A stretch of DNA of 40,337 nt, from positions 1-40,337 of the forward strand of contig SHUM01000030.1 in assembly GCA_009691245.1 (NCBI GenBank). Reading direction: 5' to 3'. Origin of the DNA: Acidobacteriota bacterium. GTDB taxonomy: Bacteria; Acidobacteriota; Terriglobia; 2-12-FULL-54-10. The notes under the pieces were generated by a model that did not search any database, was not told the origin of the DNA, and saw nothing but the letters and a program-made list of their open reading frames with translations. The position numbers were made by a program, and so were the translations under genes. Shown here in pieces: positions 1 to 40,337 of this stretch (position 1 is the stretch's first letter; each line of letters opens with the position of its first letter).

Positions 1-84
1 AGAGCCGCGACCGTCAGGGAGCGGGGGTTCGTCCCGGCTGGCAAGACCAGTCTCAACCCCCCGCTCCCTGACGGTCGCGGCTCT
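1..84. repeat. Perfect 27-bp inverted repeat, GAGCCGCGAC family
   Basis: Positions 1-27 and 58-84 are exact reverse complements (arm begins AGAGCCGCGACCGTCAGGGA) around a 30-nt loop, and TTTTT follows at 86-90. The element may continue beyond the window edge. A related single arm lies at 30642-30664 and a degenerate short pair at 3426-3525, so this is a dispersed family rather than a unique structure. It sits downstream of the minus-strand gene ending at 111 and could also act as a terminator for transcription arriving from either side. Confidence 0.85.
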
Positions 85-110
85 GTTTTTGACATGTTAT
101 GAAATGGGAA

Positions 111-719
111 TTACCAGCGGCGGACGTCGCCGACGTCGACGTGGATGAAGTTGCTGCGCGGATAGTAGCCTACGCCGCCACGCTTCAGGCTCAACGCGGC
201 TTTACGTAGTTGCGCCGTTTTTACTTCCGGGACGCGAATGTCAATCGCCTCAGCCTGCATGTGCAGGCTGTGCTTGGCCACACCGGAGCTATGCTGGCGC
301 AGATACTCGTTGCTCCAGGGGCTGCGATAGCCGCTGAGAATGTTAATCTCGGCGTCGGGCCGGCCCACAGACTTGGTGAGATCTGTTAACAGATCAAACA
401 AGCGCGGGTCAAAGTGATGGACGTCGCCCGTGCGGAAGTCACCCAGAAAACTGTCTAGCGTGGCCAGGGCCTCGGGCAGATAGTTCTCTCCAACTTTATA
501 GACCAGATCCAGGTGTTCGTTGGTGTGGGTGTGAAACATGCGCAGCCGATACTCCGGCTCCGGCGTTGGCGGAATTGTGGAGACTGCCGTGTGCGAGGGG
601 AGCACCAGCGGCGAAAGCAGGAAGAACAGGACGCTGAATATCCAGCGATTGCGTCCACACTCCCGACCATATTTCACGCCGTACTCTCTGCCGAATTCGC
701 TAATTGTCCCACTGCGCAT
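111..719 (-). CDS. DUF882 / M15-type murein peptidase, secreted
   Basis: Predicted 202-residue exported zinc peptidase of the DUF882 (Peptidase_M15_2, YcbK/MepK-like) family, whose characterised member cleaves peptide cross-links in peptidoglycan. A hydrophobic segment near residues 26-45 is a signal peptide or membrane anchor. The catalytic part covers about residues 58-202: SGYRSPWSN near 129, then H153-x6-D160 (in HMQAEAID) and HVD at 193-195, the usual M15 zinc and catalytic positions. It is the last gene of the minus-strand respiratory cluster, 283 bp after the HEAT/barrel-sandwich gene, so it may have its own promoter. The first methionine is uncertain because the N-terminus before the hydrophobic segment is long and basic. 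Family assignment is firm; the substrate is inferred from the family. Confidence 0.85.
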   Translation of the reverse strand: MRSGTISEFGREYGVKYGRECGRNRWIFSVLFFLLSPLVLPSHTAVSTIPPTPEPEYRLRMFHTHTNEHLDLVYKVGENYLPEALATLDSFLGDFRTGDVHHFDPRLFDLLTDLTKSVGRPDAEINILSGYRSPWSNEYLRQHSSGVAKHSLHMQAEAIDIRVPEVKTAQLRKAALSLKRGGVGYYPRSNFIHVDVGDVRRW

Positions 720-1002
720 AATTCAGAAAACCTTTCGATCGAGAAGCCGGACACACATTGCGGTGCCGCAACCCGACCATAACCCTGAAGATACAATCCC
801 TAATTGTCGCAGTTTATGCTTGACCCGCCAAGCTTTATTTTGCTTGGCCGCGTCGCGCAAGCGTCTGATTCTTGACGCTAGACCATTCTTAGCGTTGGAG
901 TATAGCGCTCCTGATCGGGTAGCCACGGTGAGCGGTTTTATCGCCGTGGGATCGGCTTCCAATACACCAATAATTGGGTGGAGTGATTCGGGGCGATGTC
1001 CG
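720..1002. other. Intergenic stretch with two hairpins
   Basis: No convincing gene is seen. GCCAAGC at 827-833 pairs with GCTTGGC at 842-848, and there is a CCACG/CGTGG hairpin near 920-950. Neither is followed by a clear T-tract on the minus strand, so neither is called a terminator. A minus-strand open frame spanning 723-1139 overlaps the real gene ending at 1003 and has no family features. Confidence 0.5.
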
Positions 1003-1953
1003 CTATTTGGCAATGGCTTCGGAGCGGCGGCGGATTTCGTTCGCCGCCCATTGCGCCTGCTGACGATATTTTTCAGGCAGGCCCGCCGAGCCGAATCGTT
1101 CGAACTGCGCCAGCAGTTCCAAGTCCCCCGGCTGGCCAATTATCACCAGGGCGCGCAAAGCTTCCCAGAGGTGCATCTCGCCCGGCGAAAGCACTATCAG
1201 CTCATCGCCTTCGCTGACCGTGCTGCCGTCGGGAATTTTAATTTCCAGAACGGTGCCGGGCACTGGAGTTCGCGCGTCCACCATCTTGACCTGGCCCTGC
1301 CCGTCCGGACTCTGCTCGATTCGCGCGACCGCTGTGCCGCCATCCACGCGAGATTCCATCTGCGCGCGGTAGCGGACCGTTCCCGCGGCGGGCGAGCGCA
1401 CCACCGTGGGGCGGAACATGGCTAATATTTCGTACCGGCCGGCGGCATCCTGAAACCGCACCAGCGAAAGCGCCACGTTGCGACGAACGAGCAGATCGGG
1501 GTCCTGGAGCATATTCAGCAGAGCCTGATGAAACGCCTCAGACTTTTGATCCGTTCCCAGCACCCAGGCCAGCGTTACGCGCAGTTCCTGAATGGGACTG
1601 TCGGTTAGATGGACCACCGTGGGGTACCACTGCTCAACGGACTTGTCGCCGCGCTCGATGCGCTCACCGATCTGCACCAGAGCATGTTGGATGTGGCGCG
1701 GCTGATCCTTGTCATTGAGATATTGTTCCAGCTCCGCGTCGGGCAGCGCGCGCCCGAACCACGTCCCGCGCCAAAATAGAAAGGGCACGATGACAAAGGC
1801 TGCGGCGACGAGGGCCAGATACACGGCTACGCGCTTGAGAGTCTTCTCCTGGCGGAGGGCTTGAAGTGGATCAGGCTCGGCAGCCGCAACCGGCGCGACA
1901 TTCTCTAGGGAGGCCGGTGCCGGGGGATTTGGGGGTTGCTGGTCGCTCGACAT
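1003..1953 (-). CDS. Membrane-anchored HEAT-repeat protein with barrel-sandwich (biotinyl/lipoyl-like) domain
   Basis: About 316 residues with an unusual order of parts. A Pro/Ala-rich N-terminus is followed by one transmembrane helix (about residues 42-60), a helical HEAT-like region (about 75-178), a barrel-sandwich hybrid domain (about 182-256) and a second short helical stretch (about 260-312). The domain has the two half-motifs SPAAGTV and TPVPGTV, with VKM between them; Lys223 falls close to where biotin or lipoate is attached in carrier domains. HlyD-type adaptor domains share this fold without modification. The chosen ATG has AGGA seven bases upstream. An alternative ATG at 1974 shares a base with the DUF420 stop codon (TAATG), suggesting translational coupling. 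Function unknown; position implies a role beside cytochrome oxidase assembly. Confidence 0.7.
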   Translation of the reverse strand: MSSDQQPPNPPAPASLENVAPVAAAEPDPLQALRQEKTLKRVAVYLALVAAAFVIVPFLFWRGTWFGRALPDAELEQYLNDKDQPRHIQHALVQIGERIERGDKSVEQWYPTVVHLTDSPIQELRVTLAWVLGTDQKSEAFHQALLNMLQDPDLLVRRNVALSLVRFQDAAGRYEILAMFRPTVVRSPAAGTVRYRAQMESRVDGGTAVARIEQSPDGQGQVKMVDARTPVPGTVLEIKIPDGSTVSEGDELIVLSPGEMHLWEALRALVIIGQPGDLELLAQFERFGSAGLPEKYRQQAQWAANEIRRRSEAIAK

Positions 1954-1973
1954 GATGGGTTCCTGAGGATTCA

Positions 1974-2390
1974 TTATAGCTGGTAGAGCATCCAGTAGAC
2001 GATCACGCCGGTAACGGATACGTATATCCACAATGGCAGCGTGCGCCGCGCGATTCGCGCGTGCGCGGCGTAATCCGCTCGGAACGCCCGGCGCAGCGTC
2101 ATCAGCACCAGCGGGACGATGGCCGTGGCCAGAATGGTGTGTGAGATCAAAATGGCGAAATACACGATGCGAAGGTACCCCTGTCCCGTGAAAGCCGTGG
2201 AGCCGGTGTGATAGTGATAATAAAGATAGGAAACGAGAAAGAGAGTGGAGGTGGTGAAGGCGCCCAGCATGGCCCGCTTATGCGCGGCGATCTTCTTGCG
2301 CCGGATAAACAGATAGCCAAGCGTCAACAGAATCGCGCTCAGAGAATTCAGCGTGGCATTGACCGCCGGGAGCATGGGGACGGGAATCAT
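1974..2390 (-). CDS. DUF420 family membrane protein
   Basis: A 138-residue integral membrane protein with about four transmembrane helices (roughly residues 10-28, 43-60, 75-98 and 115-136), basic loops such as RRKKIAAHKR and the motif YLYYHYHTG. It matches the DUF420 (YozB-like) family, which often neighbours ctaA/ctaB and cytochrome oxidase genes and is presumed to help oxidase assembly, though its biochemistry is not settled. Its stop overlaps an ATG of the next gene as TAATG. Start chosen at the first ATG; the ribosome-binding site is weak. A REP-like hairpin (2447-2528) lies between it and the ABC permease gene upstream. Confidence 0.85.
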   Translation of the reverse strand: MIPVPMLPAVNATLNSLSAILLTLGYLFIRRKKIAAHKRAMLGAFTTSTLFLVSYLYYHYHTGSTAFTGQGYLRIVYFAILISHTILATAIVPLVLMTLRRAFRADYAAHARIARRTLPLWIYVSVTGVIVYWMLYQL

Positions 2391-2446
2391 GGAATTATTT
2401 CTCGACCAATTAATTTCTCAACCGGCTGTCATCGTCCCCTCAACGC

Positions 2447-2528
2447 TGTCATCCTGAGCGGAGCGAAGGATATGCTTTGCTCACTTTGCGGTATAAAAAG
2501 CAGATCCTGCGCTCCGCTCAGGATGACA
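2447..2528. repeat. REP-like palindrome, GTCATCCTGAGCG family, copy 1
   Basis: Arms TGTCATCCTGAGCGGAGCG (2447-2465) and its exact reverse complement (2510-2528) enclose 44 nt that partly continue the pairing (AAGGAT / ATCCT). A second, longer member of the same family is at 21913-21996. Both lie between same-strand genes. Confidence 0.9.
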
Positions 2529-2563
2529 ACCGTTAGTGGAAGGATAGATATAGGGGCACGGCG

Positions 2564-3400
2564 TTAGCTAAAATTCTTCATTGACGGGCGTCCACACCAC
2601 AGCAAACCCGCGGCGAGAATCAAGACAGAGAAGAACAACGTGAGCTGGAACGACAGCCCCAGGGCCTGATTCGGCGTCAACAGCGCGGCGCGCAACGCGG
2701 ATACTTCGTAGGCGAGCGGGTTCAGGCGCATCATCCATTGCACCCACACCGAGGCTCCATCGAGCGGGAAGGCCGCGCCGGAGAGCATCCACAGCGGCAT
2801 CAGCACCAGATTCAATACGGCATGAAACGCCTGAGTCGAGTCCATCTGCCAGGCAATCACAAACCCCAGCCCAGTCAGCGAAAATGCGGTGAGAAACAGC
2901 ACGATGGTGGATTCCACCAGCATCGCAGGCGACAGCGGAATCCCCGCGACCGGAGCCAGAAGTATGAAGAGTATCCCCGGAATCATCGCTTGCGTGGCTC
3001 CACCAAGAATCTTGCCGAGCACGATGCTGATTCGCGGAATGGGCGTTACCAGCACGCTCATCAGGTAGCCATCGCGGCGATCTTCAATCGTCGACATATT
3101 CGAGAAGATCGACGTGAACAGCACCACAAGCACGATGGAGCCTGGGAAGAAATATTGCAGATAGCCGGGATTCGCCGTAGCTGTCTGCGGCTGGAACGAA
3201 CTGCCCAGCCCCGAGCCCAGCACCAGCCAGAACAGAAATGGCGCGCCGAGCAATCCGACGATGCGGCTGGGCTGGCGCAGAAAGCGGACCAACTCGCGCC
3301 GCCATAGCGAGACCATCGGCAGCCACATGCCAACGCGGGCAGGGGTCTGCGCCGCGGTGGGAATGTGGACCTCGGCAGATAGCGGTGTGGAATGAGCCAA
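2564..3400 (-). CDS. ABC-2 type transporter permease
   Basis: About 278 residues: a cytoplasmic N-terminus, then six hydrophobic segments typical of ABC-2 permeases. Recognisable landmarks are SLWRRELVRFLRQPSRI before the first helix, the EDRRDGYLMSVLVTPI coupling region between helices 2 and 3, and PLWMLSGAAFPL in the DrrB-like part. It should pair with the ATPase at 3845-4849 as an exporter. I prefer a TTG start because AAGGA lies five bases before it; a GTG at 3439 would add 13 residues overlapping a repeat relic. The substrate is unknown. Its position among ctaA, ctaB and DUF420 suggests heme, copper or a cofactor for the oxidase, which is inference only. Confidence 0.88.
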   Translation of the reverse strand: MAHSTPLSAEVHIPTAAQTPARVGMWLPMVSLWRRELVRFLRQPSRIVGLLGAPFLFWLVLGSGLGSSFQPQTATANPGYLQYFFPGSIVLVVLFTSIFSNMSTIEDRRDGYLMSVLVTPIPRISIVLGKILGGATQAMIPGILFILLAPVAGIPLSPAMLVESTIVLFLTAFSLTGLGFVIAWQMDSTQAFHAVLNLVLMPLWMLSGAAFPLDGASVWVQWMMRLNPLAYEVSALRAALLTPNQALGLSFQLTLFFSVLILAAGLLWCGRPSMKNFS

Positions 3401-3425
3401 AATTTTCCTTATGCGGTGATCAACT

Positions 3426-3525
3426 CCGAGCCGCGACACGCGAATCGGAGTCGCGACCCAGTCCGGTGGTCAGGAGCTTTCAGATTTTCGTGCATCGTGG
3501 CCGCTCCATAACTGTCGCGGCTCGG
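3426..3525. repeat. Degenerate inverted repeat, GAGCCGCGAC family
   Basis: CCGAGCCGCGAC at 3426-3437 and GTCGCGGCTCGG at 3514-3525 are exact reverse complements. They share the GAGCCGCGAC core with the element at 1-84. The interior is not conserved with it, so this looks like an eroded copy between the small membrane protein gene and the permease gene. Confidence 0.6.
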
Positions 3526-3532
3526 ATACAAA

Positions 3533-3778
3533 CTAGCTGGCGGCCGGCGCGTCTCCGCCGGGAGCTGTGTCGGCCTTCTTGCCCATGCCTTTCAGCGGGC
3601 CTTCGCGCGCGATCAACGCGGCCGCGCCGAGAAACACTGCCCCCAGCAAGCCCCAGATCATGATTGCGAAAATCTGCTCCGCGGCAACGTCTTTGCCTCC
3701 CAGCAGCGCGTATCCCGCTGCCGCCATACAGCCGAGGCCAATTGCGCCGCAGGATGCGGCCAGTATCGTAAATTCCAT
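3533..3778 (-). CDS. Small two-helix membrane protein, unknown
   Basis: An 81-residue protein with two predicted transmembrane helices (about residues 4-26 and 37-58), the second rich in Gly/Ala, followed by a basic then Pro/Ala-rich tail (PLKGMGKKADTAPGG). I do not recognise a family. It is supported as a gene by a good ribosome-binding site (GGAG about ten bases before the ATG) and by its place between the ATPase and permease genes of one minus-strand cluster. It might be an accessory subunit of that ABC exporter or an oxidase-associated small protein; the sequence alone does not decide. Confidence 0.65.
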   Translation of the reverse strand: MEFTILAASCGAIGLGCMAAAGYALLGGKDVAAEQIFAIMIWGLLGAVFLGAAALIAREGPLKGMGKKADTAPGGDAPAAS

Positions 3779-3844
3779 CTCGGATCACTCCTGAATGAAT
3801 TTTCTAAAATGAGTCTAGCACAACCCAAACTTTACCTGGCGCGA

Positions 3845-4849
3845 TCACTTGTGTCCCTCGCGCTTAGATGCCGGCGCGGGTTGAGCGCCCTGATCTTCCC
3901 AAAGCGTGTGGCCGGTGCGGCGCAAAAAAACGTCTTCGAGTGTCGGCCGGGACATGGCGATGGACTGAATCTCGCCGGGAAACTCCTCTACCAGCCGGGG
4001 AATAAACTGATGGCCCTGCTCCTGCTCGATGCGCAAGCGCGAGTTCATCTGCTGGGCAACAATCGAGAACCGCTCGCGGATCAGGTCAATCAAACGTGCC
4101 GGCGATTTCGCGTCAATGTGAATGACGTCGCCGCCAATCTCACGCTTCAACTCTTCCGGCGTGCCGGTGGCCACCAGCTTGCCGTTGTCCAGGATGGCCA
4201 GCCGCTCACACTGGTCAGCCTCTTCCAGAATGTGCGTGGTGAGCAGGATGGTTACGCCGTCGGATTTCTGCAGGCTGGTCAGATAGTCCCACAGCGAACG
4301 TCGCGCGCCGGGATCGAGTCCCGTGCTGGGCTCATCCAGCAGCAACAGCGACGGCGCGTGAATCAATCCCTTGGCGATCTCGATGCGGCGGCGCTGGCCA
4401 CCGGAGAGCGTCTCGGCCAGATCATTACGGCGATCAGACAAGCCCACGCGTTCCAATAGTTCCGTGATGCGACGATCCAGCGCCGCGCCGCTCAGGCCGT
4501 AAAAATTCCCCTGATGCCGGAGGTTCTCATAGGCAGTCAGCTTGCGGTCTAGATTGTTGGCCTGAAAAACCACGCCAATGCGCCGTCGCACATGCGCGGC
4601 GGCCGAGACCACATCCTCGCCGAATATTCGCGCCGTGCCGGACGAGGGCGGCAGCAGCGTCGAGAGGATGCGGAACAGCGTTGTCTTGCCGCCGCCATTG
4701 GGGCCGAGCAAGCCGAATATCTCTCCTCGCTCGACCGTGAAAGACACTTGATCCAGCGCGGCGCGGTCCCCATAGGAGCGGCTCAGCGCAGAGATATCAA
4801 TTGCATTGGGCGCATTAGGCGCATTGGGGGTACTGGGGACTGGAGGCAT
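3845..4849 (-). CDS. ABC transporter ATP-binding protein (DrrA/CcmA-like)
   Basis: A 334-residue ATPase with all nucleotide-binding motifs: Walker A GPNGGGKTT (the usual Ala replaced by Gly), Q-loop VVFQANNLD, signature LSGGQRRRIEIAKG, Walker B LLLLDEPSTGLD and H-loop TTHILEEADQCE. The C-terminal 90 residues resemble the DUF4162 extension of DrrA-type exporters. The N-terminus carries a short NAPNAPNA repeat. The ATG shares its A with the ctaB TAA (TAATG), so the two are probably translationally coupled. The frame stays open upstream through ctaB, but that part has no homology-like features and lies inside ctaB. Partner: the ABC-2 permease at 2564-3400. Confidence 0.93.
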   Translation of the reverse strand: MPPVPSTPNAPNAPNAIDISALSRSYGDRAALDQVSFTVERGEIFGLLGPNGGGKTTLFRILSTLLPPSSGTARIFGEDVVSAAAHVRRRIGVVFQANNLDRKLTAYENLRHQGNFYGLSGAALDRRITELLERVGLSDRRNDLAETLSGGQRRRIEIAKGLIHAPSLLLLDEPSTGLDPGARRSLWDYLTSLQKSDGVTILLTTHILEEADQCERLAILDNGKLVATGTPEELKREIGGDVIHIDAKSPARLIDLIRERFSIVAQQMNSRLRIEQEQGHQFIPRLVEEFPGEIQSIAMSRPTLEDVFLRRTGHTLWEDQGAQPAPASKREGHK

Positions 4850-5754
4850 TAAGGGTTCACTTTGTCGATGAGCATCAGCGCGTAGATGATCGGCAGATAA
4901 ATCACCGAGGCCAGCAGCAGGCGGCGCGCATCGGGCTTGGTCTTGCGGCGCGCGGCGAGCAGGCCGTAATACAGATAACCAAAACCGGCGAGCAGCGTGC
5001 CCACTAGATATATATTTCCGGTAACTCCGAGCCACGTCGGCACCAGACTCACAGGGAGCAGCGCGAGCGTACAGAGAATAATCTGACGTCCCGTGGATTT
5101 CCCATCGGGTTCGGCCACGGGCAACATGACGATGCTGGCGCGCGCGTAGTCCTCCTGATAGAGCCAGGCGATGGCCAGGAAATGCGGGAACTGCCATAAA
5201 AATAAAATTGCGTAGAGCACCCATGCAGCCAGCGGCAACTCGCCTGCGACGGCGGCCCATCCGATCAGCGGAGGTATCGCGCCGGGAAATGATCCCACCA
5301 GAGTGGAATGCGGCGTGCGCGTCTTCAGCGGCGTGTACAGGAACAGGTAGCTGATTAAGGTGGCCGCGGCCAGCAAGCTCGACAGACCGTTCACAAACCA
5401 GATGAGATAAATGGTTCCGGCCAGCGCCAGGCCAGCGCCGAAGGCCAGAGCTTTCCATGCCTGCATGCGACCGGCGGGCAGCGGGCGATTGCGGGTGCGG
5501 TACATGAGCGCGTCCGTATCCCGCTCCCAATATTGATTCAACGCCGCCGTGCCGCCAGCGACCAATCCGGTGCCGAGCAGCGTATGAAACAGCAGAGCGA
5601 AGTCCAGGCTGCCGGAAGAGGCCAGGTAGAATCCAATCACGGTGGAGAACAGAATCAGTCCGGTAACGCTGGGCTTGGTCAGCTCGGCGAAATCGGCCAT
5701 GACCGTCCGCTGCTGGGCGAAGGTGGACGCCAGACTGTTGTGAGGAGTGCTCAT
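4849..5754 (-). CDS. ctaB: Protoheme IX farnesyltransferase (heme O synthase)
   Basis: A 301-residue UbiA-superfamily prenyltransferase that farnesylates heme b to heme O, the precursor of heme A in aa3/ba3-type oxidases. The first Asp-rich motif is NQYWERDTDALMYRTRNRPL (about residues 88-107) and a second conserved region occurs at SFPGAIPPLIGW (about 154-165). About nine hydrophobic segments follow the ELTKPSVTGLILFST entry helix. It lies 61 bp downstream of ctaA in the same direction, which fits the consecutive reactions. Length is typical for CtaB/CyoE. The start has only a weak ribosome-binding site; the next in-frame Met (MADF) would remove 18 residues. Confidence 0.96.
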   Translation of the reverse strand: MSTPHNSLASTFAQQRTVMADFAELTKPSVTGLILFSTVIGFYLASSGSLDFALLFHTLLGTGLVAGGTAALNQYWERDTDALMYRTRNRPLPAGRMQAWKALAFGAGLALAGTIYLIWFVNGLSSLLAAATLISYLFLYTPLKTRTPHSTLVGSFPGAIPPLIGWAAVAGELPLAAWVLYAILFLWQFPHFLAIAWLYQEDYARASIVMLPVAEPDGKSTGRQIILCTLALLPVSLVPTWLGVTGNIYLVGTLLAGFGYLYYGLLAARRKTKPDARRLLLASVIYLPIIYALMLIDKVNP

Positions 5755-5815
5755 TTAGCTTTCAATACATTAAGAAATGATGAGGAACCGCCTGGCAACT
5801 TTTTTTCGGTACCTA

Positions 5816-6763
5816 TCACTTTGCGCCGGAAACATCACGAAGATTCATTGTACCAGCAGAACGACGGAATGCCAGCAACGTAAGCGTCCAACTCAGGCCG
5901 AGCAGCAGCGCGCCCGTTACCAAATGCGCGGAGGTGGTCCAGACCACCAACGGCGCCGGGCCGGGCATTCCAGCATGAGCTGCGCGGGAAAAATAGGAGA
6001 GCAGGCCGAGCATCACCTGCAAAGCCAGCAAAATGCCCAGCCCCATGGCGATCTGCTGGAACGGTTTTTGCTCGCGGAGGCGCATCGCGCGCAGCACCGC
6101 CCAGCCGACCATGAAGCAAACCAACAACGCGGTGGAAATGTGCGGGATGACCGAAAAAACGCGATGCCGCAATCCCGCGCCGGTGATTAATTGCAGAAAG
6201 ACGCTGGCCGTCGCCGCCACGCCAACATATCGGAACGCTGGAGCGCCGGAGTCCATTAGTGGCAACGCCGGTGCGTCCCAGTAAGAACTTGTCACCAGGG
6301 CTAACGTTAAACAAATGCAGAAGAATAACTGAGCGAGGCAGGCGTGCGTGATGGAGATGGGAGCGGGCAGCAGATACAGTACGGTGATGCCGCCGAGAAC
6401 GCCTTGCAGGATGACCTCGATCAGCGCCACGCCGCCCAGTTGACGCACCCATGCGCGCGGCTCGCTGCGCCACAGCCACACGGCCAGGACGAGTGTGAGA
6501 AAGCCCACCAGCGTGGCCACCATGCGATGTCCATGCTCGAAGAAGACGCCGCCGGTCATCTCCGGCATCACCTGCCCGAAGGAGAGCGGCCAATCGGGAA
6601 CTGAGAGGCTGGAGCGAGTGCCCACCACCAGCGCGCCCGCCAGCAACAGCAGCAGCGTGCAGACGGTGGTCAGCATGGCGAAGCGGTGTAGCCAAATAGA
6701 AGAGCGGCCCGAAGGCCGCTCTCCCAAGTTGAATCGATCCGATTGAACTGCGTTGGTTGGCAA
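5816..6763 (-). CDS. ctaA: Heme A synthase (CtaA/COX15 family)
   Basis: A 315-residue membrane protein with about eight helices in two four-helix halves. Conserved heme-ligand histidine contexts are visible: WLHRFAML near residue 24, FFEHGHRMVA near 75, SITHACLAQ near 137 and the second-half IPHIST near 208. SVPDWPLSFGQ near 53 is a family hallmark. It oxidises the heme O methyl group to give heme A. The start is TTG, supported by GAGG seven bases upstream; no other start before the conserved WLHRFA is available. Codons 15-21 are formed by a perfect UUCG-type hairpin that looks like an inserted palindromic repeat. Gene order lipoprotein-ctaA-ctaB suggests co-transcription. Confidence 0.94.
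   Translation of the reverse strand: MPTNAVQSDRFNLGERPSGRSSIWLHRFAMLTTVCTLLLLLAGALVVGTRSSLSVPDWPLSFGQVMPEMTGGVFFEHGHRMVATLVGFLTLVLAVWLWRSEPRAWVRQLGGVALIEVILQGVLGGITVLYLLPAPISITHACLAQLFFCICLTLALVTSSYWDAPALPLMDSGAPAFRYVGVAATASVFLQLITGAGLRHRVFSVIPHISTALLVCFMVGWAVLRAMRLREQKPFQQIAMGLGILLALQVMLGLLSYFSRAAHAGMPGPAPLVVWTTSAHLVTGALLLGLSWTLTLLAFRRSAGTMNLRDVSGAK
6702..6721 (-). repeat. Perfect 8-bp UUCG-loop hairpin inside the ctaA 5' coding region
   Basis: In the minus-strand transcript GAGCGGCC and GGCCGCTC enclose TTCG, an extra-stable tetraloop, and are followed by TTCTATTT. It encodes the non-conserved ERPSGRS part of CtaA. It resembles a short extragenic palindrome captured in frame, and has the shape of a weak terminator or attenuator. 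Confidence 0.75.
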
Positions 6764-6784
6764 TTAGAACCTCAATAAACCAAC

Positions 6785-7567
6785 TTAGCCTTTGAAGGCG
6801 AAGTCGGCGGTCTTGGTCTCTTTCGCGCCCACGGTAACCTTGATGGTCTGCGCAGGATACTTCTCATGCCAGGCCTCGATGGTGTAATCCCCCGGAGGCA
6901 GGCCCTTGATGCTGAACGTGCCATCGGGGCCGCTGACGGCGTGGAAGGGGTGCTTCTGCACGCCGACGTAGGCCTTCATCCAGGGATGTACATTGCACTT
7001 CACCGGAATGGTCACTTCCGCGCGCGGGAAGGTCTCTTCAAGGTCTGCGGCGTTGGGCGGCTGCGACTGGTTCCACTCGCGGTTCTGGGTGGGCAGCGGG
7101 TGAACATTGTGGTTGGTGGGATCAGAGTTCTTCACGCGGAACTTCTGGCCGACCATCAGCGCCAAAATGTGCGGGTGATAGGTGCAACCACTTTGATCCA
7201 GCACCACCGGCTCAGCGGGAACCGGGAACGCGCGATCGCCGAGGCCTTCCTTCACATAGACGTAAACATTGCGCAGGGTGCCGTTGTCGTTGACGACCAC
7301 TTCTTCAATGAATGCAGGCTCCTTGCTGTTCGCGGTGCACGCCGGGACGGCGTCCATGCGAATGCGCTGTGCGACCGGCTTGGCGCCCTCAAAAGAAATT
7401 TTGCCGGTAATCTCGCCAGCGGTGGCCGGATCAACCGGTGCGGCGGCGGGTGCGGCGGCAGTGGGTTCAGCGGCGGGCGTGGAAGCGGTCTGCTGTCCTC
7501 CACCGCAGCCGGCCAGCATCAGACCTAACGACAGGGTGCTCAATCCGAGCAGTCTGAGTCGAATCAT
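6785..7567 (-). CDS. Cupredoxin-like lipoprotein with carboxypeptidase-regulatory-like domain
   Basis: A 260-residue predicted lipoprotein: lipobox LMLAGC with Cys21, then a low-complexity Ala/Pro linker (about 25-50). The middle is a plastocyanin-like beta domain and the last 60 residues a CarboxypepD_reg-like beta-sandwich (GPDGTFSIKGLPPGDYTIEAW). Possible type-1 copper ligands are His156 (in NHNVH), Cys191, His194 and Met197 (in CNVHPWM), with unusually close Cys-His-Met spacing. Two more Cys (C77, C128) could form a disulfide. AGAGGA about ten bases before the ATG supports the start. As the first gene upstream of ctaA it probably acts in the periplasm in electron transfer or copper delivery to the oxidase; that role is inferred from context. 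Confidence 0.85.
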   Translation of the reverse strand: MIRLRLLGLSTLSLGLMLAGCGGGQQTASTPAAEPTAAAPAAAPVDPATAGEITGKISFEGAKPVAQRIRMDAVPACTANSKEPAFIEEVVVNDNGTLRNVYVYVKEGLGDRAFPVPAEPVVLDQSGCTYHPHILALMVGQKFRVKNSDPTNHNVHPLPTQNREWNQSQPPNAADLEETFPRAEVTIPVKCNVHPWMKAYVGVQKHPFHAVSGPDGTFSIKGLPPGDYTIEAWHEKYPAQTIKVTVGAKETKTADFAFKG

Positions 7568-7987
7568 TTCGTAATTTCCTCTTTCTGTTTAATGTCAGAT
7601 TTCCGTGCCGTTGATTCCGCCCTGGGAAGTTACCGAGGCCCCGCAGCGCCGCCATTTCCAGACGACGCACACGGACTCGGGCAAAACACGTGAGCCAGCC
7701 AGCAACTCCGCATTACCCCATAGCGCCTAGGCCATGATGCCTTCCCTGAGACGAATAATTCAGACAGTACGGATAACCATAATATCGCCAACTGCCGTTG
7801 TCCGCAAGACGCTGCGTCCGCTGTCGCACATATGGAACTGTCCACTGGCCGCCGCGCGTCCCCCTGGCGACTTGCTCCGCGATTCAGGTTACAATACCGG
7901 GACCCCTGTTGCTCGTCTATTCAAGGCACCACGCCAGGTGCGGCGAGAGGGTTGCAATGCACGTCTGACTTTTAGGAGGCAAATCGC
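7568..7987. other. Divergent intergenic region, no gene seen
   Basis: 420 bp separating the minus-strand heme cluster from the plus-strand TerC gene, so promoters for both must lie here. TACAAT at 7890-7895 is a possible -10 for TerC but lacks a good -35. I looked for the yybP-ykoY manganese riboswitch often found before TerC-family genes and did not recognise its conserved elements. Confidence 0.5.
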
Positions 7988-8980
7988 TTGACCCCTGGCG
8001 TAGGCTCCCCCTGGCTTTGGGTGGGATTCACCTTGGCCGTTTTCGTAATGCTGGCTCTCGACCTCGGCGTATTCCATCGCAAGGCGCATTCTGTCAGCCA
8101 CCGCGAGGCGCTGGGCTGGACGATGGTATGGGTCTCGCTGGCGCTGGCCTTCAATGCCTGGATTTTCTTTCATTTTGGTTCGCAGCACGGTCTGGAGTTC
8201 CTGACCGGCTACGTCATTGAATACTCCCTCAGCATTGATAATATTTTTGTCTTCCTGCTGGTTTTTCGATACTTTGCGGTTCCCTCCACTTCGCAGCATC
8301 GCGTGTTGTTCTGGGGCATCCTGGGCGCCATGGTCATGCGCGCCGGATTTATTCTGGTCGGCGCCGTGCTGATCGAACGATTCAGTTGGATCATCTATGT
8401 CTTCGGCGCATTTCTGGTCTATACCGGCTACAAGATGCTCAGCGGCGGAGACGTCGAGGTGCATCCGGAAAAGAACCCGGTGGTGAAACTCTTCCGCCGC
8501 TTCGTGCCCATTACCTCGCACTATGAAGGTTCGCGCATGACCGTGCGGCAGCACGGCAAGCTGCTGGCCACGCCGCTGCTGCTGGTGCTGGTGGTCATCG
8601 AGGGCACGGACCTGGTCTTCGCCGTCGATTCCATCCCGGCCATCTTCGCCGTTACCCACGACCCGTTCATTGTCTATACATCCAACATTTGCGCCATCCT
8701 TGGCCTGCGTAGCCTTTACTTCCTGCTGGAAGGCGCGATGAACAAATTCCACTACCTCAAAGTGGGCCTGGGGATCGTGCTGAGTTTTGTCGGCGTGAAG
8801 ATGCTCATCAGCGGATACTGGCATATTCCGATTCTCGGTTCGCTGGGCTTCATCGTGGTAACCCTGGCGTCGTCGATTGCAGCGTCGCTATACAGGCCGC
8901 TTCCGGAGCCTGCCACGGATATTCCCGTGAATCCCGGCGGCACCGCCGACCCCATGCACCGCAAGGGGCATCACAAGTAG
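7988..8980 (+). CDS. TerC/Alx family membrane transporter
   Basis: A 330-residue integral membrane protein of the TerC family, Alx branch, with about nine helices. Diagnostic acidic membrane motifs are EYSLSIDNIFVF (about residues 77-88) and EGTDLVFAVDSIPAIFAVT (about 206-224), followed by SNICAILGLRSLYFLL. Alx-type members take part in manganese export and in metallating exported or membrane enzymes. The start is TTG, fixed by AGGAGG at 7974-7979 with eight bases of spacing and by conserved sequence beginning at once (WLWVGFTLAVFVMLALDLG). The C-terminus is a short polar, His-containing tail (HRKGHHK). It stands alone on the plus strand. Metal specificity cannot be read from the sequence. 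Confidence 0.93.
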   Translation: MTPGVGSPWLWVGFTLAVFVMLALDLGVFHRKAHSVSHREALGWTMVWVSLALAFNAWIFFHFGSQHGLEFLTGYVIEYSLSIDNIFVFLLVFRYFAVPSTSQHRVLFWGILGAMVMRAGFILVGAVLIERFSWIIYVFGAFLVYTGYKMLSGGDVEVHPEKNPVVKLFRRFVPITSHYEGSRMTVRQHGKLLATPLLLVLVVIEGTDLVFAVDSIPAIFAVTHDPFIVYTSNICAILGLRSLYFLLEGAMNKFHYLKVGLGIVLSFVGVKMLISGYWHIPILGSLGFIVVTLASSIAASLYRPLPEPATDIPVNPGGTADPMHRKGHHK

Positions 8981-9053
8981 CGAAATTGAGGCATAATGCG
9001 GCGGTAGTCCGATTTCCCCAATCCTACTATCCTTCTTTTCCGTGGGAGTAGTG

Positions 9054-11236
9054 ATGTACAAACACATGCTTCGCGCGGTGGTGGTCCTGCTGGCCTGTGC
9101 CGATGGTTCAGGGCTTGCTGTTGCGCAATCGTCCGTTCCGCAATTCATCCCCGGCAGCACGCTGCCCAGAATGCAACTGACCGGAGAGCACTTCCAGATA
9201 TTTCCAAATGGCACTTACTTCAACGAGATAACCAGCGCACAAACCCTCACGCGTTACGGAATACTCGGCTCGGATCTCGGATACCCGATCACCGTCGGCG
9301 ACCGGACCTACTTCTTGTTTGGCGACACCATCGGCAACTATCTAAACGCTGGCCGCTACACGCAGGCACGGCTGAACGCAGCGGGTTCCAATGATGCTTT
9401 GGGCTACATCAGCAACACGGATCTCCGGCCCTGCCGCTATATCCCCGAAGTGGACCTTCAGATACTGCAGGGCAACAGCCGCCCCACGGTTTCCCAGGGG
9501 GCCTGTCCTTCGCTGCGTTTTTTCGCCAATGCAGGCCGCGCCAGCGATGAACTCCTGTTCAAGCCCATCGTGATCTCCGGCCTGCTTGCCGGGGAATCGC
9601 AGGGGGCTTTCCGCGTGCCGTCGTCGGGGTTCATGTACAACAACCGCATGTATGTGTTCTTCACCAGCAGGATTCGGGATGCCGACGGAGACGGAGTGCC
9701 GGAGGCCTTGCTACAGTCGCTGCTGGCCAAGTCTGATCAGCCCGTCGCGAACTGGACTGATCAGACTCCGCCATCATTCACGCGCCTGTACACGGTCTCC
9801 GCGCACAGCCCCCTGGCCGATCCGGCGAATCCGCCTGCTGAAGCCGGCGAGCCGGGCAAATTAATGTATTCCATACCGATGGTGATGGATTCGGCGGCGC
9901 TGTCCGCGGCCGGATTATTGTCCGGGCTGCCCGCGGAGCTGCGCACCGCGGCCAGCGTCCTGTTCGTATACTCCGCCAGCTACCGGATCACGCGCAGCAA
10001 CGTGTTTCTGGCGGCGGTCGCTCTGGCGGATGTGGAGGCTGGCCCATCGCGCTGGTTCTACTATCGTGGAAACAGCCAATGGTCCAGCAACGAAGTGGAC
10101 GCCGCGCCTTTGTTGGAAGGCACGCCGAATGTCGGCAACTTTTCCGTCAAATGGATCAGCGCGCTGCAGCGCTTTGTGATGCTGCGCACTACGGTGGGCC
10201 AAATTTCCGGGCTAACCGCCACCACTCCCTGGGGGCCATGGAGCCCGCCCGTTACCCTTTACACCATCCGCGACACCTGGAGCCGCAAGCTTTCACACCA
10301 TACTGGAGACCCCATCGTGCGCAGCCTGGTTCCCATTTACGATCGCAACGGCAGCCCCATTGATATCGGAAATGGTGAGGGGGCTTCCGTCTATGGGCCC
10401 TATTTGCTGGACCAGATTACGCAAAATCCTGACGGGACCGTAACGCTCTACTACACGCTATCGTTGTGGAACCCCTATCAGGCGTTCCTGTTCAGCAGTA
10501 CGGTATCGGCCGGCGCGCCGCTGCCGACCGCTTCGACGGTGAATGCGGCGAGCTTCGCGCCCGGCGCGCTTGCCTCCGGCGCCATCGCCTCCTTGTTCGG
10601 CAGCGGACTGGCTCCGAGCACGTCCTCCACTCCCAGCACCACAACTTGCCCTTCACGCTGGCAGGCGTCAGCATCAACGTACAGGATCAGCAGGGCACCA
10701 CTCTTGCGGCTCCTTTGTTTTTCGTTTCCGCGGGCCAGATCAATTTCCTGCTGCCGGAGGGCCTGGCGCCCGGCAGCGCCACGGCCACCGTGCTGCGCGA
10801 TTTCGCGCCCGCGGCCAGCGCGCCGCTGACCATCGCTGCAGTCGCCCCCGCGCTGTTTACGGCGAATGCCGACGGGCGCGGCGTGGCCGCGGCCTACTTT
10901 TCGACAGCCAGCAATCCCACTGTTTTCGCTTTCACATGCGGGGCAGCCGGCGGCACGTGTTTCGCCGCTCCCTTTGATCTTTCCACCGCGCTTGGCGGCG
11001 CCGTGCTGGTTCTCTACGGGACGGGCCTGAAGAACAATGGCGGCCTGAACTCCGTGGTGGTGACCCTCGGCGGCGTGCGCGCGCAGACGCTCTACGCCGG
11101 GCCGCAGAACCAGTATCCCGGCCTGGATCAGATCAACGTGCAGCTGCCGCCGGGGCTAGCCGGTCGCGGCGAACTGGATGTGATCGTCACCGTGAACGGC
11201 GTGCGGGCCAATACCGTGCGCGTCGCGTTCCGCTAG
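9054..11236 (+). pseudogene. Secreted DUF4185 protein with Solibacter-type C-terminal domain, frameshifted
   Basis: Signal peptide (about residues 1-25), then a DUF4185-like five-bladed propeller region of about 480 residues (YFLFGDTIG, MYVFFTSR, VYGPYLLDQI), then a TIGR03437-type domain known from Solibacter. The C-terminal domain starts in the first frame (VNAASFAPGALASG...LFGSGLAPS) and continues in another frame (LPFTLAGVSI... to the stop at 11234-11236). The switch falls between about 10620 and 10646 and equals one missing base. Without it the product would be about 727 residues. The ATG at 9054 has GGGAG five bases upstream; a GTG at 9042 is less likely. It may be a true pseudogene, or an assembly error in an intact gene. 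Function is unknown; an extracellular surface or glycan-related role is possible. Confidence 0.85.
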
Positions 11237-11371
11237 CCGGATGCGACCCCTTGCGGCCGCGTGGAATTGGCAACGCAAACTGCGATCCATCCGCGATTTG
11301 TTTGTGCCACACTTCCACCCCGCCGCCACTTCCGCTAGAATTGCTGATTATCAGAACAGGAGCGTTCAGCT

Positions 11372-11524
11372 ATGGCAATCGATCCGGTCTGCAAGATGGT
11401 GATTGATGAAATCAAGGCAGCAGGCAGCTCGACCTATCAGGGTAAGACCTACTTCTTCTGCGCGCTCGGCTGCAAGAAATCCTTCGAGGTGAATCCGGAG
11501 AAATACCTTGCGCCGAAATCGTAA
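11372..11524 (+). CDS. YHS domain mini-protein
   Basis: A 50-residue protein consisting almost entirely of one YHS domain: DPVCKM at residues 4-9, then YQGKTYFFCALGCKKSFEVN with C30 and C34, ending in PEKYL. Such domains bind transition metals through the cysteines and occur in copper and heavy-metal proteins and as stand-alone small proteins. CAGGAG at 11357-11362, nine bases before the ATG, is a strong ribosome-binding site. It sits alone between the broken DUF4185 gene and the toxin-antitoxin pair. A large open frame on the opposite strand (11366-11854) overlaps it but is not credible against this clear domain. Confidence 0.9.
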   Translation: MAIDPVCKMVIDEIKAAGSSTYQGKTYFFCALGCKKSFEVNPEKYLAPKS

Positions 11525-11558
11525 ACTTCCTGCAAGACCAAGGGCAGGCGTAGAATGA

Positions 11559-11573
11559 ATTGAGTATCTCAAT
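11559..11573 (+). promoter_or_regulatory. Candidate operator of the toxin-antitoxin pair
   Basis: ATTGAG-TAT-CTCAAT is a perfect 6-3-6 inverted repeat ending two bases before the antitoxin ATG. TAGAAT at 11551-11556 could be the -10 element, but I see no convincing -35. Antitoxins of RelE/ParE systems commonly bind such palindromes to repress their own operon; here this is inferred from position. Confidence 0.45.
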
Positions 11574-11575
11574 AG

Positions 11576-11776
11576 ATGGCGACACAACCGATCAGCGGCA
11601 TTCAGTTCGTAACCGACAGCAAAGGCCGCAAGCTGGCGGTGCAGATTGACCTGCGCAAGCACCGTCTGCTCTGGGAAGACCTCTCCGACGGACTGATGGC
11701 CACGGCGCGCCGCAAGGGAAAATCCGTTTCCTGCGCGGATTATCGCGCGGCAAGAATAAAACGCTCCCGTGCCTAA
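11576..11776 (+). CDS. RelB/Phd-like antitoxin of a RelE/ParE pair
   Basis: A 66-residue protein with the pattern of small antitoxins paired with RelE/ParE toxins: a beta-rich start (GIQFVTDSKGRKLAVQIDL, residues 8-26), an amphipathic helix (RLLWEDLSDGLMATARR) and a basic tail with an S-x-x-D-Y helix (SCADYRAARIKR). The toxin frame starts inside its last codons, an eight-base overlap typical of such pairs. The reading frame is intact although the toxin is broken. A perfect palindrome lies just upstream. Exact family is uncertain because these antitoxins diverge strongly; the assignment leans on the toxin next door. Confidence 0.75.
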   Translation: MATQPISGIQFVTDSKGRKLAVQIDLRKHRLLWEDLSDGLMATARRKGKSVSCADYRAARIKRSRA

Positions 11777-12032
11777 ATACAAAGTCTTTCTCAAATCATC
11801 CGCGGCGAAGGAATTGGACGCGTTAAGCGATGCTCTGTTTGCTCGCGTGGACAAGAAGATTCTCGATCTTGCACATCATCCCCGGCCCGTCGGCTGCAAG
11901 CAACTTCGCGGACAACGCGATCTGTAGGGAGTTCGTGCAGGGAATTACCGGGTCATCTACTCAATTGATGATGCCAAATTGCTGATTGAAATCCTGAAGG
12001 TCCGAGACCGGAAGAACGTTTACGAACGTTAG
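11769..12032 (+). pseudogene. RelE/ParE-family toxin with in-frame amber stop
   Basis: Starting at GTG 11769 the frame reads as an 87-residue RelE/ParE toxin: KYKVFLKSSAAKELDAL at the start, HHPRPVGCKQLRGQRDL in the middle and GNYRVIYSIDDAKLLIEIL, then KVRDRKNVYER at the end. Codon 53 (11925-11927) is TAG, exactly where the family usually has an aromatic residue in the L-W-R-[IV]-R segment, and the following Arg position is Gly. Only 52 residues precede the stop, so the catalytic sheet would be lost. Both flanks remain well conserved, which suggests recent inactivation. Suppression of the stop or a sequence error are the alternatives. Confidence 0.85.
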
Positions 12033-12108
12033 CTTCCATCCGTGCTTGATTCTTGTCGTTTGAATTCTGCTTAGGAGTTTGTTTTGCTTTATTTTTCTTC
12101 TTCCTGTT

Positions 12109-13398
12109 CTAATACCGCTCGTTGATCCACTTGGCGGCGTAGTCGAAGAAATTCTTCACGCTGTTCCCGTATTGCCCCGGCGTCGACTCGCACTCCGTGC
12201 AGGGCGTGATGCCGTGCGTCGCGCCATCGATGATGACGTAGTCCTTGTCCTTGCTGGCCGCTGCCTCGTAGTTGATCTCGTTGTCGCGCACGAAGTAATG
12301 TCCGCCCATGCCGAAGATGAGCACGGGCACGGAGATACTTCGCAGCGCGCAGGGCGTTGAGTTATTGCTCGAGCACCAGTCGATGCCGTCCATCGAGTCG
12401 GTCGAGCGAATCGCGTTGGCGCTGAGGAACGACTTGAGCGTCAGAAACAGCGTCCCGCCGTTGAGCGTGAAGTTGGACTTCTTCATATTCAGATTCGGCT
12501 GGCGCACGCTCTCGACAATCTGTGTAACGATAGTCCCGTCGTTCTTGAGCAGCTTCTGCGGCTTCACCGTCGCGTGATGGACGCGCATGTCCATCTCCAT
12601 CAGGCGCGCTCCCACCGCGCGGGGAACGATGAACGGCTCGTCGTCAGTGTAAGTTCTCTTGCCGGCCTTCACCAGTGCCAGCCGCTTCTCCGCCGCCGCG
12701 ATCAGACGATTCATTCGCGCGGCCTGCGCCTTGAAATAGCGCTGCTTGAAATCGTCCGAGTAGTTTGACGAGCCGTTGGGGTTGTAACCATTCTTCGCGC
12801 TGTAGGGATCGAGAGACGGGTCAATCTTTGTGGGATCAGTTTCGTCCATCAGCGAAGCGTTCAGGCTGCGCACGCCGTTCACCGAGTTGCCGGGGTGCGC
12901 ATCGCGGAAGATGACGCCGTCGGCGCGCGGCAGGTTGGCCAGCTTGTCAGTACACTGCATCAGCTTGCCCGGCCCTTGGCAATACGACGGGCCCTTCTCC
13001 GCGACCGCTTGGTAGAAGCTCATCGTGGGTCCGCCACCGCTGCCGCCGTGAAGAATTACTTTGGTGATGCCGGGCTGCTTGCGCAGAAACTCGACCGCGG
13101 ACTTCACGTCGAGCGCAATATCCTCCCACTCGACCGAGGCCTCGTTGTTCTCAAAGCGCGAATTCAGTCCGAGCACCATGATGCCGCGCTTGGGGAACTC
13201 CGTCATAGGCAGGCCGGACATTTGATTGTTGGTGCGATGCGTGACGATCACGGCCACATGCGCCGCCGGGCCGCTATCAGGCGTATAGAGCGCTGCCTTG
13301 GCCAGCCCGGGCAACTGAATGAAGGCAGGATTACTCTGCGCGCGCGCCGCCGTTGCCGACATCACCATCAAGCCTGCCAGCGCTATTCGAAGTATCAT
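12109..13398 (-). CDS. Secreted alpha/beta-hydrolase
   Basis: A 429-residue protein with a signal peptide (cleavage probably after ATAARA, residue 20). The alpha/beta-hydrolase core is visible in VAVIVTHRTNNQ (about 48-59), the nucleophile elbow VILHGGSGGGPT with Ser120, a late strand VPVLIFGMGGHYF where the acid would be expected, and IIDGATHGITPC carrying the likely catalytic His. A roughly 150-residue insertion between core strands, rich in Asn and Lys, probably forms a lid. The ATG at 13398 has GGGAGG upstream and starts the signal peptide; a longer frame to 13464 is unlikely. Substrate unknown; esterase or dienelactone-hydrolase-like activity is plausible. It is monocistronic, followed by 76 bp to the next genes. 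Confidence 0.8.
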   Translation of the reverse strand: MILRIALAGLMVMSATAARAQSNPAFIQLPGLAKAALYTPDSGPAAHVAVIVTHRTNNQMSGLPMTEFPKRGIMVLGLNSRFENNEASVEWEDIALDVKSAVEFLRKQPGITKVILHGGSGGGPTMSFYQAVAEKGPSYCQGPGKLMQCTDKLANLPRADGVIFRDAHPGNSVNGVRSLNASLMDETDPTKIDPSLDPYSAKNGYNPNGSSNYSDDFKQRYFKAQAARMNRLIAAAEKRLALVKAGKRTYTDDEPFIVPRAVGARLMEMDMRVHHATVKPQKLLKNDGTIVTQIVESVRQPNLNMKKSNFTLNGGTLFLTLKSFLSANAIRSTDSMDGIDWCSSNNSTPCALRSISVPVLIFGMGGHYFVRDNEINYEAAASKDKDYVIIDGATHGITPCTECESTPGQYGNSVKNFFDYAAKWINERY

Positions 13399-13462
13399 CT
13401 CGGACCTCCCGCAATATACCAATCGCGGCTCAGTATAGCCGGGGTATAGCGCAAACAAAAAC

Positions 13463-13497
13463 AAAATCCCAAACGGTGGGTGCCGCTTGGGATTTTT
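13463..13497. terminator. Bidirectional Rho-independent terminator
   Basis: AAAATCCCAAaCGG at 13463-13476 pairs with CCGcTTGGGATTTTT at 13483-13497 around a TGGGTG loop, with T-rich runs on both strands. It lies 43 bp beyond the stop codon of the DUF1501 gene on the minus strand, so it should end that operon and insulate the hydrolase gene. Confidence 0.8.
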
Positions 13498-13539
13498 CTG
13501 ATGGAATAATATTCGGGATTTTAACAGTGCCGCGCGCGG

Positions 13540-14979
13540 TTAGAACAATTCGCGGATCGGCCCGTAGATGTCGTAGTTGGCGAAGGGCACGTACTCGAAG
13601 CCGCGCTTCAGCGGATCGTCGTAGCGGATCTTGGTCCAGTTGATGCCCAGCGCATCGTAGATGGTGGCTTCGATGTCCTCGGCGCGCACATCGCGCCCGC
13701 GGCTCCAGCCGGGATCGACGGTAGCCGAGGCGGTGGCGTCGGTCGTGCCGATCACGCGACCGCCCTTGATGCCGCCGCCGGCCAGCACGGCGAACTGCTG
13801 CAGGAAGTGGTCGCGGCCCGCCTGGTTGTTGGGCGTGCCCACGGTGCGGCCAAACTCGCCGGCCATAACGATCAATGTCTGGTCAAACAGGCCGTCAGCT
13901 TTCAGCCCGTCGATCAGCCTGGCCAGCCCGCGGTCGAGCGGAGTGGTCAGCCCCGGCAACACGCCATAAATGTTCGAGTGAGTGTCCCAGCCGCCCGTGG
14001 TGATCTGGACGAAGCGCGTGCCCTGGTCGGCGCGCAGGACTTTATTGGCCAGCATGCAGGCATCGCCGAAGGCAGTGGTGCCATAGGGCGTGCGCTCGGC
14101 GGCCGTGTAAGCGAAAGCGTTCTGCACGGTCTGGTTGTACATCAGGCTGCGCGCGTTGTCATAGAACGCTTCCATGTCCTGCGGCTGTTGGCCCAGCGGT
14201 GAGCTAACCCGCAGCGGGTCATCCAATTGATGCATCAACGTCAACCGCTGATCCAGCCGGACCTGTCCTTCCACGTTGGTGGTGTTGCGCAACCCGGCCG
14301 CGCGTGGCGCGACGATGAAGGGCGCGTAATTCGCCGACAGATACCCGGCGCCCACCTGCGAGCCTTGCGCGTTGAAGGAGATGAATCCGGGGAAGATGTC
14401 GGTCGAGCGCCGCTCGGCTTCCTTCTCGTTGGCCACGATTGCGCCAATGTGCGGCGCCACGCTGCCCAGCGCGGAGGTGGGGTTCCGTCCAATCTGAATC
14501 CAGCTCTGGCCCAGCGTATGCACCAGCGCCCACGAGCGCATGGAGCGTACGATGGCGATGTCGCCGAGCCGGTCGGCAATATTGGGCATCAGGCCGCGCG
14601 GGAAGCGGATGCCGTTGATGGTGGTGGGCTGCAACGAAGCGGGCGTCCACGCGCCTTCCTTCAGGTCAAACGTGTCGGAGTGCGAGGGCGCGCCGGTGAG
14701 CTGAATGAAGATGCAGTTCTTCGCCGTGCCCATGGGGGAGACCGGCAGGCCGGCCAGGGCCGCCATGGGTTTGGCCATCTGATAGAGCGCGTACCCGGAG
14801 ACGCCGGAGCCCATCACCTGGAAGAAGTGCCGCCGCGAAAATGTAGGTCGCGACCAGAAGGGAACATGCGGGCGCGGATTCTTCTCGACGAAGCGCGTCA
14901 GCTCGCGATCCGCCCGAGTGGCGCTGCGTTTGTCGTCGTGCAGAATATACTTGTCTTCGTTTTTGATTGAGTTGCTCAT
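13540..14979 (-). CDS. DUF1501 protein, Tat-exported, alkaline-phosphatase-like fold
   Basis: A 479-residue member of DUF1501, a family with an alkaline-phosphatase/sulfatase-like fold. A twin-arginine motif SRRHFFQ (Arg49-Arg50) precedes a hydrophobic segment, so export in folded form is expected. Landmarks are FIQLTGAPSHSDTFDLK near residue 91, the TGGWDTHSNIYG motif near 328 and VMAGEFGRTVGTPNNQAGRDH near 375, which carry the conserved Asp/His metal-site candidates. AAGGAGG upstream sets the start. It begins 21 bp after the DUF1549/DUF1553 gene, with which DUF1501 genes are characteristically paired in Planctomycetes, Verrucomicrobia and Acidobacteria. No enzymatic activity has been assigned to the pair as far as I know. 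Confidence 0.92.
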   Translation of the reverse strand: MSNSIKNEDKYILHDDKRSATRADRELTRFVEKNPRPHVPFWSRPTFSRRHFFQVMGSGVSGYALYQMAKPMAALAGLPVSPMGTAKNCIFIQLTGAPSHSDTFDLKEGAWTPASLQPTTINGIRFPRGLMPNIADRLGDIAIVRSMRSWALVHTLGQSWIQIGRNPTSALGSVAPHIGAIVANEKEAERRSTDIFPGFISFNAQGSQVGAGYLSANYAPFIVAPRAAGLRNTTNVEGQVRLDQRLTLMHQLDDPLRVSSPLGQQPQDMEAFYDNARSLMYNQTVQNAFAYTAAERTPYGTTAFGDACMLANKVLRADQGTRFVQITTGGWDTHSNIYGVLPGLTTPLDRGLARLIDGLKADGLFDQTLIVMAGEFGRTVGTPNNQAGRDHFLQQFAVLAGGGIKGGRVIGTTDATASATVDPGWSRGRDVRAEDIEATIYDALGINWTKIRYDDPLKRGFEYVPFANYDIYGPIRELF

Positions 14980-15000
14980 CGGTCTTGCCCTCCTTCCCTT

Positions 15001-16992
15001 CTAGTAATTAAACATGAAGTCCACTTTGTTATAGAGCGCCCAGAGCAGGTCCTGCGCGTTGGACGTGCGCGTGCCGGTGTTGAACTTGGCCATCGCCAGG
15101 TTGCGCTCGATCGACGAGGGACGCCGCGACAGCACGTTCAGATAGATCGCGTCCACCAGTTGCGTATTGTCCGGGATGGTTGCCATCAGCGTGGCCAGCC
15201 GTCCGGTGGTCAGCGCGGCGGCGCGCACGCGGTTGGTAATGAATGGATCGTTCATCAGGCTCAACGCTTGCGTGGTGGTCAGCTCCTTGCGGCGCACGTT
15301 TTCGTCGCGGTCGCCGCGTAGGAAGTCATCCAGAAAAGCAACCGTGCCGCCGCCCACCGTGGTGTCGGGAAGCTGCATGGCCCACTGAATTGGATTTGGG
15401 TAGTTGGGCACCACCATCGGGTTGGGGACGTTGCTCGATAACACCAGCGCATCGACCAACTCCTCGGCATCCAGACGCCGCACCAGATGCCGCGCCTGAT
15501 AGCGCGCCCAGTTGGGGTTCCACTCGCCCGTGTAGCGCGAAGACAATTGATAGGCCTGCGAGTTGGTGATCTCGCGCTGCATCGCTTTTAGATCATAGTT
15601 CATGTTGATGAAGCCGCGCGCCAGTTCATCGAGCAGCTCGGGATGCGATGGCTGAATGGTCCACGGGGCCGGTGGTGGATTTTTCGGATCGAGCCGCGCC
15701 GGATCAAAGCCGTCCGGCGGATCCACAATGCCCACGCCGAAGAAATGCGCCCAGAGGTAATTGACTGTCGCGCGCGAGAACTGCAAGTCGCCAGTGATCT
15801 CCTCCGCCAGGCGCGCCCGGTAATTCACCGCGGCGGTGTTGGCGTAGGTCCGTCCGCTAAACAGATAGGTCGGGCTGATATTGTTGACGCCTTGCAAAAT
15901 CGTTGCGGCGCCTGCTCTGATGGGTGCGCGGTCGGGGCGGTTACCCGAGTTGGTGTTCAACAGGTAGTTGCCGGTGGCTACTTCCGTAACCACATAGTTC
16001 GTGGCGGGAGCGACCTGTCGCGTCATGCGCGCGCGGGAGAAGAACGCGGCCATGCCCCATACCTGCCGCCGCGTGGTCTGCGCGCCCCACAGGTTGACGT
16101 CGTCCAGATGCCCCGCGCCGTCATGGCACAGGACGCAGTCGAAATAGCGCATTCCCAGGAACGTGGTGGCCGTCTGTACTAACTGCCGGTCGTAAGTATC
16201 CTGCGCCGGGCCCATGCTCATGAAGCCACCGACGATCCAGTTCGGCGGTCCCATTTTCTCATTGTCGCCGAGACCCTGAATCATCTCGCTGACGAACTGG
16301 TTGTAAGGCTTGTTGGCCGCCACGGACTCCCGAATGTATTGGTAGGAGGCATCGCGCGCCAGCGCCCCGCGGGTGATCTGCGTGTTGCGGACATTGTTCT
16401 TCACCAGATCGCCCAGCCACATCGTCCAGCGGTCCACCCACTCGGGCGAGTTGAGCAACTGATCAATCTTATTCGAGCGCTTCTCGACGGTGCTGTCGGC
16501 CAGAAACGAGGTTACGTCAGCGGCGAGGGGAATGCGGCCCGTGAGGTCCATCGTAACGCGCCGCAAAAATTCTTCGTCGGTAGTGAGGCTGGCGGGAGGA
16601 ATGTTCTTCGCTTGCAGCAATGAGAAGATGTGGTGGTCGATACGGGAAAGGTAAGGCCCACCGGTTGATAGCGTGCGATCCCCGCGCCCGCTGCGGAAGT
16701 CAGGGAGCAGGCCGGCCACTAACTGCGTCTGCTGCGAGGCCAGACTCGCGTTCCAGATGGTGCCGATACTTTCCGCGTCCACACCTTCAGATGGCCGCGA
16801 AGGCGTGAAAAATGTACATTCGGCTGGCGCGGGAGCGGTGACTTCGCTATCCTCAGCCACCAGAGCATCGTCTTCCTCGCTCTGCGCCAGCAGACGCGTG
16901 GATGAATCCATCATCAGCGGCAGCAGCGCCAGCACGGCGACGCCCACGCCCGCCGTCATCAGCCAGAACCTGCTCTTCATTTGTTTGGACAT
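15001..16992 (-). CDS. DUF1549/DUF1553 protein with CxxCH motif
   Basis: A 663-residue exported protein: N-terminal signal or anchor (about residues 7-25), a divergent leader, DUF1549/PSCyt2 (about 120-310; FLRRVTMDLTGRIPL, SPEWVDRWTMWLGD) and DUF1553/PSD1 (about 385-650; NYLWAHFFGVGIVDPPDGFD, NVLSRRPSSIERNLA). Within DUF1549 is CVLCH (Cys286, Cys289, His290), a possible c-type heme site. The usual separate N-terminal cytochrome domain is missing; only one Cys (in AECTFF) remains there. GGAGAG before the ATG supports the start. It heads a two-gene operon with DUF1501. Electron transfer is suggested by the motif, but heme binding has not been shown here. Confidence 0.92.
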   Translation of the reverse strand: MSKQMKSRFWLMTAGVGVAVLALLPLMMDSSTRLLAQSEEDDALVAEDSEVTAPAPAECTFFTPSRPSEGVDAESIGTIWNASLASQQTQLVAGLLPDFRSGRGDRTLSTGGPYLSRIDHHIFSLLQAKNIPPASLTTDEEFLRRVTMDLTGRIPLAADVTSFLADSTVEKRSNKIDQLLNSPEWVDRWTMWLGDLVKNNVRNTQITRGALARDASYQYIRESVAANKPYNQFVSEMIQGLGDNEKMGPPNWIVGGFMSMGPAQDTYDRQLVQTATTFLGMRYFDCVLCHDGAGHLDDVNLWGAQTTRRQVWGMAAFFSRARMTRQVAPATNYVVTEVATGNYLLNTNSGNRPDRAPIRAGAATILQGVNNISPTYLFSGRTYANTAAVNYRARLAEEITGDLQFSRATVNYLWAHFFGVGIVDPPDGFDPARLDPKNPPPAPWTIQPSHPELLDELARGFINMNYDLKAMQREITNSQAYQLSSRYTGEWNPNWARYQARHLVRRLDAEELVDALVLSSNVPNPMVVPNYPNPIQWAMQLPDTTVGGGTVAFLDDFLRGDRDENVRRKELTTTQALSLMNDPFITNRVRAAALTTGRLATLMATIPDNTQLVDAIYLNVLSRRPSSIERNLAMAKFNTGTRTSNAQDLLWALYNKVDFMFNY

Positions 16993-17310
16993 GAATAGCT
17001 CTCCTTCAGTCCCCTAACTTCGCTGGGTGTTATTCCGTTCCATCTGCCCGTTACTCCCCAGCCACTATCCTGAAACCCACATGCCAGCGTAAAGTTTCTC
17101 TGCCATCCTCATAAATTATGGCCTTTAATTCGGCGGAAGGCAATAGTACCAAAGTACTTTAATTGCATTCCGGTACCAACCAGGCCCAGCCGCCTGATAG
17201 ACCGTACTACTGCATTATTTGCTTGCCGCCACGCCCGGCAGGAATAGAATGAGGCCAGCCTATTGCGCAGTGCCCAGTGGCCCAGGGCGCCCGGATAGGA
17301 GGTGGACTCC
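16993..17310. other. Divergent intergenic region
   Basis: 318 bp between the DUF1549/DUF1553 operon (minus) and a small plus-strand ORF. GGTACC-type short palindromes and AT-rich patches occur around 17105-17220, and AGGAGGT at 17297-17303 is a strong ribosome-binding sequence for the ORF starting at 17311. I see no RNA gene and no clear promoter. Confidence 0.45.
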
Positions 17311-17523
17311 ATGAATATGAATCAATCTAGCAACTTACGTCTCGCCGGGGACTGTTTTCGGTCGCGGCGATCCGCGCGCTCGCCCAGTGACGCCATGGCC
17401 ATCGGTCTGCGCTTCGACGCCAAGATATTTGTGCGCCAAAAAGTCTTCCGCCTGGAGCGCGAAAACCTGGAACGGCAAGAGCCAATCAAGGAACGCGATA
17501 AACCCGATACGCTGACGATCTAG
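17311..17523 (+). CDS. Small basic protein, doubtful
   Basis: A 70-residue open frame beginning MNMNQSSNLRL. Its main support is AGGAGGT seven bases before the ATG, one of the best ribosome-binding sites in the window. The protein is polar and rich in Arg, Glu and Asp (RQKVFRLERENLERQEP), without a signal peptide, membrane helix or known motif. It ends 65 bp before the DUF2817 gene in the same direction and could be a leader gene for it. An open frame on the other strand covers the same DNA, so coding status is uncertain. Confidence 0.35.
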   Translation: MNMNQSSNLRLAGDCFRSRRSARSPSDAMAIGLRFDAKIFVRQKVFRLERENLERQEPIKERDKPDTLTI

Positions 17524-17588
17524 GGTAGCCACGGTCTCTTGGCCAGAGCAAACGAGCAAGCCATCTTTCAATTGAGGATATGGGTGCG

Positions 17589-18758
17589 ATGAAAGTCCTG
17601 CAATACTCATCGGTTGGCATTTTAGTGGTTGGGATTGGCCTGTGGTTTGCCCTAACTCAATTTAGGTTACTTGACGGAGAGTCAAAAGTGAGCACATCTG
17701 GAGTGTATTTCTCCCCTGATTATTTCACCGCCCGAACTCGCTTCCGCGAAGCGGTGCAGAAGGCGGGCGGACGATTGCAAGCAATTCCGCTGGACGCCAA
17801 AGGCCCGGCCAACGAAGAACTGACGATTGATATTGGTTGGTTTGGCTCGGATCAGCCAAGATGCGCTCTATTGCACGAGTCGGGACTGCACGGCGTCGAA
17901 GGCTTTGCCGGCTCGGCCATCCAGTTGGAGTTGCTGGATGGCCTGCAACGCATTTCGTCCAAGCTCCCGGAAGACACCGCTCTGGTCTTCGCGCATGTAC
18001 TGAATCCATACGGCATGGCTTGGTTGCGGCGCTTCAATGAATCCAGTGTGGACTTGAACCGCAATTTCCTCGAAGGCGGGAACTACGCAGGCGCTCCGGA
18101 GAAGTACGCCGTGCTGGACCCATTTCTCAATCCGCCTAGTCCCCCTGCATCGGACTTCTATCTGCTGCGCGCGGTATGGCTGATCCTCCGGCACGGATTC
18201 TCGTCAGTAAAGCAGGCCACTGCTGGGGGGCAATATGAATACCCAAAGGGTTTGTTCTTCGGTGGCAAGCGGCTGGAACAAGGGCCCGAGCGATATCGAG
18301 AGTTTCTCGCCGAGCGGTTGGGAAAGGCGGAGCGCGTCGCGGCGATTGACGTCCACACCGGCCTCGGCCAGTACGCTGAAGATGTGCTGCTCGTGCGGAA
18401 TCAGGACTTTGCTGCTATGCGCACGGCTTTTGGTGAGCGCGTGGCTCCCTTAGATCCAGAGAGCAGTCCCGCCTACCGTTCCTCTGGATCGATTGACACC
18501 ATGCTGGCGCAGGTCTTCAGCAACTCGAAACTATATTTTGTCACGCAGGAGTTTGGAACGGAGAACCCCGTCCGCGTTCTGCAGTCGCTGCGGGATGAAA
18601 ACCGTTGGCATCACTACGGTGATGGCACCCTCGACCATCCCTCAAAAATGCGGGTGAAGAATGCTTTCAATCCTCCCGATGACGCATGGCGTTCCGCTGT
18701 GTTAAATCGCGGACGGGAACTATTTGATCAAAGCATGGGCCTTCTTCTCAGTAAGTGA
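17589..18758 (+). CDS. DUF2817 / M14-like zinc carboxypeptidase, membrane-anchored
   Basis: A 389-residue protein with an N-terminal hydrophobic anchor (about residues 8-24) and an M14-type metallopeptidase core of the DUF2817 family. Metal-site candidates are HGVE (His101, Glu104) and the third His256 in IDVHTGLGQ; NESSVDLNRNF matches the substrate-carboxylate region and Glu321 in QEFGTEN the catalytic Glu. The hydrophobic segment suggests action outside the cytoplasm or at the membrane. An ATG at 17580 is also possible, but GAGGA spacing favours 17589. DUF2817 members are predicted peptidases or deacylases; the substrate is unknown. No same-strand neighbour except the doubtful 70-residue ORF. 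Confidence 0.87.
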   Translation: MKVLQYSSVGILVVGIGLWFALTQFRLLDGESKVSTSGVYFSPDYFTARTRFREAVQKAGGRLQAIPLDAKGPANEELTIDIGWFGSDQPRCALLHESGLHGVEGFAGSAIQLELLDGLQRISSKLPEDTALVFAHVLNPYGMAWLRRFNESSVDLNRNFLEGGNYAGAPEKYAVLDPFLNPPSPPASDFYLLRAVWLILRHGFSSVKQATAGGQYEYPKGLFFGGKRLEQGPERYREFLAERLGKAERVAAIDVHTGLGQYAEDVLLVRNQDFAAMRTAFGERVAPLDPESSPAYRSSGSIDTMLAQVFSNSKLYFVTQEFGTENPVRVLQSLRDENRWHHYGDGTLDHPSKMRVKNAFNPPDDAWRSAVLNRGRELFDQSMGLLLSK

Positions 18759-18797
18759 TGTCCGCACATCTAGTATTCTGATCCGATGCGGGCGCTT

Positions 18798-19017
18798 GGA
18801 GGGCAACACCGTGAATAGCCGTAGGTGCCAACCTACGGTTACGGTGCCCATCAATAACATCAACTCCGAAAGAGTTGACTGCGGTTCGCTGGAATTGAAT
18901 TCAATCATCAGTATTCGATGTACCCAAATAAAAATGTCCGGCCCCTTCAGAGCCGTCATCTTTGGGGGGACGCCGTACCGTAGGTTGCACCTACGGCTAT
19001 TCACGGTCTTGCCCTCC
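18798..19017. repeat. MITE-like element with ~45-bp terminal inverted repeats
   Basis: 18798-18844 and 18974-19017 are inverted copies that match apart from one substitution and two single-base indels. Each arm contains its own small hairpin (CCGTAGGT..ACCTACGG). Between them are 129 bp containing AACTCC-GAAA-GAGTT and a GTCCGGCCCCTTC stretch that itself looks repeat-derived. The element fills much of the gap between the DUF2817 gene and the convergent gene ending at 19130. No transposase is present. Confidence 0.8.
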
Positions 19018-19129
19018 GGGCAAGCTAACTGGAATCTTGCCATTCGGGTAGGCGAGCGCGCGGGCCGGGCGGGTTGTTCCATTGGCCCGCTCGCTGACGC
19101 GCGCGGCACTGTCACGCGGAAATGCCGAG

Positions 19130-19678
19130 CTACTTCTTCCCCGCGACGCGAACGTTTTTCGGTTGGGTCATGCGGTCGACGTGGCCGGAGTTGCCCTGCG
19201 TGATCCAATCTTTCACGCACAGGGGGAGGTTCGTGTAATCCGCCGGGCGGGAGTAGACCGTGATGGTGCCGCCCGATAAAATGGCCGCGCTGACTTCCAG
19301 GGTGTAAATGGAGACGCACACCACGCCCTCCTCTTCGGTTCCCATGTGAGGAGCATTGCCGTCGACGGAGAGTTGTCCGCCGATGAGATCAATCGAACCT
19401 TTCACGTTCAGATTGTCCAGCAAGTGCGGCAACTCGTCGCCCAGCAGCGCTTTCAATTCCTCGCGCACCTTGGGCTCGTTCAGAAACGTCTCGGTGTCGT
19501 CGCTGCCGGCGTAAGTCTTCATCATTTGCTGGCCGGGCGTGAGCGGAGGATTCTGCGCCACGCAGACGCGCGCCAGCAGGAATGTAATGGCGAGGGCGAC
19601 AATAGGCAGGACGACTGGCAGGACAGCAGGCAGGACCACAGGCATTGAAATTCGGCGGGACTCTTTGTGTTGGTTCAC
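19130..19678 (-). CDS. Secreted protein of unknown function
   Basis: About 182 residues from a GTG start that has GGGAGG seven bases upstream. A repetitive hydrophobic signal (MPVVLPAVLPVVLPIVALAI, then up to ARVCVA) is followed by a soluble domain with acidic helices (NEPKVREELKALLGDELPHLLDNLN), a GSIDLIGGQLSVDGNAP beta part and a final segment with two Cys (VVCVSIYTLE and LPLCVKDW). I do not recognise a family. It is the last gene on the minus strand after the peptide-transporter operon, 81 bp behind the second ATPase, so co-transcription is possible. The frame extends further upstream to 19753, but without a ribosome-binding site. Confidence 0.6.
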   Translation of the reverse strand: MNQHKESRRISMPVVLPAVLPVVLPIVALAITFLLARVCVAQNPPLTPGQQMMKTYAGSDDTETFLNEPKVREELKALLGDELPHLLDNLNVKGSIDLIGGQLSVDGNAPHMGTEEEGVVCVSIYTLEVSAAILSGGTITVYSRPADYTNLPLCVKDWITQGNSGHVDRMTQPKNVRVAGKK

Positions 19679-19758
19679 TTGCGATCCTCCCATTACAAGG
19701 AAATTATCTGAAAAATTTGGGCGCGTCCGCGGCCCCGGAATTTTTCTACACACGTCTT

Positions 19759-20847
19759 TTAGACGTGGGGGCAGGCGACCCAGCGGTCGCCCCTAAGCTC
19801 CAGCGGAGGGACGGCGTCGGCGCAGCTCGGCTGGGCGATGGGGCAGCGCGTGCGGAAGGGGCAGCCGCTCGGCTTGTTGATGGGGTTGGGCACTTCACCG
19901 ACCAAGTGGATGCGCTCGGAGAGGCGCGCGTCCGGGTCGGGTCGCGGCACGGCGCTCAGCAGCGCGCGCGAGTAAGGGTGCATGGGAGCCTTGTAAACAC
20001 TGGTCGCTGAGCCTACCTCCACGATGTGCCCGAGGTACATCACGGCGATGCGGTCGGAGATGTGGCGGACCAGTGACAGGTCGTGCGCGATGAACAGGTA
20101 GGATAGGCCGAACTCGTCCTGCAGGTCCTGCATCAGGTTGATGACCTGCGCCTGGATGGAGACGTCCAGCGCGCTGACCGGCTCGTCGGCGATCACGATG
20201 CGCGGGTTGGTGGCCAGCGCGCGCGCGATGCCGATGCGCTGGCGCTGCCCGCCGGAGAACTCATGCGGGTAGCGCGAGGATTGCTCGCGCGTGAGTCCTA
20301 CTTTTTCTAGTAGCCAGCCCACACGCTCGACCCGCTCCTGGCGAGTGAGTCGTGCGTGGATGGTCAGGGGCTCTTCTACTATTTGTCCTACTGTCATGCG
20401 CGGATTCAGAGACGAGTAGGGATCCTGGAAAATCATTTGTAAGTCGGGACGATAGGGCCGCATGGCCGCGCGCGAAAGCGCGGCGAGATCAACGGCGTCA
20501 TCGTTGTGACTCGGGCCGTTATGGCCTTGCGTCGATGTTGTCGGCGACTCCTGGGGCGGATGATACAAGATGCGTCCTGATATCTCCACGCCATAGACCA
20601 TGGCGCGCAAGATGTTCACGATGGCGCGGCCCACGGTGCTTTTCCCGCAGCCGGATTCGCCCACCAGCCCCAGCGTCTCGCCTTGCTGAAGCACGAAACT
20701 CACGCCATCAACCGCGCGCACTTCAGCGATCTTGCGCGCAAAGACACCGCCCACGATGGGGTAACTGACGCGCAGGTTCTCTACCTCCAGAATGTTCCTA
20801 GTCGAGTGTGAGTTAGTGAGTGTCATTTGAGTTATTTGGTGAGTCAT
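19759..20847 (-). CDS. Peptide ABC transporter ATPase, OppF/DppF-like
   Basis: A 362-residue ATPase: Walker [10 protein letters not shown], signature [15 protein letters not shown], Walker [13 protein letters not shown] and H-loop [10 protein letters not shown]. The C-terminal oligopeptide-binding extension has the usual Cys pattern ([14 protein letters not shown]). An insertion between Walker A and the Q-loop ([20 protein letters not shown]) makes it longer than ordinary OppF. It begins ten bases after the first ATPase gene ends; ATGs at 20847 and 20826 are both possible. A small hairpin with stems CACGTC/GACGTG overlaps the stop codon and is followed on the minus strand by GAAAAAT, perhaps a weak terminator. 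It works with the ATPase at 20858-21877 as a heterodimer. Confidence 0.94.
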
Positions 20848-20857
20848 TAATTGAGTA

Positions 20858-21877
<1,020 letters not shown>

Positions 21878-21912
21878 GCGGCGCACCCCGCAGTCAACAC
21901 TCCCCCAACGCT

Positions 21913-21996
21913 GTCATTCTGAGCGCAGCGAAGGACCTGCTTTTCGCGCTCATGTGGGAAAAGCAAAAGCAGGTCCTTCGCTGCGCTCAGAATGAC
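21913..21996. repeat. REP-like palindrome, GTCATTCTGAGCG family, copy 2, within the transporter operon
   Basis: Arms 21913-21944 and 21965-21996 are exact 32-bp reverse complements (arm begins GTCATTCTGAGCGCAGCGAA) around a 20-nt loop. It belongs with 2447-2528 but is longer and more perfect. It lies between the YejE-like permease stop (22044) and the ATPase start (21877), inside a probable polycistronic unit. Confidence 0.92.
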
Positions 21997-22043
21997 GGCG
22001 CGCGGGAAGAGGGTGCATGTGAGTGAAGGGAGAAGCCACATCA

Positions 22044-23195
22044 TCAGCGCAACCTCGAGAATGATTTGGGATCGAAGGCCTCGCGGATGGCCTCGCCGAT
22101 GAAGACGATGAGCAGCAATGTAATGAACATCGCGCCCAGCGGGTAGAAGACCAGCCACCATTTGGTCAGGTTCTCCATGCCCTGTCCGATCAGTTCGCCC
22201 CAGCTCGGCGTGGGCGCGGGCAGGCCGAAGCCGAGGAAGTCGAGCGAGACCAGCGCGCCGATATTGCCGACGATGAAGAACGGCGCGAAGGAGATGACCG
22301 GCGTCAGCGAGTTGGGCAGGATGTGGCTGAACATGATCTTCCAGTCCGACGCGCCCATAGCGATGGCCGCGCCGACGTAGTCCTTGGACTTCTCGCGGTA
22401 GTACTCGCCGCGAATGTAGTAGGTGATGCCCATCCAGTCAAACAGCGTGAGGATGGCGACCAACATCCAGAACGAGGGCTGCAGCAGCAGGTTGCGGCCC
22501 GGCATGTAGATGGGCACGACGATGGAACTGACAATGATGATGGTGTAGAGAAACGGCAGCGACGACCATATCTCGATCAGGCGCAGGCCCAGCATATCGA
22601 GCTTGCCGCCGAAGTAGCCGATCAGCGCGCCGACCCATATGCCGATGACGTAGCTGATGAGCAGCACGATGATGGCGAAACTCATCGACACGTTGAAGCC
22701 GTAGGAGAGCCGCGCGAAGATGTCGCGGCCGCGATCATCGGTGCCGAAGAAATGCTCCGCCGATGGCGCGTGCGGCGGCGTGCCGGGCAGGTCGAGCAGC
22801 GACTCGACCGGGCTATAAGGATAGGGCGGCAGCAGCACCCAGTTGTCGGCGTTCTGTTCGCGGAGCTGTTGCGCCAGCGCGCGGTAGTTGGGTTCGCCAT
22901 ACGCATCCATCCCAAACGTGCTCGCCGGATAATAGCGGAACGATGGGAAGTAGAACTCGCCGTTGTAGCGCACAACGAGGGCGCTGTCGTTGATCAGCAC
23001 GGGCAGAAAGAAGGAGATCGCATAGAGTGCCAGCATGATGACGAAAGAATAGTATCCGCGCTTGATGGTCTTGAATTTGCGCCAGCGCCGCTGCAGGACG
23101 GATAACGACGGCTTCGGCTTGGCCTCACCGATGGGAAGCGGCGCGGGCACCGGTTGCGCTGAGAGACGATTCGCGGCTGAGTGGTCCGTGGACAT
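22044..23195 (-). CDS. Peptide ABC transporter permease, YejE-like
   Basis: A 383-residue permease of the DppC/YejE type. The N-terminal domain before the transport core is long (helix at about 50-70, then about 90 periplasmic residues with VVRYNGEFYFPSFRYYP), which fits YejE rather than DppC. The core starts after FFGTDDRGRDIFARLSYG with five further helices; the EAA loop is GAAIAMGASDWKIMFSHILPN, followed by SLDFLGFGLPAPTPSWGEL and the ending IGEAIREAFDPKSF. It begins 16 bp after the YejB-like gene and pairs with it as a heterodimer. In E. coli this system imports peptides and the antibiotic microcin C; the substrate here is inferred only as oligopeptides. Confidence 0.94.
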   Translation of the reverse strand: MSTDHSAANRLSAQPVPAPLPIGEAKPKPSLSVLQRRWRKFKTIKRGYYSFVIMLALYAISFFLPVLINDSALVVRYNGEFYFPSFRYYPASTFGMDAYGEPNYRALAQQLREQNADNWVLLPPYPYSPVESLLDLPGTPPHAPSAEHFFGTDDRGRDIFARLSYGFNVSMSFAIIVLLISYVIGIWVGALIGYFGGKLDMLGLRLIEIWSSLPFLYTIIIVSSIVVPIYMPGRNLLLQPSFWMLVAILTLFDWMGITYYIRGEYYREKSKDYVGAAIAMGASDWKIMFSHILPNSLTPVISFAPFFIVGNIGALVSLDFLGFGLPAPTPSWGELIGQGMENLTKWWLVFYPLGAMFITLLLIVFIGEAIREAFDPKSFSRLR

Positions 23196-23211
23196 CGGGA
23201 AGTGAGCGCCT

Positions 23212-24237
23212 CTACTGGAACCGGATTCGCGGATCGACGATGACGTAGATCATGTCGGAAAGAATGTTGCCCACCAGCAGCAGCAGGCTGGAGATGACCA
23301 GAATGCCCAGCGCCACGGGATAGTCGCGCTGCAGGATTGACGTGTAGCCGAGGTAGCCCATGCCGTCGATGTTGAAAACCTTCTCGATGAGAAACGACCC
23401 GGCCAGAATGATGCTGATGACGTGGCCGAGCCCGGTGGCGATGGGGATCATCGAGTTGCGCAGCGCATGAACGAAGATGACGCGGCGCTCGTCGAGGCCC
23501 TTGGCGAACGCGGTGCGGACGTAATCCTGCCCGAGCGTTTCAAGCAGCGAATTCTTCGTCAGGATGGTCAGCGTGGCGAACGAGCCGATCATGTAGCACA
23601 GCACCGGCAGGAACATGTAGTAGAGCTGCTGATAGATTTTCTGGAAAAAGTTCAGATACTCCCAGTTGTCAGGACGAAAGCCGCCGAGCGGAAATACATC
23701 CCAGAACGACCCGCCGCCCAGCAGCACCAGCAGCGCCGTGCCCATGGCCCAGCCGGGAATCGAGTAGCCAAGAAAGACCAGCGAGCTCGAGAGAAAATCA
23801 AACTTCGAGCCATGATGAATGGCCTTGTAAACGCCCAGCGGAACGCAGACCAAGTAACCCAAAAAAAATCCAGTGAGTCCGAGAAAGAGGGAAATAGGGA
23901 AGCGCGACTTGATGACATCCCAGACGGATTCCTGATAGATGTAAGAGCGGCCCAGATCGAATCGCAGGACATTCCAAAGCCAGTTGGCGTATCGCACATG
24001 GACTGGCTTGTCGAAGCCATAGTAGCGGCGCATCTCTTCGATGGCATCCTCCGGCAAGTCCTGCGCGGGTGCGCCTCCGGCGGCGCCGCTCTCCGTGGCT
24101 ATCGCCATTTTATATTGCATGATCTGCCGCTCGACGGGACCGCCGGGGACAAAATGCATCACCAAAAACACGGCCATGGTGATGCCAATGAAGGTGGGAA
24201 TGATCAGCAGGAAGCGTCGGATGAAGTAAGCCGTCAT
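23212..24237 (-). CDS. Peptide ABC transporter permease, YejB-like
   Basis: A 341-residue DppB/YejB-type permease. It starts with the classic MTAYFIRRFLLIIPTFIGIT helix and FVPGGPVERQI, has a periplasmic insertion (about residues 45-70), YGFDKPVHVRYANWL, then the transport core with the EAA loop YVRTAFAKGLDERRVIFVHAL near 240-260 and the ending LSDMIYVIVDPRIRF. Six helices are expected. The ATG overlaps the stop of the binding-protein gene as ATGA, so the two are translationally coupled. Binding protein, permease B and permease E follow the yejABE order. Confidence 0.95.
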   Translation of the reverse strand: MTAYFIRRFLLIIPTFIGITMAVFLVMHFVPGGPVERQIMQYKMAIATESGAAGGAPAQDLPEDAIEEMRRYYGFDKPVHVRYANWLWNVLRFDLGRSYIYQESVWDVIKSRFPISLFLGLTGFFLGYLVCVPLGVYKAIHHGSKFDFLSSSLVFLGYSIPGWAMGTALLVLLGGGSFWDVFPLGGFRPDNWEYLNFFQKIYQQLYYMFLPVLCYMIGSFATLTILTKNSLLETLGQDYVRTAFAKGLDERRVIFVHALRNSMIPIATGLGHVISIILAGSFLIEKVFNIDGMGYLGYTSILQRDYPVALGILVISSLLLLVGNILSDMIYVIVDPRIRFQ

Positions 24238-26267
24238 TCAACTTTCCGCGCCTTGGTTGCGGTCTTTTCCTGCTCGGCGTACTGCATCCAGTAGCGGTCA
24301 TCCACTTCGCCGGGCGGCAGTTTTTTTGAGGAATCGCGCATGGTCTCCGCCAACTGCGCTTCCATTTCGGGTTCAAACCACCACATGCTCCAGATAGACT
24401 CGTAGCCGCCAATGCGCGCGAGGTAACCCTGCGGATGGCCGAACTTGTTCCAATAGAGGATGCGAGTGTAGGGGGCGCCCCAGTGCAGGGCATACTCGTA
24501 GGAGTTCGCCAGCAGTCCGTCGATTTCGCGGATTACGCGCACGCGATCATCCACGTTGAACATCTTGTCGTATTGGCCGAGCAACTCATCCACCCGTGCA
24601 TTCTTGAAGCCGGTGATGTTGTTGGTGTTGTCCGTATTCGCCAGCGAGGAGTGCCACGACGTTTCCGGATTTGGGAAGAGCAGTCCACCCCAGGCCTGGT
24701 GTGACATCTGGAAGCGGCGCTCATTGATCAACTGAAACTGGGTTTCGCCGGTGATCAGCCGGAGGTTCACGTTAATGCCCGCGCGGCGAAGGTCTTCCTG
24801 ATAGACGGTCAGATGGGGCTCAAACGTCTTGCTGGTGTACAACAGCTCGATTTCCAGCGGGCGGCCATCCTTGGTCAGCCGTCCCTGCGCGTCGCGCGTT
24901 TTCCAACCGGCCTCGCCCAGCAGTTTCAGCGCTTCGGACGGATTATATTCGTTCTTGGGATTGTCCGGATTTTCGTAGGGCGTGTTGGCGTAGTAGGAAT
25001 TCTGCTGCTCATATTGATTCAACATGATCTTCTCGATGAGCTGCTTGCGATTCACCAGAAGGGTTAGCGCCTTGCGCACGCGAATGTCATCGAAGGGGGC
25101 GCGGCGCGTGTTGAAGGCAAATCCGGCAAAGCCGCGCGGTTCGCTGTTGAATATCTTGCGCTTCATGATCAGGCCGCGCTGTATCTGATCAAAGTTGAGT
25201 TCCTCCACCCACATGCGGGCGCGAGAAACCGCGTAGCCATCCAGCTCACCCTTCTTAAACATTTCAAACGCCAGCGTTTCATCGCGCACCACCACGAATC
25301 GCAGTTCATCGAAGTTATTCGATCCTACATTGGCGCGGGCCTTCTCCGCCCAATAGTCTTTGCGGCGGCGCGCGGAGATGGACTTGCCCTTGGCAATGTC
25401 GGCTTCCTGAATGGTGTAAGGGCCGCTGCCGGGTAGCAACTTGAAGTTATAGTCTTTTAGATAGCGCTCTCCGTTCACATCCTTCAAGACGTGTGCGGGA
25501 AATATCTTCATACTGCCGGAGAAGTAAAGAAAATTGCGCCAGTTTAATTCCTTGGCGCGGACCTTCACGATATACATGCTTTCCACTTCAGGGCGATTGA
25601 ACTTGCCATACACCAGGACGTTCGACGGCGATTGCAGGGTCTTGTCCATATTGAAGTCGAAGCTGGCTACTACGTCCGCGGCGGTAACCGGCTTGCCGTC
25701 GGAGAACCGGGCATTCGGATTCAGCCGGAAGCGGAATGTCATCTTGTCTTCGGATACTTGCCAGTGCGTCGCCAGGGCAGGAATATATTCAAGAGTCGTT
25801 GGTTGCAGGCCCAGCAAAGTCTCGTACGCCAACGTGGTTACGCTGTAATTGAAGGAGGAATTCGACTCCGGACCTTCCAGGCGAAGGGTGCCGGGGAAAT
25901 CCAGAAGATGGTCGCGGAACATCCCGCCCTTCAACGCGCGCGGGTCGCCGATGAAATCGAAGCCGGTGTTGGTCTCCCAGCCTGCGCCGGTGAAGCCTTT
26001 GCCGCCTTGCTCGGCGGAGGCGGCCGGATCGGCGCCGGCGTCGGCGTTGGGGAAGACCGGGTAGTCATTCTTGTCCATGGAGACGGAGCCGCTGCGCGCC
26101 GCGACTCCAGAGCCGCCTGATTCGCTCTGCCGAGGCTGATTGCCGCCGCAGCCCACGGTGCCCAAGGTGATGGCCAGCGCGCCCAAACTGACGACTAACA
26201 CGAGTCTATTTGACTTTGAATTTGGCATTGAATTTGCCATTGCCATTGTCGTTGACCAGATTTTCAT
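24234..26267 (-). CDS. Peptide-binding lipoprotein, YejA-like (SBP_bac_5)
   Basis: A 677-residue extracellular solute-binding protein of family 5 and the first gene of the transporter operon. The lipobox ends LGTVGC with Cys40 after an unusually long polar N-terminus, then a Gly/Ser-rich linker. The binding domains cover about residues 85-650: GGMFRDHLLDFPGTL, YETLLGLQPTTLEYIPALA, the RKDYWAEKARANVGSNNFD segment, and GFAGFAFNTRRAPFDDIRVRKAL, which is close to YejA. AGAGGA upstream favours the ATG at 26267; a start at 26297 would add ten residues. It delivers peptides to the two permeases. Such proteins can bind modified or longer peptides; the exact ligand is not visible. Confidence 0.93.
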   Translation of the reverse strand: MKIWSTTMAMANSMPNSKSNRLVLVVSLGALAITLGTVGCGGNQPRQSESGGSGVAARSGSVSMDKNDYPVFPNADAGADPAASAEQGGKGFTGAGWETNTGFDFIGDPRALKGGMFRDHLLDFPGTLRLEGPESNSSFNYSVTTLAYETLLGLQPTTLEYIPALATHWQVSEDKMTFRFRLNPNARFSDGKPVTAADVVASFDFNMDKTLQSPSNVLVYGKFNRPEVESMYIVKVRAKELNWRNFLYFSGSMKIFPAHVLKDVNGERYLKDYNFKLLPGSGPYTIQEADIAKGKSISARRRKDYWAEKARANVGSNNFDELRFVVVRDETLAFEMFKKGELDGYAVSRARMWVEELNFDQIQRGLIMKRKIFNSEPRGFAGFAFNTRRAPFDDIRVRKALTLLVNRKQLIEKIMLNQYEQQNSYYANTPYENPDNPKNEYNPSEALKLLGEAGWKTRDAQGRLTKDGRPLEIELLYTSKTFEPHLTVYQEDLRRAGINVNLRLITGETQFQLINERRFQMSHQAWGGLLFPNPETSWHSSLANTDNTNNITGFKNARVDELLGQYDKMFNVDDRVRVIREIDGLLANSYEYALHWGAPYTRILYWNKFGHPQGYLARIGGYESIWSMWWFEPEMEAQLAETMRDSSKKLPPGEVDDRYWMQYAEQEKTATKARKVE

Positions 26268-26396
26268 GAACTCGATCCTCTCGCGCCGCTTCGTCATTTG
26301 ACTACTCTGGCAACTTCACTGGAAGTGTTTCATTCTAACAACAGGCCCGGAAATCCGTTAAGAATAAAAAGTAGTGTCTCCATTTGCGCTCCTTAT

Positions 26397-26458
26397 AAGT
26401 GGGGCAGGCATTCTTGCCTGTCCTCCTCAACGGCAGGGCAGGAATGCCTGCCCTACTT
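26397..26458. repeat. Imperfect inverted repeat, GGGGCAGGCATTC family
   Basis: AAGTGGGGCAGGCATTCTTG (from 26397) pairs with the complement ending CCTGCCCTACTT (26458) over about 24 bp with a few mismatches and a short loop. No second copy is seen in the window. It is located in the divergent promoter region. Confidence 0.75.
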
Positions 26459-26640
26459 AGCCCCGTCGTCCACTGTTACAAAAGTGGGAACGAATCGTGC
26501 CGCAAGGGTGACGTGAAAATCCGTCTGCAAGTTGCTCGAATTGGTGGAAATCCTTAGGAAAATCTGGGTTTGGCGCTCCCCTAGGCCCCACCATCCGCGA
26601 TTGGCCCCGCTGGGCCTGCTCCAGAACTTTATTTTTCATA

Positions 26641-26669
26641 TTGACTTTAATTCTCCGTATAATATATAT
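26641..26669 (+). promoter_or_regulatory. Candidate sigma-70 promoter for the DUF1592 operon
   Basis: TTGACT at 26641-26646, a 17-base spacer and ATATAT at 26664-26669; a perfect TATAAT sits at 26658-26663 inside the spacer and could use TTCATA upstream with 17 bases. This is the most AT-rich patch upstream of the operon, about 110 bp before the start codon. Confidence 0.5.
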
Positions 26670-26781
26670 AGTACGCGGGTTAGAGTTCTTCCGAGGGCTC
26701 CCCTCCGCGTCTGGTCCGGGGGGCTTATAATAGCCTTTATTTAAGGTGTGCCGAACGAAGCAAAAAGGGATTTATTAAACA

Positions 26782-29226
26782 ATGATGATGACGATGTCAA
26801 GACATTGGCTGGTGGGTGGGCTGGCGGTTGCGGTTCTGGGCGGCTCAGTGGTGAGCGCTTCGGCGCAAGATCCGTCAACACCTGCTGCGGCGGGTTCTCA
26901 TGCCGCGGCGGTGAATCGTTACTGCGTCTCCTGCCACAACGAAAAATTGAAGACCGGCGATCTGGTCCTCAATAATGTGGATGCCGAGAATCCCGCCGCC
27001 GCGCCGGAAATTTGGGAGAAGGTGGTGCGTAAGCTGCGCGCGCGTTCCATGCCGCCGTCTCCGCTGCCCAAGCCCGATGACGCCACTTACACCACGCTGG
27101 CCGATTTTCTGGAAGAGAAGCTCGACGTCGCCGCTGCCGCGAAGCCCGATCCGGGCCGCACCGCCGCCGCGCACCGCATGAATCGCACCGAATACTCAAA
27201 CGCGATCAGAGATCTACTGGCGCTGGACATTGACGCCGCCGCGATGCTGCCCTCGGACGACTCGGGCGGCTTCGATAATCTCGGCGCGCTGCTCTCCGTT
27301 TCTCCCGGCTTGATGGAGCGTTATCTTTCCGCCGCGGGCAAGATCAGCCGCCTCGCCGTGGGCGATCCTTCCATGAAGGCCGACGTGGCCACTTACGCGG
27401 TCTCGCCTTTCCTGGTCCAGGGCGAGCGCATGAGCGAAGACCTGCCGTTCGGCTCGCGCGGCGGGCTGGCGGTGAAGCACATCTTCCCGCTCGATGGCGA
27501 GTACAAGGTCAAAGTTCGTTTGCAACGCACCGATGGCTCGGGCTATGTGATCGGGTTGGCCGAGCCGCACGCGCTGGATGTTCGCGTGGACAACACCCGC
27601 GTGAAGCTGCTCACCATTGGCGGCGAGAGCGTGGGATTGTCCGAGGGCGCTGGCGCGGCGGATTCCGTGCCGCCGGATTACAACCAGTCCATGTGGGAAC
27701 GCAATGCCGACGACAAACTGGAAATCAATTTCCAGGCCAAAGCGGGCACGCACTTGGTGCAGATTGCCTTTCTCGGTGAGCGCTGGGTGCCCGAGGGGAC
27801 TTTCCCGGAGCGCAACTACGAATCTTTGAAGGAGTCGCTGGTCAATGGCAATGAGCGTGCCGCCGCGGAGCCGACGGTGAGCAATATCGCCATCAGCGGA
27901 CCGTTCAAGTCGAATGGCTCGGGCGTCACTCCGAGCCGCACGAAAATTTTCACCTGCACTCCCGCGAACGCTCAGGAGGAAGCTCCCTGCGCCCGCAAAA
28001 TTATTTCCTCACTGGCGCGGTTGGCATATCGCCGCCCGGTTGCCGACGCGGACGTGAACCCGCTGCTCACCCTTTATCAAGCCGGCCGCACCGGATCGAC
28101 ATTCGAGTACGGCATTCAGACCGCTCTCGAAGGTCTGCTGGTCAGCACGGATTTTATCTTCCGCATCCAGGGTGATCCGGCGGGCGCCGCTCCCGGCAGC
28201 GTGTATCAACTGAGCGATCTTGATCTGGCTTCGCGCCTGGCGTTTTTTCTGTGGTCCAGCATCCCGGATGACGAACTGCTCACCGTCGCGGAGCAGGGCA
28301 AGCTGAAAGACCCTGCTGTTTTGGAGGCGCAGGTGCGCCGCATGATGGCGGACAAGAAGTCCAGCGCGCTGGTCGATAATTTCGCCGGCCAGTGGTTGCT
28401 GCTGCGCAACGTGAAGACGCGCACCCCGAGCCGCGATGAGTTTCCGGATTTCGATGAAACACTACGCAATGATTTTGAGCAGGAGACCAACCTGTTCCTG
28501 CGGAGCATCCTGCGCGAAGACCGCTCGGTGCTGGATATCGTCAGCGCCGACTACTCTTTCCTGAATGACCGGCTGGCCCGCCACTACGGAATTCAAGGCG
28601 TCTACGGCAACCAGTTCCGCCGCGTTACGCTTACCGACCCGAACCGCCGCGGACTGCTCGGCCAGGGCAGCATCCTCATGGTTACTTCCTACGCCAATCG
28701 GACTTCAGTTGTGATGCGCGGCAAATGGGTGCTTGAAAATATTCTGGGCGCGCCTCCTCCTCCTCCTCCGCCCAATGTTCCTTCGCTCAAGGAAAAAGGC
28801 GAAGGCGCCAAGGGCACCATGCGTCAGCAGATGGAAGAGCACCGCAAGAATCCGGCCTGCATGGGCTGCCATTCGCGCATGGACCCCATCGGTTTTGCGC
28901 TGGAGAATTTTGATGCCGTCGGCAAGTACCGCAACATTGACGATGGCCTGCCGATTGATCCTTCCGGTGTCATGCCGGATGGCTCCAAGTTTGACGGCAT
29001 CGCCGGTCTGCGCCAGTCCATGCTGGCGCGCCCGGAGTTGATCGCCCATTCGGTCACGGAAAAACTTCTGATGTATTCGCTGGGCCGTGCGCTGGAGCAT
29101 TACGACGCTCCGTCGCTGCGGAAGATTTTGGATGCGTCGGCCAAGGATAACTACCGCTGGTCGTCGCTGGTAATCGGTATCGTGAAAAGCACGCCATTTC
29201 AGATGAGGAGGGCACGAACGTCATGA
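26782..29226 (+). CDS. DUF1592-family multidomain protein with two CxxCH motifs
   Basis: An 814-residue exported protein. Signal peptide (about 1-29), then a planctomycete-type cytochrome-c-like domain with CVSCH (Cys48, Cys51, His52), DUF1587 (about 130-193), a beta-rich region (about 215-370), DUF1595 (about 395-460), DUF1592 (about 472-605), DUF1588 (about 610-715) containing CMGCH (Cys693, Cys696, His697), and DUF1585 (about 735-810). The seven-proline run in GAPPPPPPPNVP is a normal DUF1588 feature. Several ATGs are clustered at the start; 26782 is the first. It overlaps the DUF1552 gene by four bases (ATGA). The family is suspected to bind heme and act in periplasmic oxidation, without proof. 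Confidence 0.94.
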   Translation: MMMTMSRHWLVGGLAVAVLGGSVVSASAQDPSTPAAAGSHAAAVNRYCVSCHNEKLKTGDLVLNNVDAENPAAAPEIWEKVVRKLRARSMPPSPLPKPDDATYTTLADFLEEKLDVAAAAKPDPGRTAAAHRMNRTEYSNAIRDLLALDIDAAAMLPSDDSGGFDNLGALLSVSPGLMERYLSAAGKISRLAVGDPSMKADVATYAVSPFLVQGERMSEDLPFGSRGGLAVKHIFPLDGEYKVKVRLQRTDGSGYVIGLAEPHALDVRVDNTRVKLLTIGGESVGLSEGAGAADSVPPDYNQSMWERNADDKLEINFQAKAGTHLVQIAFLGERWVPEGTFPERNYESLKESLVNGNERAAAEPTVSNIAISGPFKSNGSGVTPSRTKIFTCTPANAQEEAPCARKIISSLARLAYRRPVADADVNPLLTLYQAGRTGSTFEYGIQTALEGLLVSTDFIFRIQGDPAGAAPGSVYQLSDLDLASRLAFFLWSSIPDDELLTVAEQGKLKDPAVLEAQVRRMMADKKSSALVDNFAGQWLLLRNVKTRTPSRDEFPDFDETLRNDFEQETNLFLRSILREDRSVLDIVSADYSFLNDRLARHYGIQGVYGNQFRRVTLTDPNRRGLLGQGSILMVTSYANRTSVVMRGKWVLENILGAPPPPPPPNVPSLKEKGEGAKGTMRQQMEEHRKNPACMGCHSRMDPIGFALENFDAVGKYRNIDDGLPIDPSGVMPDGSKFDGIAGLRQSMLARPELIAHSVTEKLLMYSLGRALEHYDAPSLRKILDASAKDNYRWSSLVIGIVKSTPFQMRRARTS

Positions 29227-30560
29227 TGATCTTCAAGAAGGCTATTCCGCGCCGCGCATTTCTGAGCGGGGTGGGTGCCGCAATCGCACTGCCGTTTTTG
29301 GACTCGATGGTTCCGGCGTTCGCGGGAGCCCTCGACACCGCGGCGACGCCGGCGTTACGCATTGGGTTTACCTATTTGCCGAACGGAATTATCCGTGACC
29401 AGTGGCTGCCGGCCACCGAGGGCACGGGCTTTGAATCGACGCCCATCCTGTCGCAGTGGGACAAGGTCCGCGATCAGACTTTGATCCTCAGCGGACTCGA
29501 CGGCGGCAAGGAGTTCGTCGGCGGACACGTGCGCGGCTCGGCCATGTGGCTGACCGGCGCGGAGCCGAAGAAGTCCATCAACGACGTCTATTGCGGCGTC
29601 TCGGTCGATCAGATGATCGCGCGCGAGTTTGGCAAATCGACCCAGCTCGACTCGCTCGAGTTGTGCATCGAGGATGCCGCCGAGATCGCCGGTCAGTCCC
29701 AGGGCGGCTACAACGCAGCCTACACCAACACCATTTCCTGGCGCACGCCCACGCAGCCGCTGCCTATGGAGCACAAGCCCCGCGCGGTCTTCGAGCGCCT
29801 GTTCGGCGACGGCGAATCGACCGACGTGGCTTCGCGCCTGGCGCGCATCCGCAAGAACAAGAGCATTCTTGATTTCGTCGCCAATGACGTCAGCCGCCAG
29901 ATGGACCGCCTCGGCGAAGGCGATCGCGCCAAGTTGAGCGAGTTCCTCGATTCCATCCGCGACGTGGAAACCCGTGTGCAGAAGGCCGAGCAGAACGCGA
30001 CCAAGGAACTTCCGACGGTGGATCGACCCGTGGGCATCCCCGGCTACGAGGAGCACGTCAAGCTGATGCTGGATCTGCTGCTGCTCGCTTACCAGACTGA
30101 CACCACGCGCGTCAGTACTTTCATGCTGGCCCGTGAGTATAGCGAACTGGTCTACACCCAGATCGGCGCCACCGAGCCGCATCACCCGCTCACCCATCAT
30201 CGCGGAATTCCCTCGCGCATCGAGCAGGCCGGCAAGATCAACGCCTATCACGCCAAGCTTTATGGCCACTTCCTGGAGCGCATGAAGTCCACCGTGGACG
30301 GTGATGGCTCGCTGCTCGATCACTCGATCATGATTTATGGAGCGGGCATGGGCGACGGCGACATTCACAATCAGTGGAACATGCCCATCGCCGTGTTCGG
30401 CGGCGGCGCGGGCCGCATCAAGAAGAGCGGCATGCACATCAAGTATCCCAAGGGCACGCCGTACTCGAACTTCCACGCCATGCTGCTGAACCTGGTGGGC
30501 ATGCCCACGGAGAAGTTCGGCATCAGCACCGCCAAGCTGGACCTCGGCCCTGCGGTCTAG
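29223..30560 (+). CDS. DUF1552 protein, Tat-exported
   Basis: A 445-residue member of DUF1552, related in fold to DUF1501. The N-terminus has a twin-arginine motif (PRRAFLSGVG, Arg10-Arg11) followed by a hydrophobic stretch ending near FAGA, so Tat export is expected. Conserved parts are FTYLPNGIIRDQWLP near 50, the GGHVRGSAMWLTG segment near 101, EPHHPLTHHRG near 320 and MIYGAGMGDGDIHNQ near 376, where His and Asp residues could form a metal site. Its start codon overlaps the DUF1592 stop (ATGA), so synthesis of the two is coupled and a 1:1 partnership is likely. Activity is unassigned. Confidence 0.93.
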   Translation: MMIFKKAIPRRAFLSGVGAAIALPFLDSMVPAFAGALDTAATPALRIGFTYLPNGIIRDQWLPATEGTGFESTPILSQWDKVRDQTLILSGLDGGKEFVGGHVRGSAMWLTGAEPKKSINDVYCGVSVDQMIAREFGKSTQLDSLELCIEDAAEIAGQSQGGYNAAYTNTISWRTPTQPLPMEHKPRAVFERLFGDGESTDVASRLARIRKNKSILDFVANDVSRQMDRLGEGDRAKLSEFLDSIRDVETRVQKAEQNATKELPTVDRPVGIPGYEEHVKLMLDLLLLAYQTDTTRVSTFMLAREYSELVYTQIGATEPHHPLTHHRGIPSRIEQAGKINAYHAKLYGHFLERMKSTVDGDGSLLDHSIMIYGAGMGDGDIHNQWNMPIAVFGGGAGRIKKSGMHIKYPKGTPYSNFHAMLLNLVGMPTEKFGISTAKLDLGPAV

Positions 30561-30641
30561 GTACGAATTGTAACGTTCCCGTCAGCCCACCAATGCCTGT
30601 CATCTCAGGTCTTGGTGGGCTTCGCGGTACGCGGATTTATC

Positions 30642-30664
30642 AGAGCCGCGACCGCCAGGGAGCG
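30642..30664 (+). repeat. Single arm of the GAGCCGCGAC repeat
   Basis: These 23 bases match the arm at 1-23 except for one T-to-C change. No inverted partner lies nearby, so this is a half element between the DUF1552 and ankyrin genes. Confidence 0.75.
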
Positions 30665-30719
30665 TGGCCCTGGTGTACCACGCAACTGCGATTGAACGAG
30701 CGATGAAGGAGCTTTAGCC

Positions 30720-32552
30720 ATGAACAGGATATTCAGCCCCAGAAATCTGATGGGAATTCTATTCGCGGTGATGACTGCGTCCGCGGCCTTGCAGGCGGCC
30801 GATCCAGACCGCCGTATCGTGGATGCCGCGAAAGGTCAGGACAAAGCCGCGCTGCGCACGCTCATTCAGCAGAAGGCGGATGTGAATGTTCCTCAGGCCG
30901 ACGGCGCGACCGCGCTGCACTGGGCGGCTCACTGGAATGATCTGGAGATGGCTGATCAGTTGATCGCCGCCGGCGCCAAGCCCAATGCGGCGAACGACTA
31001 CGGGGTCACGCCCCTGAAGCTGGCGCTCGATGATCGCGCCACGGCCATGGCGCAACGGCTGCTGAAGGCCGGCGCCGACGCCAACGCGACCACATGGACG
31101 GGCGAGACCATGCTGATGTCCGCGACCGCCTCGGGCAATGTCGATGCCGTGAAGGCGCTGCTCGCTGCCGGCGCGCGCGCGGATTCGAGCGAACCCCGCC
31201 GTGGCCAGACCTCTCTGATGTGGGCCATCGCCAACGAGTGGCCAAACGTGTCCAAGGTTCTGATCGACGCGGGCGCGAACGTCAACGCCAAGACTCACAT
31301 GCGCAAGGAAGCCGGATTTACACCGATGACGGTGAACGGATACAGTGCGGTCATCAGTGCCACGCCGCTCGGCAGCTACACGCCGCTGCTGTTCGCGGCG
31401 CGCGCCGGCGATTTAGAGACCACCAAGCTGCTGTTGGCCAAGGGCGCGGAGATCAACTGGGCCTCTCCGGAAGACGGCACCGCTCTGCTGATTGCCAGCG
31501 CGGGTGGCTACGAAGAGTTGGCGGTTTATCTGCTGGATCGTGGAGCCGATCCCAACATGATGGACGGCAGCGGCATCGCTCCGCTGCACTATGCGCTGCG
31601 CGACGGCATCAAAGTCCTGCATGGCATGCCCATCACCAACGCCAAGCGTGTCTGCCAGGGCGGAGCCGGCGGTCGCTGCGTTTCACTGGAGGCGGCCGCG
31701 GCCGCCCCGAACTCGGCGCAGCTCTCCGATAATCAAAGCTCGACCTCGAACATCTATGAGCGCAACAAGCGTGATCGTGACGCCATCCTGACCGGCTCGA
31801 ACATGGGCAATCTGATGCGCTCGCTGCTGGCACATGGAGCCGATCCGAACATTCAGTTGAAGACACCTCCTTCCCGCCTGCGCCTGCGCCGCAAGCCCAC
31901 GGTGAACCTCACCGGAGCAACGCCGTTTCTGCTGGCCGCCGCCGCCGGCGATATCGTGGCAATGCGCACGCTGGTGGAAGGCAAAGCGAAGCCCGCCATC
32001 GGCACCGTGATTGATGCCAAGGAGTTCAACAAACCGGGCTTCGGCGATGACAATCAAATTCAAGGCAACGCCACTCCGCTGATGGTTGCGGTCGGCATCG
32101 GCCGTCAGGACGATCTTGGCAAGGAAGAGGAAGTCAAGGCGCTGGAAGCCGCCAAGATTCTGCTGGGGCTGGGAGCGGACGTGAACGCCATTACCGAGAC
32201 CGGCTGGACCGCTATCCATGCCGCGTCGTTCCTGGGTTCCAATAACCTGATCGAATTTTTGGTCGAGAAGGGCGCCAACATCAACGCCAAAACCGGCTGC
32301 GGCCAGACCGCCCTTACTCTCGCCGAAGCCACCATGGCGCGCGGCCTGCTGCAGCGCGTGACGCCGCACACGGCGACGGCACAGTTGCTGCGCAAGCTGG
32401 GCGCGACTGATAGCTCGTCCACCAAGCCCGCTGGTCGTTGCGTGGAAGGCCGTTTCGGTTTGGACTACGCCACGGTCAACTCCAGCGAGACCAAGGAGCG
32501 CACCGAGATCATCGATAAGGTGAGCAAGGAACAGAACAAGGAACAGAAGTAG
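30720..32552 (+). CDS. Secreted ankyrin-repeat protein
   Basis: A 610-residue protein with a signal peptide (about 1-26, cleavage near LQAADPD) and around ten ankyrin repeats in two blocks, about residues 30-300 (DGATALHWAAHWNDLEMADQLI, YGVTPLKLALDD, DGTALLIASAGG, GIAPLHYALRDG) and about 400-560 (GATPFLLAAAAGD, NATPLMVAVGIG, GWTAIHAASFLG, GQTALTLAEA). The linker at about 305-365 is Ser/Asn-rich and contains two Cys. AAGGAG precedes the ATG. It follows the DUF1552 gene by 160 bp on the same strand. Such ankyrin genes are common neighbours of DUF1592/DUF1552 pairs in Acidobacteria, suggesting a periplasmic scaffold for them; no binding partner is known. Confidence 0.93.
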   Translation: MNRIFSPRNLMGILFAVMTASAALQAADPDRRIVDAAKGQDKAALRTLIQQKADVNVPQADGATALHWAAHWNDLEMADQLIAAGAKPNAANDYGVTPLKLALDDRATAMAQRLLKAGADANATTWTGETMLMSATASGNVDAVKALLAAGARADSSEPRRGQTSLMWAIANEWPNVSKVLIDAGANVNAKTHMRKEAGFTPMTVNGYSAVISATPLGSYTPLLFAARAGDLETTKLLLAKGAEINWASPEDGTALLIASAGGYEELAVYLLDRGADPNMMDGSGIAPLHYALRDGIKVLHGMPITNAKRVCQGGAGGRCVSLEAAAAAPNSAQLSDNQSSTSNIYERNKRDRDAILTGSNMGNLMRSLLAHGADPNIQLKTPPSRLRLRRKPTVNLTGATPFLLAAAAGDIVAMRTLVEGKAKPAIGTVIDAKEFNKPGFGDDNQIQGNATPLMVAVGIGRQDDLGKEEEVKALEAAKILLGLGADVNAITETGWTAIHAASFLGSNNLIEFLVEKGANINAKTGCGQTALTLAEATMARGLLQRVTPHTATAQLLRKLGATDSSSTKPAGRCVEGRFGLDYATVNSSETKERTEIIDKVSKEQNKEQK

Positions 32553-32577
32553 CTCGTAGCATGATGCAATGCGCAGT

Positions 32578-32612
32578 GGCCGTCAGTCTGCGGGCTGGCG
32601 GCCTTTGTGTTT
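32578..32612 (+). terminator. Rho-independent terminator after the ankyrin gene
   Basis: GGCCGTCAG (32578-32586) pairs with CTGGCGGCC (32595-32603) over nine base pairs including one G-T pair, followed by TTTGTGTTTG. The T-rich tail is an imperfect 12-base tandem (TTTGTGTTTGTA, two copies). It lies 26 bp past the ankyrin stop codon. Confidence 0.75.
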
Positions 32613-32697
32613 GTATTTGTGTTTGTATTTGGGGCACCGCCAGTGTGCTATGCGGCACATCGCCTGTCTTCGGCTGTCTTTTCGGGCTGTCTTTTCC

Positions 32698-32726
32698 TTG
32701 CAGCGGGAATCGCGGTGGCGTATATT
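32698..32726 (+). promoter_or_regulatory. Sigma-70-like promoter for the Cys-rich protein
   Basis: TTGCAG at 32698-32703 and TATATT at 32721-32726 are separated by exactly 17 bases. A transcript would start near 32733 and give a leader of about 37 bases before the ATG at 32770. It follows the terminator, so the small gene is probably a separate unit. Confidence 0.65.
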
Positions 32727-32769
32727 GGCGTAGATTCACCAATGGCAGTTCCAGCGAAAGGCATTCGCA

Positions 32770-32946
32770 ATGTTCGGCTATGTTTGCACAGTTTGTGGAG
32801 TGATCGAGGATGAATGTAAGTGTCCGCGCTTCTGTATCCTTTGCAAGTCGGACATGAATGTTCGCCTGTGCGAGGACGGCTGCTTCTACTGCGGAGATTG
32901 CCGGGAAGTCTGCGGTTACTCGGTGGAAGAAAAGTATCGCGTCTAG
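32770..32946 (+). CDS. 58-residue Cys-rich zinc-ribbon-like protein
   Basis: A tiny protein with eleven cysteines in 58 residues: C6xxC9, C16xC18, C22xxC25, C34, C38, C41xxC44 and C48. The repeated CxxC knuckles, as in [11 protein letters not shown] and [11 protein letters not shown], indicate one or two structural zinc sites or a metal cluster. No signal peptide is present, so it should be cytoplasmic. AAGG lies nine bases before the ATG and a good promoter is placed upstream. Its TAG and the thiG TAG on the other strand share the palindrome CTAG, a tight convergent end that argues both frames are real. I do not recognise a named family. Confidence 0.75.
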
Positions 32947-33749
32947 CGAACGATCCCATCAAGCGGGCTGGAGGCCGTGGCGTAGAGCTTGCGCGGCATG
33001 CGACCCGCGAGATAGGCGAGCCGGCCCGCCTCCACGCCGTGGCGCATGGCCAGGGCCATCTTCTCCGGGTCCTGGGCCAGCGCGATTCCCGTATTCATCA
33101 GAACCGCTTCCGCGCCCAATTCCATGGCCAGCGCGGCATCGGAGGCGGTGCCCACGCCCGCATCCAGAATGAGCGGCACCGTGGTGATTCTTTCCCGTAA
33201 AATTCGGAAGTTGGCGATGTTCTGAATGCCCATTCCCGAGCCGATGGGCGCGCCCAGCGGCATGACCGCGGCGGCTCCGGCGTCTACCAGCCGGCGGGCG
33301 GAGATGAGGTCGTCATTGGTGTAGGGCAGTACGACGAAACCTTCCTTGGCCAGGATGCGGGTGGCCTCCACCAACTGAAAATTGTCGGGGAAGAGCGTCG
33401 CTTCGTCGCCGATCACTTCCAGCTTCACCCAGTTCGATAGCCCCACTTCGCGCGCCAGCCGCGCCGTGCGCACGGCTTCGTCTGCGGTGTAGCACCCGGC
33501 GGTGTTGGGCAGGATGAAATACTTTTTGGTGTCGATGTAATCCAGCAGCGACTCCTGCGAGCGGTCGCTGATGTTCACGCGGCGCACGGCTACCGTAACC
33601 ATGTCCGAGCCGGAGGCCTCCAGGCATCGCGCCATCTCCTGGAAAGTTTGATACTTTCCCGTGCCGATCAGCAGGCGCGAGCGGAACTCGCGGCCAGCGA
33701 TGGTCAAAGTGTCTGAGGATGCTGCGGTAGTTTGAGCGGTGGTGGCCAT
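32943..33749 (-). CDS. thiG: Thiazole synthase
   Basis: A 268-residue ThiG, a TIM-barrel enzyme that forms the thiazole phosphate of thiamine from deoxyxylulose phosphate, dehydroglycine and ThiS thiocarboxylate. Family signatures: [14 protein letters not shown] at the start, [31 protein letters not shown], Lys109 in [10 protein letters not shown] (Schiff-base lysine), [15 protein letters not shown] and [20 protein letters not shown]. The N-terminus has about 12 extra Ala/Thr residues. No thiS, thiE, thiC or TPP riboswitch is seen next to it; it lies 51 bp behind the frameshifted secreted-protein gene and could be expressed from the mutase operon. The ribosome-binding site is weak. Confidence 0.97.
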
Positions 33750-33800
33750 AAAGAAATTCTAGGCCGTGGATGCTGGAAATGCAATGCGCGCACGGCGCGG

Positions 33801-34435
33801 CTATTTGCCGAAGAGGCGCTTGATGTCCGGCAGGAATTCGCGGAAGACATTCGTTCCCGTATAGATGCCGATGGAGATGCCCGCGGAACGGGCCCCGTCC
33901 TGCCAGGCGTCATCGGGATCCGGGTACCATGTCCTCGAGATGAATCCGGAGCCCAGCGCCGCGGCCAACCGTCCCCGGGAGGCGCGCGCCGGCCATTGGG
34001 TGTCTTGATCAGAAACGAGTGAAGCAGCGAGTCCGCGAGACGCGGCTGGACTCCTGTCCGTTCCGAAGGCGTGTAGCGTGAGTCTTCGTGCAATACCGCT
34101 TCCACGCCCAACTGCAGCGTGTTGCCGATCGCAATGCGTGCCATGCGGGATACCAATCGCTGGCCGTACCCACTGCCGCCCTGTCGCCAGCCTTCCGGTT
34201 TATCGCGTGCCTGATCCAGCCCGGCCAGCGCCGCCGCGTTGAATAGCGACTCGATTCCCACCGTGCGTTCCAGATAATCATCCATCCGTTCGGCGGGAGT
34301 GAATGAGTATTCATAGCGAGCCGGTGCTGCGGGTGGTGCTGCTTCCTGCGCGCGGGCCTGCATGGGGCTTGCCCATGACAGCGGCAGGAGAAGCATCCAG
34401 GAACTGAGAAACGTGTTGCGGAAAATTGGTTTCAT
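33801..34435 (-). pseudogene. Secreted acidobacterial protein of unknown function, frameshifted
   Basis: Signal peptide (about residues 1-29, ending MQARAQ), then a domain with LERTVGIESLFNAAALAGLDQ, GYGQRLVSRMARIAIGNTLQLGVEAVLHEDSRY and RLADSLLHSFLIKT. After that the first frame turns into Arg/Pro-rich sequence, while another frame gives a sensible ending: LAAALGSGFISRTWYPDPDD, then SAGISIGIYTGTNVFREFLP and a stop at 33801-33803. The switch lies within 33971-33990 near a CCCGGGG run and equals one missing base. An intact product would be about 211 residues. I know similar secreted proteins in Acidobacteria but no function. Either a true pseudogene or an assembly error. Confidence 0.8.
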
Positions 34436-34463
34436 GGTTGGCCTAGGTTGAGAAAGTTATACT

Positions 34464-36071
34464 TTACCAAACAACGCCTTCCTTGTATTCGCCGAAGACA
34501 TTGCGCAATCCCGAAGAAATTTCTCCGACGGTGGCGTGGGCCTCGACGGCGGCAAGGATGGCGGGCATCAGATTGTCCGCCGTGCGAGCCGTTTGCTCCA
34601 CGGCCTGAATCGCCTCGGCGGCGCGCTGCGCATTGCGACGGGCGCGCATTTCCCTGAGCCGGGCGATCTGGTTGTCCTCGATCCTCGGGTCAATCTGGAA
34701 CACGGGAAGGGCTGCTTTGTTGTCAGATTGAAAGCAGTTGACACCCACAACTTGCTGCTCGCCGGAGTCCAAATTGCGTTGCTGGCGGAAGGCGGACTGC
34801 TGAATCTTTCGCTGCACAAAACCGCTTTCAATGGCGCGCAGCATGCCTCCCATCTCTGCAATTTGCTGGAGCAGTTCGCTGGCCCGCAACGCGATTTCGT
34901 TGGTCAGTGATTCGATGAAGTAGGAGCCGGCCAGCGGGTCCACGGCGCTGATGACGTTGCTCTCGGCGGCGATTACCTGCTGCGTGCGCAACGCGAGACG
35001 GGCCGCGGATTCGGTGGGCAGTCCGAGCGCCTCGTCCTGCGCATTGGTGTGCAGCGACTGCGTGCCGCCGAGCACCGCCGCAAGCGCTTGCAGGGTGGTC
35101 CGCACCACATTCATTTCGGGCTGCTGCGCGGTCAGCGTGGAGCCTGCAGTCTGGGTATGAAAACGCAACATCTGCGAACGTGGGTTGGCGGAGCCAAACT
35201 GGTCGCGCACGATATGTGCCCAGAGCCGCCGCGCGGCGCGGAACTTGGCGATTTCCTCGAAGAAATCGTTGTGGCAGTTGAAGAAAAATGAGACGCGCGG
35301 CGCGATGGAGTCAATATCCAGGCCGGCCGTGCGCGCCGCGTCCAGATATGCGATGGCGTTGGCCAGCGTGAAAGCCAATTCCTCGACGGCGGTGGAACCT
35401 GCCTCGCGGATGTGATAGCCGCTGACCGAAATTACGTTCCAGGCCGGGACTTCCCGAGCGGCCCATGCGAACAGGTCCGTGGTCAGGCGCAGAGAGGGAG
35501 CGGGTGGATAAATGTGCGTGCCACGGGCGATGTACTCTTTCAGGATGTCATTCTGCACGGTTCCCGTCAGGCGGTGCGGGTCCCTGCCTTGCTTGCGGGC
35601 CACGGCCACATAGAGCGCCAGCAGGATGCCAGCCGTGGAGTTGATGGTCATCGAAGTGGAGATGGTGTCGAGCGGAATCCCGTCGAACAGCGTCTCCATG
35701 TCCGGCAGTCCGCAGATGGCGACACCGACGCGCCCAACTTCACCGACGGCGAGCGGATGATCGGAGTCGAGTCCCATCTGCGTGGGGAGATCGAAGGCGA
35801 CGGAGAGCGCGGACTGGCCCTGACTGAGCAGGTATCGGTAGCGCCGGTTCGATTCCGCCGCCGTGCCGAAGCCGGCGTATTGCCGCTGCGTCCAGACGCG
35901 ACCGCGATACATGTCGGGGTAGATGCCGCGCGTAAACGGGAACGCGCCGGGTTCACCCAATTGAGCGCGCGCATCGAAATCGCGAAGATCATTCTGAGTG
36001 TAAGCGGACTTCACGGGAATCTGCGAGGCGGTTTGAAACGGCGCTGGCTTCTTTGTGGGTGGGTTGGACAT
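34464..36071 (-). CDS. Methylmalonyl-CoA mutase catalytic subunit without B12 domain
   Basis: A 535-residue TIM-barrel catalytic chain of the methylmalonyl/isobutyryl-CoA mutase family, which isomerises acyl-CoA thioesters with adenosylcobalamin. Landmarks: [64 protein letters not shown] and [16 protein letters not shown]. The C-terminal cobalamin-binding domain of fused mutases is missing, so a separate small B12 subunit is needed and is not in this window. Tyr55 (YPDMY) and Arg195 (APSLR) correspond to the residues that favour methylmalonyl-CoA over isobutyryl-CoA, where Phe and Gln are expected. The gene sits 33 bp after a small membrane protein gene and 28 bp before the broken secreted-protein gene. 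Confidence 0.94.
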
Positions 36072-36104
36072 CGCTGGGTATTTGGGCTAGGACGTTGGGC
36101 TTGT

Positions 36105-36377
36105 TTATTGTATCCGCCGGGACTTAAAAAATGAATAGAGACCGAAGAGTGCCATGGCCGCCGTGAAGACTCCGGCGGCCACGAGCTTCCACAGTCCACC
36201 GCCGGGCTGGTAGGCGCGCCACTCCTTTAGCAGGGAGAATGCGCCCAGCACGGCGAAGCAAATGAAAATGAAGCCGGTGACTTCCAGCCAGAGTCGATGC
36301 AGAATTCTGAGGCTCTGGCGCAGCCAATTCCAAAAGAAACCGCCCGATGGTGCGCTCATGCTAGGTTCATATTCCAC
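36105..36377 (-). CDS. Small two-helix membrane protein, unknown
   Basis: A 90-residue protein with two transmembrane helices (about residues 32-50 and 64-83), an aromatic-rich amphipathic N-terminus (FFWNWLRQSLRILHRLWLEV) and a basic end (FFKSRRIQ), which predicts both ends in the cytoplasm. An ATG at 36359 would shorten it by six residues and is equally possible; neither has a strong ribosome-binding site. No family is recognised. It is the first gene of a minus-strand run leading to the mutase and thiG, 33 bp before the mutase, but nothing ties it to either pathway. Confidence 0.65.
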   Translation of the reverse strand: MEYEPSMSAPSGGFFWNWLRQSLRILHRLWLEVTGFIFICFAVLGAFSLLKEWRAYQPGGGLWKLVAAGVFTAAMALFGLYSFFKSRRIQ

Positions 36378-36639
36378 AAAATAAAATTGCCAACTACCGT
36401 ATCCTGTATCTTCATCGAGTTGCGAATCAGCCCGCCGTATTCATGGTAAGCCAATATCACGATATTGCCAACCGTGGCGATGAGTCGTGGCGAGTGTCCC
36501 GCGGGCGGGGCAACATGTGGGTGTTGACCAATTTGAGGATGGTCCCGGAAAGAGGATGCTGGAGGCCGGAATCGCGGTATATTTGTAGCGGACCGTCATT
36601 GGGAATCAGATTGCAATTTCATGGCCGTGTAGATTGAGC

Positions 36640-38496
36640 ATGCTGGATTTTATCAAGAACATCTTTAAGGGCAAACCGGGAGAGGCGAAAGCCCCAGCGC
36701 CCAGGCGAGAGGAGCAGCGTCCCGCGGGGGCCGCGCCCGCCAATAAGCCTTCCAGAATTCTTGTCGAAACCGAAGAGCCCGTTTTCCGCATTGGCCAGAC
36801 AGTGCGAGCTCCGGGCCTCGGCGATTTTACGGTTCATGATATAAAAGGCGGCAAGGGCAAGAGCGGCATGGGCGTGGTGTACATCGTTCTGGATGTCAGC
36901 TCCATGACGCCCTACGCCGTGAAGACGTTTCAAAAGTGGGTGCTGGGCACGCCGGACCTGATCCAGCGATTCCTGCGCGAAGCGGAGACCTGGATTCGCC
37001 TGGAGCAGCATCACAACATTGTCAGAGCTTATTACGTAACCACCATCAACGATCAACCGCACATCTTCCTTGAGTACGTTGCGGGATCCGACCTGCGCAA
37101 GAAAATTTCAGCGGGGCCGATGCCGATCCGCGATATTTTGCGTTACTCGATACAGTTTTGCCGCGGCATGGCCCACGCCGCGAAGAAGGTTCCGGGGCTG
37201 GTGCATCGCGATGTCAAACCGGAAAACTGTATGTTCACTCCGGACGATATTCTCAAGGTAACGGACTTCGGTCTGGTGAAAGTGCTGGCGCAGGCGGACA
37301 TTTTGCCTGCGGTGGGCGCAACAGGCGCGGAAGAAATCGGCGATGAATTGGCATCCCAGGTTTTCCGCACGCGCGTCGGGGAGATGGGCGTGGGAACCAT
37401 GCCCTACATGGCCCCGGAGCAGTTCACCGACTTCGCCAATGTCACCGTAACCGCGGATGTCTACTCCTTCGGCGTCATGCTCTACGAAATGCTCACTGGC
37501 AAACGGCCCTTCAAGGCGCGCAAGCCGGAGGATTTTTACTATCAGCATTTGAAGGTTACGCCTCTTGATCCACTTACCATGCGCAATGATGTGGGAGTAG
37601 AGCTATCCATTATCACCATGCGTTGCATGGCCAAGAAGTCCGATCAACGCTACCAAAACTTTGATGCCCTGGAAAAAGATCTCGCCGCGCTTCTGAAAAA
37701 GCAGTTTAAGGAATCGCTGCCACTGGCCGCCAAGGAAGAGCTGGACGCGTGGGAAATCGTCAATAAAGGCGCCGCGCTGAGCAATCTGGATCGTGACAAA
37801 GAAGCGCTAGAATATTTCGATAAGGCCTTGAAGTTGCTGCCGACATTTGACGCCGCCTGGCTCAATAAGGGCGTGGTGCTGGCAAAAAGGAAAAAGTACG
37901 ACGAGGCCATCGCGTGCTATGCCAAGGCCGTCGAATACAATCCCAACTCGGCTGACGCCTGGTATAACACCGGCTATGCCAACCAGCACAAAGGGGAACT
38001 CGAGACATCACTGGAAGCCTATGACCGCGCCATCACCTTGAATCCGCTGTTTGAAGCGGCCTGGCTCAACAAGGGCGTGATCCTGCGGCGGCTGAAGCGC
38101 GAGCAGGAAGCCCTCGATAGTTACGATCGCGTGATTGCCATCAATGCTGGATCGGCCGTGGCATGGTACAACAAGGGCTTCGCCTTGAGCCAGCTAGGCC
38201 GTGTGCGCGAGGCGCTGGAGTGCTATGAGAAAGCGCTGGCAATCAATCCGCAATTCCTGGAGGTCTGGTTGAATCGTGGCGTCGCATTGCGGAAATCGAA
38301 TCGTCTGATCGAGGCCCTCGTTTGCTATGACAAGGCCCTTGCCATCCACGGTCGCCATCCCGAAGCGTGGTACAACAAAGGCCTGGTTCTGCTGAAACTG
38401 GGAAAGAAGCGGGAATCGCAGGAAGCATTTCAGAAAGCCGCCGCGCTGGACCCCAAGATCGCTGAACAACTCAAGCAGCAGGGCCTGTACAGCTAG
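36640..38496 (+). CDS. Cytoplasmic Ser/Thr protein kinase fused to seven TPRs
   Basis: A 618-residue protein. After a basic Pro/Ala-rich N-terminus (about 1-45) comes a eukaryotic-like kinase domain (about 60-360): glycine loop GKGKSGMGVVY, VAIK-type lysine Lys95 in YAVKTF, catalytic HRDVKPEN with Asp191, DFG at 209-211, MPYMAPEQF and the DVYSFGVMLYEMLTGKRPF helix. From about residue 369 seven consecutive TPRs follow (pattern AWxNKGxxLxxxxxxxEAxxxYxxAxxxxP). There is no transmembrane segment, unlike PknB-type kinases, so it should act in the cytosol with the TPRs choosing partners. A TTG six bases upstream is an alternative start; ribosome-binding signals are weak. It is monocistronic and convergent with the GNAT gene. 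Confidence 0.95.
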   Translation: MLDFIKNIFKGKPGEAKAPAPRREEQRPAGAAPANKPSRILVETEEPVFRIGQTVRAPGLGDFTVHDIKGGKGKSGMGVVYIVLDVSSMTPYAVKTFQKWVLGTPDLIQRFLREAETWIRLEQHHNIVRAYYVTTINDQPHIFLEYVAGSDLRKKISAGPMPIRDILRYSIQFCRGMAHAAKKVPGLVHRDVKPENCMFTPDDILKVTDFGLVKVLAQADILPAVGATGAEEIGDELASQVFRTRVGEMGVGTMPYMAPEQFTDFANVTVTADVYSFGVMLYEMLTGKRPFKARKPEDFYYQHLKVTPLDPLTMRNDVGVELSIITMRCMAKKSDQRYQNFDALEKDLAALLKKQFKESLPLAAKEELDAWEIVNKGAALSNLDRDKEALEYFDKALKLLPTFDAAWLNKGVVLAKRKKYDEAIACYAKAVEYNPNSADAWYNTGYANQHKGELETSLEAYDRAITLNPLFEAAWLNKGVILRRLKREQEALDSYDRVIAINAGSAVAWYNKGFALSQLGRVREALECYEKALAINPQFLEVWLNRGVALRKSNRLIEALVCYDKALAIHGRHPEAWYNKGLVLLKLGKKRESQEAFQKAAALDPKIAEQLKQQGLYS

Positions 38497-38507
38497 TAGT
38501 TTGCTCC

Positions 38508-39023
38508 TCAAATTTCACTGCTAAGATTGCTCAGTGCCTGGCCGGAAATCTTATACGCATCCCATTCTGTATTGTGCTCCGCTCCCAAAGCGGTATAGAA
38601 ATTGATCGCTCGCCTGTTCCAACTGAGCACGGACAACGCCATGCCAGTACATCCGCGGGACACGGCAATTCCGGCCAAGTACTTCATTAGGATTTCACCG
38701 TACCCGTTTCCGCGATGGGCTTCACGGACCAGAATGTCTTCGATGTACAAGCCGGGCGCGGCGGCGAATGTGGAGAAGGTGTGATAATAAACCGCATACG
38801 CCACGGGCTCGTCTCCCAGCCATTCGATCACCGCCTCGGCAAAAGGCGTCGGGCCGAATAGGGCCGCGCGTATTCTTTCCGGCGTTGCGGTTACGCGATG
38901 AGCCATCCTCTCGAAATCTGCCAACTCGCCGATAAGGGATAGCAGGATGGGGATTTCACCCGGGTCCAGCGGGCGAACCAGGACTGGTTCACGGGGAGTC
39001 GTATTGCCGGACTGTTCTGCCAT
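38508..39023 (-). CDS. GNAT family N-acetyltransferase
   Basis: A 171-residue acetyltransferase of the GNAT fold, closest in pattern to the spermidine/diamine N-acetyltransferase (SAT1-like) group. The acetyl-CoA binding motif is VREAHRGNGYGEILMKYLAG (about residues 98-117), preceded by the strand APGLYIEDILV and followed by LSVLSWNRRAINFYTALGAE, where Tyr and Asn positions of the family are kept. The N-terminus has RPLDPGEIPILLSLIGELADFE, common in this group. It acts in the cytoplasm; polyamine, amino-acid or antibiotic substrates are all possible. It converges with the kinase gene, eleven bases apart. Confidence 0.9.
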   Translation of the reverse strand: MAEQSGNTTPREPVLVRPLDPGEIPILLSLIGELADFERMAHRVTATPERIRAALFGPTPFAEAVIEWLGDEPVAYAVYYHTFSTFAAAPGLYIEDILVREAHRGNGYGEILMKYLAGIAVSRGCTGMALSVLSWNRRAINFYTALGAEHNTEWDAYKISGQALSNLSSEI

Positions 39024-39086
39024 ATATCATCTCCATAAAAGTTTTTCAAAAAGCGGTCAGATCGGTAAGGAGGCGCGAGCGCAATC

Positions 39087-39115
39087 TTGCTTTCGTCCTT
39101 GGGGACGGTTAGTAT
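39087..39115 (+). promoter_or_regulatory. Promoter of the tRNA-Arg gene
   Basis: TTGCTT (39087-39092) and TAGTAT (39110-39115) are separated by 17 bases, and the tRNA begins 12 bases after the -10 element, as expected for a short-leader stable RNA transcript. Confidence 0.6.
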
Positions 39116-39127
39116 GAATTTTCCTGC

Positions 39128-39204
39128 GCGCCCGTAGCTCAGTTGGATAGAGCGACTGACTTCGAATCAGTAGGTCGGGTGTTCGACTCACCCCGGGCGC
39201 ACCA
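39128..39204 (+). tRNA. tRNA-Arg (anticodon UCG)
   Basis: A complete cloverleaf: acceptor stem GCGCCCG / CGGGCGC, D stem GCTC / GAGC, anticodon stem ACTGA / TCAGT with loop CTTCGAA giving anticodon TCG, T stem GGGTG / CACCC with loop TTCGACT. Discriminator A and an encoded CCA follow at 39201-39204. It reads the CGA arginine codon and probably wobble partners. It stands alone between the GNAT gene and glgP. Confidence 0.97.
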
Positions 39205-39246
39205 TTTTCTCCTATGCCACAGCCTGACTTTCGTCCAGGACACCCT

Positions 39247-39279
39247 GATACTTAAACGATACTTAAACGATACTCAAAC
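39247..39279 (+). repeat. Three 11-bp tandem repeats
   Basis: GATACTTAAAC occurs at 39247-39257 and 39258-39268, and as GATACTCAAAC at 39269-39279. The 11-base period is about one helical turn, so the copies face the same side of the DNA. They lie between the tRNA and the glgP start, 45 bp before the ATG, where a regulator-binding array would make sense. Confidence 0.8.
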
Positions 39280-39323
39280 GACGCTCGCGCCTGACTCAAG
39301 CCACACCGTAAGGATATCAAGCA

Positions 39324-40337
39324 ATGAGCCCTCTTCCCGAATCCAGCGACCTCAAACGGCCTGAAAAAAACAACGCTCCGGAGTGGAAGCTCACGCGCGT
39401 GGGCCTGGACGCACTGAGCATCCGGCAGGACTTCCTCGAGAATCTTTTCTTCATTCAGGGCAGCTTTCCCGGCATGGCCACCAAAAACGATTACTATCAG
39501 GCGCTGGCCATCACCGTTCGTGACCGCCTGTTGCAGCGCTGGACCGAGACCGTGCAGACCTATTTGCGCGACAAGGTGCGCACGGTGAGCTATCTCTCGG
39601 CGGAGTATCTCCCCGGGCCGCGCTTGGCGGCATCCATGCTGAATCTGGGCATGGCCGAGGAGACGCGCGCCGCGCTGGCTCCGCTCGGCCTCAATCTGGA
39701 TGAGCTGATCGAGGAAGAAGACGAGCCGGGACTCGGTAACGGTGGGCTGGGTCGCCTCGCCGCCTGCTTTCTTGATTCGCTGGCGACCCTCAAAATACCC
39801 GCGGTCGGCTACGGCATTCGCTACGAGTTCGGCATCTTCGATCAACTGATCAAAGACGGCTGGCAGTTGGAGACGGCCGACACCTGGCTACGCTACGGCA
39901 ACCCTTGGGAGATTCGCCGGCCGCATATTGCTTACGAAGTCTCGCTGGGTGGCCGTACCGAGCACCATCAAGATGATCACGGACGCAACTCTGTGCGCTG
40001 GGCAGCTCACGAGGTGATTCGCGGCGTGGCCTATGACACGCCCGTGATGGGCTACGGTGTGAACAACTCGAACCTCCTGCGATTGTGGAGCGCAGAAACT
40101 CCCGAGTCGTTTGACTTCAATGCCTTCAACGCGGGCGACTACGTGGGCGCCGTGCTACGCAGCATCCGCGCGGGAACCGTCAGCAAGGTTCTCTATCCCA
40201 GTGATGATTCCGATACGGGGAAGCGCCTGCGGCTCATCCAGCAGCACTTCTTTGTCTCCTGCTCGCTGCAGGATATGATCCGGCTGTATCTGCAAGCGGG
40301 GCGTCCGCTGGATCGCTTTCACGAGCGTTTCGCCATT
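39324..40337 (+). CDS. glgP: Glycogen/starch phosphorylase, 5' part
   Basis: The first 338 codons of a glycogen/maltodextrin phosphorylase; the gene runs off the window. It releases glucose-1-phosphate from alpha-1,4-glucans using pyridoxal phosphate. Conserved blocks: VSYLSAEYLPGPRL (about residues 90-103), EEEDEPGLGNGGLGRLAACF (about 130-149, the glycine-rich active-site loop), GYGIRYEFGIFDQ, GWQLETADTWLRYGNPWEI and FFVSCSLQDMIR. The PLP-lysine lies beyond the end. AAGGA nine bases before the ATG supports the start. An 11-bp triplicated repeat upstream could be regulatory. Length before the glycine loop is normal for the family. Confidence 0.96.
   Translation, partial: MSPLPESSDLKRPEKNNAPEWKLTRVGLDALSIRQDFLENLFFIQGSFPGMATKNDYYQALAITVRDRLLQRWTETVQTYLRDKVRTVSYLSAEYLPGPRLAASMLNLGMAEETRAALAPLGLNLDELIEEEDEPGLGNGGLGRLAACFLDSLATLKIPAVGYGIRYEFGIFDQLIKDGWQLETADTWLRYGNPWEIRRPHIAYEVSLGGRTEHHQDDHGRNSVRWAAHEVIRGVAYDTPVMGYGVNNSNLLRLWSAETPESFDFNAFNAGDYVGAVLRSIRAGTVSKVLYPSDDSDTGKRLRLIQQHFFVSCSLQDMIRLYLQAGRPLDRFHERFAI

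What the first reader, a model, noticed from the sequence alone, without database searches (positions are those of the whole stretch)
11559..12032. Toxin killed by an amber codon at a conserved aromatic position, antitoxin left intact
The RelE/ParE frame is conserved on both sides of TAG at 11925-11927, which replaces the aromatic residue of the L-W-R-x-R segment; the next conserved Arg is also Gly. Two changes side by side favour real inactivation over a single read error. The antitoxin frame and a 6-3-6 palindrome at its start remain. Toxin loss with antitoxin kept may leave an anti-addiction gene or an orphan regulator.
Basis: partly seen in the sequence, partly recalled or inferred. Interest (0 to 1): 0.55.

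Follow-up and report, generated by a model that had tools for sequence, protein, structure and literature searches.

The report
Dead RelE toxin, antitoxin still open
A bacterium carries a broken copy of a common growth-arresting toxin next to its still readable antidote gene, an ordinary step in the decay of such gene pairs, which in this family appears to start with the toxin.

Summary
An antitoxin ORF (11576-11776) overlaps a RelE-type toxin frame (11769-12032) cut by TAG at 11925-11927. All 30 intact family toxins compared have Trp there; 29 of 30 have Arg at the next column, where the window has Gly. Lys45 and His80 are also changed. The window toxin departs at 4 of 21 near-invariant columns, against at most 3 in an intact relative, so real decay is likelier than one read error. 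The stop falls in the second of four predicted strands.

The wider pattern is one-way. Of 49 distinct loci of this antitoxin family, 30 have both genes intact, 17 have a full open antitoxin with a broken or missing toxin, 2 have both damaged, and none has an intact toxin beside a broken antitoxin.

The anti-addiction reading lacks support: the antitoxin's probable toxin-binding half is the more eroded half, and no plasmid or phage copy was found. Most likely this is an ordinary decaying toxin-antitoxin locus whose antitoxin is a relic, or at most a stand-alone N-terminal module.

The parts
11576..11776 (+). antitoxin ORF, 66 aa, open; distant from Pfam RelB-like PF18506
   Evidence: (16.1 bits against cut-off 27)
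11769..11927 (+). N-terminal part of the RelE/ParE-type toxin frame (GTG start overlapping the antitoxin end; 52 codons, then TAG)
   Evidence: first strand and two helices by analogy with the model of the intact relative L058
11925..11927 (+). in-frame TAG at a column that is Trp in 30 of 30 intact family toxins
11928..12032 (+). remnant of the toxin C-terminal half behind the stop (Gly at the next column; Asp at the His80 column), ending at the frame's own stop
11559..11573 (.). 6-3-6 palindrome ATTGAG-TAT-CTCAAT just before the antitoxin start; not supported as an operator

Best explanation
A chromosomal type II toxin-antitoxin pair of RelE type, in a draft genome related to Acidobacteriota MAGs, is decaying toxin first. 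Shown: the toxin frame is closed by TAG in its second predicted strand, so the C-terminal 35 residues are not made in the normal way, and the part behind the stop departs at further near-invariant positions. The antitoxin frame is open, but its C-terminal half is unusually diverged. Inferred: the C-half binds the toxin; while the toxin is active, loss of the antitoxin is harmful, so lesions fix first in the toxin. Once the toxin is dead, the binding half is released from constraint and the gene drifts. The antitoxin is most likely a relic with no present job.
For: TAG plus three other departures at near-invariant columns: 4 of 21, the most among 31 sequences. The part from the stop on is the most diverged of 31 (1.95 against 0.16-1.41). 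Among 49 loci: 30 intact pairs, 17 antitoxin-only, 2 both damaged, 0 toxin-only. Of the 33 best toxins in a toxin-seeded search of 399 genomes (cut just below the window's own score), 32 are stop-free; 31 of these 32 have a stop-free family antitoxin beside them (matched by coordinates) and one has a different open antitoxin. A second RelE-type toxin of the same genome (C5) also has an in-frame stop with an open antitoxin frame. An antitoxin beside an intact family toxin shares only the C-half with this family (22.4 bits; best of 2000 shuffles of its C-terminal part 8.8), which points to that half as the toxin binder. The window antitoxin has the second largest C-minus-N divergence of 47 (1.58; highest paired 0.94).
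Against: No reads were available and no orthologous locus was found in sister genomes, so the time and truth of the lesion are not directly shown. A single-base frameshift in the neighbouring gene near 10.6 kb could mean local sequence error. As a group, orphan antitoxins are not more eroded than paired ones (p 0.43 for the N-half, 0.54 for the C-half, 0.99 for C minus N). The window antitoxin's N-half is also above the paired mean (0.96 against 0.55), and one intact toxin, L073, has the same C-minus-N contrast as the window toxin (0.77), so part of the divergence may predate toxin loss. Orphan toxins are common in E. coli (passage of PMC10790755).
Confidence: 0.78

Rival explanations
1. The antitoxin is kept as a stand-alone module (DNA-binding or dimerising N-half) with a regulatory job, and its toxin-binding half is free to drift.
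For: Of the columns invariant or nearly invariant in 24 antitoxins, the window keeps all up to L40 and loses S42, E48 and P52; C-minus-N contrast second largest of 47, the largest being another orphan, L108.
Against: The N-half is also more diverged than the paired mean (0.96 against 0.55); palindrome near chance and not shared; 7 of 9 other genomic sites examined lie inside frames; low-confidence model without a fold match; nothing shows that the N-half binds DNA.
Confidence: 0.13
2. Anti-addiction module: the antitoxin neutralises related toxins brought in by plasmids or phages.
For: The model is in print for chromosomal ccd (passages of PMC2654758), and orphan antitoxins are abundant in Klebsiella and E. 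coli (passages of PMC7192599 and PMC10790755).
Against: The probable toxin-binding half is the more eroded half; no homologue of a relative's antitoxin (L058) in 72,556 plasmid or 50,697 phage records, and none in viral contigs with the family alignment. Acidobacterial mobile elements are probably thinly covered there (recalled, not tested).
Confidence: 0.07
3. The stop is a sequencing or assembly error and the pair is functional but divergent.
For: The genome is a draft (96 contigs), and a single-base frameshift lies about 1.3 kb away.
Against: Three more departures at near-invariant columns, one directly beside the stop; 32 of the 33 best toxins of the class survey, largely from draft genomes too, are stop-free. 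I did not check every gene of the window for lesions.
Confidence: 0.1
4. The stop is read through (suppression or recoding), giving a low level of toxin.
For: Only the preserved frame behind the stop.
Against: No stop at this column in 30 of 30 intact family toxins; no pyrrolysyl-tRNA synthetase over the cut-off in this genome (best 15.9 bits against 178); extra departures behind the stop. Suppressor tRNAs were not searched for.
Confidence: 0.02

Closest known systems
RelE/ParE superfamily type II toxin-antitoxin pairs (PF05016; Thermus RelE 2khe, M. tuberculosis RelBE, E. coli RelE 4fxe)
   Same: The family profile finds 11 distinct solved RelE/YoeB-type sequences, best 2khe at 1.5e-14; the model of the intact relative L058 matches 2khe, 9g12, 1wmi, 3g5o and 4fxe; antitoxin frame before the toxin frame, overlapping
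   Different: the window toxin is interrupted; its antitoxin scores below the Pfam RelB-like cut-off
Decaying chromosomal TA loci and orphan antitoxins (ccdO157 of E. coli; orphan antitoxins of Klebsiella and E. coli)
   Same: reviews describe decay by deletion and nonsense mutation and inactive toxin mutants; surveys report abundant orphan antitoxins (passages read)
   Different: other families and phyla; here stop, frameshift, remnant and absence are seen side by side in one family

Membership tests
RelE/ParE superfamily toxin (PF05016) | profile match over the curated cut-off | tested here: met
   38.2 bits against 23 with X at the stop
RelE/ParE superfamily toxin (PF05016) | intact frame with the basic catalytic residues | tested here: not met
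   TAG at column 53; Gly at 54, which the alignment sets against K52 of E. coli RelE (that K52 is catalytic is recalled); the window copy is a pseudogene of the family
type II TA locus | small antitoxin gene directly before and overlapping the toxin frame | tested here: met
   11576-11776 and 11769-12032. In 28 of 30 intact pairs the toxin match starts inside the antitoxin frame; the sorting looked only downstream, so the order itself is by construction
RelB-like antitoxin PF18506 | profile match over the curated cut-off | tested here: not met
   16.1 bits against 27 for the window; 15 of 24 alignment members, the window included, match at E up to 0.01, best 5.6e-6
orphan antitoxin | open antitoxin frame without an intact adjacent toxin | tested here: met
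anti-addiction module | antitoxin neutralises a toxin of a mobile element | not testable with these tools
   indirect search for mobile homologues found none
autoregulated TA operon | operator bound by the antitoxin | tested here: inconclusive
   palindrome near chance and not shared by relatives; no sigma-70-like promoter match in 11240-12110; binding itself untested

The most novel reading that the evidence does not exclude
In this Terriglobia antitoxin family the toxin repeatedly dies first, and in old orphans (the window, L108) the antitoxin is being pared down to its N-terminal module, which is kept as a stand-alone regulator while the toxin-binding half erodes.
Probability: 0.12. Interest if true: 0.5.

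Novelty: new member of a known kind. Interest (0 to 1): 0.27.

Why it matters
It is one clear case of toxin-first decay in a family where 17 antitoxin-only loci stand against 0 toxin-only loci among 49. Stop, frameshift, remnant and absence can be seen side by side, so the prediction that addiction sets the order of gene loss can be counted. The antitoxin at G306:C60, which shares only the C-half, suggests which half binds the toxin.

Tried and rejected
Sister genomes: of 6 same-genus or same-family genomes, 1 has a DNA match to 11240-12110, and it covers the YHS gene only (G002). The same-genus homologue (G001, 67%) of the 12109-13464 gene shows no TA and no YHS match within the 1,500 bases fetched on each side. 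The age of the lesion cannot be bracketed.

Operator: ATTGAGNNNCTCAAT with up to 1 mismatch has 13 genome sites against 2 for the reversed control. Of 9 of the 12 other sites examined, 7 lie inside frames of 90 or more codons stop to stop. Rejected as a regulon.

Orphan antitoxins as a group eroding in the C-half: not seen. Pyrrolysine read-through: no synthetase over the cut-off. Defence-system models: no hit for 4 proteins. Antitoxin fold search: model pLDDT 65, no match at E up to 0.001.

Rows dropped: 58 distinct antitoxin-like loci reached 40 bits; the 49 of 80 bits or more were counted. The 9 below are L109, L033, L110, L111, L118, L112, L015, L119 and L017; L033 and L015 have intact toxins, the other 7 have a toxin piece or none, and L111 also has a stop in the antitoxin. 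Loci with the same antitoxin DNA were collapsed, L094 into L095 among them. The '2 both damaged' are L014 (stop in the antitoxin, toxin broken) and L106 (antitoxin lacks the first 8 model positions, toxin broken). The sorting into intact and broken was done by eye from the output. For 8 of the 17 antitoxin-only loci no toxin piece passed the threshold; in 3 of these (L086, L025, L108) about 15 residues are visible by eye. Below the 33 best toxins, the list (capped) shows five more matches with a stop: G338:C294, G000:C5, G143:C384, G028:C64 and G100:C23.

Full report
What is there. The window is contig 30 of a 3.43 Mb draft of 96 contigs. Of 7 named records with a related antitoxin, 6 are Acidobacteriota/Terriglobia MAGs and 1 a Cytophagales MAG. 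Between a YHS-domain gene (11372-11524) and a gene on the minus strand (12109-13464; no Pfam hit) lies an antitoxin ORF of 66 codons (11576-11776), which overlaps a second frame (11769-12032). That frame matches Pfam ParE_toxin at 38.2 bits when the TAG at 11925-11927 is read as X; the part behind the stop alone reaches 23.8 bits against a cut-off of 23.

The lesion. Against 30 intact family toxins the stop sits at a column with W in 30 of 30. The next column is R in 29 of 30 (C in one) and Gly in the window; column 80 is H in 30 of 30 and Asp in the window; column 45 is Gln. The window departs at 4 of 21 near-invariant columns, the most of 31 sequences (next 3 of 22, L095), and its part from column 53 on is the most diverged (1.95 against 0.16-1.41). 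The C-minus-N contrast (0.77) is the highest but ties with the intact L073 (all). The column after the stop aligns with K52 of E. coli RelE; that K52 is catalytic is recalled. In the model of the intact relative L058 (pLDDT 82) the stop column lies in the second of four strands, residues 52-57. That model matches solved RelE structures.

Error or decay. A lone read error would not bring the other departures. Of the 33 best toxins in 399 genomes of the class (cut just below the window's own score, a cut chosen afterwards) only the window's has a stop; five weaker listed matches have one too. Against this, the gene at 9042-11236 carries a single-base frameshift near 10.6 kb, so local sequence error cannot be ruled out. 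A second RelE-type toxin in the same genome (C5) has a late TAA behind an open antitoxin frame. Thus 2 of the 5 PF05016 matches over the cut-off in this genome carry stops.

Family pattern. Loci were gathered with the antitoxin from 101 genomes, 399 class genomes that overlap with these and one collection scan, with more regions fetched, and sorted. Of 49 distinct loci of 80 bits or more, 30 have both genes intact, and 17 have a full open antitoxin but a toxin with a stop, frameshift, truncation or nothing. Two have both damaged and none has an intact toxin with a broken antitoxin. The gathering was seeded on antitoxins, so the toxin-seeded search is the needed check: its 32 stop-free toxins have 31 stop-free family antitoxins beside them (matched by coordinates) and one open antitoxin with another N-half (that it looks like RHH is my reading). 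The lesions differ in kind (stop, frameshift, internal deletion, replaced tail), which points to several independent events (inference). Four of them (L115, L061, L022 and L109, the last not among the 49) break at columns 58-59, and I have no explanation for that. Relatedness of the loci was not corrected for.

The antitoxin. The antitoxin at G306:C60 shares only the C-half with this family (model positions 27-56, 22.4 bits; best of 2000 shuffles of its C-terminal part 8.8) and stands beside an intact family toxin. The C-half is therefore probably the toxin-binding part (inference). In the window this half is strongly diverged (2.54; paired mean 0.70), the N-half less so (0.96; paired mean 0.55). 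The contrast is the second largest of 47, the largest being another orphan. As a group, orphans do not differ from paired antitoxins (p 0.43, 0.54, 0.99). 6 of 17 orphans are 93% or more identical to a paired antitoxin, so some losses look recent. The window antitoxin fits a long-orphaned relic; a retained N-half is possible but unproven.

Palindrome. It is real but not conserved: none of the other 48 upstream regions holds it within 2 mismatches. Inverted repeats with arms of 6 or more occur in 8 of 49 regions against 4.5 expected from mononucleotide shuffles, and of 9 other near-matching sites examined 7 lie inside frames. TTGACA occurs in the 75 bases upstream of 9 of 49 antitoxins, in 8 of them followed by a stretch like TTAGAGT or CTAGAGT (by eye). 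The window has no such pair and no sigma-70-like match was found there.

Literature. Decay of chromosomal TA systems by deletion and nonsense mutation, inactive toxin mutants and anti-addiction are described in reviews (passages of PMC2654758 and PMC7167474). Orphan antitoxins are abundant in Klebsiella and E. coli (passages of PMC7192599 and PMC10790755). The E. coli paper also reports many orphan toxins, and the Klebsiella paper found, near about half of its orphans, a frame that might be a new toxin; both run against a strict one-way rule. The case is a new member of a known kind. For this family in print I made one search, 'Acidobacteria, RelE, toxin-antitoxin, antitoxin' (12 of 4,887 papers listed, listing only).

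I corrected the claims on lesion positions, on how recent the losses are, on gene order, and on the shared upstream motif. Confidence in the main reading went from 0.80 to 0.78 and in the error rival from 0.08 to 0.10, because I had not checked every window gene for lesions; the regulator rival went from 0.15 to 0.13, because the N-half is also above the paired mean.

Noticed in passing
window 9042-11236 (+), near 10630: One gene (DUF4185, then a TIG/IPT-type C-terminal part) appears split over two frames by a single-base shift; real or sequence error not settled.
   Followed up: partly
G000:C5:8334-8591 (L064, L114): Second RelE-type toxin of the same genome with an in-frame TAA before the last conserved motif; the antitoxin frame before it is open.
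   Followed up: partly
L113 (G306:C60), about 1080-1550: Intact toxin of this family paired with an antitoxin whose N-half is another sequence (RHH-like by my reading) while the C-half is homologous.
   Followed up: yes
L115, L061, L022, L109 (toxin columns 58-59): Four damaged toxins break at nearly the same place, just after the RxGD stretch; in L022 and L061 the end of the toxin reappears after an internal deletion. A deletion-prone spot is possible.
   Followed up: no
upstream of L010, L077, L082, L026, L007, L098, L097, L103 antitoxins: Recurrent TTGACA followed at promoter-like distance by a TTAGAGT/CTAGAGT-like stretch: a probable shared promoter, not seen in the window.
   Followed up: partly
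G005:C20 (L014) and G392:C74 (L106): Loci where the antitoxin too is damaged (stop, or missing N-terminus) beside a broken toxin: perhaps the next stage of decay.
   Followed up: partly
G000, 13 sites: ATTGAGNNNCTCAAT with up to 1 mismatch occurs 13 times against 2 for the reversed control; 7 of 9 other sites examined are inside frames.
   Followed up: partly
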